Positions 1-64,000 of a stretch of DNA of 64,000 nucleotides are shown in pieces. Both the position numbers and the translations under genes were made by a program. This stretch comes from Lutimonas zeaxanthinifaciens (GTDB lineage Bacteria > Bacteroidota > Bacteroidia > Flavobacteriales > Flavobacteriaceae). Position 1 is the first letter of the stretch; each line of letters begins with the position of its first letter. The DNA is taken from contig NZ_CP129964.1 in assembly GCF_030503675.1 (NCBI RefSeq), positions 62,001 to 126,000 on the forward strand, given 5' to 3'. The notes under the pieces are model-generated. The model was not told the DNA's origin. It did not search any database and saw only the letters and a list, made by a program, of their open reading frames with translations.

Positions 1-82
1 TAACATTCCTCTGTTGTGTTTCATTCATTTTCTTAGGAAAATCCTTAAAATATATCCACAGATTTTTTCCTTACCTATTGTT

Positions 83-90
83 TATATTTG
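83..90 (+). promoter_or_regulatory. Promoter -7 box for the HMG-CoA reductase gene
   Basis: TATATTTG matches the Bacteroidetes -7 consensus TAnnTTTG. Transcription would start near 95-97, about 15 nt before the ATG at 112. An in-frame TTG at 88 lies inside this box, which argues against that TTG as a start codon. The -33 region is T-rich but not a clear TTTG. Confidence 0.6.
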
Positions 91-111
91 TACGGTCTTA
101 ACAAAACAATT

Positions 112-1389
112 ATGTCAAAACTGGTCAAAGGATTTTCAAAGTTTAGTAAAGTAGAAAAAATAAACTGGCTTGCTGAAAATTTTTTCCTTGATAAAGATTC
201 AGGAATCAGAACATTAGAGCAATATGTAAACAAGGACTCTAAATTACAACAACTGCATGATGAGTTTATTGAAAATACAATCAGTAACTTTTATGTACCC
301 TATGCCATTGCCCCTAATTTCCTGATAAATGGCAAGCCCTATGCGATTCCAATGGCGATCGAGGAAAGTTCCGTGGTTGCGGCAGCCGCTTTGACAGCAA
401 AATTCTGGAGTGATCGAGGAGGGTTTAAGGCTGAAGTTATTTCGACTCGAAAAGTTGGTCAGGTTCATTTTATTTACAAGGGAAGTCCTGAAGCTCTTGA
501 ATCATACTTTCAAGCCGTAAAAGACGATTTGATAAAAGCAACGGACCATATCACTGAGAATATGAGAAAAAGAGGAGGTGGAATAGTGGCGATTGAGCTT
601 AGAGATAAAAGGGAATCCCTCGACGATTATTATCAGCTTCATGTGATTTTTGAAACAGGTGATTCAATGGGTGCCAATTTTATAAACTCCTGTCTTGAGG
701 CTATAGCTTCTTCTTTTGAAAAGGAAGGGATACAAATTGTGATGAGTATTTTATCGAATTATGTTCCCGAATGCCTTGTGAGGGCAGAGGTGAGTTGTAA
801 GGTACAAGACTTTTTTCCGGAAAACCCAAGGCTTTATGCTGAAAAATTTGTTCAGGCCGTTGATATTGCGAGGATAGAGCCTTTTCGGGCCGTAACCCAT
901 AATAAAGGAATTATGAATGGGATAGATGCCGTGGTACTGGCAACCGGGAACGATTTCAGAGCTGTGGCGGCCGGAGCTCATGCCTATGCTTCCAGAGATG
1001 GACAATACAGAAGTCTTACAGATGCGAGAATCATAGAAGAGGATTTTATTTTTTCTATTGAACTTCCGCTGTCACTTGGAACTGTTGGTGGTCTAACGAA
1101 ATTACATCCTCTGGCGAAACTTTCGATGGAGATATTGCAAAACCCAACAGCGAAGGACCTCATGCAGATTGTTGCTGTTGCAGGGCTTGCACAGAATTTT
1201 GCAGCCCTTAGGGCCCTAACAACTACGGGTATTCAGCAGGGTCACATGAAGATGCATTTGCTGAATATTTTAAATCAGCTGGAGGCAAATGTGCACGAAA
1301 AGGAAGTGATTACCAAAGCCTTCACTGGAAAAACGGTTTCTCACAGCGCCGTTGCAGAATATCTTCACAGCCTGAGAACAGATCAATAA
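112..1389 (+). CDS. mvaA: Hydroxymethylglutaryl-CoA reductase, class II type
   Basis: Converts HMG-CoA to mevalonate (or the reverse), the committed step of the mevalonate isoprenoid route, in the cytosol. The 425-residue protein carries the family's catalytic elements in order: the glutamate motif EESSVVAAAA, the lysine region NKGIMNGID, the ATGND aspartate motif and the C-terminal QGHM histidine. Length and motifs fit the class II (bacterial) enzymes; from sequence alone I cannot tell biosynthetic from degradative use. I chose the ATG at 112 because the upstream TTG at 88 sits in the promoter box. No mevalonate kinase neighbour is visible, so the rest of the pathway must lie elsewhere. Confidence 0.92.
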   Translation: MSKLVKGFSKFSKVEKINWLAENFFLDKDSGIRTLEQYVNKDSKLQQLHDEFIENTISNFYVPYAIAPNFLINGKPYAIPMAIEESSVVAAAALTAKFWSDRGGFKAEVISTRKVGQVHFIYKGSPEALESYFQAVKDDLIKATDHITENMRKRGGGIVAIELRDKRESLDDYYQLHVIFETGDSMGANFINSCLEAIASSFEKEGIQIVMSILSNYVPECLVRAEVSCKVQDFFPENPRLYAEKFVQAVDIARIEPFRAVTHNKGIMNGIDAVVLATGNDFRAVAAGAHAYASRDGQYRSLTDARIIEEDFIFSIELPLSLGTVGGLTKLHPLAKLSMEILQNPTAKDLMQIVAVAGLAQNFAALRALTTTGIQQGHMKMHLLNILNQLEANVHEKEVITKAFTGKTVSHSAVAEYLHSLRTDQ

Positions 1390-1433
1390 ATAGGGTCTGG
1401 TTATAAAAAAATAAATTATTTCTATTTGATTCT

Positions 1434-1466
1434 TTTGACAACAGGCCTATCTAATGCGTATCTTTG
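1434..1466 (+). promoter_or_regulatory. Promoter for superoxide dismutase gene
   Basis: TTTTGACA ends at 1440 and is followed 18 bp later by TATCTTTG (1459-1466), a good Bacteroidetes -33/-7 pair. The 5' untranslated region would be about 30 nt. Confidence 0.6.
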
Positions 1467-1499
1467 AATAAAAATTAAATAACTTCAAAAAATAATATT

Positions 1500-2108
1500 A
1501 TGTCATTTCAATTACCAACATTACCATATGCATATGACGCTTTAGAGCCTCATATTGACGCCATGACAATGGAGATCCACCATTCAAAACATCATAATGG
1601 ATATACCAACAATCTAAACAATGCCATAAACGGAACGGACCTGGAAGGGAAATCCATCGAGGAGATTCTGGAGAACCTCGATATGTCAAACGCTGCCGTT
1701 AGAAATAACGGAGGAGGCTTTTACAATCACGACCTGTTTTGGAAAGTAATGTCTCCTAACGGAGGAGGTGCTGCTACCGGAGCTGTTGCTGATGCGATTA
1801 ATGAAGCTTTTGGCTCCTTTGATTCTTTTGTTGAAGCTTTTTCAAAAGCTGCAGCTACCCGTTTTGGATCGGGATGGGCCTGGTTATGCGTGCATGAAGG
1901 AGGTAAGGTAGAGGTTTGTTCAACAGCAAATCAGGATAATCCAGTGATGCCTGAAATGGGTTGTTCAGGAACTCCGATTTTAGCTCTTGATGTATGGGAA
2001 CACGCTTATTACCTGAACTATCAAAACAGAAGGCCTGATTATATCAAAGCATTCTTCAATGTCATTAACTGGGAAGAGGTTAACAGAAGATATGCCGAGG
2101 GCAAATAA
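1500..2108 (+). CDS. Superoxide dismutase, Fe/Mn family
   Basis: Dismutates superoxide to hydrogen peroxide and oxygen. At 202 residues it has the usual length of the family. The four metal ligands are visible: His in the HHSKHH segment near residue 27, His in NHDLFW near residue 77, and Asp and His in DVWEHAYY near residues 164-168. There is no signal peptide, so it acts in the cytoplasm. The NNGGG segment before the second histidine is usual in Mn-using members, but the metal cannot be decided from this. It is a single-gene unit with its own promoter and a strong terminator after it. Confidence 0.95.
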
Positions 2109-2130
2109 GAAAACATCTTACTAAATTTGA

Positions 2131-2163
2131 TTAACCACGGATTGACTCCGTGGTTAATTTTTT
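2131..2163 (+). terminator. Rho-independent terminator after superoxide dismutase gene
   Basis: A perfect 11-bp stem (2131-2141 with 2147-2157), a 5-nt loop and a run of T to 2163. It covers the GTG at 2150 that would otherwise start the next gene. Confidence 0.9.
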
Positions 2164-2179
2164 ACAGAAAATCCGATCC

Positions 2180-3073
2180 ATGAATTCCAGAAAAATTGCC
2201 TTCCTGCTGGCCTTTTTAGCCGCCTTAATTTACGGGGTGAGCTTTACAGTGGCCAAAGAGGTAATGCCAGAATACGTCAAGCCTTTTGGGTTCATTTTGC
2301 TTCGGGTTCTCGGGGCAACAATTTTATTTTGGGTCGTAGGGCTTTTCATCAGCAAAGAAGGGATCGAACTTAAGGATTATCCCAGGCTTTTAATGGGAGC
2401 TGTTTTTGGAATTGCGTTGAATCAGCTCAGTTTTTTCAAGGGATTAAGTATGACTACACCGATTAATGCCTCTGTAATCATGGTGTCCTCCCCAATTCTT
2501 GTGTTGATATTTTCTTCGATAATCATAAAGGAAAGAGCAACTAAGAAAAAGATTCTGGGAATCTTTATCGGATTGACCGGGGCAGTCGTTTTGATTGTAT
2601 TTGGGAAAGATAATAGCGTTGCCTCGAATGCCACCCTGGGGAACGCCCTGGTTTTCCTGAATGCCACCTCATATTCTCTGTATCTGATCCTGATCAAAAA
2701 CCTTACAAAGCGCTATCATGCAATCACACTTGCCAAATGGCTTTATCTGTTTGGTCTGATTATGGTGGTCCCTTTTGGGATGTCTGAACTCAATGCTGTT
2801 GAGTGGACTATCATTCCATCTTCAATCTATTACAGAATCGGTTTTGTAATTCTGTTTACCAGTTTTATGACCTATATGTTTAATCTGTTTGCAATAAAAC
2901 AGCTTAAACCGACCACTTTAAGTATTTTTATCTACCTGCAGCCTGTCATAGCCAGCATTTACGCTCTGATCGTCGGAAGTGATGAACTTAGTTATACCAA
3001 AATTCTCGCCACCTTATTAATTTTTACCGGAGTATATCTGGTGACGCTTAAGCCAAAAGAACGTTTCGACTGA
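2180..3073 (+). CDS. EamA/DMT-family membrane transporter
   Basis: A drug/metabolite-type permease of 297 residues in the inner membrane with about ten hydrophobic segments arranged as two EamA repeats (roughly residues 8-140 and 150-290). Each repeat has the usual glycine/proline-rich pattern, for example GLSMTTPINASVIMVSSPIL in the first and KPTTLSIFIYLQPVIASIYALIVG (cited here only in part: LQPVIASIYAL) in the second. The ATG at 2180 is preferred, because a GTG 30 nt upstream lies inside the preceding terminator. Substrate cannot be told from the sequence; EamA proteins export metabolites or amino acids. Confidence 0.85.
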   Translation: MNSRKIAFLLAFLAALIYGVSFTVAKEVMPEYVKPFGFILLRVLGATILFWVVGLFISKEGIELKDYPRLLMGAVFGIALNQLSFFKGLSMTTPINASVIMVSSPILVLIFSSIIIKERATKKKILGIFIGLTGAVVLIVFGKDNSVASNATLGNALVFLNATSYSLYLILIKNLTKRYHAITLAKWLYLFGLIMVVPFGMSELNAVEWTIIPSSIYYRIGFVILFTSFMTYMFNLFAIKQLKPTTLSIFIYLQPVIASIYALIVGSDELSYTKILATLLIFTGVYLVTLKPKERFD

Positions 3074-3117
3074 ATTTAATATCTGAGATTATGCCATATG
3101 AGACGATATTTTTATTT

Positions 3118-3125
3118 TAACTTTG
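3118..3125 (+). promoter_or_regulatory. Promoter -7 box for yicC-gmk-nadD
   Basis: TAACTTTG matches TAnnTTTG and lies 20 bp before the yicC start, giving a leader of about 13 nt. The three following genes are close enough to form one transcript. Confidence 0.5.
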
Positions 3126-3144
3126 CTCAAATTAAAAGAAAACG

Positions 3145-3996
3145 ATGATACAATCGATGACCGGATACGGAAAATCCATCATTCAACTGGATACTAAAAA
3201 GATCAGTATTGAATTAAAATCTTTAAACAGTAAAAATCTCGATATCAATGCACGATTTCCCGGGATTTACAAAGAAAAGGAAATAGAGGTAAGAAAGCTC
3301 CTCGCCAACCGTTTGGTTCGCGGTAAGATAGATATGTCATTTTACATTGAAACTACAGCCGAAGAGACATCGACAAAGATCAACAAGGGAATCGTTAGCG
3401 GATATATCAAACAACTGGAAGAGATTCACAAGGAAGCAGATATCCTGTCCATAGCCATGCGTCTTCCGGATGTTCTAAAAACGGAACGAGAAGAGCTTGA
3501 TCCTCAGGAATGGATGGAAATAGAGAAGGGAATCGAGGAAGCCATGAAAGCGTTACAGGAATACAGAGTATCAGAAGGGAATGAGTTAAAAAATGATTTT
3601 GAAACCAGGATAAAAGTATTGAAAGCCAAACTCAAAGAAGTTATTGATTTGGATGGCGACCGTCTGGATCAGGTCAGGTTAAGGCTGAACAAATCAATTA
3701 AAGAACTGGAACAAAATGTGGACCAGAATCGTTTTGAACAGGAGTTGATCTATTATCTTGAAAAACTGGATATCACTGAAGAAAAAGTTCGTTTGACAAA
3801 TCATCTTGACTACTTTTTAAAGGAACTGGAAGTAAAAGTTTCAAATGGAAAGAAACTTGGATTTATTTCTCAGGAAATAGGGCGAGAGATCAATACGATT
3901 GGTTCAAAAGCCAATTTTGCCCCAATGCAAAAGGTAGTGGTTGAAATGAAAGATGAGTTGGAAAAAATCAAGGAACAATTGCTAAATGTCCTTTAA
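3145..3996 (+). CDS. yicC: YicC-family endoribonuclease
   Basis: A 283-residue YicC-type protein. It opens with the family's signature MIQSMTGYGKS and ends with the conserved segment GKKLGFISQEIGREINTIGSK followed by a helical tail. Members act as endoribonucleases on RNA in the cytoplasm. The middle (residues 95-220) is charged and predicted mostly helical. Two nucleotides separate it from gmk, an arrangement often seen in bacteria, so the two are probably co-transcribed. Confidence 0.9.
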   Translation: MIQSMTGYGKSIIQLDTKKISIELKSLNSKNLDINARFPGIYKEKEIEVRKLLANRLVRGKIDMSFYIETTAEETSTKINKGIVSGYIKQLEEIHKEADILSIAMRLPDVLKTEREELDPQEWMEIEKGIEEAMKALQEYRVSEGNELKNDFETRIKVLKAKLKEVIDLDGDRLDQVRLRLNKSIKELEQNVDQNRFEQELIYYLEKLDITEEKVRLTNHLDYFLKELEVKVSNGKKLGFISQEIGREINTIGSKANFAPMQKVVVEMKDELEKIKEQLLNVL

Positions 3997-3998
3997 AT

Positions 3999-4574
3999 AT
4001 GGAAAATAAAAAAGGAAAACTGATTGTTTTTTCAGCTCCGTCGGGATCGGGTAAAACAACAATTGTTCATCATTTGTTAGAAGTGAAAAAAGAAGTTCTG
4101 GACTTTTCCGTTTCGGCAACATCAAGGGAAAGGAGAGGAACTGAGATCGATGGAAAAGACTATCATTTCTTAAGTCCTGAAGAATTTAAAAAACATATTG
4201 AGGCTGATGATTTTGTGGAATGGGAAGAGGTTTACAAAGACAATTTCTACGGAACACTGAAGTCTGAAGTAGAACGTATCTGGTCAGAGGGCAAGCATGC
4301 TATTTTTGACATTGATGTGATCGGGGGCTTAAAGATCAAAGAAAAGTTTCCGGAAAAAACGCTTGCGGTCTTTGTAAAGGCACCTTCACTGGAGATCATG
4401 GAAAAGAGGCTTAGGGGAAGAGATACAGAGTCTGAGGAGAAAATACAGGTCCGACTGGCTAAGGCGGAAAGGGAATTGTCATTTGCCGGAAAGTTTGATT
4501 ATATCCTTGTAAATGATAATCTTTCAAAGGCGCAGAAAGAAGCCGAAGATGTAATTGATCAATTCATTTCATAA
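3999..4574 (+). CDS. gmk: Guanylate kinase
   Basis: Phosphorylates GMP to GDP with ATP. The 191-residue protein has the P-loop SAPSGSGKTT near residue 11, the GMP-binding segment SATSRERRGTEIDGKDYHF (residues 38-56), and the lid region RLRGRDTESEEKI. Length is usual for the family. It follows yicC by 2 nt and precedes nadD by 17 nt in the same direction. Confidence 0.96.
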   Translation: MENKKGKLIVFSAPSGSGKTTIVHHLLEVKKEVLDFSVSATSRERRGTEIDGKDYHFLSPEEFKKHIEADDFVEWEEVYKDNFYGTLKSEVERIWSEGKHAIFDIDVIGGLKIKEKFPEKTLAVFVKAPSLEIMEKRLRGRDTESEEKIQVRLAKAERELSFAGKFDYILVNDNLSKAQKEAEDVIDQFIS

Positions 4575-4591
4575 TCTTTTTTGAGAAGAAA

Positions 4592-5170
4592 ATGAAAATA
4601 GGTTTGTTTTTTGGAAGTTTTAATCCGGTTCATGTCGGACATCTGATCATTGCCAATCATATCGTGGAGAATTCAGACCTGGATGAAGTCTGGATGGTAG
4701 TTACTCCTCACAATCCACTTAAAAAAAAGCAAAGCCTTTTGGATGATCACCACAGATATCAGCTTGTTCTTGAGGCCACAGAAGACTATCCGAAAATTAA
4801 ACCGAGCAATATTGAATTTGGACTGCCTCAACCGAATTATACGATTAATACTTTGATTTATCTTGGAGAAAAATATCCAAAGCATCACTTTAATCTAATT
4901 ATGGGAAGGGATAACCTGAATTCCTTTAAAAAATGGAAAAATTATGATAGAATTCTCGAATATCATGATTTGTACGTTTATCCCAGGGTTACAGCTTCGT
5001 CTACAATACCTGAACTAATTAACCATGAGCGGGTCCATCTTATCGATGCTCCCATTGTTGAAATATCCTCCACGGCCATAAGAAAAGCAATAAAAGAAGG
5101 AAAGAATATAAGGCCATTGATGCCATACAGAGCATGGTCTTACCTGGATGAAATGAATTTTTATAAGTAA
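4592..5170 (+). CDS. nadD: Nicotinate-nucleotide adenylyltransferase
   Basis: Adenylates nicotinate mononucleotide to deamido-NAD in NAD synthesis. The 192-residue protein begins with the nucleotidyltransferase fold: GLFFGSFNPVHVGHL, where the HVGH motif binds the ATP phosphates. The C-terminal SSTAIRKAIKEG matches the family's second signature (ISxTxIR). Last gene of the yicC-gmk-nadD unit. Confidence 0.95.
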   Translation: MKIGLFFGSFNPVHVGHLIIANHIVENSDLDEVWMVVTPHNPLKKKQSLLDDHHRYQLVLEATEDYPKIKPSNIEFGLPQPNYTINTLIYLGEKYPKHHFNLIMGRDNLNSFKKWKNYDRILEYHDLYVYPRVTASSTIPELINHERVHLIDAPIVEISSTAIRKAIKEGKNIRPLMPYRAWSYLDEMNFYK

Positions 5171-5233
5171 ATTTTGCCCAATTTTTTCAGTATCATCAGA
5201 TTTCTTATCCCAAGTCAGAACATAAAAACATTG

Positions 5234-5241
5234 TATATTTG
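5234..5241 (+). promoter_or_regulatory. Promoter -7 box for M23 peptidase gene
   Basis: TATATTTG, an exact TAnnTTTG match, 15 bp before the ATG at 5257. The mRNA leader would be about 10 nt. Confidence 0.5.
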
Positions 5242-5256
5242 TGCAATTGATCAGGC

Positions 5257-6114
5257 ATGGGAAAAAGTAGAAAAGAAAAGATAAAAGACAAGTTAACCTT
5301 TAAGTACCGATTCGTGGTTCTTAATGAGGATACTTTTGAAGAGCGGTTTTCTTTCAAATTAAATCGTTTAAATGCTTTTGTTCTGGGAGCGGTTTTTTCT
5401 ATTTTGCTGATCAGTCTGACCATAGTTTTTATTACCCTGACCCCTTTAAAGGAATACATTCAGGGTTACTCTTCCTCGGAATTGCAAAAGGAGGCCACGA
5501 GCCTTGTCTATAAAGTAGACTCGCTTAATAAAGCCCTTACTGTAAACGACCTTTACATTGAAAATATTCAACAGGTGCTCAAAGGGGAGATCAAGCGGGT
5601 ATCTTTTGATAAAGATTCAGTTCTAAAGCAGTTTCAAATTGAAGAAATTGATTTTGCACCCTCTTCGGTGGATTCGATGTTTAGAGAAGAAGTTGAACAA
5701 AAAGACAGATTTAGCGTTTTTCAGCAGGCTGAAAGAAATACGGATATTGTATTTACATCTCCGATAAAAGGGGAGGTGACCCAATTATACGACGATCAGG
5801 AAAAACATTTAGCGGTAGATATTGCTGTAGATGAAGATACACCAGTTAAAGCCGTTGCAGATGGGACGGTGATTTTCAAAGGCTTTACTGCGGATACCGG
5901 ATATGTTATCATCCTAGAACACGGTCAGGGATTTACTTCTGTTTATAAGCACAACGCATCCATTTTTAAGGAGCAGGGGGAACTGGTAAAAAGTGGTGAA
6001 GTAATTGCCAGCGCAGGTTCTACAGGAACATTTTCAACGGGGGCACATCTGCATTTTGAATTATGGAATGACGGATACCCGGTCAATCCGAGTAATTATA
6101 TAAGTTTTGAATAA
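5257..6114 (+). CDS. Membrane-anchored M23 (LytM-type) metallopeptidase
   Basis: A probable cell-wall hydrolase or LytM regulator. The 285-residue protein has a short cytoplasmic basic segment, one transmembrane helix near residues 42-62, a linker facing the periplasm, and a C-terminal M23 domain from about residue 165. The zinc-site motifs are HLAVD (H-x3-D) near residue 185 and HLHFE near residue 268. All expected ligands seem intact, so the enzyme may be active on peptidoglycan cross-bridges. It has its own promoter and is a single-gene unit. The exact role in cell division or growth cannot be inferred. Confidence 0.85.
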   Translation: MGKSRKEKIKDKLTFKYRFVVLNEDTFEERFSFKLNRLNAFVLGAVFSILLISLTIVFITLTPLKEYIQGYSSSELQKEATSLVYKVDSLNKALTVNDLYIENIQQVLKGEIKRVSFDKDSVLKQFQIEEIDFAPSSVDSMFREEVEQKDRFSVFQQAERNTDIVFTSPIKGEVTQLYDDQEKHLAVDIAVDEDTPVKAVADGTVIFKGFTADTGYVIILEHGQGFTSVYKHNASIFKEQGELVKSGEVIASAGSTGTFSTGAHLHFELWNDGYPVNPSNYISFE

Positions 6115-6139
6115 TCGCAGGGGTATTCAGTCCCTTATT

Positions 6140-6147
6140 TATATTTG
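6140..6147 (+). promoter_or_regulatory. Promoter -7 box immediately before the GH3 gene start
   Basis: TATATTTG matches TAnnTTTG and ends only 5 bp before the GTG at 6153. The transcript would start at or next to the start codon, so the mRNA may be leaderless. Confidence 0.45.
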
Positions 6148-6152
6148 AAATA

Positions 6153-7661
6153 GTGATTAAATCTTTTTTTGCAAAAATATACGCAGGGATCGTGGCCAGG
6201 CAAGTCTACAAATGGGCAAATGATCCTGTCGGAACTCAGGAAAAAGTATTCCGCAACCTTATACATACCGCAAGAAATACAGCTTTTGGCACGGATCATC
6301 ACTTTTCTGAAATAGATGATTATGAATCGTTCAAAAAGATGGTTCCGGTCCGAGATTATGAAGGCTTAAAAGATTATATAGAGCGAATTAGGCTCGGTGA
6401 AAAGGATGTGCTATGGAAAGGAAAGCCGATTTATTTTGCAAAAACTTCAGGCACTACTTCAGGGGCAAAATATATTCCTATCTCAAAGGAGTCCATGCCC
6501 TACCAGATTGCAGCGGCAAAAGAGGCTCTTCTTCTGTATATTGCTGAAACGGGTAATGCAGATTTTGTTGATGGTAAAATGATTTTCCTCCAAGGTTCAC
6601 CTGAAATCGATGGCAGCGAAAAAATAAAAACAGGGAGACTCTCCGGAATTGTGGCGCATTACGTGCCTAAATATCTGCAAAAAAACAGGTTGCCTTCTTG
6701 GGAGACCAATTGTATAGAAGACTGGGAATCGAAAGTTGATGCTATTGTGGAGGAAACTGTAATTGAAGATATGCGGCTTATCAGCGGAATTCCTTCCTGG
6801 GTGCAAATGTATTTTGAAAAACTGATCCGGCATAAAGGAAAGAAGGTCTCTGAAATATTTCCAAATTTTAAACTCTTTGTTTATGGCGGGGTCAACTACG
6901 AACCGTACCGGCAGAATATGGAAGACCTTATTGGAAAAAAAGTAGATTCTATAGAATTGTTTCCCGCATCGGAAGGGTTTTTTGCCTATCAGGACAGGCA
7001 ACAAAAGGCTTCCGATGGGGATAAGGGCATGTTACTCCTCCTAAACAGTGGTATATTTTACGAGTTTATTGCAGCGGATGATTTTTTTAACGAAAATCCT
7101 GATAGAATTACAATCAAGGATGTCGAACTAGGGGTGAATTATGTGCTTATAATTTCCACTAACGCCGGATTATGGAGTTATAACATTGGAGACACGATTG
7201 CATTTACATCGCTTTCTCCTTATAGGGTAGTGGTTACTGGAAGAATAAAGCATTTTATTTCGGCTTTTGGTGAACATGTTATAGGAAAAGAAGTTGAAGA
7301 GTCTCTTCAGCACGCTGTGAAATTATCGGATGCCCTGGTTAAGGAGTTTACCGTTGCTCCACAGGTAAATCCTGAAGATGGTGCACTGCCCTATCATGAA
7401 TGGTTTATTGAGTTTGAAAAAGAACCTGTCGATATGGAAAGTTTTGCGGACGAGCTTGACCAGGAAATGCAGCGTCAGAACTCCTATTATTTTGATCTTT
7501 TACAAGGAAATATTCTTCAGCGACTAATTATCAGGCGAGTTCAAAAAAACGGATTTGATCAGTATATGAGATCTGTTGGAAAGTTAGGTGGCCAGAATAA
7601 GATTCCAAGGCTTTCGAATGATCGCAAGATCGCAGATCGACTTGCTACAAGGATTGACTAG
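6153..7661 (+). CDS. GH3-family acyl-adenylate/amido-synthetase-like protein
   Basis: A 502-residue member of the GH3 family, named for the plant auxin-responsive enzymes that adenylate carboxylic acids and join them to amino acids. The ATP-binding segment AKTSGTTSGAKYIPIS (residues 92-107) is clear; later conserved parts are ELFPASEGFFAYQ and the hinge TGRIKHFISAFGEHV. Flavobacterial members are common but their substrates are not known to me. It starts with GTG; no ATG or TTG lies upstream in frame, and the N-terminal sequence (FAKIYAGIVARQVYKWANDP) aligns with the start of related proteins. It is followed by a bidirectional terminator. Confidence 0.85.
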   Translation: MIKSFFAKIYAGIVARQVYKWANDPVGTQEKVFRNLIHTARNTAFGTDHHFSEIDDYESFKKMVPVRDYEGLKDYIERIRLGEKDVLWKGKPIYFAKTSGTTSGAKYIPISKESMPYQIAAAKEALLLYIAETGNADFVDGKMIFLQGSPEIDGSEKIKTGRLSGIVAHYVPKYLQKNRLPSWETNCIEDWESKVDAIVEETVIEDMRLISGIPSWVQMYFEKLIRHKGKKVSEIFPNFKLFVYGGVNYEPYRQNMEDLIGKKVDSIELFPASEGFFAYQDRQQKASDGDKGMLLLLNSGIFYEFIAADDFFNENPDRITIKDVELGVNYVLIISTNAGLWSYNIGDTIAFTSLSPYRVVVTGRIKHFISAFGEHVIGKEVEESLQHAVKLSDALVKEFTVAPQVNPEDGALPYHEWFIEFEKEPVDMESFADELDQEMQRQNSYYFDLLQGNILQRLIIRRVQKNGFDQYMRSVGKLGGQNKIPRLSNDRKIADRLATRID

Positions 7662-7687
7662 ATCTTCAGCGTTTGTAATTAATAAGT

Positions 7688-7722
7688 AAGGCCGGAACTC
7701 ATTTGAGTTCCGGCCTTTTTTT
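7688..7722. terminator. Bidirectional terminator between GH3 and mscL genes
   Basis: A 13-14 bp perfect stem (7688-7701 with 7704-7717) followed by T residues on the plus strand. The two genes converge here. On the minus strand the stem is followed by a less pure T tract. Confidence 0.85.
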
Positions 7723-7762
7723 CAGTATTTCAGGAACTAATAAATCTTAGCCTGATCAGCTC

Positions 7763-8167
7763 CTATTTTTTTGCCAGCAGATCCCGGATCTCAGCAAGCA
7801 ATTCTTCCTGACTTGGTCCAGCAGGTGCCGGAGGAGCCTCTTCTTTCTTTTTGTTTAATTTATTGACCGCCTTTACAATTAGGAACATGACAAATGCGAC
7901 AATAATGAAATCAATTACATTGGTAATAAAATCACCGTATAATACGGCTACTGTGCCTTCTACGACACCTTCTGCATTTTCAACTCCTTCTTTTATGATC
8001 CATTTGAGGTCTTTAAGGTCTGATTGGAATACCAGTCCAATAAGCGGAGAAACGATTCCCCCGGTAAACGACGTGACAACGCTTTTGAAGGCCGCACCCA
8101 TAACAAAACCAACGGCAATGTCAACGAGGTTGCCTTTTAAAGCAAATTCTTTGAATTCTTTTAGCAT
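7763..8167 (-). CDS. mscL: Large-conductance mechanosensitive channel
   Basis: Opens under membrane tension to release solutes during osmotic downshock. The 134-residue protein has the amphipathic N-terminus MLKEFKEFALKGNLVDIAVG, the first membrane helix VGFVMGAAFKSVVTSFTGGI, a periplasmic loop, a second helix near residues 75-98, and a charged helical tail with a PAPAGPS linker. All are usual for MscL. Single-gene unit on the minus strand. Confidence 0.96.
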   Translation of the reverse strand: MLKEFKEFALKGNLVDIAVGFVMGAAFKSVVTSFTGGIVSPLIGLVFQSDLKDLKWIIKEGVENAEGVVEGTVAVLYGDFITNVIDFIIVAFVMFLIVKAVNKLNKKKEEAPPAPAGPSQEELLAEIRDLLAKK

Positions 8168-8210
8168 GACTTTAAGATTTGTGTTTGTTACAACGAAGAT
8201 ACTAAAAAAT

Positions 8211-9311
8211 CTACTTTAAAACCCGCTTAACCCTGTTGCCCCAGGCAGTTAGAATCTCATAACTTATGGAATCGGCGTGATCCGCCATTTGAAGTATATC
8301 CTCCCGACTGTTAAAAATAATCACTTCATCTCCTTCCTTGCATGGAATATCTGTTACATCGATCATGATCATATCCATACATACATTTCCTATGACCGGA
8401 GATTTGTGGCCATGTATTGAAACATAAGTTTTCCCATTACCAAGGCTTCTGAAAAATCCATCAGCATGACCGAGGGGAAGGGTTGCGGTTTTTATATTTC
8501 TTTTCGCATGAAACCCTCTGTTATAGCCAACACTTTCACCCTTTTTAAGTTGATGAATCTGAGAAATAACCGTCTTAAGCGTCAAAACGTTTTTAAGGTT
8601 TGCATTTTTTTCAATTAGATTGGTAAAACCGTATAGTCCCAATCCTAACCTTACCATGTCAAAATGTGTCTCAGGATAGTTTAGGATCCCTGAGGTATTG
8701 CTCATGTGCCTTATAGGGCGATATCCTAACCTTGAGGTAAATGACGAACAAATTGACTTGAATTTTTCGATCTGAGCCAATGAAAATTCCTTTTCCTCTT
8801 CATCTTCCGAGGCAACAAGATGTGAGAAGATACTTTTCACATGAACAACGCTTTGTTCCATAAGATTTTTACAGACAAAATCTATGTCAGAAGCATCGAA
8901 ACCCAAACGATTCAGGCCGGTATTAAATTTTAAATGAACCGGGTAATTATCCAGACCTTTATCATGCGCAATTTTTAAAAATCCTTCAAGCATCCGCCTG
9001 CTGTACAAATTTGGTTCAAGATTATAGCGGCAAATTGTTTCGAGATTCTGAAGTTGAGGATGAAGAACAAGTATGGGCGTCGATATTCCTGAATTTCGTA
9101 ATGCAATTCCTTCATCGGTATAGGCGACTGCGAAATAATCCACTTTTAATTTTTCAAGGGCCTTCGCCATAAGAACGGCGTCAGAACCATAGCCGGAAGC
9201 TTTTACAACCGCCAGGATCTTAGTTTCCGGATTCAATTCAGAACGAAAAAAATTCAGGTTGTGTTCGATAGAGGAAAGATCGATTTCCAGGACCGTTGGG
9301 CTGTTATTCAT
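8211..9311 (-). CDS. alr: Alanine racemase
   Basis: Makes D-alanine for peptidoglycan with pyridoxal phosphate. The 366-residue protein has the PLP lysine at residue 37 in [10 protein letters not shown] (the usual form is VKANAYG), the phosphate-binding [15 protein letters not shown], the catalytic tyrosine region GYNRGF and [14 protein letters not shown]. The start overlaps the end of tdk by 8 bp, so the two are probably translated from one mRNA. Confidence 0.94.
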
Positions 9312-9924
9312 TAGGTTCTTTTGAAATTCGCTTTTCAGCTTCTTTTTCCTTTTGTCTTTCTTTGAAAAATGCAGCTCTGCTCAGGGGTTCATATTCATGA
9401 ACCTCTCCAAGAACTACTAACCTGTCATCTGGAATTGTTCTATGGCTGTAATTAGCCAGGTTTCCTGTTTTTGTGCATACAGCGTGAACTTTTGTTACAT
9501 ATTCAGCTGTTGCCATCAAGGCCGGCATCGGGCCAAAGGGGTTTCCTTTGAAATCCATATCAAGGCCGGCTACGATCACCCGGACTCCTCGGTTTGCCAA
9601 ATCATTACAAACATTAACTATTTCATCATCGAAAAACTGGGCTTCATCAATGCCAACTACATCAATGTTTGTAGCCAGTATCCTTATATTTGCGGAAGAA
9701 GGAACCGGAGTGCAGCGAATTTCATTTTCATCATGAGATACTACCAATTCGTCTGAATACCTGGTATCAACCGCCGGCTTAAAAATCTCAACACTTTGCT
9801 TGGCAAACTGCGCTCTTTTAAGTCTTCTAATAAGCTCTTCCGTCTTACCGGAAAACATAGAACCACAGATCACTTCAATCCATCCAAATTTTTCTGTATG
9901 ATTAACCGTATTTTCTAAAAACAT
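9304..9924 (-). CDS. tdk: Thymidine kinase (type II), zinc cysteines reduced
   Basis: Salvages thymidine to dTMP. The 206-residue protein has the P-loop [14 protein letters not shown], the metal/catalytic DEAQFFD and the substrate lasso region GNLANYSHR. The zinc-binding cysteine pairs of the classical enzymes are not complete: the first region shows only one Cys (AVCTKTG) and the second has YEPLSR where many homologues have YEPLCR. Its promoter -7 box is at 9973-9980. Overlaps alr by 8 bp. Confidence 0.93.
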
Positions 9925-9972
9925 ATGAGAACCTTTCCGAGTATAGTGAGAAATTCATCCTTAAATCTGTAA

Positions 9973-9980
9973 CAAAAGTA
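9973..9980 (-). promoter_or_regulatory. Promoter -7 box for tdk-alr
   Basis: On the minus strand TACTTTTG matches TAnnTTTG, 48 bp upstream of the tdk ATG. No clear -33 TTTG is seen at the expected distance. Confidence 0.45.
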
Positions 9981-10068
9981 ATGAAATTCTTTAGTAGTAT
10001 TTTCTTTTGAAAAAGTTAATTTCGTATCTTTCTCGCTCAGCGAACTCTACCTGCAAAAATTTGCAACT

Positions 10069-10797
10069 ATGAAAGATAATTTGATCGAAGAGCTTAAGTC
10101 TCTTGCTGAAAAGATATTGAATGAAGATGCCCTGAATGATCTGGAATCAAGCCTTGAGCTGTCTCGATCCCTGCACGAAAAACTTTTAATATTGAATCAT
10201 CTTCAATTAAATGAGGTGTCAGAAGCCACTCAGGAAGCCACTCAGGAAGCTACTCAGGATAAGAAAGAGGAATATGTGTTGGAGGAAACAATTGAGATAT
10301 TGGAGGATATCAACTTGGATCCTGATAAGAATAACGAACCCGAAACGCCGATTTTAGATAAAGAACCCGTCCAGGATCAATTTGATCAAAAGGAAGAGGA
10401 AGAACCTCTTACGCTGAGTGATTTGTTCGTTCCTACTTTTGACGAGATTAAAGATGATTTTAGTCAAAAATCTGAATTTAAAGATACCATTTCCCTGGAT
10501 GAAACTGAGAATATGTTTCAGGTAAAAAAGGAAGCTTCGAAACAACTTTCACTGAATGACAAACTATTGGGAAACAGCATTCAAGTAGGCTTGAATGACA
10601 GAATTGCCTTTGTCAATAAACTATTTAATTTTAGCCAGTCAGATTTTAACAAGGTTTTAGCTCGTTTGAATGATTGTGAGTCAAAAGAAGAGGCCTTTAA
10701 CTACTTTCAGTATCAGGTAAAACCAAATTATAACTGGAAGGGGAAAGAAGAACTGGAAGATCGTTTGAAGAGCTTAATTGAAAGAAAGTTTCTATAG
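10069..10797 (+). CDS. Acidic hypothetical protein with EATQ repeats
   Basis: I do not recognise this 242-residue protein. The N-terminal 50 residues are helical and charged, followed by a strongly acidic low-complexity middle (residues 50-150) that starts with three copies of EATQ encoded by a 12-bp tandem repeat. The last 75 residues look like a folded domain: NDRIAFVNKLFNFSQSDF, then NDCESKEEAFNYF and a basic end. No signal peptide or membrane segment, so it should be cytoplasmic. Its stop codon directly abuts the stop codon of the convergent AsmA-like gene. Confidence 0.8.
   Translation: MKDNLIEELKSLAEKILNEDALNDLESSLELSRSLHEKLLILNHLQLNEVSEATQEATQEATQDKKEEYVLEETIEILEDINLDPDKNNEPETPILDKEPVQDQFDQKEEEEPLTLSDLFVPTFDEIKDDFSQKSEFKDTISLDETENMFQVKKEASKQLSLNDKLLGNSIQVGLNDRIAFVNKLFNFSQSDFNKVLARLNDCESKEEAFNYFQYQVKPNYNWKGKEELEDRLKSLIERKFL
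10222..10257 (+). repeat. Three tandem copies of a 12-bp unit inside a coding region
   Basis: GAAGCCACTCAG occurs twice exactly and a third time with one change (GAAGCTACTCAG). In frame it encodes EATQ three times. Copy number could change without shifting the frame. Confidence 0.9.
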
Positions 10798-12492
10798 TTA
10801 GCGCTTCTTTCTTTCTCGTTTTTCCTTTCTTTTGAGCTTTCTTTTTTTCTTTGCTTCTTCCTTTTCAATGGTCATCCCAAAAGGAGCTATGGTATTTACA
10901 ATTCCGTTTTGAATCGTTTTCCATAAGTAATTTCCGAATCCCTTATATATCACCCTTTCGAATTTCATGGTGGCCTCTCTGAATTCCCCATTGTTACCCG
11001 GATTCGATTTATATAAAAGGTTGTTAACCGACCAGCTCAGAAATTTATTCTTTTCTGAATGGTCCGCTTTATAAACTTTTGCTTCCAGATCTTTATAGGT
11101 CATCTTTAGCGTCCCTTTAGAATTATAGTTGTTGGCTGAGGCCTGAAAATATAAACTTTCAACACTTCCATTAAGGACCTGAAGGCCCAAAGCAGGAATT
11201 AAAGCAGAGTCATAATAACTAAGACTGGAAGGCCCCATATATCCACTAAAGAAAAAAGTGTTGTTTCCGTCTTTGAGTGGCAAAATCATATCGACATTCA
11301 GCCTGGCTTTGTTCATAAGCTTAGCCGATAAATCAATTTTAAGAGGTACTTTTCGCAAAGATTTGATGGAGGTAATATTAAAGAGGTTTGATCTCACTTC
11401 ATCAAGTGTAACCCGCATGAGAAAACCGTGATTAAGTTTTTCTTCGTAACCCAGTTTACTATCAAATATTGCCATTTTATGAATTAAAAATGGTTGTTTT
11501 AGAGTTTTTAGATGTTGGTGGGGTAACTGTGGCCTTTTCTTGAGATCAAAAGGTTTTCTTTTATCCTTATAAATTTCAAGATCAGCATTGTATACCTGTA
11601 TGCTGTCAATAAAAACCCCTTCGTTCTGAATGAGCTTCACAGTATTTACATTGAATACCTTGACCTCCTTAATATTCAGATCATAAATTTCGTCATTGTA
11701 GATATAAGAATTTGCCAGAGTCAGTTTATTAACCATGGGTTTGAACTTTAAGTCCTTGATCTGAAGGTGATCATCACCAAAATGATATTTTATACTTCCA
11801 GCCGAGAAAGCGTATTTTGAATTTGGGAAATCAACATGAATTCGACTTATTTCGAGGAGTTCATTAATGGGTTTAACTTTAAAATAATTAGGTGAAACTT
11901 CGTTAAGTTTAAATCCTGAAACTTCAAAGTTTAGTGGTTTGTTCGCAAAAGAAATTTTATCTTGTTGTATATCAACCAACTGAACCTTTAGATTTGAAAA
12001 CTTGATCATATCAATTTGTAATCCTTCTATTTGCTTCAACTCGATCGAATCGAGTTCAAAGGAGCTTTCATCCAATTTTTTTCTAGATTCAGAATTAGTT
12101 GAATAAAACTTAATCATTGGATCATCAATGATCAGTTTGTTGACCTTGATTTCCTTTGAGAACAATAAAGGTGTCAGTTGTAACCCTCTGAATTTAAGCC
12201 TGGAGATTGATATTTTCGTTAAGCTATTTCTTTCAAGGCTTTTATTTTTCAGCATTTCAAAAACTGAATCTTTGGGTTTCAGCTCTATGTCAGAGAAAAC
12301 GACAGAACGGTCGAATAAACTGAATTTCGTTCTTTTGATTGAGAAATAATAGTACTCGATGTTCTGTTTTTCAAGTAAATCGGTTACTTTTTCCGATAAA
12401 ACTCTTGAAATGATGACACTTCCCAGAAGCAGAACTAATGCTAAAGAGATAATTATTCCCAAGCTGACCTTATGTTTTCTTTTCAGTTTCAA
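10798..12492 (-). CDS. AsmA-like membrane-anchored protein
   Basis: A 564-residue protein with a basic N-terminus, one transmembrane helix (residues 8-29) and a long beta-rich periplasmic part with repeated short strands, ending in a very basic tail (KKRKLKRKEKRERKKR). This layout is that of the AsmA/DUF748-type proteins tied to envelope lipid or outer membrane homeostasis. The family call rests on architecture, not on a distinctive motif. The basic C-terminal tail is unusual for a periplasmic end. Confidence 0.6.
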   Translation of the reverse strand: MKLKRKHKVSLGIIISLALVLLLGSVIISRVLSEKVTDLLEKQNIEYYYFSIKRTKFSLFDRSVVFSDIELKPKDSVFEMLKNKSLERNSLTKISISRLKFRGLQLTPLLFSKEIKVNKLIIDDPMIKFYSTNSESRKKLDESSFELDSIELKQIEGLQIDMIKFSNLKVQLVDIQQDKISFANKPLNFEVSGFKLNEVSPNYFKVKPINELLEISRIHVDFPNSKYAFSAGSIKYHFGDDHLQIKDLKFKPMVNKLTLANSYIYNDEIYDLNIKEVKVFNVNTVKLIQNEGVFIDSIQVYNADLEIYKDKRKPFDLKKRPQLPHQHLKTLKQPFLIHKMAIFDSKLGYEEKLNHGFLMRVTLDEVRSNLFNITSIKSLRKVPLKIDLSAKLMNKARLNVDMILPLKDGNNTFFFSGYMGPSSLSYYDSALIPALGLQVLNGSVESLYFQASANNYNSKGTLKMTYKDLEAKVYKADHSEKNKFLSWSVNNLLYKSNPGNNGEFREATMKFERVIYKGFGNYLWKTIQNGIVNTIAPFGMTIEKEEAKKKRKLKRKEKRERKKR

Positions 12493-12531
12493 ATTTGGAA
12501 AATAGTAAAATGGAATTGAGCAATGCGTCTA

Positions 12532-12888
12532 TTAATGCTTATACTCAAAATGTTCTTTTAAAGCGTTGAGATTTTTTTTATCACTTCCAATGAATATTTT
12601 ATTGTCATCAACAATTACAGGCCTTTTTAAAAAGGTGTAGTCGCTTAGGATCAATTGTTTATAATCCAATTCACTAAGAATTTGATCTTTAAGCCCCATT
12701 GCCTTATATTTTTTTGCCCTTCGACTAAACAAAGACTCATAACTTCCTGAAAGACCCTTTAGTTCATCCAGTTGATCGTTGTTTAAAGCTTCGCTTTTTA
12801 TTTCCTGAAAGGTAAATCCTTCGGTGGAAATTGACTTAATGATTCTTTTACAGGTGTCACAGGTTTTAAGGAAGTAAATTTTTTTCAT
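12532..12888 (-). CDS. ArsC/Spx-family thioredoxin-fold protein
   Basis: A 118-residue protein with the N-terminal CxxC of this family (KTCDTCKRI) followed by the ArsC-type helices and the segment SDYTFLKRPVIVDDNKIFIG, in which the family's conserved Arg-Pro pair is visible. Related proteins are arsenate reductases, Spx-type regulators or YffB-type reductases of unknown substrate. There is no ars operon nearby, so arsenate reduction is not supported by context. Confidence 0.85.
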   Translation of the reverse strand: MKKIYFLKTCDTCKRIIKSISTEGFTFQEIKSEALNNDQLDELKGLSGSYESLFSRRAKKYKAMGLKDQILSELDYKQLILSDYTFLKRPVIVDDNKIFIGSDKKNLNALKEHFEYKH

Positions 12889-12928
12889 TTATATTGTGAC
12901 TTAAGCAATTGTTAAGAATAAAGTTACT

Positions 12929-12936
12929 TATTTTTG
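12929..12936 (+). promoter_or_regulatory. Promoter -7 box for dinB-like and PLP enzyme genes
   Basis: TATTTTTG matches TAnnTTTG, 16 bp before the ATG at 12953. The next gene follows by 8 nt, so this promoter probably serves both. Confidence 0.5.
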
Positions 12937-12952
12937 AACAATTTTATAGTTT

Positions 12953-13408
12953 ATGGAGAAATTATTTGAAACTGCTATTTTCACAAGACGGTCGATGTTA
13001 AAGATTCTCGAGGGTAAAACCTATGAGGAGCTGGTCAGAATTCCAGAGGGATTTAACAATTCTCTTTTTTGGAATATCGCACACCTGTTGATCACACAAC
13101 AGTTGTTATTTTATAAGTTGTCCGGTAAAAGCCTGATGATTGATACCGAATTGGTGGCTAAATACGGCAAGGGCAGCATAGCCACTGAAAAAATAAGTAC
13201 ATACGATATTGATTATGTGAAGGACCATCTGGTATCAGCCATGGAAAAAACCAAGGAAGACCATGAGAAAGGGCTTTTCGATAACATGGAAACTTATAAG
13301 ACCAGTACAGGAATCGAATTAAGAAATATTGAAGACGTAATTAGTTTCAGTACATTTCACGATGGAATTCATCTGGGAATAGTACTGGCTCTTTTAAAAG
13401 TGATATAA
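12953..13408 (+). CDS. DinB-family four-helix protein
   Basis: A 151-residue protein of the DinB/YfiT-like metal-binding superfamily. Histidines at the expected places are seen in WNIAHLL (near residue 44) and in the C-terminal FHDGIHLGIV (two His near residues 135-139); these form the metal site in the family. Members include thiol-S-transferases and proteins of unknown role; the substrate here is not known. It precedes the cystathionine-type enzyme by 8 nt. Confidence 0.85.
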   Translation: MEKLFETAIFTRRSMLKILEGKTYEELVRIPEGFNNSLFWNIAHLLITQQLLFYKLSGKSLMIDTELVAKYGKGSIATEKISTYDIDYVKDHLVSAMEKTKEDHEKGLFDNMETYKTSTGIELRNIEDVISFSTFHDGIHLGIVLALLKVI

Positions 13409-13416
13409 AGCAGCCT

Positions 13417-14562
13417 ATGAAGTTTAATACAAAAGTGATTCACGGAAATCAGGAACATGATCCCAGTACAGGGGCTGTTATGCCTCCTATATATCAAACC
13501 TCGACATATGCTCAAAGCACACCTGGAGCGCACAAAGGCTATGAATATTCCAGAACCGGAAATCCAACGAGAACAGCACTTGAGAATGCTATGGCGAGTA
13601 TTGAAAACGGGAATTATGGCTTGGGATTTGCCTCCGGGCTTTCAGCAATAGATGCCATTATTAAATTATTAAAACCAGGAGATGAGGTTATTTCTACCAA
13701 TGATCTTTATGGAGGTACTTTCAGATTATTTACTCAAGTATTCAGGGCCTATGGAATTAAGTTTCACTTTGTTGGAATGGACCAGGAAGGAGAAATAGAA
13801 AAGAAAATTAATCCGAACACCAAGTTGATCTGGTTAGAAACACCTACAAATCCAATGCTTAATATTATTGATATTAAGTCATGTTCTGAGATTTCGAAAA
13901 AACATAATTTACTTTTAGTAGTTGACAATACCTTTGCTACTCCTTATTTGCAGAGACCCCTTGATCTGGGCGCGGATATTGTTATGCATTCGGCAACAAA
14001 ATACCTGGGTGGCCATTCAGATGTTGTAATGGGGACATTGGTCGTTAATGATAAAGAACTGGCTGAAAAACTCTATTTTCTTCAGAATGCCAGTGGCGCA
14101 GTTTGTGGCCCTATGGATAGTTTTTTGGTTTTAAGAGGAATCAAGACACTTCACGTTCGTATGCAGAGACATTGTGAAAACGGGCGAGCCGTGGCGGAGT
14201 ATCTCAGGAATCATGAAAAAATTGGAAGGGTTTACTGGCCGGGTTTTAAGGACCATCCTAATCACGAGATCGCAGCAAGTCAAATGAATGATTTTGGCGG
14301 AATGGTCTCATTTTCGATTAAAGGTGACGATCAAAAAGATGCCATAAAAGTGCTTGAAAACCTTAAAATCTTTACGCTCGCAGAATCTTTGGGTGGTGTG
14401 GAATCCTTGAGCGGGCATCCGGCAAGTATGACTCATTCATCAATTCCAAAGGAAGAGCGTCAAAAGACAGGAGTCATTGATTCCTTGATCAGGCTAAGTG
14501 TTGGAATTGAAGATAAAGAAGACCTGTTATCCGACCTTGAACAGGCGTTGACACTGGTTTAA
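13417..14562 (+). CDS. Cystathionine gamma-synthase/lyase-type PLP enzyme
   Basis: A 381-residue trans-sulfuration enzyme of the Cys/Met metabolism PLP family. The PLP lysine is K195 in HSATKYLGGHSD. Other signatures are YSRTGNPTR, the phosphate-binding FASGLSAIDA, and LAESLGGVESL near the end. Distinguishing gamma-synthase (MetB) from gamma-lyase needs substrate data. The stop codon overlaps the stop codon of the convergent outer membrane protein gene by four bases (TTAA at 14559-14562). Confidence 0.88.
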   Translation: MKFNTKVIHGNQEHDPSTGAVMPPIYQTSTYAQSTPGAHKGYEYSRTGNPTRTALENAMASIENGNYGLGFASGLSAIDAIIKLLKPGDEVISTNDLYGGTFRLFTQVFRAYGIKFHFVGMDQEGEIEKKINPNTKLIWLETPTNPMLNIIDIKSCSEISKKHNLLLVVDNTFATPYLQRPLDLGADIVMHSATKYLGGHSDVVMGTLVVNDKELAEKLYFLQNASGAVCGPMDSFLVLRGIKTLHVRMQRHCENGRAVAEYLRNHEKIGRVYWPGFKDHPNHEIAASQMNDFGGMVSFSIKGDDQKDAIKVLENLKIFTLAESLGGVESLSGHPASMTHSSIPKEERQKTGVIDSLIRLSVGIEDKEDLLSDLEQALTLV

Positions 14563-15350
14563 TATTTACCAAAAACATAGATTACACCGGCGTTCACGAA
14601 CACCATGGTATCGTTATTCTTATTACCTGGGTCATCGGGTGCATTTAATCCTTCAACCACGTCAGAAAAATAATATTGATACCTTCCTTCTAAGGAAAAA
14701 TCAAGTTTTTCTAGTCCAAAACGGACTCCGAGACCTGCAGAGGCTGAAAAAATATTTTCAGAATCCAGAAACACGGCTCCTTCCTGCCATTTATCAATTA
14801 ATTGGGTATAGGGTTCAAATTGACCTTTTAGGGAAACTTCATCTACAAGTATATCTGGCTGAGAATAACTATAGTGAACACCAAGACTTACAAAAGGATT
14901 TATGGTTCCTGAACTTCTGTAAAAACTCGTATAATCCTCAAGTTGAAATAGGTAATATTCCAAATTCAGTCCAATACTAAAAAGCCTTATCTGAGCCTTC
15001 ATGGCATCTAATTTTTCAGCAACCTCTGACGAACTGACATCGCCTTCAAATTTTACATTTGTATTATTAATGTAGGAGAGTTCCGTTTTTAGCTTGAAGT
15101 GTTCACTGAAATATGTAGAACCACTTCTCCAATTATACTGACTTCCAAAAAATTTCAGATAGTAAGAAGCCCCAAAGGCGAGAGAGGCTTGAGTCTCTGC
15201 AGAAAACTCTGTACTTAATCCCATGTCCGTCTGAAAAAAGGCCGGTCCAAAAAATACCCCAACTTCATGACTAAAATTCGTCTGCGCTCGCGAATTTGTA
15301 AAAAAGAAGAAAAGTAGTATTACATAAAGTTTGAGTAAAGGTTTCTTCAT
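14559..15350 (-). CDS. Outer membrane beta-barrel protein, flavobacterial type
   Basis: A 263-residue protein with an N-terminal signal peptide (MKKPLLKLYVILLFFFFTNSRA, partly quoted) and alternating aromatic/polar strands ending in FVNAGVIYVFGKY, a terminal aromatic residue as in barrel proteins. From memory it resembles the THC0290_0291-type proteins found in Flavobacteriales; no function is known to me. It is a single gene facing metB-like, with which it overlaps by 4 bp at the stop codons. Confidence 0.75.
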   Translation of the reverse strand: MKKPLLKLYVILLFFFFTNSRAQTNFSHEVGVFFGPAFFQTDMGLSTEFSAETQASLAFGASYYLKFFGSQYNWRSGSTYFSEHFKLKTELSYINNTNVKFEGDVSSSEVAEKLDAMKAQIRLFSIGLNLEYYLFQLEDYTSFYRSSGTINPFVSLGVHYSYSQPDILVDEVSLKGQFEPYTQLIDKWQEGAVFLDSENIFSASAGLGVRFGLEKLDFSLEGRYQYYFSDVVEGLNAPDDPGNKNNDTMVFVNAGVIYVFGKY

Positions 15351-15445
15351 GGTTCAGTTATAATTTAGAAACAATGTAGCACAAATATAAAAAAGAAAAT
15401 GCTTAATTCTTTTTTTTATAAACAAAAAACTTAAAAAACAAAGAT

Positions 15446-15802
15446 TTATTGTTCCCGAAGCTCAATATTTGGGTCCCAGAATAAGTCTTTGAAGTTGACA
15501 ATAAGGTTTTTTTCTACCCTAATATTTTCATTTTCCAAGAGTTGCTGCATCAGATTTGTTCCTTCAAAATGATGCTTTCCTGTTAGCACACCGTTTCGAT
15601 TCACTACCCTGTGGGCAGGAATGGAATCATCTGTATGTGAGGAGTTTAAAGCCCATCCAACCATTCTGGCAGATCGAGGAGCCCCGAGGTACCTGGCTAT
15701 CGACCCATAGCTTGTAACACGGCCAAAAGGAATCAATCGAGTAACCTGATACACACGATCAAAAAAATTATTTTGTTCTGAAGTGACAGTGCCTGGTATC
15801 AT
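15446..15802 (-). CDS. Alkyltransferase-like (MGMT-fold) protein without the active cysteine
   Basis: A 118-residue protein matching the DNA-binding domain of O6-methylguanine-DNA methyltransferase. It keeps the helix-turn-helix IPFGRVTSYGSIARYLG, the arginine finger region SARMVGWALNSS and the motif position PAHRVVNRNG. The acceptor cysteine of the usual PCHRV is alanine, so alkyl transfer is not possible. Such alkyltransferase-like proteins bind alkylated guanine and can pass it to nucleotide excision repair. The next upstream gene on this strand is trmB. Confidence 0.88.
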   Translation of the reverse strand: MIPGTVTSEQNNFFDRVYQVTRLIPFGRVTSYGSIARYLGAPRSARMVGWALNSSHTDDSIPAHRVVNRNGVLTGKHHFEGTNLMQQLLENENIRVEKNLIVNFKDLFWDPNIELREQ

Positions 15803-15828
15803 AAAAAATTAATAATATAAACTGAAAG

Positions 15829-16500
15829 TTAATATTTAATTCTGAATTTAGTGTAGGTAATGGATTTACCTATCTCCAGATACTGTTTTTCATAAAAGGT
15901 CTGAATGGCTGTTGCTTCCTGAGGAGGACTGGAGCTATTGTAAATATCATGATGTGCATAAAGGACTTCATGATTTCCCTCGTGCAATAATCCCAACAGA
16001 TAACCATGAAGAAATTCACTATCTGTCTTCAGGTGCAAAATCCCATCATTTCCCAGAATATATTGGTATTTTTCGAGGAAGGGCCTGGTAATCAACCGGT
16101 GTTTGGTTCTCTTATATTTAATTTGAGGATCCGGAAAAGTAATCCAAATCTCGGAGATTTCATCTTCCCCAAAACAGGAATCGATCAATTCAATTTGGGT
16201 TCTTAAAAATGCCACATTACTGAGATTACCTTCAATGGCCGTTTTGGCACCTCTCCAAAACCGTGCTCCTTTAATATCAACACCGATAAAATTTTTATCC
16301 GGATATTTTTCTGCAAGAGAAACCGAATATTCTCCTTTTCCACAACCTAATTCGAGAATAATAGGATTATTATTCTCAAAAAATGAATGCCATTCCCCCC
16401 TTAGTGAAAGTCCTTTAAGAACCTCTTCACGACTTGGTTGAATGACATTTTTAAAAGATTCGTTTTCTTTGAACCGTTTTAGTTTGTTTTTGCTTCCCAA
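15829..16500 (-). CDS. trmB: tRNA (guanine-N7-)-methyltransferase
   Basis: Methylates G46 in the variable loop of tRNA using SAM. The 223-residue protein has the SAM motif ILELGCGKGEYS (residues 49-60), NFIGVDIKGARFW and the family signature WITFPDPQIKYKRTKHRL. The C-terminal end ITYTKFRIKY is conserved in the family. Upstream on the same strand, 23 nt away, lies a small membrane protein gene. Confidence 0.95.
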   Translation of the reverse strand: MGSKNKLKRFKENESFKNVIQPSREEVLKGLSLRGEWHSFFENNNPIILELGCGKGEYSVSLAEKYPDKNFIGVDIKGARFWRGAKTAIEGNLSNVAFLRTQIELIDSCFGEDEISEIWITFPDPQIKYKRTKHRLITRPFLEKYQYILGNDGILHLKTDSEFLHGYLLGLLHEGNHEVLYAHHDIYNSSSPPQEATAIQTFYEKQYLEIGKSITYTKFRIKY

Positions 16501-16523
16501 TTGGGTATGGTTTTGAATTCGGA

Positions 16524-16721
16524 TTAGTCGGCGTTAGCTTTTCTATACTTTCGAAGCTGACCCAGCCAGTAAATGAACAAGCCAGAAGTTATTGCAAAAA
16601 GAACCATGTTGAACAAATTTGACATCCACCATCCATCTATTGACCTGATTGCTTCATACGGGTAGAATAATACCTCTGTAAAGAAATTTCCAAGGGCTCT
16701 GAAAAAATTATTTGAAATCAT
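16524..16721 (-). CDS. Small membrane protein (DUF6341-like)
   Basis: A 65-residue protein with an N-terminal amphipathic part, SIDGWWMSNLFNM and one transmembrane helix (residues 37-53) followed by a basic tail. I recall similar small proteins (DUF6341) next to upp and trmB in Flavobacteriales; the function is unknown. The conserved place between trmB and a DUF6427-like gene supports its being real despite its size. Confidence 0.7.
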   Translation of the reverse strand: MISNNFFRALGNFFTEVLFYPYEAIRSIDGWWMSNLFNMVLFAITSGLFIYWLGQLRKYRKANAD

Positions 16722-16843
16722 ATTAAATTTTTTAAAATCAACTTTAACCTTAAGGCTTATGTTGTAAAAGTTTTTACATTAGCTTATTCTTATGAAAATG
16801 GCTCGAAACCATTATCTGAGCGGCAAAATTAAAAAATATCATC

Positions 16844-17764
16844 ATGATTGCCAATTTTTTTAGCAAAACGAAGCCAATTAACTTTTTGTTGCTTTCAATA
16901 TTGGTCGTCATAATTTTTATTGTTGCGGTTATTAATGTCAATTCAGAACCGCTTAGCTTATACCTTTTCGCTAAAAACGGGCTTTTCCTTTTCTTTTCGA
17001 TCCTAACTTTGTTCATTTTGAATTTTATTATTCGAAAAAATGGATTAACAGAAGACAATTCGCTGGCCATTCTTTTCTATATCTTAATGATCAGCTATTT
17101 TCCGAATATCTTTGCGCATGATGGCCTGTTTTTGTCAAATTTCATACTTCTGTTCGCTTTTAGAAGGATTTATAGCCTTAGATCCTCTATTGAGACCAAG
17201 GAAAAAATCTTTGACAGTTCATTTTGGATAGGGATTGCAAGTCTGTTTTATATCTGGAGTATTCTTTTCATACTTATCGTTTATGCCGGAATTGTAATAT
17301 TCAGGAAAACGGATTGGCGGAACTTTATAATTCCTTTAATCGGATTCATTACACCGGTTTTCCTTTCTTATACTTACCTGCTTGCTTTTGATGATCTTAT
17401 ACGTTTTTATGAATTATGGGATTTTGAGTTAAATATGGATATTTCAACCTATGTAACTCAAAAAATGATGGTTCCTTTAGTGTTGATAGGTGTTTTCGCA
17501 ATTGCCGCAATTTATCCCACCACCAAAAGATCTTTACTGGCAAAGATTGATTTCAAATCAACCTGGTCCTTACTTTTAACCCATATTTTGGTTTCGCTTT
17601 TGGTCGTCTTAATTTCTCCTGTAAAAGACGGATCTGAATTTCTTTTTCTATTTTTCCCGTTAAGTATTTTGTTCGCTAATTATTTGCAGGTTATTGAAAG
17701 GTACTGGATCAGGGAATCAATCATCTATATATTTATCATTGCAGTATTCAGCAACTTTTTTTGA
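16844..17764 (+). CDS. Multi-pass membrane protein (DUF6427-like)
   Basis: A 306-residue inner membrane protein with about nine hydrophobic helices. The start MIANFFSKTKPINFLLLS is like that of DUF6427 proteins of Flavobacteriales. No catalytic motif is seen. It is divergent from the small membrane protein gene, and its stop codon lies 2 bp from the stop codon of the convergent upp. Confidence 0.75.
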   Translation: MIANFFSKTKPINFLLLSILVVIIFIVAVINVNSEPLSLYLFAKNGLFLFFSILTLFILNFIIRKNGLTEDNSLAILFYILMISYFPNIFAHDGLFLSNFILLFAFRRIYSLRSSIETKEKIFDSSFWIGIASLFYIWSILFILIVYAGIVIFRKTDWRNFIIPLIGFITPVFLSYTYLLAFDDLIRFYELWDFELNMDISTYVTQKMMVPLVLIGVFAIAAIYPTTKRSLLAKIDFKSTWSLLLTHILVSLLVVLISPVKDGSEFLFLFFPLSILFANYLQVIERYWIRESIIYIFIIAVFSNFF

Positions 17765-17766
17765 AT

Positions 17767-18417
17767 TCAGAGCTTGTTTCCAAAAGCCAAATCACCAGCA
17801 TCACCCAGTCCGGGAACAATATAACCTTTTGAATTGAGTTTTTGATCGACAGTTGCAACCCAAAGCTCTGTGTTTTCGGGAAAATGGCTTTGAATAAAAT
17901 CGATACCCTCCTGAGCTGCAATAACTGAAACCAAATGGATCTGATTAATTTTTCCAAGACTTTTTAAAGTTTCATAAACTGCCAGCAAGGAGCTACCGGT
18001 CGCTAACATGGGATCAGCCAGTATGAGGGTTTTTCCATCCAGAGAAGGTGAGGCCAGATACTCGACTTTTATTTCAAATTTCTCAGGACTGCTATGTTTT
18101 CTGTAGGCCGAAATAAAAGCGTTTTCAATATGATCGAAGTAATTTAAGATTCCCTGATGAAGTGGTAATCCGGCTCGGAGAACTGAACAGAGTACAAGTT
18201 TATCTCTTAAAATGGATATATTCTTTGTTCCCAGGGGGGTGACCACCTCCTTGTTCCCGTAAGACAGCGATTTACTCATTTCGTAGGAAAGAATTTCTCC
18301 AATTCTCTCAATATTTCTTCTAAAGCGCATCGAGTCCTGCTGAATCTTCACGTCTCTTATTTCGCTAATAAAATGATTCAAAACGGAATTATTACTGTCT
18401 AAATTATGAATGGTCAT
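17767..18417 (-). CDS. upp: Uracil phosphoribosyltransferase
   Basis: Salvages uracil to UMP using PRPP. The 216-residue protein has the PRPP-binding loop LILADPMLATGSSLLAVYE (near residues 130-148) and a family-typical GYIVPGLGDAGDLAFG at the C-terminus that binds uracil. The start MTIHNLDSNNS is slightly longer than in E. coli. Single-gene transcript on the minus strand. Confidence 0.93.
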   Translation of the reverse strand: MTIHNLDSNNSVLNHFISEIRDVKIQQDSMRFRRNIERIGEILSYEMSKSLSYGNKEVVTPLGTKNISILRDKLVLCSVLRAGLPLHQGILNYFDHIENAFISAYRKHSSPEKFEIKVEYLASPSLDGKTLILADPMLATGSSLLAVYETLKSLGKINQIHLVSVIAAQEGIDFIQSHFPENTELWVATVDQKLNSKGYIVPGLGDAGDLAFGNKL

Positions 18418-18480
18418 CGTATAGGATTCGGTTGATTTAAGTTTTTATGAACGCTCAGATTTGAACCTTAAGCCAAGTTC

Positions 18481-18522
18481 AAAAAAAATTCCTTGAGATT
18501 CTCATGTAAAGATAAGAATCCC
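18481..18522 (-). terminator. Probable terminator after the Phe/Tyr operon
   Basis: On the minus strand an 8-bp stem with one G-U pair (18522-18515 with 18502-18495) and a 12-nt loop is followed by eight T (18488-18481). The spacing between stem and T run is 6 nt, so it is not ideal. Confidence 0.45.
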
Positions 18523-18552
18523 AAAGAATAATTATTCGGATCTAAGAATTTA

Positions 18553-19638
18553 TTATCCTTTTATGATGCGTTCCTGATGGTCAATGGATTCCTGATGGAT
18601 AGCCTTGAATATTCTTTCAATAAATATTTTAGAAAGTCCCTGGTTTTTTCCCTGATCTACAACCTTTTCAAGAATTTCATTCCATCTGCTATTTTGAAGA
18701 ACAGCAACATTGCTCTCTTTTTTGGCTTTTCCAATATTCTCTACAATTTGCATTCTTTCTGACAGGGTCTCCAACAACTGCTCATCCTTTGCATTTATTT
18801 CACTTCGCAAGGCGTTTAATTTAGAAAGAGATTCTTCTCTCTCAAATCTTGGTTTTCTAACCTTCAGATCTTCCATTATTTCTACGAGACGCGAAGGTGT
18901 AATTTGTTGCATGGCATCACTCCAGGCGTCATCAGGATGGCAATGGGTCTCAATGATCAATCCATCCATTTTTAGGTCAAGAGCGGTTTGTGATACATCA
19001 AATATACCTTCTCTGTTTCCACAGATATGAGAAGGGTCATTGATGATCGGCAAAGTGGGATATTTACTTTTCAGGTCAATCGGGATCTGCCAGCTTGGTA
19101 TATTTCTGTAATTGGATTTTCTAAATGAAGAAAATCCTCTGTGAATTGCTCCAAGGTTTTTAACACCTTTTTTATGCAATCTTTCAATTGCTCCTATCCA
19201 TAAGGCCAAATCAGGGTTTATCGGATTCTTAACGAGTACGATTTTATCTGTACCGGCGATGGCATCAGCGATCTCCTGAACGGCAAAAGGATTTACAGTT
19301 GTTCGGGCCCCGATCCATAATACGTCAATATCAAATTCCAAGGCGAGTTTTGCGTGTTGGGCATTCGCGATTTCCACTGCAGTCATCATTCCCGTTTGCT
19401 CTTTTACCTTTTTTAGCCATGGAAGCGCAATGGCCCCATTTCCTTCAAATGACCCGGGACGGGTTCTTGGTTTCCAGACCCCTGCTCTGAAAACAGTGGC
19501 ATCGGTATCTTTTAATTCATGTGCTATTTCAAGCACTTGTTCTTCACTTTCGGCACTACACGGACCGGCTATTACCAGCGGATGAGACAATTCCATTTCA
19601 TCCAACCATGTTCTAAAATTTTTGTTTTCCATTGTCAT
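18553..19638 (-). CDS. Bifunctional DAHP synthase / chorismate mutase
   Basis: Joins erythrose-4-phosphate and PEP to DAHP, first step of the shikimate pathway, and converts chorismate to prephenate. Residues 1-260 are a class I-beta (KDO8P-synthase-like) DAHP synthase with the metal cysteine in VIAGPCSAESEEQ, KPRTRPGSFEG and DPSHICGNR. Residues 265-361 are an AroQ-type helical chorismate mutase (LNALRSEINAKDEQLLETLSERM). This fusion is usual in Bacteroidetes. It is the last gene of a four-gene operon; its ATG overlaps the tyrA stop by 4 bp (ATGA at 19638-19635). Confidence 0.93.
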   Translation of the reverse strand: MTMENKNFRTWLDEMELSHPLVIAGPCSAESEEQVLEIAHELKDTDATVFRAGVWKPRTRPGSFEGNGAIALPWLKKVKEQTGMMTAVEIANAQHAKLALEFDIDVLWIGARTTVNPFAVQEIADAIAGTDKIVLVKNPINPDLALWIGAIERLHKKGVKNLGAIHRGFSSFRKSNYRNIPSWQIPIDLKSKYPTLPIINDPSHICGNREGIFDVSQTALDLKMDGLIIETHCHPDDAWSDAMQQITPSRLVEIMEDLKVRKPRFEREESLSKLNALRSEINAKDEQLLETLSERMQIVENIGKAKKESNVAVLQNSRWNEILEKVVDQGKNQGLSKIFIERIFKAIHQESIDHQERIIKG

Positions 19639-20492
19639 TGTTGTTTAATTCCCGCTAATACGTCTTTGATTCTGTTCGTATCTTCCATGATCTTTAAAAC
19701 GTCTTCAGCTGATTTTCTAGTTAAAATATCTTTAAATTTATTCAAGTTCTTTATGTATTCTTCAAGTGATTTGAGCAAGTTATCCCTGTTCTGCATAAAA
19801 ATGGGTGTCCACGTCTCAGGATTACTTTTGGCCAGCCTTACAGTTGATGCAAAACCACTTCCGGCCATATTAAAAATGTTTTTTTCGTCTTTCTCGATCT
19901 CCAGCACTGTTTTTCCAAGCATAAAAGAGCTTATATGAGATAAGTGTGAAACATATGCGATATGAATGTCATGTTGAACAGCGGATTCCATAAAGACATT
20001 TTTCATTTTTAGTTTTTCGAAAAGCGCCACTGTCTGCTCAATTTTTTCAGGGCTGCTTAATTCCTTTTCACAAATAATATTCACTTTGTCTGTAAAAAGG
20101 TCATAAATGGCCGCCTGAGGCCCTGAGAATTCAGTACCAGCAATGGGATGCAGGGCAACAAAGTTCCTCCTTTTAGGATGTTTCCTAACCGAATCACACA
20201 CCTCAGCTTTTGTTGAGCCCACATCAAAAACCAGGGCTTTCTCATCAATAAGATCAAGAACTTTTACCGCGATTTCCGGAATAACATTGACAGGGACCGA
20301 AATGATGACAACATCCATTTCATGAATCTTGTCAAAATTAATTTCTTCAAATATTATTCCCAAATCAAGGGCCTCCCTGATATGGTTTTTATTCTTATCA
20401 ATACCGTAGATTGTGGCCCAGGTTGTTTTCTTTAACTCGAGAGCAAGGGAACCTCCTATGAGACCTAAACCGATAACTGCGACTTTATTCAT
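19635..20492 (-). CDS. tyrA: Prephenate dehydrogenase
   Basis: Oxidatively decarboxylates prephenate to 4-hydroxyphenylpyruvate for tyrosine. The 285-residue protein has the NAD motif VIGLGLIGGSLA at the N-terminus and the substrate-binding HPIAGTEFSGPQAA near residue 118. There is no ACT domain, so direct feedback by tyrosine is not evident. Third gene of the operon; ATGA overlaps join it to both neighbours. Confidence 0.93.
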   Translation of the reverse strand: MNKVAVIGLGLIGGSLALELKKTTWATIYGIDKNKNHIREALDLGIIFEEINFDKIHEMDVVIISVPVNVIPEIAVKVLDLIDEKALVFDVGSTKAEVCDSVRKHPKRRNFVALHPIAGTEFSGPQAAIYDLFTDKVNIICEKELSSPEKIEQTVALFEKLKMKNVFMESAVQHDIHIAYVSHLSHISSFMLGKTVLEIEKDEKNIFNMAGSGFASTVRLAKSNPETWTPIFMQNRDNLLKSLEEYIKNLNKFKDILTRKSAEDVLKIMEDTNRIKDVLAGIKQQ

Positions 20493-21637
20493 AGCGTTTC
20501 TGATTTAGTTAAACGTGCCAGGACCTCTCTGATCTTATCCTCTGAAAGACAAAGGGAGAATCGAATATATCCTTGTCCCTGATTGCCAAAAACGGTACCT
20601 GGAGTAACAAATACATCATGCTCATAAAGAATTTGATCCGTTAGGGCTTCTGAGGTTTTATTGTCAGGGATTCGTGCCCAAACAAACAGCCCTGAATTTT
20701 CCTTGTCGTATGTGCAGCCCAGTAGATCGCAGATTTCCCAGACAACCTGTCTTCTTTTCTTATACACTTCATTCATCTCTGAAAACCAGTCCCGGGAAAT
20801 ATTCAGGGCGGCTATGGCTCCTTTCTGAATCCCGAAATACATACCCGAATCCATGTTGCTTTTTACTTTTAAGATAGAATCCAGAAAAGTCTTCTGACCA
20901 ACAACCATTCCAACTCTCCAGCCGGCCATGTTGAAGGTTTTACTCAACGAATTCAATTCAATGGCCACGTCTTTAGCCCCGGAGACTGAAAGAATGCTTC
21001 TTGGGGCATCATTTAAGATAAAACTATACGGGTTGTCATTAACAATTAAAATATTGTGTTTCTTCCCAAAAGCCACCAGCGCCTCAAACAAAGCCTGGTT
21101 TCCATTGCTGCCGGTAGGCATATGCGGGTAATTTACCCACATGATCTTTACCTTGCTCAGGTCAAGATCTTCCAAGGATTTAAAATCAGGCCACCAATTA
21201 TTCTCCTCAGACAGTTTGTACTTGACAGGTACAGTCTCGATCAATTTACTTACTGAAGCATAAGTAGGGTAACCAGGATCAGGAATAAGGACATGGTCCC
21301 CTTTATTCAGAAAAGCCATTGAAATGTGCATAATGCCCTCTTTTGATCCCATCAGAGGCAAAACTTCAGCATCAAACTTTAATTCAACGTCATAATATTT
21401 CCTGTAAAAATCAGCCATCGCTTTTCTAAGTTCAGGAAGTCCCTGGTAGCTCTGGTATCCATGAATATCAGCGTCATAAAGAGCCCGGGTAACGGATTCA
21501 GGAGGAGACAGATCAGGACTGCCTATTCCTAAATTAATAATAGGTTTACCTTGTTCTATTAGTGACCTGACTTCTTTCAGTTTGATTGAGAAGTAATACT
21601 CTTTTACGTCATTAAGTCTATTTGCAACAGATATCAT
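20489..21637 (-). CDS. Class I aminotransferase of the Phe/Tyr operon
   Basis: A 382-residue fold-type I aminotransferase. The PLP lysine is in NSLSKTFNMAGWRVG (near residue 230), and the aspartate region NDNPYSF precedes it. In this operon it probably transaminates phenylpyruvate and 4-hydroxyphenylpyruvate to Phe and Tyr; the protein family also includes enzymes for aspartate and diaminopimelate. Second gene; overlaps pheA by 4 bp. Confidence 0.88.
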   Translation of the reverse strand: MISVANRLNDVKEYYFSIKLKEVRSLIEQGKPIINLGIGSPDLSPPESVTRALYDADIHGYQSYQGLPELRKAMADFYRKYYDVELKFDAEVLPLMGSKEGIMHISMAFLNKGDHVLIPDPGYPTYASVSKLIETVPVKYKLSEENNWWPDFKSLEDLDLSKVKIMWVNYPHMPTGSNGNQALFEALVAFGKKHNILIVNDNPYSFILNDAPRSILSVSGAKDVAIELNSLSKTFNMAGWRVGMVVGQKTFLDSILKVKSNMDSGMYFGIQKGAIAALNISRDWFSEMNEVYKKRRQVVWEICDLLGCTYDKENSGLFVWARIPDNKTSEALTDQILYEHDVFVTPGTVFGNQGQGYIRFSLCLSEDKIREVLARLTKSETL

Positions 21638-22473
21638 ACGGCATTATTTTGATGGTATTCCCCAAGAATTTTTAAATGGGTAACTTTTTTTGAAATCAGA
21701 TGAAGTGCATTTTTATAAAGTACGAAGTCATCTATTACGAGATCGATAAAAAAAGCATAGTTCCAAGGTTTTTCTATAATTGGCAAAGATTGGATTTTGG
21801 TAAGATTCAGATCGTGTTTACCGAAAATATCCAAAATTTCAGCCAGACTTCCAGCATCGTGCTTTGTAACGAACTTCAACGAAGCTTTATCTTTTATTTC
21901 ACCAAGTTTACTTGGGTGATACGGACTGTCATTATTCTTTTTTAAGATGAAAAATCGCGTCGAATTATTTTTAATGGTCTGAATATCGTCAGCAACAACT
22001 TTGAGGCCATACATATCAGCGGCCATCTTACTGGCTATAGCCGCAACCCCTTTAATGTTTTCTTTTTGTATTCTTCTTGCAACCTCAGCCGTATCTTTTT
22101 CCTCGATCAATTTAATTTCCGGACGTTCACGAAAAAATTTTCGGCATTGTAACAGGGCCATAGGATGCGACCAGACTTCTTTAACATCTTTCAATTCCTG
22201 ACCATCCAATGCCATTAAATGATGATGAATATTCGTAAAATATTCTCCCTCAATACTTAAATTGTACTCATCAATCAAGGCATAATTTGGAAGAATAGCA
22301 CCTGCGATTGAATTTTCTATAGCCATTACTGCGCTATCGACTTCATCGTTTTCAAGTAACAAAGGAATTTCAGTAAAAGACATGCACTCCACCAGCTCTA
22401 TATCACTGCCAAAATACTTATTGGCCACAATATGATGAAATGAACCCTTTATTCCTTGAATTGCTATTCTCAT
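21634..22473 (-). CDS. pheA: Prephenate dehydratase with ACT domain
   Basis: Converts prephenate to phenylpyruvate. The 279-residue protein has the dehydratase domain in residues 1-185 with the catalytic threonine in NNSTRFFIL, and a C-terminal ACT domain (about residues 198-275, DAGSLAEILDIFGKHDLNLTKI) that in this family binds Phe for feedback inhibition. It is the first gene of the operon and lies just after a leader peptide ORF and terminator that form a predicted attenuator (22492-22668). Confidence 0.94.
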   Translation of the reverse strand: MRIAIQGIKGSFHHIVANKYFGSDIELVECMSFTEIPLLLENDEVDSAVMAIENSIAGAILPNYALIDEYNLSIEGEYFTNIHHHLMALDGQELKDVKEVWSHPMALLQCRKFFRERPEIKLIEEKDTAEVARRIQKENIKGVAAIASKMAADMYGLKVVADDIQTIKNNSTRFFILKKNNDSPYHPSKLGEIKDKASLKFVTKHDAGSLAEILDIFGKHDLNLTKIQSLPIIEKPWNYAFFIDLVIDDFVLYKNALHLISKKVTHLKILGEYHQNNAV

Positions 22474-22491
22474 TCTACTTCAGTAATTATC

Positions 22492-22518
22492 AAAAAAAAA
22501 GCCTCGAAAACGAGACTT
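22492..22518 (-). terminator. Attenuator terminator before pheA
   Basis: On the minus strand the stem AAGTCTCG (22518-22511) pairs with CGAGGCTT (22506-22499) over 8 bp including one G-U, with a TTTT loop and nine T (22500-22492). It lies 19 bp before the pheA ATG, downstream of the promoter, so it can only act as a premature terminator. The 7-base segment GAGACTT at 22556-22550 is complementary to the 5' arm and can form a competing antiterminator. Confidence 0.8.
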
Positions 22519-22561
22519 AATATGTTATTATAAATGATCTATACATCAAAAGTCTCAGCCT

Positions 22562-22618
22562 TTATTTCGTAAAAAAATAAAAGTAAAACCAGTTAAATAT
22601 TTGTACAGATATTGTCAT
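22562..22618 (-). CDS. Phe/Tyr-rich leader peptide of the aromatic operon
   Basis: An 18-codon ORF, MTISVQIFNWFYFYFFTK, with an ATG 15 nt after the predicted transcription start. Eight of 18 residues are aromatic (5 Phe, 2 Tyr, 1 Trp), with seven in a row at positions 10-16. The stop codon lies 5 nt before the antiterminator arm, so a ribosome resting at the stop would cover that arm, while a ribosome stalled at the Phe/Tyr codons would leave it free. It is read here directly from the minus strand; it is too short for ordinary gene finding. This is the pattern of pheL-type leaders. Confidence 0.8.
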   Translation of the reverse strand: MTISVQIFNWFYFYFFTK

Positions 22619-22637
22619 TAAAATCAAAATTAGGCAG

Positions 22638-22668
22638 CAAATCTATGAATTTATTTGTCAATTACAAG
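22638..22668 (-). promoter_or_regulatory. Promoter of the Phe/Tyr operon
   Basis: On the minus strand CTTG (22668-22665), 19 bp spacing, then TAGATTTG (22645-22638), a full TAnnTTTG match. The transcript would begin about 22633 and run through the leader ORF and the attenuator. Confidence 0.7.
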
Positions 22669-22792
22669 AGTTTTTTAGAAAAGATTAACGATTGTTCAAT
22701 AATAAATGGTGCAATTGATATAAGAAATGACGATTATCATAAGTAAATCGGATAAATTTTAGTTAATTTGCCTTCTTATTCAACACATTTAA

Positions 22793-23686
22793 ATGTCAAT
22801 AGAAGTTGACTCTGTAGTCAAACAATATGGAGCTCAAAAGGCGCTGAACTCTGTAAGTTTTAAGATAAAAACAGGAGAGATAGTAGGATTCCTTGGACCG
22901 AACGGTGCAGGAAAATCGACTATGATGAAAATTATTACGACCTATGTGGAGCCAAGTAAAGGATCTGTCTTTGTCAATGGATTTAGTACAGAAAATCAAG
23001 GGCTTCATGTTAAAAAGTCGGTCGGTTACCTCCCGGAACACAATCCGTTGTATCTTGATTTTTATGTTAAGGAGTACCTTAAATTTCATGCTGATATCCA
23101 CGGAGTAGGCAAAGAAAGAATCAAAGAGGTTATTGATCAGGTGGGCTTGATCGATATAAAGGGCAAAAAGATTGGGCAATTATCAAAAGGATACCGACAG
23201 CGAGTAGGATTAGCAGCAGCATTACTGCACGACCCAGAAGTTTTGATTCTTGACGAACCCACAACAGGACTGGATCCAAACCAATTGAGAGACATTAGAG
23301 ATTTGATAAAAAAAATAGGAAAATCCAAAACCATTCTTTTGTCTACACATATTATGCAGGAGGTAGAAGCCATGTGTGACCGAGTGATTATCATTAATAA
23401 AGGCAATATTGTGGCTGATGAAAAACTTGATGACCTGCTGACCGGGCAATTTCAGACCATTCAGATCGAATTTGACAAAAAGGTTGATGAAGAAATCATC
23501 AAAAAACTCCCTTATCTCAAACAGATCTCTAATTTGGAAGGGAACGTCTGGAGTTTGGGCTTTGAAACAGAAGAAGACATGAGGGCAAAAGTATTTGATT
23601 TTACTGTTCATAACGGATTCAGAGCTTTGCAATTAAATCAACGAGTAACAAGTTTGGAGGCACTATTCCAAAATTTAACAAATTAA
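22793..23686 (+). CDS. gldA: Gliding-motility ABC transporter ATP-binding protein
   Basis: ATPase subunit of the GldAFG complex linked to gliding motility in Bacteroidetes. The 297-residue protein has Walker A GPNGAGKST (residues 36-44), the ABC signature LSKGYRQRVGLA, Walker B EVLILDEPTTGLD and the H-loop STHIMQEVEAM. The C-terminal 80 residues are the extra domain seen in this family. The membrane partners gldF and gldG are not in the window. It is divergent from the aromatic operon. Confidence 0.85.
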   Translation: MSIEVDSVVKQYGAQKALNSVSFKIKTGEIVGFLGPNGAGKSTMMKIITTYVEPSKGSVFVNGFSTENQGLHVKKSVGYLPEHNPLYLDFYVKEYLKFHADIHGVGKERIKEVIDQVGLIDIKGKKIGQLSKGYRQRVGLAAALLHDPEVLILDEPTTGLDPNQLRDIRDLIKKIGKSKTILLSTHIMQEVEAMCDRVIIINKGNIVADEKLDDLLTGQFQTIQIEFDKKVDEEIIKKLPYLKQISNLEGNVWSLGFETEEDMRAKVFDFTVHNGFRALQLNQRVTSLEALFQNLTN

Positions 23687-23715
23687 ACAAATAGAAATTT
23701 CGATAATTAGATAAA

Positions 23716-24903
23716 ATGAAAAAGTATTTTTATTTAGCGTTTTTTTTTATGGTTGCTTTCGGCTATTCTCAGGAAAAGGAGGCCAATGATACCAAAGATT
23801 TTTACTTAAAAAAAGGTAAAGGTTTTGAGTTCCATTTTGATCAGGATAAGTATATGTTTTATATTGATTTTCGGGGTCAGTTCAGAGCCTCTTATCCACA
23901 CCAGAACTTTCCGACCAATGAGGATGATTTTAGCGATGATGATATCAATATGGGTATCAGCAGGGCCAGGATCAAATTTGGGGGCTATGTGGGTAAACCT
24001 GAATATAACTTTTATCTGGAACAAGATATTCGAGGAGGAAACCTTCTGGATTTCAGGGCTCAGATCGAAAAATTACCTTACTTAAAATTCAGAGTTGGAC
24101 AATGGAAGGCAAGGTATTCAAGAGAAAGGGTAATTTCTTCAGGAAAGCAAACGGGTCTTGAACGATCTTTGATCAACAGGATTTTTACAATTGACAGACA
24201 GCAGGGATTTTCACTATATGGTAACCTTGATGGTGGAGGCGCGGCAAATTTTAATTATTGGGCAGAAATTCTTACCGGAAGTGGTCGAGGAGGCGCTGTA
24301 GGAGACGATGAAAATCTTATGTATATGATGAGGCTTCAATGGAATCCGAATGGAAAAGAACTGGGCTTCTCGGGTTCTGATTTAAAATTCCACGAAAAGT
24401 TTGTCGGTTCGGTAGCTATTGCCGGGGTAACCAATACGTCTAAATACACCCGATTCTCGACAAGCGGAGGTGGACAACTCTATGGTTATGAACCGGGAGT
24501 AGACGGACAATACAAAGTTGATCAGTTTCTTTTTGAAACAGCTTTTAAATACAGAGGATTGAGCTTTGATCAAGAATTACATTTCAAAAATATAGATGAC
24601 AGGGTCAATCTCGAGGAGACACTTTTGATAGGAAATTATTTTCAGGTAGGGTATTTCTTTCATTATCTTTTTGATAAATTTCCCAAACCCCTTGAGGTTT
24701 TCGCACGGCAGGCCTTTTTTGATCCTGATACAGATATTTCGAATGATTTGAATTATGAATATACTTTCGGATTGAACTGGTTTTTCAAAGGCCATAAGAA
24801 TAAATTGACCGTTGATTATTCATATCTTAAATTCAATCAATTTGATATTGAAGATAATATAGATCACATGGTTCGAATTCAATGGGATGTTTCGATTTTC
24901 TAG
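23716..24903 (+). CDS. Phosphate-selective porin-type (OprP/OprO) outer membrane protein
   Basis: A 395-residue protein with a signal peptide (cleavage after AFGYSQ) and a porin barrel: repeated amphipathic strands with signatures such as MGISRARIKFGGYVGKPEY and YLKFRVGQWKARYSRER in the order typical of the OprO/P family, ending in VRIQWDVSIF with a terminal Phe. It should form a channel for anions or other small solutes in the outer membrane. It starts 29 bp after gldA; functional linkage is not evident. Confidence 0.82.
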   Translation: MKKYFYLAFFFMVAFGYSQEKEANDTKDFYLKKGKGFEFHFDQDKYMFYIDFRGQFRASYPHQNFPTNEDDFSDDDINMGISRARIKFGGYVGKPEYNFYLEQDIRGGNLLDFRAQIEKLPYLKFRVGQWKARYSRERVISSGKQTGLERSLINRIFTIDRQQGFSLYGNLDGGGAANFNYWAEILTGSGRGGAVGDDENLMYMMRLQWNPNGKELGFSGSDLKFHEKFVGSVAIAGVTNTSKYTRFSTSGGGQLYGYEPGVDGQYKVDQFLFETAFKYRGLSFDQELHFKNIDDRVNLEETLLIGNYFQVGYFFHYLFDKFPKPLEVFARQAFFDPDTDISNDLNYEYTFGLNWFFKGHKNKLTVDYSYLKFNQFDIEDNIDHMVRIQWDVSIF

Positions 24904-24922
24904 TGATATGCCATGTATCGCT

Positions 24923-24930
24923 TATCTTTG
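24923..24930 (+). promoter_or_regulatory. Promoter -7 box for kdsA
   Basis: TATCTTTG matches TAnnTTTG 17 bp before the kdsA ATG at 24948. Confidence 0.5.
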
Positions 24931-24947
24931 TATAAAATAATCATCCC

Positions 24948-25766
24948 ATGAAATTATCTTCATTACCTAAATTAAACCATGTTAGCAGCGGAAACTTTTT
25001 TCTACTGGCGGGCCCATGCGCCATTGAAGGAGAAGAAATGGCCATGCAGATAGCAGAAAAAGTTCTGAAAATTACAGATAAGCTGGAGATCCCTTATGTG
25101 TTTAAAGGCAGTTTTAAAAAGGCAAACAGGTCAAGGATTGACAGTTTTACAGGTATTGGAGATGAAAAGGCATTAAAGATCCTTTCAAAAGTGGGCAAAG
25201 AATTTGATATTCCGGTGGTAACGGATATTCATGACGTTACAGATGCGGAAAAAGCAGCAGCCTATGTTGATGTTCTTCAGATTCCGGCCTTTTTGGTTAG
25301 GCAAACAGATCTCGTTGTTGCCGCTGCAAAGACCAATAAGGTTGTCAATTTGAAAAAAGGACAGTTTATGAGTGCGGAAGCGATGAAACATGCCGTTCAA
25401 AAGGTAAAAGATTCCGGGAACGATAAGGCATGGATTACAGACCGTGGTACCATGTTTGGATATCAGGAAATGATCGTCGATTTCAGGGGTGTTCCTGTTA
25501 TGCAGCAATATGCCCCGACCATTTTGGACGTCACACACTCTCTTCAGCAACCCAATCAAAGCAGCGGGGTAACAGGAGGTAAGCCTGAATTGATTGAAAC
25601 CATTGCACGGGCCGGAATTGCCGTTGGTGTTGATGGTATTTTTCTTGAAACACATCATGATCCTGGGGTTGCTAAATCGGATGGGGCCAATATGCTGAAA
25701 TTAGATTACCTGGAAGACCTGTTGAATAAGCTGGTTGCCATTAGAAAGACGATCAATCAATTTTAA
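24948..25766 (+). CDS. kdsA: 3-deoxy-8-phosphooctulonate (KDO8P) synthase, metal-dependent class
   Basis: Condenses arabinose-5-phosphate with PEP to KDO-8-phosphate for lipopolysaccharide core. The 272-residue protein has AGPCAIEGEE, the substrate loop KGSFKKANRSR and the metal ligands His in DVTHSLQ, Glu in FLETHHDP and Asp in KSDGANML. The cysteine in AGPC (Asn in E. coli) marks the metal-dependent class. Its stop codon directly abuts the stop of the convergent TrmH gene. Confidence 0.94.
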   Translation: MKLSSLPKLNHVSSGNFFLLAGPCAIEGEEMAMQIAEKVLKITDKLEIPYVFKGSFKKANRSRIDSFTGIGDEKALKILSKVGKEFDIPVVTDIHDVTDAEKAAAYVDVLQIPAFLVRQTDLVVAAAKTNKVVNLKKGQFMSAEAMKHAVQKVKDSGNDKAWITDRGTMFGYQEMIVDFRGVPVMQQYAPTILDVTHSLQQPNQSSGVTGGKPELIETIARAGIAVGVDGIFLETHHDPGVAKSDGANMLKLDYLEDLLNKLVAIRKTINQF

Positions 25767-26489
25767 TCACCGCCTGAATTCACTCAGAAAAATTGCCGTA
25801 GCAGTAGCCACATTGAGGCTTTCTGTTTTTTTGGATTCGCCAAATTGAGGAATGGTTAGTTTGTGCTGTATCAGACTTTTTACTTCTTCTGAGATCCCAT
25901 TTGCCTCATTGCCAAAAATAAGTACCGCGTTCTGTTCCGGAGCCACCATGTAAATATTTTCTCCGTTGAGTAATGTGCCATAGATCGTTCTGGGTTCCGA
26001 TTTAAGATAATCCAGAATATTCAGGTAATTTACAGAAACTCTTGTGAGCGATCCCATGCTGGCCTGAACAACTTTTTGATTATAACAATCTACCGTATTT
26101 TCAGAGCAAACGAGCTCCTTTACCCCAAACCAGTCACACAACCGTATAATTGTTCCCAGATTTCCAGGGTCATTTACCCCGTCCAGTACTATGGTCAAAC
26201 CTTCCCTGGGAAGATCCTTCTGTGAGGGTATTTTAAATATTCCAAAAACCTGATTGGGATTTGTAAAGTCGCTGATCATCGCCAGTTCTTTTTCCTCAAT
26301 AATGGTTAAATCCTTTATTTTATGGGGGTTTTTATAGGATGAAGTTGCATAAAGACTATGAAGCTCAAAATCAGAAGCCAATAACTCTTCAACCACTTTG
26401 ATGCCTTCTGCCAAAAACAGCTTATTTGTTTGTCGAAATTTTTTTTTCTTCAAACTTCTGATAAACTTAATCTGATTTTTGCTTAACAT
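25767..26489 (-). CDS. TrmH-family (SpoU) RNA 2'-O-methyltransferase
   Basis: A 240-residue SPOUT-class methyltransferase that probably methylates rRNA or tRNA ribose. N-terminal residues 1-85 form the substrate-binding part. The SPOUT motifs are VLDGVNDPGNLGTIIRLCDWFG, LIFGNEANGIS and the C-terminal ESLNVATATAIFLSEF. It is divergent from the TamL gene. Confidence 0.9.
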   Translation of the reverse strand: MLSKNQIKFIRSLKKKKFRQTNKLFLAEGIKVVEELLASDFELHSLYATSSYKNPHKIKDLTIIEEKELAMISDFTNPNQVFGIFKIPSQKDLPREGLTIVLDGVNDPGNLGTIIRLCDWFGVKELVCSENTVDCYNQKVVQASMGSLTRVSVNYLNILDYLKSEPRTIYGTLLNGENIYMVAPEQNAVLIFGNEANGISEEVKSLIQHKLTIPQFGESKKTESLNVATATAIFLSEFRR

Positions 26490-26508
26490 TTAAATAGTGT
26501 TACTTTTG
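26478..26508 (+). promoter_or_regulatory. Promoter for the TamL-like gene
   Basis: TTTG (26478-26481), 19 bp spacing, TACTTTTG (26501-26508): a full Bacteroidetes consensus pair. The leader would be about 16 nt before the TTG start at 26529. Confidence 0.65.
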
Positions 26509-26528
26509 AATAACTTAAAATACTGCTA

Positions 26529-29051
26529 TTGCCATCTTCTACCACCAAAATACTGCTATTTGTATGGATACTTATACAATTGGTGTCTTGCAATAGTATT
26601 AAATATGTGCAAGAAAATGAAAAATTGCTCAAAGAAAATAAAGTAGTTGTCAACGGAGAAAAAAACAAGGACCCGGAAATCAACAAATATATAGCCCAAA
26701 AACCGAATCGAAGATCTCTCGGGATGCCCCTTTCTCTTTATTTTTATAATTTCGGGAATCCTGATTTTGAAATGACCTTTGATGAATGGATAGAGAATCA
26801 TCCAAAAAAGTACAACCGCTATGAGAGTTTTTTCTCTAAGAAGCAAACCTATATTATCTACAGTAATAAAAAAGCAGTTAACAACTGGTTTTTGAACAAG
26901 GGAGAAGCTCCTGTCATTTTTGACGACGGCAAGGCCAGAAAATCCGCCCGAACGCTTAAGGATTATTATATTTCGAAAGGGTTTTTTGAAGCAGACGTGA
27001 ATTTTGACACTTTAAATCTGGGTGAAAAAGAAGTTGAGGTAAAATACAATGTGACCACGAAAACCCAGTACAGGATTGATTCAGTAACAGCTGATATAGA
27101 ATCGCCCGTTATTGATTCTATTTACAAAGCCAACCTGGACAAAACTTTCCTGAAAACCGGATATCCATTTGTTTTTGAAGATTTTGAGAAAGAAGAAGCG
27201 AGACTTGTACGATTATTCAGAAATTCAGGCGTTTATCATTTCAAGAACTTCAGTATGGGATTCTGGACAGATTCGATAAAGGAATCATATATGAAAGATG
27301 TGCTCCTGAAAATACCTGATCGGTTGATCACAAGAAATGACACCTTGATCAAAGAGCCTTATAAAGCTCAAATTGTAAAGGAGGTTAACGTATACACCGA
27401 TGCCACTCCAGGAAACAGAAATAAAAAGGTAAAGGATTCTGCCAGCTATCAAGGCTATAAATTTTACAGTTATGATAAACTGAGGTTCAAGCCAAAATAT
27501 TTGGTCAATTCCTTGTTTATAACCCCCAACGGCCTGTACAAGGATTCGGAAAAAGCACAAACGCAGAGTTATATCAGAAACCTGCAAACCTTTTCTTCTT
27601 CTGTTGATATTGCTTACACTGAAAATGAAGATGAGTCCCTGACCGCCGATGTGTATTTGACACCCTTGAAGAAGTATGCTATTACAGTCGATCTGGATGC
27701 AACAACTTCAAATATTAAGCCCTTTGGAATTTTAGGTAAATTCTCGTTTTTGGGCAGGAATATGTTTCGAGGATCAGAAATTATGGAACTATCTTTTCAG
27801 GGATCCATATTCAATCTGGCGGAGGACCCCTCTGACAGCAGAGGATTCTTTAACGGCTGGGAAATATTATCGAGTGCTTCTCTAAGGTTTCCGAGAATAT
27901 TATTTCCTGTGAACACGACTAAAATAATTCCAAAATATATGGCCCCCACCACTAATTTTGACGCGAGTTTAAGTTTTCAAAAAAATGTAGGACTTGACAG
28001 ACAAACCACAACGGCAGGGATGGCTTATGGCTGGAAAAGTTCGAAGAAAGTGGCACACAGGGTTGATTTGTTCAATTTACAGTACATAAAAAACCAGAAT
28101 GTTGATAACTATTTTGTGATCTATAAATCGGAGTACAACAAACTGGTTGATGTACAGGAATCGATTGGTGCCGATCCTCTTCCTGAAAACAAACAGGAAA
28201 ATTATTTGGAAATCCTGGAGATAATGAATGATTTTCTCTCAGATCCTGACAATTCGGAACTATATCCGGATGAATATGATACCGTTTCGGATGTAGATGA
28301 AAGGCACGATATCCTGATTGAAGATTCCTTTGTCCCTGCGATTTCCTATTCCTTTGTTTACAATACTCGGGAAAACATTAATGACAATGATTTTTCCTAT
28401 TTCACAGCACGGTTGGTTTCTGCGGGAACGTTTTCGGATTTGATTTTTCCTAATAAAGATGAATTCGGAAGAAGAACGCTTAGAGATGTTCCTATTGCCC
28501 AGTATATCAAAACTGAATTTGAGTACAAAAAATACTGGGAACTAAGAGATGAGAATATTTTGGTGTTCAGAAGTTTTATAGGTGCGGCCTTCCCATATGG
28601 TAATTCCACAGATGTGCCTTTCAGTAGAAGTTACAGTGCCGGTGGTAGTAATGAAATAAGGGCCTGGAGAACATTTGACCTGGGTCCCGGAGGAGAATTA
28701 AATAACCTGGAATACAAAGTAGGGACCTTTAAATTAGTTGGAAATCTCGAATACAGATTCAAACTGACCAATAAGTTCAACAGCGCCTTATTTATTGATG
28801 CAGGAAACATTTGGGATATTACAAATTCGAATCTTGTAAGTGACGAAGGAAAATTTACGGGTTTAAGTTCTTTACAATATACTGCAGTTGGTTCTGGATT
28901 TGGGTTGCGATATGACTTTGGGTTTCTCGTATTCCGTTTTGATATAGGGTTTAAAACTTACGAGCCTTACCTTCCGGCCGGTAGCAGATGGTTTGTCAAT
29001 TATAATTTTGGCAATGCCGTCTATAATATTGGTATAAATTATCCTTTCTAA
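26529..29051 (+). CDS. TamL-like BamA-superfamily outer membrane lipoprotein
   Basis: An 840-residue outer membrane assembly protein. The N-terminus is a lipoprotein signal with lipobox LVSC (Cys near residue 21). POTRA-like domains follow to about residue 390, then a 16-stranded barrel with the family's GPGG-type RAWRTFDLGPGGELN near residue 715 and the C-terminal strand GNAVYNIGINYPF. This combination of a lipid anchor with a BamA/TamA fold is TamL of Bacteroidetes. I start at TTG because the signal peptide needs it and the promoter fits. The partner tamB does not follow directly, as the next gene is fbaA. Confidence 0.85.
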   Translation: MPSSTTKILLFVWILIQLVSCNSIKYVQENEKLLKENKVVVNGEKNKDPEINKYIAQKPNRRSLGMPLSLYFYNFGNPDFEMTFDEWIENHPKKYNRYESFFSKKQTYIIYSNKKAVNNWFLNKGEAPVIFDDGKARKSARTLKDYYISKGFFEADVNFDTLNLGEKEVEVKYNVTTKTQYRIDSVTADIESPVIDSIYKANLDKTFLKTGYPFVFEDFEKEEARLVRLFRNSGVYHFKNFSMGFWTDSIKESYMKDVLLKIPDRLITRNDTLIKEPYKAQIVKEVNVYTDATPGNRNKKVKDSASYQGYKFYSYDKLRFKPKYLVNSLFITPNGLYKDSEKAQTQSYIRNLQTFSSSVDIAYTENEDESLTADVYLTPLKKYAITVDLDATTSNIKPFGILGKFSFLGRNMFRGSEIMELSFQGSIFNLAEDPSDSRGFFNGWEILSSASLRFPRILFPVNTTKIIPKYMAPTTNFDASLSFQKNVGLDRQTTTAGMAYGWKSSKKVAHRVDLFNLQYIKNQNVDNYFVIYKSEYNKLVDVQESIGADPLPENKQENYLEILEIMNDFLSDPDNSELYPDEYDTVSDVDERHDILIEDSFVPAISYSFVYNTRENINDNDFSYFTARLVSAGTFSDLIFPNKDEFGRRTLRDVPIAQYIKTEFEYKKYWELRDENILVFRSFIGAAFPYGNSTDVPFSRSYSAGGSNEIRAWRTFDLGPGGELNNLEYKVGTFKLVGNLEYRFKLTNKFNSALFIDAGNIWDITNSNLVSDEGKFTGLSSLQYTAVGSGFGLRYDFGFLVFRFDIGFKTYEPYLPAGSRWFVNYNFGNAVYNIGINYPF

Positions 29052-29065
29052 TGCTAATATTTTCG

Positions 29066-29073
29066 TACTTTTG
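29066..29073 (+). promoter_or_regulatory. Promoter -7 box for fbaA
   Basis: TACTTTTG matches TAnnTTTG, 32 bp before the fbaA ATG. Confidence 0.5.
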
Positions 29074-29105
29074 GGCATTAGTTATTTAAAATAAAATCAA
29101 ATAAA

Positions 29106-30173
29106 ATGTCACAAAAAATCAAATCAGGAGTTGCTACCGGAGATGCGGTTCAGGAGATCTTTAAACTTGCCAAAGAAAAGAGTTTCGCATTGCCGGCGGC
29201 TAATGTTATTAGTTCAAGTACCATAAATGCTGTTTTAGAAGCGGCCAAGGAATTGAATGCACCGGTTATTATTCAGTTTTCAAATGGAGGAGCTCATTTC
29301 AATGCAGGAAAAGGTTTGAGCAATGAAGGGCAAAAAGCGGCAATTGCAGGAGCTGTTGCAGGTGCGAAGCATGTGCATGTTATGGCCAAGGAGTATGGCG
29401 TACCGGTTATCCTTCATACGGACCACTGTGCTAAGAAATTATTGCCCTGGATTGATGGTTTGCTCGATGCGGGTGAAGCTTTCTATAAAGAGAACGGTGT
29501 ACCGTTATTTAGTTCTCATATGATTGATCTTTCAGAAGAGCCCATTGAAGAGAATATCGAAATATCTAAAAGATATCTTGAACGCATGGATAAGCTTGGA
29601 ATGACACTTGAAATAGAATTGGGAATCACAGGAGGTGAAGAAGATGGTGTTGACAACACAGATGTCGACGTTTCAAAACTTTACACCCAGCCAGAAGAAG
29701 TTGCCTACGCTTATGAAGAATTGCTAAAAGTAAGCCCGCGTTTTACAATTGCAGCATCTTTTGGAAACGTTCACGGGGTATACAAGCCTGGAAACGTAAA
29801 ATTGACTCCTAAAATTCTGGATAACTCTCAGAAGTATATCGAGGAAAAGTTCAAAACTGATAAGAACCCTGTTGATTTTGTATTCCATGGCGGTTCGGGA
29901 TCTTCACTGGAAGAGATTAGAGAAGCCATTGGTTATGGAGTTATTAAAATGAATATAGATACGGATCTTCAATATGCCTATATGTCAGGTGTAAGAGATT
30001 ATATGGCTGAGAAGACTGATTACCTTCAGGGACAAATTGGAAACCCAACTGGAGAGGATTCTCCAAATAAAAAATTCTACGACCCAAGAGTATGGGTACG
30101 AAAAGGAGAAGATGCTTTCATAACAAGAATTAAGCAGGCATTTGAAGACCTGAACAACGTTAATACGCTTTAA
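29106..30173 (+). CDS. fbaA: Class II fructose-bisphosphate aldolase
   Basis: Cleaves fructose-1,6-bisphosphate in glycolysis and does the reverse in gluconeogenesis; zinc-dependent. The 355-residue protein has the zinc ligand region VILHTDHCAKK, the loop GITGGEEDGVDNTDVD, AASFGNVHGVY and the phosphate-binding VFHGGSGSS with MNIDTDLQ. Length fits the type A (E. coli FbaA-like) subgroup. A strong terminator follows. Confidence 0.96.
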   Translation: MSQKIKSGVATGDAVQEIFKLAKEKSFALPAANVISSSTINAVLEAAKELNAPVIIQFSNGGAHFNAGKGLSNEGQKAAIAGAVAGAKHVHVMAKEYGVPVILHTDHCAKKLLPWIDGLLDAGEAFYKENGVPLFSSHMIDLSEEPIEENIEISKRYLERMDKLGMTLEIELGITGGEEDGVDNTDVDVSKLYTQPEEVAYAYEELLKVSPRFTIAASFGNVHGVYKPGNVKLTPKILDNSQKYIEEKFKTDKNPVDFVFHGGSGSSLEEIREAIGYGVIKMNIDTDLQYAYMSGVRDYMAEKTDYLQGQIGNPTGEDSPNKKFYDPRVWVRKGEDAFITRIKQAFEDLNNVNTL

Positions 30174-30191
30174 TTAAACTTAAAAAACCTG

Positions 30192-30225
30192 GGAGTGGCT
30201 TTTATGGAGCCACTCCGTTTTTTTT
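30192..30225 (+). terminator. Terminator after fbaA
   Basis: 9-bp perfect stem (30192-30200 with 30208-30216), 7-nt loop, then eight T from 30218. Confidence 0.9.
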
Positions 30226-30296
30226 GAGGATTTGCCAGTTTAAGTTAAATTTTATAATCTTTGTCGATTCAAAAGACAATGTAAAAACGACTAACT

Positions 30297-31157
30297 ATGA
30301 GCTCTTGGTTTAAAAGAAAGAATAAAGGGATCCAGACGCCAACGGATGAGAAGAAAGATACCCCGAAAGGACTTTGGTATAAAACACCAAGCGGAAAAAT
30401 AATTGATTCTGATGACTTAAAGACACATCTTTATGTGAGCCCGGAAGATGGGTATCACGTGAGGATAGGAAGTGCCGAGTACTTTGAGATATTGTTCGAT
30501 GACAATAAATTTAAAGAACTGGATGCAAAGTTGTCAGCAAAAGATCCATTGAAATTCGAGGACACGAAAAAGTATACTGACCGAATTAAGGAGGCTCAGA
30601 AAAAAACAAATCTTCATGATGCCGTGAGAACTGCAGTAGGAAAATCAATGGGTAAGGATCTTGTTATAGCGGCTATGGACTTTAGTTTTATAGGAGGGTC
30701 AATGGGTAGTGTTGTGGGTGAAAAGATCGCCAGGGCCATCGATTATTCCATTAAAAAGAAAATTCCTTTTTTGATGATTTCCAAATCTGGAGGAGCGAGA
30801 ATGCAGGAAGCATCTTATTCTCTGATGCAATTGGTGAAAACCTCTGCAAAACTGGCTCAGCTGGCAGATGCAAAAGTTCCTTATATTTCGTTGTGTACAG
30901 ATCCTACCACTGGTGGAACCACGGCTTCTTACGCCATGTTGGGGGATATTAATATCGCAGAACCAAATGCACTAGTGGCCTTCGCAGGGCCAAGAGTTGT
31001 TAAAGATACAACAGGTAAAGACTTGCCGGAAGGATTTCAAAGATCTGAATTTTTGCTCGAACACGGTTTCCTTGACAAAATTGTGGAAAGGAAAAAACTA
31101 AAAGAACAAATCAACCTTTTCATTGATCTAATTCAAAATAATCCAATTAGAAAATAA
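30297..31157 (+). CDS. accD: Acetyl-CoA carboxylase carboxyltransferase beta subunit, no zinc ribbon
   Basis: Transfers carboxyl from biotin carrier to acetyl-CoA to make malonyl-CoA with AccA. The 286-residue protein has the crotonase-type core with [38 protein letters not shown] and [16 protein letters not shown]. The N-terminal region where E. coli AccD has a four-cysteine zinc ribbon is present (residues 20-60) but has no cysteine; the whole protein has one Cys, in SLCTDP. Start, length and remaining sequence look normal. Confidence 0.93.
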
Positions 31158-31190
31158 AAAAAGCCTCCGACAGTATGGAGGCTTTTTTCT
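31157..31190. terminator. Terminator between accD and a lipoprotein gene
   Basis: 12-bp perfect stem (31157-31168 with 31177-31188) with A and T runs on both sides, so it can serve both converging genes. Confidence 0.85.
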
Positions 31191-31214
31191 TTCCAGGCTC
31201 TATATGTTTCTAAG

Positions 31215-32099
31215 TTACCTTTTCTTTCTTTTTATATGAATTTCCGTGGTAGTATCACCCACAGTGAGATAAGCAAGGTCATCACACTCCCCATCTCCAT
31301 AGTCCAAAACAGCATCCCTTTTATCGCTGCTTATATTTTTGGTACCGCTAACGATAAATTTACAAGACATTTCCCGCCTTAAAGGCTTAGTGATCAAAAC
31401 GGATCTCGATTTACCTCCCTTTTTTTGAAAACTACTTTCACCGGTTATAAGAAAAACATTATTAGACCAGATCATATTTTCATTTCCTTCGATCCACTCT
31501 CTTTTCTTTTCTGCTGTCATGGTCATGTAGCTATCATCTTTCCAGGTTACCTGAATGTCTTTACTTACCGTTGAATAAGGATTCATGCCCTCTGATCTTC
31601 CAAAGAGTTGTTTTGACACAGTCCCTTCCATTTTTTTATCATTAAAGTAAAAATTTTCAAAGGTCCTGGAGGTGATCAAGGAGCCATTTTGAAGGTTAAA
31701 TTTGAGGGTCATTATAATTTTACCTGATAAAACATTTTCTTTATTGGTTACACATTTGTCTCCAAAATCGATGATTAGAGTAGTAACATTCGAAGCAGTT
31801 TCAACAGAAACATCGGCGCAATCAGGAATTCGGCGATTTTTAAAATCTTTGGTCAAATCCCTGGCCAAATCCTTTTCATTGGTTGATTTCATTAGAATTG
31901 ATAATCCCTCTGTCATTTCTTCTATGGATTCTTCAGCATTTTCAATCTCGGTAAAGTCGGAAACTTCAACCGAGCTAATATCTGCCAATTCAGTGTCGAT
32001 ATCCCGACTTTCAGTGTCACAGCTCGAAGACAGAAATAGAAGGAGGAAAGGTAGTATTGCGATCCCAGGAATACTTTTACTGTAATATTTAATTTTCAT
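31215..32099 (-). CDS. Putative lipoprotein, unknown function
   Basis: I do not recognise this 294-residue protein. It has a signal peptide with lipobox FLSSSC (Cys near residue 27) followed by an acidic linker, so it should be lipid-anchored after export. The rest is beta-rich with strand patterns such as NVTTLIIDFGDKCV, GKIIMTLKF and DVQVTW-like repeats, and the last segment holds DYGDGECDDLAYLTVGDTTTEI before a basic end. Single-gene unit facing accD. Confidence 0.7.
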   Translation of the reverse strand: MKIKYYSKSIPGIAILPFLLLFLSSSCDTESRDIDTELADISSVEVSDFTEIENAEESIEEMTEGLSILMKSTNEKDLARDLTKDFKNRRIPDCADVSVETASNVTTLIIDFGDKCVTNKENVLSGKIIMTLKFNLQNGSLITSRTFENFYFNDKKMEGTVSKQLFGRSEGMNPYSTVSKDIQVTWKDDSYMTMTAEKKREWIEGNENMIWSNNVFLITGESSFQKKGGKSRSVLITKPLRREMSCKFIVSGTKNISSDKRDAVLDYGDGECDDLAYLTVGDTTTEIHIKRKKR

Positions 32100-32222
32100 A
32101 ATAATTATAGGTTTAAATAAAACATTCTAATTTACGAGAATGTTTCTGTTTATACATATGATGTGACAAGAAATCGAAGGAAAGGTTTAATCAGACCAAT
32201 AAAAACTTATTCCCCTGTCTTA

Positions 32223-32252
32223 TTGCCAATCAATTAAATAATAGTATCTTTG
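32223..32252 (+). promoter_or_regulatory. Promoter for rpsO
   Basis: TTG (32223-32225), 19 bp, then TATCTTTG (32245-32252), a full -7 match. The leader to the ATG at 32309 is about 50 nt. Confidence 0.6.
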
Positions 32253-32308
32253 CCGCCTAATTAGAATATTAGTACATAAAAATTATTAATTTTAAACTTA
32301 ATGTTAGC

Positions 32309-32578
32309 ATGTATTTAACAAAAGAGAAAAAAGAAGAAATTTTTGCCAAACATGGCAAATCTTCAACAGACACAGGTTCTTCAGAAGGACAAATTGCATT
32401 ATTTACTTACCGCATCAATCATTTAACGAATCATTTAAAGAATAATCGAAAGGATTTTAATACACAGAGATCTTTGGTGAAGTTAGTAGGTAAAAGAAGA
32501 GACCTTTTAAACTATTTGATCAAAACGGATATAACAAGATACCGTGCGATCGTTAAGGAACTTGGTTTAAGAAAATAA
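32309..32578 (+). CDS. rpsO: 30S ribosomal protein S15
   Basis: An 89-residue ribosomal protein that binds 16S rRNA in the central domain. It shows the usual helices with GSSEGQIALFTYRINHLTNHLKNNRKDF (partly quoted) and LVGKRRDLLNYL, and length is exactly the family norm. It is followed by its own terminator and then by pnp, a common order in bacteria. Confidence 0.97.
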   Translation: MYLTKEKKEEIFAKHGKSSTDTGSSEGQIALFTYRINHLTNHLKNNRKDFNTQRSLVKLVGKRRDLLNYLIKTDITRYRAIVKELGLRK

Positions 32579-32582
32579 AATT

Positions 32583-32610
32583 AGAGAGGCAGCGAGCCTC
32601 TCTTTTTTTT
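32583..32610 (+). terminator. Terminator after rpsO
   Basis: 8-bp stem (32583-32590 with 32596-32603), 5-nt loop, T run to 32610. It separates rpsO from pnp or makes readthrough partial. Confidence 0.85.
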
Positions 32611-32743
32611 AGTTTTTTTTTATTCATTAGGATTTAGAATAAAAGTTATTTAATTTCGTTAAAAAATCCAAAATACCATTCTTTGTGATAAAGAAATGGT
32701 GAACTAAAGTAATTCATTGGCAAACTATAGTCTCCATCCGGAG

Positions 32744-32824
32744 ATGCGACAACACAACTACAACAAGTTTAACCATGAATTAATTGATCTGCCGCATTTG
32801 GTAGATTCTAAAGAAAAATTATGA
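32744..32824 (+). CDS. Possible 26-codon ORF overlapping the pnp start
   Basis: A short ORF starts at ATG 32744 and ends with TGA at 32822-32824, which shares ATGA with the pnp start at 32821. Its start codon follows a small hairpin (TCTCC/GGAGA, 32731-32743). The product ([10 protein letters not shown]...) matches nothing I know. The overlap suggests possible translational coupling to pnp, but at this size it could be chance. Confidence 0.35.
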
Positions 32825-34968
32825 TTCCAAAAGTTTTTAATGAGGTCATTGACCTTGGTGATGGAAGACAGATTTCCATCGAAACCGGAAAGTTAGCGAA
32901 ACAAGCTCACGGTTCGGTAGTTGTACAGATGGGTAACGCCATGTTACTTTGTACAGTAGTATCAAATTATGAAGCAAGCGCTGTAGATTTTCTTCCATTA
33001 ACTGTGGACTATAGAGAAAAGTTTGCGGCTGCAGGAAGATATCCTGGCGGATTCTTTAAAAGAGAAGCAAGGCCGAGTAATGATGAAATACTAACCATGA
33101 GGTTGGTAGACAGAGTTTTACGACCTCTTTTCCCGAAAGATTACCATGCAGAGACTCAGGTAATGATACAATTGATGTCACATGATGACGATGTGATGCC
33201 CGATGCATTGGCAGGGTTAGCAGCTTCGGCCGCGATCCAGCTAAGCGACATTCCTTTCGAGACTGCTATTTCAGAAGTTAGAGTAGCAAGAATCGATGGA
33301 GAATTTGTGATCAACCCAAGCAGAGCTCAGTTAGAATTATCTGATCTGGATATGATGATTGGTGCGTCTTCGGACTCTGTAATGATGGTTGAAGGTGAAA
33401 TGGACGAAATTTCTGAAGAAGAAATGGCAGAGGCTATCAAATTTGCCCATGAAGCGATTAAGGTTCAGTGTGAGGCTCAAATCAAATTAGCAGAAGCATT
33501 CGGAAAGAAGGAAACAAGAGAATACGAACCGGAAGAAGAAAATGAAGAGTTAGCTTCTAAAATACATGAAGCAGCATATCAGAAGTGTTATGATATTGCT
33601 AAACAAGGAACTTCAAAACAGGAGAGGTCATTGGCTTTTGCAGAGGTAAAAGAAGAAATCACAGCTTCTTTTTCTGAAGAAGAGCTTGAAGAGTTCGGTG
33701 GAATGATCGGAAAATATTTTGGTAAGGCGCAGAAAGAGGCTGTTAGAGAACTTACTCTTTCTGAAGGACTGAGACTGGACGGTAGACAAACAACTGAGAT
33801 AAGGCCAATTTGGTGTGAGGTTGATTATTTGCCATCAACACATGGTTCATCTATTTTTACAAGAGGAGAAACTCAGGCTCTTGCAACGGTTACTTTGGGA
33901 ACTTCCAGAGAATCAAGCACCATTGATTTACCGAGTTATCAAGGAGAAGAAACTTTTTACTTGCATTATAACTTCCCTCCCTTTAGTACAGGGGAAGCCA
34001 GACCATTAAGAGGAACTTCAAGAAGAGAGGTAGGACATGGTAATCTTGCTCAAAGAGCTTTAAAAGGGATGATTCCTGAGGATTGTCCATATACTGTGCG
34101 TGTTGTAAGTGAAGTTTTAGAAAGTAACGGATCTTCATCCATGGCAACTGTTTGTTCCGGAACAATGGCTTTGATGGATGCAGGTATCAAGTTGAAAAAA
34201 CCGGTTTCCGGTATTGCAATGGGATTGATCTCAGATGGAGACAGATACGCAGTTCTCTCGGATATTTTAGGAGATGAGGATCATCTTGGAGATATGGACT
34301 TCAAAGTGACGGGAACAAAAGATGGAATTACGGCTTGTCAGATGGATATTAAGATCAAGGGCCTTTCATATGACATTCTTGTCAGCGCATTAAAACAGGC
34401 TAAAGATGGTCGTTTACACATTTTATCGAAATTGACTGAGACTATTTCAGAGCCTAATAAGGATGTTAAAGCGCATGCTCCAAAAATGGTTACAAGAACT
34501 ATTCCTGGTGATTATATTGGTGCTTTGATAGGTCCGGGAGGTAAAGTTATTCAGGAGCTTCAGAAAGAAACAGGCACTACAATTGTTATCAATGAAGTTG
34601 ACGAAGAAGGTGTTGTTGAGATCCTTGGAACGGAACAAGAAGGAATTGACAAGGTTCTAGCGAAGATCAAAGCCATTACTTTTAAACCGGAAAGAGGAAG
34701 TATTTACGAAGTAAAAGTGATCAAAATTCTTGATTTCGGAGCGGTAGTTGAATATACCGAGGCACCAGGTAATGAAGTCTTGCTTCATATCTCTGAACTT
34801 GCCTGGGAAAGAACCAATAATGTAACTGATGTTGTCAATTTAGGAGATATCATCGATGTTAAATATTTTGGTGTGGACCCAAAAACGAGAAAGGAAAAAG
34901 TTTCAAGAAAGGCTTTGCTTAAAAGGCCTGAAAGAGAAAACAGAAAACCTTCAAGAGATGATAAATAG
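32821..34968 (+). CDS. pnp: Polyribonucleotide nucleotidyltransferase (PNPase)
   Basis: Degrades RNA 3' to 5' by phosphorolysis. The 715-residue protein has two RNase PH domains (about residues 10-215 and 325-555), an all-helical linker, a KH domain (residues 560-620, [20 protein letters not shown]) and an S1 domain to about residue 700 ([20 protein letters not shown]). Signature parts are [18 protein letters not shown] and [15 protein letters not shown]. It lies downstream of rpsO. Confidence 0.97.
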
Positions 34969-34990
34969 TCTGTAAAACAAGCAGTTAACA

Positions 34991-35023
34991 AAAACCTCAA
35001 GATTTTTCTTGAGGTTTTTTTTT
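34991..35023 (+). terminator. Terminator after pnp
   Basis: 12-bp perfect stem (34991-35002 with 35007-35018), TTTT loop and a T run to about 35023. Confidence 0.92.
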
Positions 35024-35103
35024 ATGTTTTGTAACATTTATCGAGAATCGTACGTATAACAAGTACACGACAAAACTTTTTAAACTAAAATTCCAATTTT
35101 TTA

Positions 35104-35967
35104 ATGAGACAACTAAAAATAACTAAGCAGGTTACGAATAGAGAAACTGCTTCTTTGGATAAGTATTTGCAAGAAATAGGTAAGGTTGACTTGATTACAG
35201 CTGACATGGAGGTAGAGCTTGCTCAAAGAATTAAAGCGGGAGATCAGGTAGCTTTGGAAAAATTGACAAAAGCAAATTTAAGGTTCGTAGTATCTGTTGC
35301 CAAGCAATATCAGAATCAGGGGTTAACTTTACCCGATTTGATCAATGAAGGAAATTTAGGTTTGATCAAAGCAGCAAAAAGATTCGATGAAACAAGAGGA
35401 TTTAAATTTATTTCTTACGCAGTTTGGTGGATTAGACAATCAATTTTACAGGCTTTGGCAGAGCAATCCAGAATTGTAAGGTTGCCTTTGAACAAAATCG
35501 GTTCGATCAATAAAATCAATAAGACTTTTGCAAGGTTAGAACAAGAAAATGAAAGGCCTCCTTCAGCTGAAGAGATTGCAAAAGAATTAGACATGACGGT
35601 AAGTGACGTAAAAGAATCTATGAAAAACTCGGGAAGACACGTATCCATGGATGCACCTTTGATCGAAGGAGAAGATTCTAACCTATACGATGTATTGAAT
35701 TCGGGTGAATCACCAAATCCCGATAAAAGTTTGCTTCACGAATCTCTAAAAGTAGAAATTCTAAGAGCATTGGAAACCCTTACGCCGAGAGAAGCTGATG
35801 TGGTTAAATTATATTTTGGATTAGGAGATGCACACCCTATGACCCTTGAAGAAATAGGAGAAACTTTTGATTTAACTCGTGAAAGAGTAAGACAAATTAA
35901 GGAAAAAGCGATCAGAAGATTAAAGCATACCTCGAGAAGCAAGATATTGAGAACATATCTTGGATAA
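35104..35967 (+). CDS. rpoD: Primary RNA polymerase sigma factor (Bacteroidetes type)
   Basis: The 287-residue sigma-70 is the short Bacteroidetes housekeeping type without a long region 1.1. Region 1.2 starts near residue 15 ([16 protein letters not shown]), region 2 contains [35 protein letters not shown] and [13 protein letters not shown], region 3 lies around residues 125-200, and region 4 has [27 protein letters not shown]. It recognises the TAnnTTTG promoters seen across this window. Single-gene unit bounded by terminators. Confidence 0.95.
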
Positions 35968-35988
35968 AATGAAGAACAAATAGATTTT

Positions 35989-36025
35989 AAAAAGCCTGTG
36001 ATTAATCGCAGGCTTTTTATTTTTT
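35989..36025 (+). terminator. Terminator after rpoD
   Basis: Stem AAAAAGCCTG (35989-35998) with CAGGCTTTTT (36009-36018), extended inward by further pairs, followed by T residues. Confidence 0.9.
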
Positions 36026-36029
36026 GTCT

Positions 36030-36037
36030 TAGTTTTG
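36030..36037 (+). promoter_or_regulatory. Promoter -7 box for rpe
   Basis: TAGTTTTG matches TAnnTTTG, 15 bp before the rpe ATG, just after the rpoD terminator. Confidence 0.45.
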
Positions 36038-36052
36038 TAAAAATTTTGATTC

Positions 36053-36709
36053 ATGTCACACATTATTGCACCTTCTATTCTGGCAGCAGATTTTGCCAAC
36101 CTTCAAAGAGATATCGAACTAGTTAACAGAAGTGAGGCCGATTGGTTCCATATTGACGTAATGGATGGGGTTTTTGTACCAAATATATCATTCGGAATGC
36201 CGGTAATCTCAGCAATTAAAAAACATGCTTCAAAAACCATGGATGTTCACCTGATGATCGTAGATCCGGACAGGTATATTGCTGATTTTAAAAAAGTCGG
36301 AGCTGATATTTTAACGGTTCACTATGAAGCCTGTAATCACCTTCACAGAACAGTGCAGGCGATAAAACAAGAGGGAATGAAAGCAGGTGTATCTTTGAAT
36401 CCCCACACTCCGGTGGCTGTTCTTGCAGACATTATCCAGGATCTGGATCTCGTTCTGATAATGAGTGTCAATCCGGGTTTTGGAGGCCAGAGCTTTATTG
36501 AAAATACCTATAAGAAAATAAGTGAGTTAAGACAGATGATCGAAAAGTCGGGATCTCGGGCCCTTATCGAGATCGACGGAGGTGTTAATGATAAAAATGC
36601 TGAAAAACTGGTTGCCACAGGAGCTAATGCTTTGGTAGCAGGAAGCTTTGTTTTTCGCAGTAAAGATCCTGAACAAACCATCCATGACCTAAAGCACCTG
36701 AAGTATTAA
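36053..36709 (+). CDS. rpe: Ribulose-phosphate 3-epimerase
   Basis: Interconverts ribulose-5-phosphate and xylulose-5-phosphate in the pentose phosphate pathway. The 218-residue TIM barrel has IAPSILAADFANLQ, the metal-site HIDVMDGVFVPN and DVHLMIVDPDRY, MSVNPGFGGQSF and IEIDGGVNDKNA. Its end is close to the convergent recJ (7 bp apart). Confidence 0.96.
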   Translation: MSHIIAPSILAADFANLQRDIELVNRSEADWFHIDVMDGVFVPNISFGMPVISAIKKHASKTMDVHLMIVDPDRYIADFKKVGADILTVHYEACNHLHRTVQAIKQEGMKAGVSLNPHTPVAVLADIIQDLDLVLIMSVNPGFGGQSFIENTYKKISELRQMIEKSGSRALIEIDGGVNDKNAEKLVATGANALVAGSFVFRSKDPEQTIHDLKHLKY

Positions 36710-36716
36710 AGAACTA

Positions 36717-38417
36717 TTAGTCATCTGGTTTTATGTCTTTAATGTTTAGTTGTATGGAAGTAATTCCATTCCAATGGTTTTCCTCTACTGTAAAAGCTGC
36801 TTTAAAAGGAGTGCCTGAGGTGACCATTTCATATTTTTCAGAAAGTCTGAACCCAATTGCATTATAGGTCTTTTGATCTGTTCCGCTGATGATATTGAGT
36901 TTCAGATGATCTTGATTTTCACCGATCTTTCTGGCATATCCATTATCACGAAGGCCCCTGGCCATAAATACCGGTTTCATATTCTGAGGACCAAAAGGCC
37001 CCATTTGTTTTAGGATTCGATTAAATTTAGGTGTTATGTCGGATAAGTATATTTCTGCGTCTATTTCAATTTGTGGTTCTTGCGAAGATGAAGGAATATC
37101 CTTTGCTACAACTTGCTCAAACTTTTCCTTAAATCCGATATAATTTTCAGGTAACAGCGTAAGTCCGGCGGCATATTTATGCCCCCCAAATTGTTCTATG
37201 AAATCACCGCACTGGTTGAGAGCCGCATATACATCATATCCTTTTACAGACCGTGCTGACGCAGCCAGCTTAGTTCCGCTTTTGGTGAAAACAAGCGTGG
37301 GCCTGTAATACTTTTCAATTAATCGAGAGGCTACAATCCCAATAACACCCTTATGCCAAGTGTCTTTTCGGACGACAGTAGAAAACCGGTTTTCTTCGTT
37401 ATTTTCTCTGATCTGTAATAAGGCCTCCTCGGTTATAGATTGATCCAAGGCTTTTCTTTCGGAATTATACATATCAATCTCAGCCGCGTATTCCAAGGCA
37501 GCCGAAAAATCTTTTTCCGTAAGAAGTTCGACAGCAAATGATCCGTGTTTCATTCTGCCGGCTGCATTTATCCTTGGTGCTATAATAAATACCACGTCTG
37601 TAATATTTAACAAAGGCTTTTTAACGCCATGAATCAAAGCTTTTATTCCTGGACGGGGCTGATTATTGATCACCTGAAGGCCAAAATAAGCAAGAATCCG
37701 GTTCTCTCCTGTCAAGGGAACAATATCCGCGGCAATTGCGGTAGCAACCAAATCCAGCGAAGAATACAAATTATCAAGTTGGTTTCCCTTGTTTTGCTCA
37801 AGTGCCTGAATCAATTTAAAGCCTATTCCGCATCCGCAAAGCTCGGTATAGGGATACTGACAGTCTTCCCTCTTAGGATCCAGAACCGCGATGGCGTTGG
37901 GAATTAATTCTCCTGGCCTGTGATGGTCACAGATAATAAAATCAATCCCTTTTTTCATGGCATAATCAATTTTATCAACTGCTTTTATGCCACAGTCAAG
38001 GGCAATGATCAGACTCACCTCATTGTCTTCAGCATAGTCTATTCCTGTATAAGAAATACCGTAGCCTTCATTGTATCTGTCAGGAATGTAAGTTGAGATT
38101 TTTTTATAAGACCGGTGTAAATAATCATAAACCAGACTAACTGCCGTGGTTCCATCCACGTCGTAATCCCCATAGATCATTATATGCTCGGATTCGCGAA
38201 TTGCTTTTTCAATTCGACGGACCGCTTTCTCCATATCCTTCATTAAAAAAGGATCATGAATTTGATCCAAGGATGGCCTAAAAAAATCTTTAGCCTCATC
38301 GAAACTTTCTATGCCTCTCTGTATCAAAATGGTACTTAAAACCAGGTCGATTCCTAAAGATTTTGAAAGAAGTTCGATTTTTTCCTTTTCAGGTTTTATT
38401 TTTTCGATCCAGCGCAT
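36717..38417 (-). CDS. recJ: Single-stranded-DNA-specific exonuclease RecJ
   Basis: A 5' to 3' single-strand DNA exonuclease for recombination and repair. The 566-residue protein has the DHH-superfamily motifs: IYGDYDVDGTTA (near residue 81), IALDCGIKA, CDHHRPGE (DHH near 166) and the DHHA1 segment with FGGHKYAAGLTL near residue 405. The C-terminal OB-like part follows. Length is usual. Confidence 0.95.
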   Translation of the reverse strand: MRWIEKIKPEKEKIELLSKSLGIDLVLSTILIQRGIESFDEAKDFFRPSLDQIHDPFLMKDMEKAVRRIEKAIRESEHIMIYGDYDVDGTTAVSLVYDYLHRSYKKISTYIPDRYNEGYGISYTGIDYAEDNEVSLIIALDCGIKAVDKIDYAMKKGIDFIICDHHRPGELIPNAIAVLDPKREDCQYPYTELCGCGIGFKLIQALEQNKGNQLDNLYSSLDLVATAIAADIVPLTGENRILAYFGLQVINNQPRPGIKALIHGVKKPLLNITDVVFIIAPRINAAGRMKHGSFAVELLTEKDFSAALEYAAEIDMYNSERKALDQSITEEALLQIRENNEENRFSTVVRKDTWHKGVIGIVASRLIEKYYRPTLVFTKSGTKLAASARSVKGYDVYAALNQCGDFIEQFGGHKYAAGLTLLPENYIGFKEKFEQVVAKDIPSSSQEPQIEIDAEIYLSDITPKFNRILKQMGPFGPQNMKPVFMARGLRDNGYARKIGENQDHLKLNIISGTDQKTYNAIGFRLSEKYEMVTSGTPFKAAFTVEENHWNGITSIQLNIKDIKPDD

Positions 38418-38582
38418 AAATTCAGAATAAAATCACTTTTGGGAAGTCAAATTCTCAGGTGAATATAAGAGAATTTAACGAATCAAACCGCTATATTTTT
38501 TGATTTAAAGATTCTTATTTAATCACATCGTGATTCGGGAAGATAACCCCATTTAATGATTTTTTTGTTGGTTGAATAAAAA

Positions 38583-38614
38583 GAAAATGGTCAAGCTTAT
38601 GCTTGACCATTTTC
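38583..38614 (-). terminator. Terminator after the ABC permease gene
   Basis: 14-bp perfect stem (38583-38596 with 38601-38614), TTAT loop. On the minus strand it is followed by a T-rich tract, so it ends the three-gene exporter transcript. Confidence 0.85.
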
Positions 38615-38655
38615 GAGATTAGACAAAAGTATGATTAAATTAAATGAGGATCATT

Positions 38656-41061
38656 TTATTCGTATTTAAGCGCATCAACAGGATCTGAATTTGCGGCCAC
38701 ATAGGATTGAGTACTTACCGTTATCAATGCAATGATCATAGCAATCAGTGTTGCAAATACAAAAGGAAGCAAGGGCATATCAATTTGATAGGAAAAATTA
38801 GACAACCAGTCTTTAGCCAATAAGTAAGAAATAGGCCAGGCAAAAATATTAGCAATCAGAACAAGTTTCATAAAGTCGCGGTTCAGCATATTCATGATCT
38901 GACCTACAGAAGCGCCAAGAACTTTTCTTACACCTATTTCTTTGGTTCTCTGTTCTGCTGTGTAAGAAGCAAGACCATAAAGACCCATTGAAGAAATTAT
39001 AATCGCAAGTATGGTGAGGTAAAGGAACATCGAACCAAAGTTTTCCTGTTGTTTCAATAGAGCACCAAACTTATCATCCAGGAATCGATACCTGAAAGGA
39101 TGCGTAGGTTCCAGTTTATTCCATTCCGTTTCCAAATAGGTTATAGTTTCGTTCATATCTTCAGGAGCTATTTTGAAGGCCGTAAACCAGACATTATTGC
39201 TGACAGATAAGATCATGGGACGTATTGGCTGGTCGAACCCTTCTACATGAAAGTCTTTTACGATACCAATAATTTCCCCGTATCCAATATTACCCTCCAT
39301 GTCTATAAAAGTTCCCATTCTTTTGCCAATAGGGTTTTGAATGTTAAAATTATTGACTGCCGCTTCGTTTAGTATATACGTTGGAATGGAGTCATTATCT
39401 TTTTCCCTATCGAATAAGCGTCCTTCCGAAAGTTGGATGTCAAGCGTTTTGAAAAAGTCAAAATCTACAAACATATTCCAAAGAGGGATCTGATCTTCAG
39501 TTCCTTCAAGAACATACATGTTTTGCCAAGGGTTGTCTCCCGGAAAGTAGGATGCACGTGAAACTTCATGAACATTCGTATTTTTTAGAAAAATATCTTT
39601 ATAACTTCTGAAATTCTGCTGCATCTGATCCGTCTGGATTGGTACGATCAATACCTGATCACCCCTGAACCCAATATCTTTGTTATGTAAATAAGAAATT
39701 TGCTGGAAGATGATGATCATTCCAATAATGAGAATAATAGAGGCCGCAAATTGAGTAACCACAAGTGACTTTCGGAGAAATGCACCTCCTTTTGTCTTTG
39801 TAAGATCTCCTTTTAACACGGCAACAGGTTTAAAACCGGAAAGGAAAAATGCGGGGTAGCTACCAGCAAAAATCCCATAAAATAGTGTAACTCCTACGGA
39901 GAACATAACCGTTTGGCCCAGGTAATCATTGAGCAGGTTTAATTCGGTGCCCATGACATTGTTAAAACCGGGAAGAAATAATTCAACCAATATATAGGCC
40001 AGAAATAAGGCAAGTACACTCTGAATTACCGATTCTGTAAGGAATTGAACAATCAACATATTCCTGGATGCACCTGTTACTTTTCTTACACCAACCTCCT
40101 TGGCTCTTTTGCCGGATCGTGCCGTTGAGAGATTCATAAAATTGATCCCTGCAATCAAAATGACCAAAACAGCGATTCCGATAAAGACATAGACATAAAT
40201 GATATTTCCGTTTTGCTGAATTTCCCATTGTTTTTGCGAATGGAGATGTATGCTGGTGATAGGTTGAAGCTGGTATTCAAAAGAGTTGCCTTGCTTGAAA
40301 AACTCTTCAATGTTAATTTTTAGAAAGGCTTCAACGTTCGGCTCAATTTTTTTCATGAAATTGGCCTTCATCTTCTCTTCAAAATCAGCAAAGTTTGTGT
40401 TCTCCTTTAACCTGAAATAGGTATAAAAATTATTGCTGATCCAGACATTTTCAATTTGATTCTGTGCCATGAACATGTCAAAATGGAAATGTGAATGCCC
40501 TTTAGGCTCTTTAACAATGCCTTTTACAATATAGTCTCTGCGATTGTCGTAATTCACAACTTCACCGATGGCGCTCTTATCACCAAATAGTTTTTTGGCT
40601 GTTTCCTCGGTCAATACAATGGCATTGGGTTCGTTTAAAGCCGATTCTGCATTTCCATGAGCGAACTCATAATCAAAAACTTTGAAAAAGGAACTATCTG
40701 CATATACTCCTTTTTGAATATAAACTTTGTTCTGCTCCTGTCTCATCATAATTTCTTGACGAACAGGCTGAAATCTTGTGGCCGTTTCTACTTCATTGAA
40801 TTCTGTTCTGAAGGATTGGGCCATGGGACTTGGAGATGAAGGACCATCCATTTTTTGCCCCATCATGTCGGCCTTAATACCGGTACGGTAGATACGATCA
40901 TAACCATGCCAGTGTTTATCGTAGCTTGTTTCATCTTTTACGAACATAAAGACCAGAATTGTAATGGCCAATCCCAATCCCAGACCGAGGATATTAATAA
41001 ATGCATATACCTTGTTTCTGCTAAGGTTCCTTAGGGCGACTTTAAAATAATTCTTTAACAT
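38656..41061 (-). CDS. MacB/FtsX-type ABC transporter permease
   Basis: An 801-residue inner membrane permease with four-plus-four helix layout: an N-terminal helix (residues 20-41, AFINILGLGLGLAITILVFM), a long periplasmic MacB-type domain (45-270), an FtsX core (285-420), a second periplasmic domain (460-665) and a second FtsX core with GVRKVLGASVGQIMNML. The double-core form is common in Bacteroidetes. With the adjacent ATPase and adaptor it should form a MacAB-like exporter or lipoprotein/peptide extrusion pump; the substrate is unknown. Confidence 0.88.
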   Translation of the reverse strand: MLKNYFKVALRNLSRNKVYAFINILGLGLGLAITILVFMFVKDETSYDKHWHGYDRIYRTGIKADMMGQKMDGPSSPSPMAQSFRTEFNEVETATRFQPVRQEIMMRQEQNKVYIQKGVYADSSFFKVFDYEFAHGNAESALNEPNAIVLTEETAKKLFGDKSAIGEVVNYDNRRDYIVKGIVKEPKGHSHFHFDMFMAQNQIENVWISNNFYTYFRLKENTNFADFEEKMKANFMKKIEPNVEAFLKINIEEFFKQGNSFEYQLQPITSIHLHSQKQWEIQQNGNIIYVYVFIGIAVLVILIAGINFMNLSTARSGKRAKEVGVRKVTGASRNMLIVQFLTESVIQSVLALFLAYILVELFLPGFNNVMGTELNLLNDYLGQTVMFSVGVTLFYGIFAGSYPAFFLSGFKPVAVLKGDLTKTKGGAFLRKSLVVTQFAASIILIIGMIIIFQQISYLHNKDIGFRGDQVLIVPIQTDQMQQNFRSYKDIFLKNTNVHEVSRASYFPGDNPWQNMYVLEGTEDQIPLWNMFVDFDFFKTLDIQLSEGRLFDREKDNDSIPTYILNEAAVNNFNIQNPIGKRMGTFIDMEGNIGYGEIIGIVKDFHVEGFDQPIRPMILSVSNNVWFTAFKIAPEDMNETITYLETEWNKLEPTHPFRYRFLDDKFGALLKQQENFGSMFLYLTILAIIISSMGLYGLASYTAEQRTKEIGVRKVLGASVGQIMNMLNRDFMKLVLIANIFAWPISYLLAKDWLSNFSYQIDMPLLPFVFATLIAMIIALITVSTQSYVAANSDPVDALKYE

Positions 41062-41076
41062 CGTTGAAAAGTTTGA

Positions 41077-41772
41077 TTAAACGGCAGCTTGACTCAGTTT
41101 GTTCCTTTTTTCAGAAACGATCTGACCGTCTAAAAGGTTGATAATTCTTTGTGAGTAACTAGCGTCGTGCGAAGAGTGGGTAACCATAACAATGGTAGTA
41201 CCTGATTCGTTGAGGTTACACAGTAATTCCATTACTTCATTTCCATGAGAACTGTCAAGGTTACCGGTAGGTTCATCCGCAAGAATTAACGGCGGCTTGG
41301 TAACTAGAGCTCTAGCCACGGCAACTCTTTGTTGTTGTCCACCAGACAATTGCTGTGGGTAATGTGAGGATCGGTGCGAGATCCCTATTCTGTCAATGAG
41401 TTCATTAACACGAGCTTTTCTTTCTGAAGAACTTACATTTGTGTAGATTAGAGGCAATTCGATATTTTCGAAAACCGTTAATTCGTCGATCAGATTGAAG
41501 TTCTGGAAAATAAACCCGATGTTTTGTTTTCGGACAGCAGAACGACCTTTTTCATTCAAACCGCTTACTTCTTTTCCGAGAAACTCATAGCTTCCGCTCT
41601 CCGGTTTGTCAAGCATTCCTAAAATATTAAGCAAGGTTGATTTCCCGCAACCGGATGGCCCCATAACGGAAACAAATTCTCCTTTTTCAATTTCAAAAGA
41701 TACTTTGTTCAGAGCGGTTGATTCTATTTCGTCAGTTCTGTAAACTTTGCTGAGGTTTTCTAATTTGATCAT
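41077..41772 (-). CDS. LolD/MacB-type ABC transporter ATP-binding protein
   Basis: A 231-residue ATPase with Walker [10 protein letters not shown], signature [15 protein letters not shown], Walker [12 protein letters not shown] and H-loop [10 protein letters not shown] start at the ATG at 41772 ([13 protein letters not shown]), as the longer reading from 41934 runs into the adaptor gene and adds a sequence with no family likeness. It follows the adaptor by 10 nt and precedes the permease by 15 nt. Confidence 0.92.
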
Positions 41773-41782
41773 AATTCTAGTA

Positions 41783-43042
41783 TTATTTAATTTCGATTGT
41801 TTCATAATTTTTAAAATCCTGGTAAGATGAGGTGATAAATCTTTCACCGGCCTCAAGTCCTTCAAGAACCTGATAGTAACCAGGGTTATTGTTTCCAAGT
41901 TTGATAAACCTTTTGTGCGCTTCTCCCTGATCATTCAGGACAAAAACATATTGACCCCCTGAGGCCTGAAAATAATTTCCTCTTGGTATCATTACTGATT
42001 GCTGGGCTTTGGAAAGTTCAAGCCTTACCTGTACGGATTGGCCTATGGTGATCGCTTCAGGAACCTCACCTACAAATTCCAATTCAATTTCAAACTGTCT
42101 GTTGTTAACTTCGGGCAGGACCTTTTTCACCTTCAGATCGACTAGCTGGCCATCAAAAGAAAATCTTGCAAACTGGCCAGGTTTAACTGTACTTAAGTAG
42201 TATTCATCCACTCTTCCTTTGATCTTAAAACCTGATTGAATATCTATTTTTGCTACGGTCTGATTGCGGCCATACGATTCTCCAATAACAGGATCGAAAG
42301 ATGACAACATTCCGCTTACAGGTGCTCGAACCAGCATTTTTTCAATATTCTCATGAATCAGTTCGAGGTTTCTCTGCATCATGTCAATGGATTTATTGAT
42401 CTGTTCAATCTGGATTTTATTATCGAGACTGCTTTTTCTTACATTGTTACTTAATAAGTTTCTTTTTTCCTTTTCATAGCGATAGCTTTCGCGGATATCT
42501 ATAAAATCATTTTTGGCGATCACATCTTTTCCATAAAGGACAGAATCCGTTTTATAACGCCTGGTGGTTTCGGCAAGACTGTTTTCACTGTCAATAAGAG
42601 ATTCGTCCAGATTTCTCTGGTCCTTCTCAAGCGATAGTTTTAAATTTCTCAGGTTATTGATCTGTTCCACAATTGCTGTCTCCTGATTTAAATAGCCAAG
42701 TGTTGCCGTTGGGTTACTAAGATGAATCAAGGGTGTTCCTTTCTCAACGAATACGCCATCTTCGACAAAAATTTCCTTTACAGATCCTCCTTCCAGCGTA
42801 TTGACAAGAACCAGGTTTATGGGTTCAATATCACCATCGATCAATATCATGTCCTGAAACTGGCCTTCTATTACTTCCTTAACTGTAATTCTTGAAGCAT
42901 CAGCTTTAAAGATTTTTTTGTTAAAAGATTTAAATCCAAAAAAAGCTAATAGCACAAAGAGAATGGAACCAGTGATATAAGTTATTTTTTTTCTGGTCCA
43001 TTTCTTTTTTTCAATCCTCTTATCCATACCAAGTTGTCTCAT
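41783..43042 (-). CDS. Periplasmic adaptor (HlyD/MacA-like) of the ABC exporter
   Basis: A 419-residue adaptor with a transmembrane helix at about residues 26-44, a lipoyl-like half (GDIEPINLVLVNTLEGGSVKEIFVEDGVFVEKGTPL, partly quoted), a helical hairpin of about 100 residues (coiled coil) and a beta-barrel domain. It joins the inner-membrane pump to an outer membrane channel. A second ATG five codons in (43027) is as likely a start as 43042. First gene of the exporter operon; the region upstream holds regulator-type sites. Confidence 0.88.
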   Translation of the reverse strand: MRQLGMDKRIEKKKWTRKKITYITGSILFVLLAFFGFKSFNKKIFKADASRITVKEVIEGQFQDMILIDGDIEPINLVLVNTLEGGSVKEIFVEDGVFVEKGTPLIHLSNPTATLGYLNQETAIVEQINNLRNLKLSLEKDQRNLDESLIDSENSLAETTRRYKTDSVLYGKDVIAKNDFIDIRESYRYEKEKRNLLSNNVRKSSLDNKIQIEQINKSIDMMQRNLELIHENIEKMLVRAPVSGMLSSFDPVIGESYGRNQTVAKIDIQSGFKIKGRVDEYYLSTVKPGQFARFSFDGQLVDLKVKKVLPEVNNRQFEIELEFVGEVPEAITIGQSVQVRLELSKAQQSVMIPRGNYFQASGGQYVFVLNDQGEAHKRFIKLGNNNPGYYQVLEGLEAGERFITSSYQDFKNYETIEIK

Positions 43043-43059
43043 TTTTAGAGATGCTTTTT

Positions 43060-43173
43060 TTAAAGTTTATAATTTCTATAAGTTGACCACTGAACTCTTC
43101 TGCTGTTTCTAAAGAGTAGGTGTAATTCGTGACTTCTGCTTTCTGTTGTTGTGTTATATAGTATCGTTTTCAT
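43060..43173 (-). CDS. Possible 37-residue ORF upstream of the exporter operon
   Basis: A minus-strand ORF of 37 codons lies 17 bp before the adaptor gene, with an ATG at 43173 and TAA at 43062-43060. It starts MKTILYNTTTES and ends YRNYKL. I know no family match and no ribosome binding site is evident. It sits between the predicted sigma-54 region and the adaptor gene, so it could be a leader ORF or chance. Confidence 0.25.
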   Translation of the reverse strand: MKTILYNTTTESRSHELHLLFRNSRRVQWSTYRNYKL

Positions 43174-43316
43174 ATCGTTTAATTTAAGGGGTTTCAATTT
43201 TGGTTTCAACTTTAATGCTACATTAGAATCGCTTCAAGAGCATTAATTATACTTATTACTATGTTTATTAAAATACCAATCATAACTTTTGAATTTTGGG
43301 GTCTGCCTTATTTTAT

Positions 43317-43332
43317 TCAATCTATGTGCCAT
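43317..43332 (-). promoter_or_regulatory. Possible sigma-54 promoter for the exporter operon
   Basis: On the minus strand TGGCAC then 5 nt then TTGA; the sigma-54 consensus is TGGCAC-N5-TTGC. The -24 GG fits and the -12 position has GA in place of GC. It lies 64-117 bp from the two palindromes at 43396-43433, a usual distance for an enhancer. Confidence 0.35.
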
Positions 43333-43395
43333 AACTTTTAAATATGCTAAACACCAGTAAATCAATGAAATAAAAAATTTGGCAAAATTTAAATG

Positions 43396-43433
43396 TGTTC
43401 ATTTTCGGACAAACAGTTGTTCGTTTTCGAACA
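43396..43433. promoter_or_regulatory. Two palindromic sites, likely activator-binding (UAS) for the sigma-54 regulator
   Basis: TGTTCATTTTCGGACA (43396-43411) and TGTTCGTTTTCGAACA (43418-43433). The second is a perfect palindrome of 6 bp arms with TTTT between, the first is a near copy. They are spaced 22 bp start to start (two helical turns), as expected for a dimer pair on one face of DNA. They lie between the exporter operon and the regulator gene. Confidence 0.55.
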
Positions 43434-43472
43434 TTTCGTACTTTAGTGCGACTAATTCATGCGGCTTGTAAA

Positions 43473-44855
43473 ATGGCAAAAACAGATGCTACCATACTGA
43501 TTATTGATGATGATGAGGATATCCTCTTGTCGGCAAAACTTCTTTTGAAAAAACATTATTCAAAAGTTATTGTAAAAGATACGCCCAAAGAACTGAATCA
43601 ATTATTGTCTTCTGAAGTGATCGATGTCATTGTTCTCGATATGAATTACAGAATTGGTTTTAATGATGGAAAAGAAGGAATGTACTGGTTAAGGCATATT
43701 TTAGATGTGAGGCCCGAAATGGTTGTTGTTCTAATGACGGCTTACGGAGAAGTTGAATTGGCTGTCAACGCCATTAAAGAAGGTGCTTTCGACTTTATTC
43801 TTAAGCCCTGGACCAATGAAAAATTTCTGGCAACCATTCAGGCGGGACTAAAGCTAAGCAAAAGCCGGAACAAGGTAAGCCTGCTTGCCGGTGCAAAAGA
43901 GGTCCTGGAAAGAGACATAGATCAGAAGTTTGGCCCCATAGTGGGTAAATCAAAAGAAATGCTAAAGGTGATGGAAGTGGTTGATAAGGTGAGCCTTACC
44001 GATGCAAATATTTTAATTCTTGGAGAAAATGGAACTGGAAAACAGCATTTAGCAAGAGAGATTCACAAAAGGTCAAATGTAAAAGACGGGCCTTTTGTTC
44101 ATGTTGATTTAGGCGCTTTATCTGAAAACTTGTTTGAGAGTGAGCTTTTCGGTCATATGAAAGGATCCTTTACAGATGCTCATGAAGATAAGCCCGGCAG
44201 GTTTGAGCTGGCACAAAACGGAACATTATTCCTTGATGAAATAGGAAACCTCCCTTATAATTTGCAGTCTAAATTGCTTACTGTCCTTCAAGACAGAAAA
44301 GTCTCCAGAATTGGAGAAAGTCTTGAAAGACCTTTTAATGCAAGGTTATTATTTGCCACTAACGCTCCGTTAAAAGAATGGGTGGATCAGGGAAAATTCA
44401 GGCAGGACCTTATGTTCAGGATCAATACTGTGGAAATAGAAATTCCGCCTTTGAGAGTTCGACCGGAGGATGTTGAAGAGTTTGTTTTTCACTTTCTTGA
44501 AATTTTTAAACGTAAATACCATAAATCAAATCTCAGTATTGAAAAGGAAGCAGTTGATCTGTTAAGAGAGCATAGCTGGCCGGGAAACGTCAGGGAAATT
44601 CAGCATACTATTGAACGCGGGGTTATTATGTCTGACGGGCATGAAATTAGAATTACTGACTTTAACCTTTCCACTGCTCCTCCACCTGTGAATTCAGAAG
44701 TTCACGAAATTGAGAATCTGAATATTCAGGATATAGAAAAAATGCTGGTTGAAAAAGCGCTTGATAAACACGATGGAAATATTTCTAAAGCTGCAAAAGA
44801 ACTAGGTCTCACAAGAGCAGCTTTATACAGGAGGCTTGAAAAATTTAATTTATAA
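43473..44855 (+). CDS. Sigma-54-dependent response regulator (NtrC-type)
   Basis: A 460-residue regulator. The receiver domain occupies residues 1-125 with phospho-acceptor Asp56 (VIVLDMNYR), followed by the AAA+ domain with Walker A GENGTGK near residue 188 and Walker B LFLDEIGN, and a C-terminal Fis-type helix-turn-helix (ISKAAKELGLTRAALYRRL). The sigma-54 contact loop, usually GAFTGA, reads GSFTDA near residue 231-236. I start at the ATG at 43473 (MAKTDATILIIDDD), because the reading from 43395 spans the upstream palindromes. It is divergent from the exporter, and the kinase follows 8 nt after. Confidence 0.9.
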   Translation: MAKTDATILIIDDDEDILLSAKLLLKKHYSKVIVKDTPKELNQLLSSEVIDVIVLDMNYRIGFNDGKEGMYWLRHILDVRPEMVVVLMTAYGEVELAVNAIKEGAFDFILKPWTNEKFLATIQAGLKLSKSRNKVSLLAGAKEVLERDIDQKFGPIVGKSKEMLKVMEVVDKVSLTDANILILGENGTGKQHLAREIHKRSNVKDGPFVHVDLGALSENLFESELFGHMKGSFTDAHEDKPGRFELAQNGTLFLDEIGNLPYNLQSKLLTVLQDRKVSRIGESLERPFNARLLFATNAPLKEWVDQGKFRQDLMFRINTVEIEIPPLRVRPEDVEEFVFHFLEIFKRKYHKSNLSIEKEAVDLLREHSWPGNVREIQHTIERGVIMSDGHEIRITDFNLSTAPPPVNSEVHEIENLNIQDIEKMLVEKALDKHDGNISKAAKELGLTRAALYRRLEKFNL

Positions 44856-44863
44856 GGATTGTT

Positions 44864-46240
44864 ATGATTAAGAGATTTACCATTCAAGTTACCCTGAGAA
44901 TTTTTGTAATTATTTTATTCTGTGTTTTATTTTCATATTTTCTCGTCAGAAATTTCTGGTTCAGCACTGCCGGAATGGGTATGATCATTGTGTTGCAGGT
45001 TTATTTCCTTATAAAGTACGTTAACAACACGAATTACTCACTGGTCAAGTTTTTGGATGCCCTTAAAACAGAAGACTATTCGGTCTATTTTTCACCTACG
45101 AAAAAAGGAGATTCCTTTGCTAAAGTCTATGATGACTTTAACCTGATCATTAAGATCTTTAAGAGAAACAAAATAGAGAAAGAAGCTCAGTATAAATATT
45201 TCAAATACATCCTTGAGCACGTGAACCTCGGAATAATATCGATTAAAAAGGAAGATCTTTACGCACATCATTCTTCTTCAGAGATTTTATTTCTTAATAA
45301 GGCAGCGTGTGACATTTTACAACAACCTCAGCATAAATACTGGCACAGGATTGCGTCCAATTTGCCCTGGCTTGATGAGGAAATAAAAAAACTGGCCAAC
45401 GGGGGCAAGTCCCTGGTTGATTTTGGAGACGATATTCAAAGAAAACAATTGTCACTGGAGGTCATGGAAATACAGTTGTTAAATGCACCTTATCTCATTA
45501 TAGCCTTCCAGGATATCAGATCTGAGATCGAGCAGAAAGAAATAGAAGCCTGGCACAATGTAATTAGAATACTTGCCCATGAAATGCTGAATTCGTTTAC
45601 CCCGGTAAGTAGTTTGGCTTCAACCATTAAAAGTATTACAGAATCGGATAATGGTTCTGCCATCGATTTAAAGGATCTTGATAATGAAGACATTGAAGAC
45701 ATCAACACAGCGGCATCGACCATAAAGAAAAGATCTGACGGTTTATTGGTTTTTGTTCAGGATTACAGGACAATAGCCAGTGTGCCGGCACCTAAAACGG
45801 AACCGATCAATATTAAAAAGTTTTTGTCAGAAATGGTGTTGCTTATGTCGTCAGCGACAAAAGAGGCAGGCGTGGAGATCAGTTTGCTTCCGATTCCTGC
45901 AAACGCTACTGTTAATATGGATAGAAAGCTCATTGAACAGGTGATCATAAACCTGATTAATAATGGATTGCATGCATTGAAAGATATAAGCAATCCATGG
46001 ATAAAAATGAGCTGTCTGGTGGAACAGGATAAAACCATACTCATGGTTTCAGATAATGGTAAAGGGATCGAGGAAAAAATATTAAATCAAATTTTCATTC
46101 CATTTTATACTACAAAAAAGAATGGATCTGGCATTGGACTTAGCCTTTCTAAAAACATCCTGAAAAAACATGGAGGTAATCTCCTGGTGAGTTCTGAACC
46201 AGGAGTGAAAACCACATTTTCATTGATTTTTAAGAATTGA
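44864..46240 (+). CDS. Sensor histidine kinase, NtrB-like, partner of the sigma-54 regulator
   Basis: A 458-residue membrane kinase with two N-terminal transmembrane helices (about residues 10-30 and 36-52), a PAS-like domain (105-222), and a kinase core: the H box around His239 (RILAHEMLNSFTP), N box NLINNGLHAL, G1 DNGKGIEEK and G2 GSGIGLSLSKNI. It is co-transcribed with the response regulator, which probably it phosphorylates. There is almost no periplasmic loop between the helices, so the signal is probably sensed in the membrane or cytoplasm. Confidence 0.88.
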   Translation: MIKRFTIQVTLRIFVIILFCVLFSYFLVRNFWFSTAGMGMIIVLQVYFLIKYVNNTNYSLVKFLDALKTEDYSVYFSPTKKGDSFAKVYDDFNLIIKIFKRNKIEKEAQYKYFKYILEHVNLGIISIKKEDLYAHHSSSEILFLNKAACDILQQPQHKYWHRIASNLPWLDEEIKKLANGGKSLVDFGDDIQRKQLSLEVMEIQLLNAPYLIIAFQDIRSEIEQKEIEAWHNVIRILAHEMLNSFTPVSSLASTIKSITESDNGSAIDLKDLDNEDIEDINTAASTIKKRSDGLLVFVQDYRTIASVPAPKTEPINIKKFLSEMVLLMSSATKEAGVEISLLPIPANATVNMDRKLIEQVIINLINNGLHALKDISNPWIKMSCLVEQDKTILMVSDNGKGIEEKILNQIFIPFYTTKKNGSGIGLSLSKNILKKHGGNLLVSSEPGVKTTFSLIFKN

Positions 46241-46334
46241 TCTTATGCTTTTAGGAGACCTTGAATATTGATTTTTAATTCGTTAAAGTTTTTATAAAAT
46301 TCCTGATTCGTCATTTTCGAGTGATCAGAAAATA

Positions 46335-46342
46335 TAAATTTG
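46335..46342 (+). promoter_or_regulatory. Promoter -7 box for the thioredoxin-like pair
   Basis: TAAATTTG matches TAnnTTTG, 19 bp before the ATG at 46362. Confidence 0.5.
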
Positions 46343-46361
46343 TTTCAAAGATCCCTCTGGA

Positions 46362-46892
46362 ATGAAATATTTTATCATTGCTTTTTTATTGGTTTTCACC
46401 CTATCCTGTTCAAAGAAAGAGAAAACGGAAGGAACTTCTGTAAAAGTTGAAAATGAAGAAAAACGAGAGAATGCTGATATCGAAGTCTATGATTTTAATG
46501 AACTTGAAAAGGTGCTTGAATCGGAAGAGAATATGCTTGTTGTGGTTAATTTCTGGGCTACCTGGTGCAAGCCCTGTATTAAAGAATTACCCTATTTTGA
46601 GGCGATTCAAAAGAAACATAAATCAACCGTAAAAGTTCTTCTGGTGAGTCTGGATTTTCCCAACAAACTGGAAAGTCAGCTTAAACCTTTCGTAAATAAA
46701 AAAGAAATTAAGTCACAGGTGATTTTACTGGATGACCCTTATGAAAATGAATGGATTCCTAAAGTTGATACAACATGGAGCGGGGCTATTCCTGCCACAC
46801 TTTTGATCTACAATGGTAAAAAGGCATTTTATGAAAGATCATTTACCCAGGAAGAACTTGAATACGAACTATCAGAATTTATTAAATCCTAA
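46362..46892 (+). CDS. TlpA-like thioredoxin-fold lipoprotein
   Basis: A 176-residue protein with a lipobox (FTLSC, Cys16) and a thioredoxin domain with active site WATWCKPC (residues 66-73) and the cis-proline loop GAIPATLLI. It should be tethered in the periplasm and reduce or shuffle disulfides. A second thioredoxin-fold gene follows after 4 nt, so the two likely act together. Confidence 0.88.
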   Translation: MKYFIIAFLLVFTLSCSKKEKTEGTSVKVENEEKRENADIEVYDFNELEKVLESEENMLVVVNFWATWCKPCIKELPYFEAIQKKHKSTVKVLLVSLDFPNKLESQLKPFVNKKEIKSQVILLDDPYENEWIPKVDTTWSGAIPATLLIYNGKKAFYERSFTQEELEYELSEFIKS

Positions 46893-46896
46893 TATC

Positions 46897-47538
46897 ATGA
46901 AAAATAAACATTACCTCTTGTTACTGACAGTCATTTCACTCTCAACGATAATCTCAGTATTTGCCTTTTCAGGCATCAATGCCGGAGTCACAGATTTTAT
47001 TTTAAGTTATAAAATTGGTGATAAGGCAGAAGATTTCAGGCTGAAGAATGTTGATGGAAAGATGGTGTCCCTATCTGATTTTAAGGAAGCCAAAGGTTTC
47101 ATTGTAATTTTTACCTGTAATACATGCCCTGTTTCGGTGGCAAATGAAGACAGAATCATTGAATTAAACAAGAAGTACAAAAGCAAAGGGTTCCCGGTTA
47201 TTGCCATTAACCCGAATAACCCGGAAGTTTCAGGTGGAGACAGTTACGAACTCATGAAAGTTCGGGCAAAGGAAAAAGGCTTTGACTTTCCCTATTTGTT
47301 CGATGAAGGCCAAAAGGTGTATCCAAAGTATGGTGCGTCTAAGACACCTCATGTTTATGTATTAGAAAAGCAAAATAAGGACTTGATCGTTCAATATATC
47401 GGTTCAATTGATGACAGTGCGAGAAATGAAGGAAGTGTAAGAACCAAATTTGTTGAAAATGCTGTTGATGCTTTATTGAAAGGTATGCCCGTCGAACTGG
47501 CAAGCACCAAAGCCATCGGATGTTCTATAAAAAAGTAG
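46897..47538 (+). CDS. Thioredoxin-family (AhpC/TSA-like) exported protein
   Basis: A 213-residue protein with a signal peptide or anchor (MKNKHYLLLLTVISLSTIIS) and a peroxiredoxin-like thioredoxin fold: IGDKAEDFRLKNVDGK, the CxxC-type FTCNTCPVS near residue 75 and TPHVYVLEK. The ATG at 46897 is preferred to one at 46813 that overlaps the previous gene and lacks family likeness. It forms a pair with the preceding lipoprotein. Confidence 0.87.
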   Translation: MKNKHYLLLLTVISLSTIISVFAFSGINAGVTDFILSYKIGDKAEDFRLKNVDGKMVSLSDFKEAKGFIVIFTCNTCPVSVANEDRIIELNKKYKSKGFPVIAINPNNPEVSGGDSYELMKVRAKEKGFDFPYLFDEGQKVYPKYGASKTPHVYVLEKQNKDLIVQYIGSIDDSARNEGSVRTKFVENAVDALLKGMPVELASTKAIGCSIKK

Positions 47539-47562
47539 AGAGCTTACTGTTCTAATTTGTTG

Positions 47563-47588
47563 AAAAGCCCATTTTTAAATGGGCTTTT
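47563..47588. terminator. Terminator between the thioredoxin pair and hutU
   Basis: 12-bp stem (47563-47574 with 47577-47588), tight loop and T-rich on both sides; it can serve the two converging transcripts. Confidence 0.85.
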
Positions 47589-47601
47589 ATTTGATTCAAT
47601 T

Positions 47602-49605
47602 CTAAATATCTAAATTCTCAAGTAAATTGTCTTCAACGAGATTAGGAAGGGTAACTTTAAGATCCGGTGACCTGTCCATTTCTCTTTTGATAGCGAACAG
47701 CGCCTCTTTATTCCTGGCCCAGCTGCGTCTGGCAATTCCATTATTGACGTCATAAAACAACATGGAACGGAGTTGTTTTTCTGCTTGCTGAGAACCGTCG
47801 AGTACCATTCCAAACCCGCCATTGCTCACTTCTCCCCAGCCTACGCCACCACCGTTGTGAATTGACACCCAGGTAGCACCTCTGAAACTATCGCCAATCA
47901 CATTGTGAATTGACATATCAGCTGTAAACTGACTACCGTCGTAAATATTACTTGTTTCCCTAAAAGGTGAGTCTGTACCGCTTACATCGTGATGATCTCT
48001 CCCAAGCACAATAGGAGCAGAGATTATTCCCTCAGCTATGGCATCATTAAAGGCAGAGGCAATTTTTGCTCTTCCTTCGGCATCAGCATAAAGAATTCTT
48101 GCCTGGGAGCCCACGACCAACTTGTTCTGTTTTGCATTTTTGATCCAGATAATATTATCATCCATTTGCAACTGAATTTCTTTAGGGGCAGTTTCCTGAA
48201 TTTTCGTCATTACCTCTAAAGCAATCTGATCAGATAAATCCAGATCTTTAGGTTTACCGGAAGTACAGACCCATCTGAATGGGCCAAACCCATAGTCAAA
48301 ACACATGGGGCCAAGGATGTCCTGAACATAAGTTGGATATTTGAATTCCCCTTCTTTTTTACCTTGAACCTCAGCTCCTGCTCTCGATGCTTCCAGCAGA
48401 AACGCATTTCCATAATCAAAAAAGTAAGTTCCTTTTGCGGCATGCCGGTTTATTGAGGCTGCCTGTCTTCTCAATGATTCCTGAACCATTTCCCTGAAAC
48501 GATCCGGATCCTCGCTGATCATTTTATTGGCAGCATCAAAACTAAGCCCAACAGGGTAATAACCTCCGGACCAGGGGTTGTGTAATGAGGTCTGATCTGA
48601 CCCAACATGGATAAAAATATTTTCCTGATCGAACCTTTCCCAGACATCAACCACATTGCCATGAAAAGCGATGGAAAGAACTTCAAGGTTTTCTTTGGCT
48701 TCTTTTACCCTGGACACCAGCTCATCAAGATTATTGATTATGATACCGGCCCAGCCCTGTTCATATCTTTTTTGTGCGGCTTTCTTATTGACTTCTGCAC
48801 ATATGGTAATACATCCTGTAATATCACCGGCTTTGGGCTGAGCACCACTCATACCGCCAAGTCCAGAGGTTAGGAATACCTTCCCTTTTGTGGTTTCACC
48901 CTCCTTTAGAATTTTTCTAAAAGCATTCATCAGGGTGATCGTAGTTCCGTGCACTATACCCTGAGGCCCTATATACATAAAGGAACCTGCAGTCATTTGG
49001 CCGTATTGAGTAACACCGAGTGCATTGAATTTTTCCAGGTCATCTGATTTTGAATAATTGGGTATCATCATTCCATTGGTTACAACCACCCTCGGAGCAG
49101 TTTTGCTCGAAGGGAATAAGCCCATGGGATGTCCCGAATATATATGTAAAGTCTGTTCATCGGTCATCTGGCTCAAATATTTCATGCAAAGCAGGTATTG
49201 TGCCCAGTTTTGAAAAACAGCTCCATTTCCGCCATAAGTAATCAATTCTTCGGGGTGCTGAGCCACAGCAGGATCAAGATTATTTTGAATCATAAGCATA
49301 ATGGCTGCAGCTTTTCGGGACTTTGAGGGATAGGCCTCGATCGGACGGGCATACATTTTATAATCCGGTTTAAAGCGATACATATAGATCCTTCCATTAT
49401 CTTTTAGTTCCTGGAGAAATTCTATGGATAATTCCTTATGCCAGAATTCGGGAAAGTATCGTAAAGCGTTTCGGATGGCGAGTTTCTTGTCTTCCCTTGT
49501 TAAAATATCCTTTCTTTTTGGAGCTCTGTTCGCCCCTTCTGGATAGGCTTTTCGTGCAGGAAGTTGATCCGGAATTCCTTGAATAATCTGATCCTTAAAG
49601 GACAT
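47602..49605 (-). CDS. hutU: Urocanate hydratase
   Basis: Converts urocanate to imidazolonepropionate in histidine degradation, using NAD as an electrophile. The 667-residue protein is the long form of the enzyme usual in Bacteroidetes. Recognisable segments are YGGNGAVFQNWAQYLL, YSGHPMGLFPS, LTSGLGGMSGAQPKAG, GSDQTSLHNPW and HNGGGVGWGE. I prefer the ATG at 49605 (MSFKDQI) over 49626 by likeness to family N-termini. It follows hutH by 33 nt. Confidence 0.95.
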   Translation of the reverse strand: MSFKDQIIQGIPDQLPARKAYPEGANRAPKRKDILTREDKKLAIRNALRYFPEFWHKELSIEFLQELKDNGRIYMYRFKPDYKMYARPIEAYPSKSRKAAAIMLMIQNNLDPAVAQHPEELITYGGNGAVFQNWAQYLLCMKYLSQMTDEQTLHIYSGHPMGLFPSSKTAPRVVVTNGMMIPNYSKSDDLEKFNALGVTQYGQMTAGSFMYIGPQGIVHGTTITLMNAFRKILKEGETTKGKVFLTSGLGGMSGAQPKAGDITGCITICAEVNKKAAQKRYEQGWAGIIINNLDELVSRVKEAKENLEVLSIAFHGNVVDVWERFDQENIFIHVGSDQTSLHNPWSGGYYPVGLSFDAANKMISEDPDRFREMVQESLRRQAASINRHAAKGTYFFDYGNAFLLEASRAGAEVQGKKEGEFKYPTYVQDILGPMCFDYGFGPFRWVCTSGKPKDLDLSDQIALEVMTKIQETAPKEIQLQMDDNIIWIKNAKQNKLVVGSQARILYADAEGRAKIASAFNDAIAEGIISAPIVLGRDHHDVSGTDSPFRETSNIYDGSQFTADMSIHNVIGDSFRGATWVSIHNGGGVGWGEVSNGGFGMVLDGSQQAEKQLRSMLFYDVNNGIARRSWARNKEALFAIKREMDRSPDLKVTLPNLVEDNLLENLDI

Positions 49606-49638
49606 TGTATTTTTTTCTGAAATCATAAGACTTACAAA

Positions 49639-51186
49639 TTAATAGGATTCAAATAGTTGGTCATACTCACCAAAGCTTTCACAGTGAAAGGCTACGGTTG
49701 ATAAAAGTTCTCGTTCTTTGATAAGTTCAATGGCATTTTCAATATCCAATGAAAATATCCTGTCTTCAGAGGCAAAACTTACCCGTTCCCTTATGGTATC
49801 ATGAACATCATCAAGGACTTCACTAGACAACAATGGCTTTCTGAAATCAAAGGCCTGAGCTGCACAAAGAAGTTCTATGGCAAGGATTTTTTCCAGATTG
49901 TTTATGACACGCAGGGCTTTTCTACCTCCAATTGACCCCATACTTACATGATCCTCCTGACCTAACGAGGTGGGAATGCTATCGGCACTTGAGGGGAAGC
50001 AAAGACCCTTGTTTTCGCTTACCAGTGCAGCCGAAGTATATTGCAGGATCATAAACCCTGAATTCAGGCCGGAATCCTCAAACAACAATCGAGGCGTTCC
50101 TTCATATTTCCCTTCGAGTGAAAGGTAAGTTCTTCTATCGGAGATACTCCCCAATTCAGCCGCAGCCAAACAGGCATAATCTAAAGGCAGGGCCAGAGGC
50201 TGCCCGTGGAAACTTCCTCCGCTAATGATCAGGTCTTCTGATATGATCACCGGATTATCAGTGACTGAATTCATTTCAGTTTCCACACTTTCTTTTAGGT
50301 GCAACCAGGCATTTCTTGAGCTTCCGTGTACTTGAGGCATGCAACGTAACGAGTAAGGATCCTGTACTTTGCCACAAAACATGTGGGATTTTCCGATCTG
50401 GGAGTCTTTTAGAAATTGGCTAATACGTTGAGCCACATGAATGTTTCCCTTAAAGGGTCGGGTATTGTGAAGGGCATCATGGAAAGGCATTTGTGATCCC
50501 ATCAGGCCTTCAATCATTAAACTACCGATGATATCAGCATGAGACAGACAGTTGTAGAGTTTATCGACACACATGACCGCATGAGCGAGAATAAACTGGG
50601 TTCCGTTAATCAGTGCAAGGCCGGCTTTAGGATGAAGTTTTAAGGGATCTAAACCATGCTCTTTTAACACTTCAGCAGAACTCAAGGTTTTATTTTTATA
50701 CATCACTTTGCCTTCTCCAATCAAGGGAAGAAAAAGATGGGAGAGTGGGGCAAGATCACCTGAGGCCCCAACAGAACCTTGTTCAGGGACCACGGGAATT
50801 ACATCTTCTTCAATATGCCAGAGGATACGGTCTAAAACGGCTAAAGAAATTCCGGAATACCCCTGAGCAAGGGAATGCATTTTTAAGATGAGCATAAGTT
50901 TTGCCAGATCCTTGTCAATAGGATCTCCGACCCCTACAGAATGGCTGAGCAGAATCTTTCTTTGCAGTTCAGTTGTATCGTTTTTAGAGATGATCGTATC
51001 GCAAAGCGGGCCAAAACCAGTATTGATACCATATACGGCCTTATCTTTTTTTACTGTTTCTAAGACAATATCATGGGAGGCTGAAATTTTTTCTCTGGAT
51101 TTTTTCGATATTCCTGCTTTCAATTCCTTGTTGAGGATAGCAAGGGCCTTACCCGTTGTCAGGGTATCCGCTCCGTATTTAAACAT
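49639..51186 (-). CDS. hutH: Histidine ammonia-lyase
   Basis: Deaminates histidine to urocanate. The 515-residue protein has the Ala-Ser-Gly triad (residues 141-143 in GSVGASGDLAPLSHL) that cyclises to the MIO cofactor, NTGFGPLCD and YSLRCMPQVHG. First gene of a two-gene hut unit with hutU; a LysR regulator gene is divergent. Other hut genes are not in the window. Confidence 0.96.
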   Translation of the reverse strand: MFKYGADTLTTGKALAILNKELKAGISKKSREKISASHDIVLETVKKDKAVYGINTGFGPLCDTIISKNDTTELQRKILLSHSVGVGDPIDKDLAKLMLILKMHSLAQGYSGISLAVLDRILWHIEEDVIPVVPEQGSVGASGDLAPLSHLFLPLIGEGKVMYKNKTLSSAEVLKEHGLDPLKLHPKAGLALINGTQFILAHAVMCVDKLYNCLSHADIIGSLMIEGLMGSQMPFHDALHNTRPFKGNIHVAQRISQFLKDSQIGKSHMFCGKVQDPYSLRCMPQVHGSSRNAWLHLKESVETEMNSVTDNPVIISEDLIISGGSFHGQPLALPLDYACLAAAELGSISDRRTYLSLEGKYEGTPRLLFEDSGLNSGFMILQYTSAALVSENKGLCFPSSADSIPTSLGQEDHVSMGSIGGRKALRVINNLEKILAIELLCAAQAFDFRKPLLSSEVLDDVHDTIRERVSFASEDRIFSLDIENAIELIKERELLSTVAFHCESFGEYDQLFESY

Positions 51187-51198
51187 TTTATACTGCTT

Positions 51199-51230
51199 TT
51201 GTTTGTATCAAATTTACGATTATATTTGAT
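51199..51230. promoter_or_regulatory. Divergent hutH/lysR promoter region with inverted repeat
   Basis: ATCAAAT (51207-51213) and ATTTGAT (51224-51230) form a perfect inverted repeat. TATATTTG (51221-51228) is the -7 box for lysR with TTTG 19 bp upstream (51198-51201). On the minus strand TAAATTTG (51216-51209) is the -7 box for hutH, with no clear -33. The two boxes are 4 bp apart, so polymerase cannot use both at once. The repeat is a likely LysR site. Confidence 0.6.
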
Positions 51231-51266
51231 GCTTTATAATACCAATTTTGTCATAAATCAATAACT

Positions 51267-52154
51267 ATGAGTTATCAAATTGAGTTGAGACATTTGCGTT
51301 ATTTTTTAGCGGTATCAGAAGAGCTTCATTTCAGGAGAGCTGCGGAAAGGCTGTTTATCTCGCAACCGGGACTAAGTCGTCAGATAAAACAAATGGAAAA
51401 AACACTTGGGATTGATCTGTTTGAACGAAATAACCGAAAAGTAATTTTGACCAAAGCAGGAAGGTACCTTCAGGAGGAGATCAAATTAATGATAAAGCAC
51501 CTTGATGACGGTATTGAGCACGCTCAGATGATTCATGAAGGGATGGAGGGCCAGATTAGTTTTGGGTACGTAGGTTCTGCCATGCAAAACGTAATTCCCG
51601 AGTTATTGCTGAAAATTAAGGAAGAACATCCACATGTCCATTATTCACTCAGGGAAATGGAAAACCCTGATCAGATTGATGCTTTGATACGAAAAGAAAT
51701 CGACCTGGCTTTTGTAAGGCTTGATAAGGTGCCCAAAGGGCTGGAGATCGCACCGGTATTTGAAGATACATTCTCATTGGTATTGCCTAAGGATCACCCG
51801 GTGGATGAAAAAAGTTTCACTTCATTGAGGCAATTCAAGGAACTGCCTTTCATTCTTTTTGAGCAATCCTATAGTCCTGCCTATCACGAACAGGTTATGG
51901 AACTTTTCAAGAAGAGTAACTTTCATCCAGTAATCTCCCACAATACTGTACATGCAAGCACAATATTTCGACTGGTTGAAAATAATCTAGGCATTTCCAT
52001 AGTGCCCACTTCTCTTCAATTAGGCTATGACATGAATGTAAAATTTATAGAATTGAATAGGTTTAAACAGCGAACCCTTTTATCCGTTGCCTGGAACAAG
52101 GATAACAGGAACCCGATTCTCAACAGGATACTTTCAAAAATAATTAATCAATGA
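51267..52154 (+). CDS. LysR-family transcriptional regulator, probably of hut
   Basis: A 295-residue LysR-type regulator: N-terminal winged helix (residues 1-65, ELRHLRYFLAVSEELHFRRAAERLF, partly quoted, and QPGLSRQIKQMEKTLG) and a C-terminal effector-binding domain (about 90-290). It starts 81 bp from hutH in divergent orientation, which suggests control of hut genes by an intermediate such as urocanate; the inducer is my inference. Length is usual for the family. Confidence 0.9.
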   Translation: MSYQIELRHLRYFLAVSEELHFRRAAERLFISQPGLSRQIKQMEKTLGIDLFERNNRKVILTKAGRYLQEEIKLMIKHLDDGIEHAQMIHEGMEGQISFGYVGSAMQNVIPELLLKIKEEHPHVHYSLREMENPDQIDALIRKEIDLAFVRLDKVPKGLEIAPVFEDTFSLVLPKDHPVDEKSFTSLRQFKELPFILFEQSYSPAYHEQVMELFKKSNFHPVISHNTVHASTIFRLVENNLGISIVPTSLQLGYDMNVKFIELNRFKQRTLLSVAWNKDNRNPILNRILSKIINQ

Positions 52155-52233
52155 TAGTCAGAGTCGATGGATGATTGAGAATATTAATCGTTCAGTAAAA
52201 GTATATATCAAAATCTCCTTCACTAAAAGGCAA

Positions 52234-52241
52234 TAGTTTTG
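52234..52241 (+). promoter_or_regulatory. Promoter -7 box for the sugar nucleotidyltransferase pair
   Basis: TAGTTTTG matches TAnnTTTG, 25 bp before the ATG at 52267. Confidence 0.45.
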
Positions 52242-52266
52242 TACATTCGTCGGAAAAATTAGATGC

Positions 52267-53175
52267 ATGGGAACAGATAAACCAACCTTGGTAATCCTGG
52301 CGGCAGGAATTGGAAGCCGATACGGAGGATTGAAACAACTAGATACTTTTACCCCAGAAGGAGATACAATCATAGATTTTTCTATTTATGATGCACTTCA
52401 GGCCGGATTTGGAAAGTTTGTTTTTATCATTCGAAAAAGTATTGAAAAGGATTTTAGAGCGGAGATTGACCCGAAGTTAGCTGGAAAAGCTGAGGTAGCG
52501 TATGTCTTCCAGGAACTGGACAGAGTACCCGAAAAATATTTCAATCCTGATCGTGTCAAGCCCTATGGTACGGGACATGCTATGTTAATGGCGAAAGATG
52601 CTGTAAAAGAAAACTTTGCCATCATTAATGCGGATGATTTTTATGGAAGAGAGGCTTTTGTGGAGATGGCTGCCTATTTGCAATCCATTGATAAAAACTC
52701 TCATGATTTCAGTATGATGGCATATCTCCTGAAAAACACCATTTCTGAACATGGTTTTGTATCAAGGGGGGAGTGTGCAGTTGATGATAATGGGTTTCTG
52801 ACGAATGTGGTTGAAAGAACTCATATTGAAGGAATCGATGGGGATTTAATGCGTAAAGATGATGACGGTGGCTTTATTCCGATTGATGAAAATACGGTTG
52901 TTTCCATGAATTTCTGGGGATTCACACCAAAATGTTTTGAGTATACCGAAAGTTTATTTGATTCTTTTCTTGAAGAAAATAAGGATAACCTGAAATCAGA
53001 ATACTTCATTCCTTTGATTGTAAATGGTTATCTTGAGAATGGAACGGGATCTGTTAAAGTACTTACCTCGGACGCCAAATGGTTTGGGGTCACTTACAAG
53101 GAAGACAAGGAATCTGTTCAAAAAGAGATTCAGGCCCTGAAGGAGAAAAAAGTATATCCAAGACATTTATGGTAA
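52267..53175 (+). CDS. Sugar-phosphate nucleotidyltransferase
   Basis: A 302-residue nucleotidyltransferase of the NTP_transferase fold: the N-terminal signature ILAAGIGSRYGGLKQ binds the nucleotide, and the metal-binding aspartates are in NADDFYG. It activates a sugar-1-phosphate to an NDP-sugar. The next gene starts one nt after the stop and encodes a NahK-like sugar 1-kinase, so the likely substrate is an N-acetylhexosamine-1-phosphate (inference from context). Confidence 0.85.
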   Translation: MGTDKPTLVILAAGIGSRYGGLKQLDTFTPEGDTIIDFSIYDALQAGFGKFVFIIRKSIEKDFRAEIDPKLAGKAEVAYVFQELDRVPEKYFNPDRVKPYGTGHAMLMAKDAVKENFAIINADDFYGREAFVEMAAYLQSIDKNSHDFSMMAYLLKNTISEHGFVSRGECAVDDNGFLTNVVERTHIEGIDGDLMRKDDDGGFIPIDENTVVSMNFWGFTPKCFEYTESLFDSFLEENKDNLKSEYFIPLIVNGYLENGTGSVKVLTSDAKWFGVTYKEDKESVQKEIQALKEKKVYPRHLW

Positions 53176-53176
53176 A

Positions 53177-54244
53177 ATGAAGTCAATATCTGAAGATGTT
53201 TTTAAGTTCTTCTTACCGGAAGAAAACCTGGTTTCAGGAGAGGAATTAACCTCGGGGCATATCAACGACACCTATCTTGTTAAAGGCGCTTCAGATAAAA
53301 GATATATTTTCCAAAAGATCAATAAGGATGTGTTTCCGGATGTTCCCGGCCTGATCATGAATAAGGTTCAGTTAAGCCGGCATTTGCATAAAAAACATAC
53401 TCATCTTCCCGTATCTGAGAGGGAAAGAAGGGTTTTGACTTTTGTGCGATCGAATGAAGGAACCTATCATTATCGGGATAAGAACGGAAATTACTGGAAT
53501 GTTACTCTTTTTGTTGAAAAGAGTCAAAATTTTGAATCGGTGGAGGACAAATCAGTTGCCTGCGAAGGAGGTAAGCTCTTTGGATCCTTTATAAGGGACA
53601 CAGAAGATTTTGATCCGGGTAAACTCATCGAAGTGATTCCAAAATTTCATGATATGTCTTTCCGGTTTGAGCAATTTGACCGCGCACTTGAAGGTTCAGT
53701 TGAAGAACGCAAAGTGAGAGCTCATGATTTGATTTTAAAAGCACTTGCGTTAAGAACGGAAATGCAATTGTTGGAAAAATTAAAGAATGACGGTGAGATA
53801 AGGATCAGGGTCACACATAACGATACAAAAATATCCAATGCCTTATTTGACCTTGAAGGAAAGGGCCTTTGTGTCATTGATACAGACACGATCATGCCAG
53901 GTATTATTCATTACGATTTTGGAGATGCTATAAGAACCATTTGTAATACCGCCAGGGAGGATGAAACCAATCTGGATCTTGTGAATTTTAACAAGGAATA
54001 TTATGATTCCTATTTAAAAGGGTATTTAGAGGCCCTTGGAAATTCGGTTTCAGTGCTGGAGAAAAAATATTTTCCACTGGCAGCCAAGACCATGATCTTT
54101 ATAATGGCGCTGAGATTTTTGACGGATTACCTGAACAACGATGTCTATTATAAAACGAATTATCCGGAACATAACCTTGACCGCTCAAAGAATCAATTTA
54201 AACTAATCGATTCTTTTGATTCGGTAATGGGAGAAGTTTCCTGA
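53177..54244 (+). CDS. N-acetylhexosamine 1-kinase-like phosphotransferase
   Basis: A 355-residue APH-fold kinase. The catalytic and metal motifs RVTHNDTKISNALFD and IDTDTIMPGIIHYDFGDAIR are close to those of NahK (N-acetylhexosamine 1-kinase) as I remember them. It would phosphorylate free GlcNAc or GalNAc at C1, passing the product to the nucleotidyltransferase encoded 1 nt upstream. This makes a salvage route to UDP-HexNAc possible. Activity is not proved by sequence. Confidence 0.78.
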   Translation: MKSISEDVFKFFLPEENLVSGEELTSGHINDTYLVKGASDKRYIFQKINKDVFPDVPGLIMNKVQLSRHLHKKHTHLPVSERERRVLTFVRSNEGTYHYRDKNGNYWNVTLFVEKSQNFESVEDKSVACEGGKLFGSFIRDTEDFDPGKLIEVIPKFHDMSFRFEQFDRALEGSVEERKVRAHDLILKALALRTEMQLLEKLKNDGEIRIRVTHNDTKISNALFDLEGKGLCVIDTDTIMPGIIHYDFGDAIRTICNTAREDETNLDLVNFNKEYYDSYLKGYLEALGNSVSVLEKKYFPLAAKTMIFIMALRFLTDYLNNDVYYKTNYPEHNLDRSKNQFKLIDSFDSVMGEVS

Positions 54245-54256
54245 TGCTTTTCAGAT

Positions 54257-54595
54257 CTATTCCAGATTACTCCTGATCATGGTAAGCACCATTTTGAATC
54301 TTTGCACAGCCTTTAGTGCATGGGGAATATTTGCCGGCATTACAATGGATTCTCCCTTTTTTACAGATACCGGGTGGCCATCGATCGTAATTTCAGCTTC
54401 TCCGTCAACAACATGTACCAGAGCATCAAACGGTGTCGTATGCTCACTTAACCCTTCATCCTTATCGAAGGCAAAAAGTGAAATATTTCCGTTGTTTTTT
54501 TTCAGTATATGTTTACTGACAACAGCATTTTCTGCATAATCAATACTTTCATTAAAATTAAATTTTTCTCCTTTTTTGAACTCGTTTGCTGCCAT
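54257..54595 (-). CDS. Small cupin-domain protein
   Basis: A 112-residue single-domain cupin: EHTTPFDALVHVVDGEAEI with HxxP-like metal region and MPANIPHALKA as second motif. A longer reading from 54670 is rejected because a promoter -7 box (TATTTTTG, 54628-54621) lies inside it. Such cupins are often sensors or isomerases, but no role is clear here. It converges on the NahK-like gene. Confidence 0.85.
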   Translation of the reverse strand: MAANEFKKGEKFNFNESIDYAENAVVSKHILKKNNGNISLFAFDKDEGLSEHTTPFDALVHVVDGEAEITIDGHPVSVKKGESIVMPANIPHALKAVQRFKMVLTMIRSNLE

Positions 54596-54620
54596 ATTGA
54601 TGTTGTATTTGTTGGAATGA

Positions 54621-54628
54621 CAAAAATA
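54621..54628 (-). promoter_or_regulatory. Promoter -7 box for the cupin gene
   Basis: On the minus strand TATTTTTG matches TAnnTTTG and lies 25 bp before the ATG at 54595. Confidence 0.5.
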
Positions 54629-54709
54629 AGATCTTAGTTCTTTAATTAGGTGATATTTATCAGATGGCATTTCTACCGGAAAATCTTTAGGTTCTCAATG
54701 AAAATTAAT

Positions 54710-54994
54710 TTATAAAACCATGATAATTCCTGTTCCCAATGATAACATAAAAAGGAAAAAGGTTAAATAAAACGAGCTAAAGAGCGGTCCAACTTTACCT
54801 TCGTTTTCAAGAGTTACTTTTTTATAAAGAGGTAAATATCTAAAGATTTTACCTTTAACGAATAAACCTCCATTAAATAAACTAACGTCTTGATTGTGAC
54901 TTTTCAAATAATCTATAATTTTAATACTTACCGATAAATTCAACCAAATAAGTACTAAAGTTATAACTCCAACAATAATTACAGGTGTGTTCAT
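54710..54994 (-). CDS. Small two-helix membrane protein, unknown
   Basis: A 94-residue protein I do not recognise. It has a transmembrane helix at residues 4-22, a middle polar loop (KGKIFRYLPLYKKVTLENEGKVG) and a second helix at residues 72-92. It lies upstream of the cupin gene by about 40 bp on the same strand and next to the accessory region. It looks like a real but uncharacterised gene. Confidence 0.6.
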   Translation of the reverse strand: MNTPVIIVGVITLVLIWLNLSVSIKIIDYLKSHNQDVSLFNGGLFVKGKIFRYLPLYKKVTLENEGKVGPLFSSFYLTFFLFMLSLGTGIIMVL

Positions 54995-55080
54995 TTTTCA
55001 AGTATTGTCATAAAGTTACGTCAATTATTTTTGTTATAGACTTGTTTAACAGAACTTTATGAATAATTTTGGATTACGGT

Positions 55081-55245
55081 CGTGATCCAGATGGGAACCA
55101 CTCTTGCGAATACAATCCCTTTGGAGCTTCGCTCCGTAGGGATTTTTGTTTTGGACCTTTATAAAAGCGAGCTTTCAACAGGCCCAAAACAAAAATCCCA
55201 GTGCCTGCGGCACCGGGATCGTATTTGATGTGGGTCATACTGGAT
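55081..55245. repeat. Structured repeat A, left copy, ending in a tRNA-Val 3' fragment
   Basis: 165-bp element with the start CGTGATCCAG, several hairpins (GGAGC/GCTCC at 55123-55135; a 16-bp perfect stem 55139-55154 with 55184-55199; TGCC/GGCA at 55202-55212) and the final 19 bp GATGTGGGTCATACTGGAT. The last 15 of these match the tRNA-Val 3' end at 63395. A related copy lies at 63229-63409 in the same orientation. Confidence 0.75.
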
Positions 55246-55802
55246 ACGGACTAATGATATAAAAGGTATTTAAAATACTGTATATTAAATAGATAAATAA
55301 TTTTGTAAATTTATATTATTCTCACTATGGGAACAAATTTGTTCTTATTATGGGAATAAGTAAACTTTTTCAAATCTACTTTTTTCTTTGCGTGAAAATC
55401 CAGTTCCGATTTATAAACCACCCATTAATGGTTTTGGTTTAAAAAAGAGTTCGTGATTACAGGTAACTTCAGGGATTTCTTCTAATCACAATCCAATGAC
55501 GACTCAGAGGAATCGCCTTTTTCTCACTCCTCACTATAAATTTCTGTTTCCATTTGTTCTTGATTTATCTAGATACAGGTCAATGGATTCAATGTAAAAT
55601 CGAAATATCCAAGTATAAATTAGTACTTACATCAAAATTTGAAATTTGATTATTTTGACAATCAAGATGCTTTAGATTGGAGTTATTTTTACATTTGTAC
55701 CTGTAAGGAGATTCTCAGTACACCATAAACGAGATAAGGAAATATTATTTCTAACATCTTTTTATCTATTATCGTATAATCTCTATTATCTTTCTTAAGA
55801 CG

Positions 55803-55864
55803 TCAGCGTTCAGAATTCATTATTCGACACCTGCCCGTCGGGCAGGAGTGGCATTCGATATTCA
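55803..55864. repeat. Direct repeat B, left copy, with a GC-rich palindrome
   Basis: A 62-bp element starting TCAGCGTTCAGAATTC and ending ATTCGATATTCA. It has the palindrome CCTGCCCGTCGGGCAGG at 55830-55846, of the REP type. A copy of about 80% identity lies at 63153-63212 in the same direction. Confidence 0.75.
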
Positions 55865-55902
55865 AAAAAAAGTATTAATTTAGGGGAAGTTGCTTTGTTC
55901 AT

Positions 55903-56874
55903 ATGAAAAATTACACCTTAATTGATTCTACAGACTCTGCGGAGCAGTTTTCCAAGTCCTTGGAATTTTTGCTTCCGGGATCATTGGTAAAGTCAAAAGT
56001 GCTTTCAAATAATTTTAGTTCTGAGGGTCATGGCGTACTATCCAAAGGATTTTATTTAGGCAATAATAAGACTAAGAATCTGGCAGAGTTAGAGATTATC
56101 AACCTAAGATCCTGTGTATTTTCCATCCCCGTGAAGGGGAACTATACGACTTATGTTTCGAATAAACTGTTTAATGAATGCACCCCTGAAAGAGGGTGCC
56201 TTTTCTTGCCCGTAGATTCCATAAAATATACAACTGAAATCAGTTTGGTTGATGATGTGATCATTATAATGAACTATGATGAGATTGAATCCCTCTTGCT
56301 AAAAAATTATAATATTAAGAGTGTTGATGTATCCAGTATTGAAATGGACAAATCAAATAGTAAGGTAAAGCTTATTTACAATCTTATTTTAAACAAAATG
56401 AGGGCTTTAAAATGCTATCCTCATCTTGGAGAATCGCTACATTTCATGTCAAGTGTAAAGGAAGTAGCAAAATTGTTTCTGACTGAAATAATTGCGGACT
56501 CTATGCAGGTTGAAATAAAACAAAAAGTGTCTTCTGACGTAAAATTTTTGAAGAATGTCGAGATGCTGATTGATGCAAATCCGGAAATTTATTTTAGTAT
56601 TCATGAAATTGCTAAAAAAGTAAATACTACACCCCGCAATCTGCAGTTAATTTTTAGAAAACACCGGAATTACACGCCCATGCAGTTTCTTAAAGAAAGA
56701 AAACTGTATAAGGCAAGGGTGGCTATTCTTAACTCGAATGGTGAATTTTTGATTAAACAGATTGCTTTCAACTCCGGGTTTACAAATATGAGTAGTTTCA
56801 GCCGAGATTACAAAAACCTTTTTGGAGAATTACCATCCTTAACAGTTAAAATGACAAGAAATAATTTATTTTGA
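55903..56874 (+). CDS. AraC-family transcriptional regulator
   Basis: A 323-residue regulator. Residues 1-215 look like a cupin-type or helical sensing part; residues 220-318 hold two AraC helix-turn-helix motifs (YFSIHEIAKKVNTTPRNLQLIFRKH and IKQIAFNSGFTNMSSFSRDYKNLFG, partly quoted), with PMQFLKERKL between. It is the first gene of the sulfatase cluster and in the same direction, so it is probably the local activator. Confidence 0.88.
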   Translation: MKNYTLIDSTDSAEQFSKSLEFLLPGSLVKSKVLSNNFSSEGHGVLSKGFYLGNNKTKNLAELEIINLRSCVFSIPVKGNYTTYVSNKLFNECTPERGCLFLPVDSIKYTTEISLVDDVIIIMNYDEIESLLLKNYNIKSVDVSSIEMDKSNSKVKLIYNLILNKMRALKCYPHLGESLHFMSSVKEVAKLFLTEIIADSMQVEIKQKVSSDVKFLKNVEMLIDANPEIYFSIHEIAKKVNTTPRNLQLIFRKHRNYTPMQFLKERKLYKARVAILNSNGEFLIKQIAFNSGFTNMSSFSRDYKNLFGELPSLTVKMTRNNLF

Positions 56875-57003
56875 TTAGTTCTTATTTGAACATTTTAGTG
56901 TATAATCCTTTCGTTTTTTTGATATTAATTATCGTTTTTTATATACCTGCTTCGTTAAATAACTGATAATTTAGCCTTTATGTTTCTAAAAATCATATCC
57001 CTC

Positions 57004-58422
57004 ATGAAGATTTTAGCTACTTTAATTCTGACTTTTTTTTGTACGATAAGTTCTCTTTCCCAGGAAAAACCGAATATTGTTCTGGTATTCCTTGACAACT
57101 TTGGTTTCGGTGAACCTGGGTTTAACGGAGGCGGAATTTTAAGAGGAACCGCCACACCCAGAATGGATAAACTTGCCGAACAAGGGCTGAGGCTTACCAA
57201 CTTCAATGTTGAAGTGCAATGCACCCCTTCCCGTTCGGCATTGATGACCGGGCGATATGCCATACGAAGTGGTAATGCTACTGTTCCCGTAGGAGAAGGC
57301 GTATATGGACTTTTAAAATGGGAAGTCACCATGGCCGAAATACTTTCCGAAGTTGGATATGCAACAGGTATGTTTGGTAAGTGGCATCTGGGAAGAACAG
57401 AAGGTCGCTTTCCTACAGACCAGGGATTCGATGAGTGGTATGGCATACCGAATTCTACCGATGAATCCCCTTATTATTCCCTGACTGGTTTTGAGAAAAG
57501 CGGTGTTCCCGAAACTTATGTTATGCAAAGTAAAAAAGGAGAAACTCCTGAGAAAGTGAGACCTTACCGTTTGGATTATCGTCCACTTATTGACAGGGAT
57601 TTAACTGACAAAGCTATGGACTTTATGGAAAGTCAGACTAAGGCTAAGAAACCTTTCTTTGTATACCTTCCCTATACGGCTACCCACTTCCCAACCATGC
57701 CACACCCGGATTATGAAGGAAAAACAGGAAACGGTGCGTGGGCAGACCAGTTGAAGCAAATAGATGACTATACTGGAGAACTCCTTGATAAGATTGATGA
57801 ATTGGGAATAGCCGACAACACTATATTTATTTTTACTGCTGATAATGGTCCAGAAGCTATGGGGTATGGAAACACCAGTATGACAGTTGAAACTGCAATT
57901 CACGGCTCTGCAGGTCCCTGGAGGGGAACCCTGTTTACAGGTTTTGAAGGAGCGCTCAGGGTTCCTTTTGCGATCCGCTGGCCCGATAAAATAAAGGCCG
58001 GTACTTCAAGTGATGAAATTGTGCATGTCATGGACCTGTTTCCAACCATGGCTAAAATTGTGGGAGGAGCCGTTCCCAATGATCGAGTAATCGATGGAGT
58101 TGACATGAGTGATTTCTTCATGGGCAAAACTGAAAAATCCGGGAGGGAAGGGTTTATCGTATATATGGGGAAAGATGTCTTTGGTGTAAAGTGGAGAAAC
58201 TGGAAATTGCACTTTAAGGAACAGGACGCCTGGAATGGGGAAATGAGAACCTATACCATGCCTCGACTCTATAATCTGTATAATGATCCCCAGGAAAAAG
58301 ACAACGTGCTTTTCCCGCACACCTGGGTGCCCAAGGCCGCTTTGAAGCAACTTACCGAGCATGTAATTTCCTTGAGGCAAAACCCTCCAATTAAGGCTGG
58401 CCAGGCAGATAAAGAGGAGTAG
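57004..58422 (+). CDS. Exported sulfatase (arylsulfatase type)
   Basis: A 472-residue sulfatase with a signal peptide (MKILATLILTFFCTISSLSQ). The formylglycine signature is CTPSR at residues 73-77, and the second signature GKWHLG follows at about 123. The metal segment is LDNFGFGEPG, where one of the two usual Asp is Asn, as in some bacterial arylsulfatases. The Cys must be oxidised by a maturase (anSME-type or FGE), not in this window. I start at ATG 57004; one at 56980 precedes but gives a poorer signal peptide. Substrate is probably an organic sulfate ester. Confidence 0.88.
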   Translation: MKILATLILTFFCTISSLSQEKPNIVLVFLDNFGFGEPGFNGGGILRGTATPRMDKLAEQGLRLTNFNVEVQCTPSRSALMTGRYAIRSGNATVPVGEGVYGLLKWEVTMAEILSEVGYATGMFGKWHLGRTEGRFPTDQGFDEWYGIPNSTDESPYYSLTGFEKSGVPETYVMQSKKGETPEKVRPYRLDYRPLIDRDLTDKAMDFMESQTKAKKPFFVYLPYTATHFPTMPHPDYEGKTGNGAWADQLKQIDDYTGELLDKIDELGIADNTIFIFTADNGPEAMGYGNTSMTVETAIHGSAGPWRGTLFTGFEGALRVPFAIRWPDKIKAGTSSDEIVHVMDLFPTMAKIVGGAVPNDRVIDGVDMSDFFMGKTEKSGREGFIVYMGKDVFGVKWRNWKLHFKEQDAWNGEMRTYTMPRLYNLYNDPQEKDNVLFPHTWVPKAALKQLTEHVISLRQNPPIKAGQADKEE

Positions 58423-58483
58423 ACAATAAATTTATACGCCCGGAATAAGATGAATTAAAAAAGAAATAATAAAAACTAAAACC

Positions 58484-60871
58484 ATGAAAAATTTGAGTAA
58501 TAACTTTTTAGTTGCTGTCATTTTTATGATTTTGTCTGGTTGTACTTCACAATCGGATAAATCATCAAATATTACAGCTGTAAACAAAGGCGAACTCGAT
58601 CGAACAAATCTGCCTATCCAGCCACCGGCTAGAGAACCTATTACAGAAATGGATGCAAGGAATGCAACCAAACCTGAACGTTTTGAGGTGAAGGCGCCTG
58701 AAGGTGCCCCTAATGTGGTCGTGGTTTTAATCGATGACATTGGTTTTGGAGCAACTTCTACTTACGGCGGAGCCATAAATACACCAACGTTTGATCGTCT
58801 GGCCGATAATGGTGTCAGGTTTAATCAGTTTCATACCACCGCCCTCTGTTCACCTACAAGAGCAGCATTGCTTGCGGGACGAAATCACCACAATGTGAAT
58901 GTTGGTTCGGTAATGGAAATAGCCACTGGTTTCCCTGGCAACCAGGGGATACGACCAGATAATGCAAAATACGGCGCTGAGATATTACGCCAAAATGGCT
59001 ATAGTACAGCAGCCTTTGGTAAATGGCATGAAACAGCTACATGGGAAGTTTCTGTTTCCGGTCCTTACTTTCGTTGGCCGACAAACTCAGGCTTTGATAA
59101 ATTTTATGGTTTTATTGGTGGTGAGACCAATCAATGGGATCCCGTAATTTTCGACGGTGTTACTAAGGTTCATAAAAAAGATGATCCCGATTATCATTTT
59201 ACCACTGACATGACAAATGAGGCAATTAAGTGGGTGAAATTCCAACAAGCCTTAACACCTGACAAACCATTTATGATCTATTATGCACCAGGTGCTGTTC
59301 ATGCCCCTCACCATGCTCCTAAAGAATGGATAGATAAATACAATGGGAAATTTGATGATGGTTGGCAAAAACTAAGAGAAGAAACCATTGCACGACAGAA
59401 AAAATTGGGTATAATACCTCAAGATGCCGAATTAGCTCCAATACCCGAGGACATTAAAGACTGGGAATCGTTAAGTGCAAATGAGAAAAAGTTATTTGCA
59501 ATTCAAATGGAAGTTTTTGCGGGTTTTGTTGAACATACAGATGTTGAAGTAGGGCGATTAGTGAATGCCATTGACGAGATAGGCGAATTAGATAATACCC
59601 TCTTTGTATATGTCATGGGAGATAATGGCTCAAGTGCTGAGGGCGGTATGCAAGGAACGTATAACGAGTTAGTAAGCCTTAATGGAATATTCGGTGCAGA
59701 AACGATTGATGGGATGTTGAAGCGCGGCGATGATTGGGGCGGACCTAATTCTTTCCCTCATATGTCTGCTGGTTGGGCTGTTGCAACCAACGCTCCTTTT
59801 TCATGGACCAAGCAGGTTGCTGGTGATTTTGGAGGTACACGAAATGGCGTAGTAATACACTGGCCAAAAGGTTTCAGTGCAAAAGGAGAAATCAGAACCC
59901 AGTTTAGTCATGTAAATGATGTAGTTCCAACAATATTGGAAGCAACTAAGCTGCCAGTTCCTAAAACTATTAACGGAGTGGAGCAAAAGCCAATGGATGG
60001 TGTAAGTATGCTTTATGCCATTGAAGATGCAAATGCTACTGAGCGCCATACCACTCAATATTTTGAAATAGCAGGCAATAGAGGCATCTATCATGAGGGG
60101 TGGCTGGCACGCGTGATTCACAGACCGGCATGGAAAAATAAGCCACTCAATACCTTGCAGGAAGATGTTTGGGATCTGTACAATATAAAAGAAGACTTTA
60201 GCCTTACCAATAACCTGGCTGCTGAATATCCTGAGAAGCTGGAAGAAATGAAAGCGTTGTTTGAAAAAGAAGCTATTGCCAATAATGTATATCCATTGGA
60301 TGATCGCTTGTATGAAAGATTCAATGCTGAACTTGCCGGAAGGCCTGATCTAATGGGCGACCGTAAATCACTTACCTTGTCTGATGGGATGGAAGGTATC
60401 ATGGAAAATGCCTTTTTGAATGTGAAAAACAAATCAAAAACCATTGTTGCTGATGTAAATCTTAAAGGCAATGACCGAGGGATTATTCTCTGTCAAGGAG
60501 GTAAATTCGGTGGCTGGGCTGTTTATATGGATAATGGTAAACCCACCTACACGTACAATTATTTCGGTTTGGAAAGTTATACAATACAATCTGATGCAAA
60601 ATTATCTGGTGAGAATGCTGAGATAAAGCTACAGTTTGATTATGATGGTGGAGGGACTGGTAAAGGAGGTAATGCTATACTTTATGTAGATGGTGAAAAA
60701 GTTGCTGAAGGTCGTGTCGATAAAACCGAACCTGCTGTTTTCTCAGGAGATGAAACTGCAGATGTTGGATTGGATGATGCTACACAGGTAGCGAATGAAG
60801 TCTTTAAGGATTTGGAAGACTCGAGATTCACTGGTCATGTCAACAAGGTAACAATCAGTATTTCCGAATAG
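58484..60871 (+). CDS. Large lipoprotein sulfatase (AtsA-like)
   Basis: A 795-residue sulfatase anchored as a lipoprotein (lipobox ILSGC, Cys20). The catalytic domain spans residues 75-575: metal motif VLIDDIGFG, formylglycine signature CSPTRAALLAGR with Cys122, AAFGKWHE, and the C-terminal metal pair MGDNGSSAEGG near residue 380. Residues 630-795 form a beta-sandwich like a lectin or concanavalin fold (VKNKSKTIVADV, GGWAVYMDNG, HVNKVTISIS). It resembles Pseudomonas AtsA-type enzymes, S1_4 in my recollection. It follows the first sulfatase by 61 bp. Confidence 0.88.
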   Translation: MKNLSNNFLVAVIFMILSGCTSQSDKSSNITAVNKGELDRTNLPIQPPAREPITEMDARNATKPERFEVKAPEGAPNVVVVLIDDIGFGATSTYGGAINTPTFDRLADNGVRFNQFHTTALCSPTRAALLAGRNHHNVNVGSVMEIATGFPGNQGIRPDNAKYGAEILRQNGYSTAAFGKWHETATWEVSVSGPYFRWPTNSGFDKFYGFIGGETNQWDPVIFDGVTKVHKKDDPDYHFTTDMTNEAIKWVKFQQALTPDKPFMIYYAPGAVHAPHHAPKEWIDKYNGKFDDGWQKLREETIARQKKLGIIPQDAELAPIPEDIKDWESLSANEKKLFAIQMEVFAGFVEHTDVEVGRLVNAIDEIGELDNTLFVYVMGDNGSSAEGGMQGTYNELVSLNGIFGAETIDGMLKRGDDWGGPNSFPHMSAGWAVATNAPFSWTKQVAGDFGGTRNGVVIHWPKGFSAKGEIRTQFSHVNDVVPTILEATKLPVPKTINGVEQKPMDGVSMLYAIEDANATERHTTQYFEIAGNRGIYHEGWLARVIHRPAWKNKPLNTLQEDVWDLYNIKEDFSLTNNLAAEYPEKLEEMKALFEKEAIANNVYPLDDRLYERFNAELAGRPDLMGDRKSLTLSDGMEGIMENAFLNVKNKSKTIVADVNLKGNDRGIILCQGGKFGGWAVYMDNGKPTYTYNYFGLESYTIQSDAKLSGENAEIKLQFDYDGGGTGKGGNAILYVDGEKVAEGRVDKTEPAVFSGDETADVGLDDATQVANEVFKDLEDSRFTGHVNKVTISISE

Positions 60872-60974
60872 CCTTCAAATAGATTGATGATCTATAGATC
60901 TATCATCAATTAGCACTAAAAGGATTATTCCATATGATTGAGAAATATACATAGAGGAGTATAATCAATACAGA

Positions 60975-62015
60975 ATGCAAAACAATTTTTTTCGATGGTC
61001 AGGGCTAGTACTAAAGAGTTGCGTCCTTTTCATTTTCATATCGAGCACAAATGTTATCGCACAGCAGGCGTCACCCATGCAGGCCGGTCATTACTATCCG
61101 GGACTTTTAAGTACAAGGGACATGGCTCATCCTCCCTCGGGGTTGTTCTTCTTATGGTATAACTTTGCCGTGAGTAGCAATACTTACGTTGATAGGAATG
61201 GAAAGGAATTTAAAAGCATTCCTTTGAGTGATCTGCATCCTACACTTCCGGATGTTGAAGTTGAGCCCGGTCTGAATGGTTTCGGTAGTGCCCCCGTTGT
61301 CGCTTGGGCATCGCCTCACATCTCCTTCCTTGGCAACGCAAGATACATCGTTGGGATCGCTCCAAATTACGTTACTGCCGAGGTATCGCTGGTCACAGAA
61401 AGGCCTGGAATTGTGCTGGATACCACCTATACCCGGGAAATCTCCACAAGGGTTTCTGGATTTGGTGACCTAATCCTTGTACCCCTCGGATTGAGTTGGG
61501 GAGGCAATAAAATGGACTTCACCACCACCTATACCATATATGCGCCCACGGGCCGATACCAAACAGGCGCAGATGACAATATAGGGCTGGGTTACTGGAC
61601 TCACCAATTCCAGGGATTTGGATATTATTATCCCGTTGAGGACAAGTCGACTGCCTTCATGCTGGGTCTGACCTATGAAACAAACTCGAAGGTAAAGGAT
61701 TCTGACCTCAGGCCAGGGGATCGTTTGACTTTGGAATATGGAGTCAGCCAGTTTTTATCCACAAAGTTTGAAGTCGGGATATTTGGTGGACACAACTGGC
61801 AGGTAAGTGATGACAGGGGTGAAGATGTATTTTGGGACCCAAGTTATCACGACAAAAAAAGTGCCCTCTTTTTCAACGTGAGCTATTGGCCCATTTTTGA
61901 GCGAATGATGATCAACTTCAAATATGGATTTGACTATGGTGCCCGTCAAAGATTCAAAGGAAATACTTTCGTACTTAATTTACTATTCAACCCAAATCTT
62001 TTAACCTCAAAATGA
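60975..62015 (+). CDS. SphA/phenol-MetA-type outer membrane transporter
   Basis: A 346-residue protein with a signal peptide (cleaved after NVIA) and a barrel of the phenol-degradation meta-pathway transporter type, with GHYYPGLLSTRDMAHPPSG at the start and repeated strands such as GLGYWTHQFQGFGYYYPV. Such barrels take up hydrophobic or aromatic compounds through the outer membrane. The next gene overlaps it by 4 bp (ATGA), so the two act as one translational unit. Confidence 0.78.
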   Translation: MQNNFFRWSGLVLKSCVLFIFISSTNVIAQQASPMQAGHYYPGLLSTRDMAHPPSGLFFLWYNFAVSSNTYVDRNGKEFKSIPLSDLHPTLPDVEVEPGLNGFGSAPVVAWASPHISFLGNARYIVGIAPNYVTAEVSLVTERPGIVLDTTYTREISTRVSGFGDLILVPLGLSWGGNKMDFTTTYTIYAPTGRYQTGADDNIGLGYWTHQFQGFGYYYPVEDKSTAFMLGLTYETNSKVKDSDLRPGDRLTLEYGVSQFLSTKFEVGIFGGHNWQVSDDRGEDVFWDPSYHDKKSALFFNVSYWPIFERMMINFKYGFDYGARQRFKGNTFVLNLLFNPNLLTSK

Positions 62016-63052
62016 GCATCAATTTAAAGCCCCTTCTAGCAATCCTGATCTTACTTTCAGTATCAGAGTTATTCGCCCAGCAATACGCATCGACTCGAGT
62101 TCGTGACAAGTACTCTGTCTACAAGGATAGTTTAAAACAGGTGGAATACAACTACCTCTTCCCAATTTGGGGTCAAAAAGCATATAGCAAAGGTTTTGAC
62201 CTGCCTTATCCCGCAGGTATCATGGGTAACTTTCTGTGGATGGATCAGGGAATCATCGTTGAGAATCTCCAACTTGGACTTAAAACCGATGAACTTGACG
62301 TTCCATTAACTCCAATCGAATTTATCGAATTTGGAGACAATAGCAACAGTTCCTACACAGTGAATGTGAGACCTGACCTTTGGGTGTTGCCCTTTCTTAA
62401 TGTTTACGGGATATTTGGTTATGGAAACTCCACAACCCGAGTGAATGTGACCGTCCCGATTGAATTGCAATCGACGGTTGAACAGGGGATTCAAACCTCT
62501 GGTTTTGGTGTCATGGGAGCGGGTGGCATCGGACCTGTATGGTTCTCAATTGATGCCAATTGGACTTGGAACAAACCCGAACTTCTTGAAAAGGCAGTCC
62601 AGGTGAATGTAATGGGGATTCGTATTGGCCATACCTTTACTTTTAAAAATAATCCCGACAGCAATTTGGCATTATGGGCTGGAGGCATGAGAGTTGAGAT
62701 GGGTTCGGAGACTGTTGGCGAAATTCAGCTCATTGATGTGTTGTCTCCTGAAGCCTGGGAAAGACGTGACGAGATCGTTGATAACTACAACGACTGGTAC
62801 GAAAATGAGGCTACTCCAGCTCAAAAGATCGCTGCCGACAAGGTCCTCACTCCCATCGTTGAAAGAATTGAAGCCGCTGATGGAAGTTCGATAATTCGTT
62901 ACGGTATGGACAAAAGGGTGAAGGAGAAATGGAATGGTATTTTTGGAGCCCAGTATCAATTGAACAAACGCTGGATGCTTCGAACAGAGGCAGGAATCAT
63001 AGGCGATCGCAAGTCATTTTTGGTCTCACTGAACTATAGATTCTTGCTCTAG
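62012..63052 (+). CDS. Outer membrane beta-barrel protein, partner of the SphA-type protein
   Basis: A 346-residue protein with a signal peptide (MSINLKPLLAILILLSVSELFAQ, partly quoted). Beta-strand patterns with aromatic ends run to the final LNYRFLL, suggesting a barrel; an inserted loop at residues 240-300 is acidic and helical (EIVDNYNDWYENEATPAQK). I do not recognise a family. It overlaps the previous gene by ATGA and ends the cluster. Confidence 0.7.
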   Translation: MSINLKPLLAILILLSVSELFAQQYASTRVRDKYSVYKDSLKQVEYNYLFPIWGQKAYSKGFDLPYPAGIMGNFLWMDQGIIVENLQLGLKTDELDVPLTPIEFIEFGDNSNSSYTVNVRPDLWVLPFLNVYGIFGYGNSTTRVNVTVPIELQSTVEQGIQTSGFGVMGAGGIGPVWFSIDANWTWNKPELLEKAVQVNVMGIRIGHTFTFKNNPDSNLALWAGGMRVEMGSETVGEIQLIDVLSPEAWERRDEIVDNYNDWYENEATPAQKIAADKVLTPIVERIEAADGSSIIRYGMDKRVKEKWNGIFGAQYQLNKRWMLRTEAGIIGDRKSFLVSLNYRFLL

Positions 63053-63152
63053 CGGGATCTAGATAAGAACAGCTCCTTCAAACCCGTACGCCTAAGACGG
63101 ATAAATCCTTATGACTCCGTTTCACTAAGTCATATGGTCTTTCTGAGACACT

Positions 63153-63212
63153 TCAGCGTTCAGAATTCCTTGTTCAACCCGCCACGCCGGCAGGAGTGGT
63201 ATTCGATATTCA
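63153..63212. repeat. Direct repeat B, right copy
   Basis: Starts TCAGCGTTCAGAATTC and ends ATTCGATATTCA as the left copy (55803-55864); the GC-rich centre is degenerate (CCGCCACGCCGGCAGG). It lies 100 bp after the last gene of the sulfatase cluster. Confidence 0.75.
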
Positions 63213-63228
63213 TAAGGAGGATTACTAG

Positions 63229-63409
63229 CGTGATCCAGATGAGAACCTCGGCTGCGAATACAATCCCCATTGCTCCGCTGCGCTGTGCAATATGCGATTT
63301 TTCATTTCCAAGCCTTATGAAAGCAAGTAGCTTTCAACGCCTTGTAAATGAAAAATCCCAGTGCATCTTCGATGCATCGGGATTCTATTCGATGTGGGTC
63401 ATACTGGAT
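63229..63409. repeat. Structured repeat A, right copy, fused to tRNA-Val
   Basis: 181-bp element starting CGTGATCCAG. Hairpins are at ATTGC/GCAAT (around 63270-63292), a 12-bp perfect stem 63296-63307 with 63346-63357, TGAAAGC/GCTTTCA inside it, and TGCATC/GATGCA (63362-63376). It ends in GATGTGGGTCATACTGGAT, the last bases being the 3' end of the tRNA-Val gene. Confidence 0.75.
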
Positions 63410-63469
63410 TCGAACCAGTGACTTCTACCCTGTCAAGGTAACACTCTAAACCAACTGAGTTAATGACCC
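63395..63469 (-). tRNA. tRNA-Val (anticodon GAC)
   Basis: Read on the minus strand: acceptor GGGTCAT/ATGACCC, D stem ACTC/GAGT, anticodon stem closing the loop TTGACAG (anticodon GAC), a 5-nt variable loop, T stem ACTGG/CCAGT with loop TTCGAAT, discriminator A. CCA is not encoded. 75 nt long. Confidence 0.93.
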
Positions 63470-63524
63470 TTTATTCATTTAAAAACGAGTGTCCAAAACT
63501 ACAAATATTTTTGATATTTAAGGT

Positions 63525-63974
63525 TCAATCCAAACTACTTTTTGCCGGGTTATTCTCAGGAGGATTGTTTACACTTTCAAGCAGGTTTTCCACTCGCCAT
63601 TCACTTAGCTGTTTTATTCGGTTAAGGACATTGGCAGTCACCCGATTGTGTACTGCTTCCCATAAAGAACTTATAAACCTTCGTTTTCCCTGCCATTCTT
63701 TACGGCCAAAAAAATTAAAACCTACGCCAAAAACCAACTGTGATTTGGTTGTCTCACCCATTTCCGGAATAGAGGACCGGACATAGATGGCTAAAAACCC
63801 AATCGGATATCCACCTGAGCATTCATAGAGCACATAGCGGGCATTGTCAAAGTCAAAATTATCCGGAACATCTTTTACTCTGATCGCTTTTAACAGAAAC
63901 AATGGAATCAACGGTAATCCAAAGAAACTTTTCATTGATTTGAAAGGATATCGTTTCCAGCCAAAAGGAAGCAT
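63525..63974 (-). CDS. Hypothetical protein, N-terminus possibly beyond the window
   Basis: A 149-residue reading that I do not recognise. It has FFGLPLIPLFLL (hydrophobic, residues 17-28), IRVKDVPDNFDFDNARYVLYECSG and a C-terminal WRVENLLESVNNPPENNP tail. The reading frame stays open upstream to the window edge, so the real start may lie outside. No known function. Confidence 0.55.
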   Translation of the reverse strand: MLPFGWKRYPFKSMKSFFGLPLIPLFLLKAIRVKDVPDNFDFDNARYVLYECSGGYPIGFLAIYVRSSIPEMGETTKSQLVFGVGFNFFGRKEWQGKRRFISSLWEAVHNRVTANVLNRIKQLSEWRVENLLESVNNPPENNPAKSSLD

Positions 63975-64000
63975 TCGAATGTTTTTGAAATCATTATTAA

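Follow-up and report, generated by a model that had tools for sequence, protein, structure and literature searches.

In the window (the whole 64-kb stretch of DNA that was analyzed), four genes on the minus strand form an operon, pheA, an aminotransferase gene, tyrA, and a DAHP synthase-chorismate mutase gene, with a 4-bp overlap at each junction. These names, given in a preliminary description made from the letters alone, were backed by matches to Pfam and NCBIfam models, and by these family matches the operon downstream of the leader consists of Phe and Tyr synthesis genes. The pheA ATG is at 22473, and a T tract ends 18 nt before the gene. The gene upstream of the leader encodes an ABC ATPase and is divergent; the leader terminator is therefore not the end of that gene. 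The promoter, ORF, aromatic run, GAGACTT, terminator, and nine T's of the preliminary description were all located on the minus strand where it had placed them, exact to the base. The features are as follows.

22668 to 22638, minus strand: promoter-like pair of Bacteroidota type, CTTG plus 19 nt plus TAGATTTG (sequence)
22668 to 22665, minus strand: CTTG box, followed by the 19-nt spacer (sequence)
22645 to 22638, minus strand: TAGATTTG box (sequence)
22618 to 22562, minus strand: leader peptide ORF MTISVQIFNWFYFYFFTK, ATG at 22618 to TAA ending at 22562 (sequence; aromatic-run ORF at 75 of 80 pheA loci)
22591 to 22571, minus strand: predicted sensing codons W10 to F16 (WFYFYFF), most of arm 1 (sequence; comparison with relatives)
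22590 to 22551, minus strand: 1:2 hairpin, 22590 to 22574 with 22568 to 22551 (minimum-energy fold)
22557 to 22550, minus strand: arm 2, the predicted antiterminator, TGAGACTT (complementarity to arm 3; covariation)
22556 to 22550, minus strand: GAGACTT within arm 2 (sequence)
22518 to 22511, minus strand: arm 3, AAGTCTCG, common to antiterminator (2:3) and terminator (3:4) (pairing; covariation)
22506 to 22499, minus strand: terminator arm 4, CGAGGCTT (sequence; helix 3:4 99.3% paired over 75 distinct leaders)
22500 to 22492, minus strand: T tract of the intrinsic terminator (sequence)
22473 to 21634, minus strand: pheA, prephenate dehydratase, 279 aa (Pfam PDT, 9.1e-58)
21637 to 20489, minus strand: class I/II aminotransferase (Pfam Aminotran_1_2, 3.8e-61)
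20492 to 19635, minus strand: tyrA, prephenate dehydrogenase (NCBIfam NF006307, 352 bits, cut-off 295)
19638 to 18553, minus strand: DAHP synthase-chorismate mutase fusion (Pfam DAHP_synth_1 and CM_2)

A short aromatic ORF and an intrinsic terminator precede pheA

The peptide MTISVQIFNWFYFYFFTK contains seven consecutive aromatic residues at codons 10 to 16. When ORFs of 8 to 45 codons on both strands of the 64 kb were scanned for aromatic residues (F, Y, and W), a density of at least 7 in 8 was reached at one stop position, that of the pheA leader ORF, and 6 in 8 was reached by three. In the window leader the first base of arm 2 lies 16 nt past the first base of the last aromatic codon, and the terminator stem comprises 8 bp, including one G.U, closed by a TTTT loop. 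Folding the leader RNA computationally, a check suggested in the preliminary description, gave a z of -3.44 against 200 dinucleotide shuffles, 199 of which folded less well.

The leader is conserved across Flavobacteriaceae

With the window PheA as query, the best 80 of 124 relatives were taken as loci; the nearest named relative by PheA was Lutimonas saemankumensis (96% identity), so that the window probably comes from a Lutimonas-like bacterium in Flavobacteriaceae. At 75 of these 80 loci, pheA is preceded by a short ORF containing a Phe/Tyr run (5 or more aromatic residues in 8), bearing out the expectation that the run would be conserved in relatives. Both Phe and Tyr occurred in the run of all 76 leaders (the window plus these 75), from which a shortage of either amino acid would be expected to open the operon. 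The initial search of the 80 loci returned no aromatic-run ORF upstream of pheA at L004, L039, L060, L062, and L075. The L004 contig begins 44 nt upstream of pheA; L060 is from Echinicola, L075 from Cecembia, and L062 from a bin labeled gammaproteobacterium. L039 was no true miss, its leader having been found as a model match (L096) 1,045 nt upstream of pheA. Between that leader and pheA lies a 197-codon ORF, 192 to 783 nt past the start of the leader match, whose product we take to resemble a REP-associated transposase; the attenuator at L096 may now govern this inserted transposase-like ORF too.

A covariance model of the leader, R1, was built on 135 positions with the 8 terminator pairs. 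In the family it found 349 of 397 genomes (296 of the 330 good ones) and 214 of 237 genera; among the matches listed, ten genomes had two and the rest one. In 39 of 40 fetched matches (L089 to L128), which were the best scoring rather than a random sample and include the window itself as L122, pheA lay on the same strand less than 400 nt downstream. Seven of eight weaker matches in the family also precede pheA. The eighth, L148, does not; this match, which lies at no recognizable leader, was rejected. Among the 20 listed of the 48 R1-negative family genomes, 16 gave no PheA match, two carry a leader that R1 overlooked (L174 and L175), and two have pheA with no leader found (L173 and L176). This distribution suggests that Phe and Tyr synthesis is regulated in nearly the whole family by an element recognizable from sequence.

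The leader model also finds loci outside the family

R1 matched 50 of 296 genomes of the order and 39 of 296 genomes of the phylum, two sets that overlap and that both include Flavobacteriaceae. All 33 listed matching places outside the family, in 29 genomes, were fetched as 32 loci. The next gene was pheA at 23 of the 32, among them a distant pheA at L137 (37% identity) and the pheA leader L153 in a genome of another class. Six of the 32 (L139 to L143 and L165) were ordinary terminators at the ends of long ORFs and were discarded.

Several of the remaining loci differ in arrangement. L137, in a genome of the order, has two Phe-rich leader units in tandem, with matches 137 nt apart, ahead of a single distant pheA-like gene. 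An aromatic leader precedes an aminotransferase-tyrA pair at L135 and a DAHP synthase-chorismate mutase gene at L161, with no pheA in the fetched stretch of either. At L164, in a genome of the same class, a Thr/Ile-rich short ORF recognized by eye (MIFNTSIITTIIITTGINQRG) and a terminator stand before a thrA-like gene; this element is a thrL-like leader.

One arm covaries with two partners

A terminator and a complementary arm 2 were found in all 76 leaders (the window plus 75). The arm 2 search always gives its best candidate, and mononucleotide shuffles of the same region served as the control. In 41 of the 76 leaders no more than 2 of 200 shuffles equaled the arm 2 pairing, and in 64 no more than 10 did; in 12, arm 2 alone was indistinguishable from chance (more than 10 of 200 shuffles). 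In a MAFFT alignment built with no structure information (A1), helix 2:3 was paired in 85.8% of cells, compared to 80.6% after shuffling (0 of 500 shuffles as high). Slid registers gave 20 to 47.4%, a comparison in which taking the tested pairs from the window already favors the true register. Against shuffles that ignore relatedness, covariation was 0.303 in helix 2:3 (shuffled, 0.202; sd 0.009) and 0.341 in helix 3:4 (shuffled, 0.236); double changes occurred at 6 and 5 of the 8 pairs, respectively. Helix 3:4 was paired in 99.3% of cells compared to 94.6% after shuffling (75 distinct leaders). Of the five measures, one was less favorable: further pair types were not clearly more numerous than in the shuffles for either helix (90 and 358 of 500 as high for 2:3 and 3:4, respectively).

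Arm 3 occurs by lineage as GTCTC, GTCCC, GTTCC, GTCCT, or GCCTC, and the PheA tree (quick method) requires 8 or more changes in its core. Such covariation of one arm with two partners is characteristic of a switch. The alternative pairing first read from a single genome is thus conserved, in that the antiterminator and terminator helices both covary in relatives. We see next to no chance that the locus holds a plain terminator or processing site beside a functional aromatic microprotein, with no attenuation at all: such an arrangement would account for the conserved ORF, but an arm covarying with two partners would be unexpected, as would a spacing set by codons (see below), and the upstream gene is divergent.

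The aromatic codons set the register of arm 2

In the 76 leaders, the last aromatic codon and arm 2 were 10 to 18 nt apart (first base to first base; median, 13). In a second set of 69 (64 new, 5 repeats of the first 76; 23 outside the family), it was 8 to 16 nt plus one of 29 nt, again with a median of 13. The outlier, L138, has a weak arm, and its terminator is probably misplaced; it was kept in the list. Two loci with leader and pheA present, L154 and L162, were excluded from the 69, their terminators having been missed by the strict finder. The distance from the stop codon to arm 2 ranged from -28 to +8 nt in the 76 leaders and from -33 to +8 nt in the 69. Since the spacing from codons to arm 2 is nearly constant and the stop drifts, the register is fixed by the codons rather than by the stop.

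In 65 of the 76 leaders, arm 2 starts upstream of the stop codon, the window being among the other 11; on the PheA tree the order of the two has switched no fewer than 7 times. The preliminary description had a ribosome at the stop covering the antiterminator. That arrangement stands for the window, but in the 65 leaders the ribosome would translate into arm 2, so that no wait at an earlier stop is needed.

We calculated 2:3 pairing with the ribosome at successive positions, placing the edge of its footprint 13 nt ahead of the A site, a value that was not fitted, and leaving out the RNA behind the ribosome. The 13-nt edge is the Escherichia coli value and may differ in Bacteroidota. Predicted 2:3 pairing was 0.97 within the run and 0.90 at the last aromatic codon; it was 0.55 one codon past the run, 0.11 two codons past it, and 0.00 at the stop. 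By this calculation, with the E. coli footprint, the placement of the codon run fits: a stalled ribosome would free arm 2, and a ribosome past the run would cover it.

A 1:2 hairpin is predicted in the window

A clear 1:2 pause hairpin had not been found in the preliminary description; the minimum-energy fold contains one, at 22590 to 22551. In it, GGTTTTACTTTTATTTT pairs with GAAATAAAGG, followed by an unpaired C and then TGAGACT, and most of the GAGACTT arm is included. With the part downstream of the run shuffled as control, the hairpin had a z of -2.91 in the window; z was negative in 72 of the 76 leaders and below -1 in 62. RNAalifold, applied to the codon-run part of A1, returned no consensus 1:2 structure, in our opinion because A1 does not register those arms; the hairpin was therefore tested singly, leader by leader. 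For ribosome-free window RNA ending at arm 3, the equilibrium values were 0.87 for 1:2 and 0.00 for 2:3. Over the 76 leaders, with RNA likewise ribosome free and ending at arm 3, the mean was 0.70 for 2:3 versus 0.22 for arm 2 with the ORF. The window has the 1:2 hairpin, and many of the leaders do too, but as an equilibrium lock it is not family-wide. Because mean 2:3 exceeds 1:2 in the relatives, their untranslated state is not clearly "off," whereas in the window it is predicted to be off.

The leader ORF and its promoter-like boxes

Among close pairs of leaders (65 pairs from 54 loci, not independent of one another), changes at codon positions 1, 2, and 3 numbered 118, 156, and 256 over the ORF (256 of 530 at the third) and 5, 30, and 48 within the run. 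The start context of the 72 ATG leaders was A rich (60% have A at -3), G was rare upstream, and their position frequencies contained no Shine-Dalgarno-like stretch. The same is reported for Flavobacterium johnsoniae genes (PMC6847099), and initiation in Bacteroidota is described as working without Shine-Dalgarno pairing (PMC6847099, PMC9976891). Boxes resembling a promoter at 8 or more of 9 positions, and ending 11 to 30 nt before the ORF, were found in 57 of 73 leaders versus 8 of 112 control stretches further upstream, a placement in keeping with a transcription start ahead of the ORF and not downstream of 22500.

These data bear on the alternative that the ORF is incidental and that Phe or Tyr is sensed by an aptamer or a tRNA-binding element (a riboswitch or T-box). 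A conserved structured 5' leader with a terminator is indeed present, and the published pheA element is called structured (PMC9723704). We nevertheless consider such an element extremely unlikely: third codon positions change most (256 of 530), arm spacing tracks the codons, only about 20 nt separate the promoter box from the ORF, and neither the window leader nor 18 relatives' leader loci matched an Rfam family at cut-off. At gathering scores, the Rfam scan of the window yielded only a tRNA; a lax scan of the leader yielded only chance hits, with no T-box or amino acid riboswitch.

Putative codon-sensing leaders recur in the same genome

Leaders of the kind proposed for pheA, in which a translating ribosome would sense codons, were also found at other amino acid genes of this genome. 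At hisG, a His-run leader, MKRIALHHHHIHTCTQAR, is accompanied by arm 2 and a terminator (L082, C1:1594173-1597640). Of 41 family genomes, 33 yielded hisG, and a His-run leader with terminator was present at 29 of 30 loci examined, with 9 to 20 nt from the last His to arm 2 in the 29. At ilvD, an Ile/Val leader, MKQFNLHIVAVIIIRSEVI, has a terminator and a complementary arm (L083). ilvD was found in 32 of 41 family genomes; 21 of 30 loci passed an Ile/Leu/Val test, 19 of them with a terminator, at spacings of 4 to 22 nt (L208 is doubtful). Thresholds for his and ilv were set by us, and both counts stand without a shuffled control. At trpE, a Trp leader, MRNNTIHTWWWSLQNNNL, has a terminator-like hairpin by eye (L085) and scores 41.4 bits with Rfam Bacteroid-trp, just below the cut-off of 49. 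A thrA leader in this genome was rejected: a Thr-rich ORF is present (MQKIVNLISSFRCNTTTATFTNTL), but no clear terminator was seen. At another locus (L170, C1:3219500-3226000), a SAM riboswitch lies at 4401 to 4515 on the minus strand before a homoserine dehydrogenase-containing gene, with a SAM-II riboswitch 1.8 kb away on the opposite strand.

The companion leaders also help in weighing an arrest peptide of the TnaC kind, in which the nascent aromatic peptide and a ligand such as free Phe, not a lack of charged tRNA, would stall the ribosome in the exit tunnel. A stall at the end of the run would produce identical geometry, and the presence of both Phe and Tyr in all 76 runs agrees with it. 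Arrest peptides are known to carry fixed residues at set positions, whereas the leader peptides here vary in length, start, and Phe/Tyr order. His and Ile/Leu/Val leaders with the same arms at hisG and ilvD, in this genome and in the family, and the Trp-run leader at trpE in this genome are what codon sensing predicts, and we regard an arrest peptide as very unlikely.

Among the Phe/Tyr, His, and Ile/Leu/Val leaders, 193 were measured, and in 177 of them arm 2 lay 9 to 16 nt from the last codon of the run. There is a good chance that a whole set of codon-sensing transcription attenuators (for Phe/Tyr, His, Ile/Leu/Val, and Trp and, in some members, Thr) serves Bacteroidota under one rule, by which arm 2 begins about one ribosome half-footprint past the last sensed codon, often in frame, and the peptide end and stop are free to drift. 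If this is true, the ribosome would commonly be close behind RNA polymerase at such leaders in Bacteroidota. The geometry rule also offers a means of detecting such leaders by computer.

Proposed mechanism

Taken together, the sequences indicate that the element is very probably a ribosome-mediated Phe/Tyr transcription attenuator of the pheA-aminotransferase-tyrA-DAHP synthase/chorismate mutase operon. The logic of pheL/trpL attenuation, previously proposed for the window, is strongly supported by the comparison of aromatic run, covarying helices, and geometry. From the anatomy, conservation, covariation, and constant geometry of the attenuator, we infer the following response to amino acids. 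Transcription would start just past TAGATTTG, and a ribosome, following RNA polymerase closely, would begin to translate the leader ORF. If charged Phe-tRNA or Tyr-tRNA were scarce, the ribosome would stall in the WFYFYFF run with its leading edge just short of GAGACTT, which could then pair with AAGTCTC (2:3); the terminator would be blocked and the operon transcribed by read-through. If both charged tRNAs were plentiful, the ribosome would come to lie over GAGACTT, 3:4 would form, and transcription would stop at the T tract. With no translation, the codon run of the window RNA would hold arm 2 (1:2), and termination would be favored as well. The pheA leader may be a clean place to test transcription-translation coupling in Bacteroidota.

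Comparison with known systems

A 2021 study of Flavobacterium psychrophilum reported 64 structured 5' regions, among them a conserved structured element at pheA that is present in other genera of Flavobacteriaceae and has no Rfam hit; it also mentions clues of leader-peptide attenuation at amino acid operons (PMC9723704). That pheA element is likely identical with the present leader. It precedes the same gene and is compared here by its description, which in the accessible text gives no arms, geometry, or named leader-peptide operons (PMC9723704). The preliminary remark that a pheL-type leader was not known to have been described in flavobacteria is only partly right. It fits the anatomy, for which no description of a Bacteroidota pheA leader was found in the literature searched, mostly outside subscription journals and supplements; a structured pheA element and leader-peptide clues had already been reported (PMC9723704).

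Other sources touch on related leaders. Short ORFs reminiscent of leader peptides are noted in long 5' untranslated regions of Bacteroides thetaiotaomicron (PMC7366714). A paper on the his genes of the superphylum places attenuation upstream of hisG in one general passage, and the word "leader" is absent from its main text (PMC8305728). Bacteroid-trp, the Bacteroidete tryptophan peptide leader RNA, is entered in a motif table (PMC2864571). This Rfam family (RF01692) is a leader-peptide element of the same phylum that senses Trp, not Phe or Tyr, and it had no match at the pheA leader or at the 18 relatives' loci. Relative to the literature seen, the anatomy, geometry, covariation, and spread are new here; the idea of attenuation was partly anticipated. 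The R1 model could seed an Rfam family.

The closest counterparts are pheL-pheA and trpL of E. coli, which share with the present element a leader peptide of sensed codons, competing arms, an intrinsic terminator, and a biosynthetic gene. The leader described here differs in its mixed run of Phe and Tyr codons and in lacking a match to the Rfam Phe_leader family (RF01859; 14.7 bits, E = 9, for the window leader against a gathering cut-off of 55). It differs further in the start of arm 2, which precedes the stop in 65 of 76 leaders, in the lack of a Shine-Dalgarno-like stretch, and in an operon that includes tyrA and DAHP synthase.
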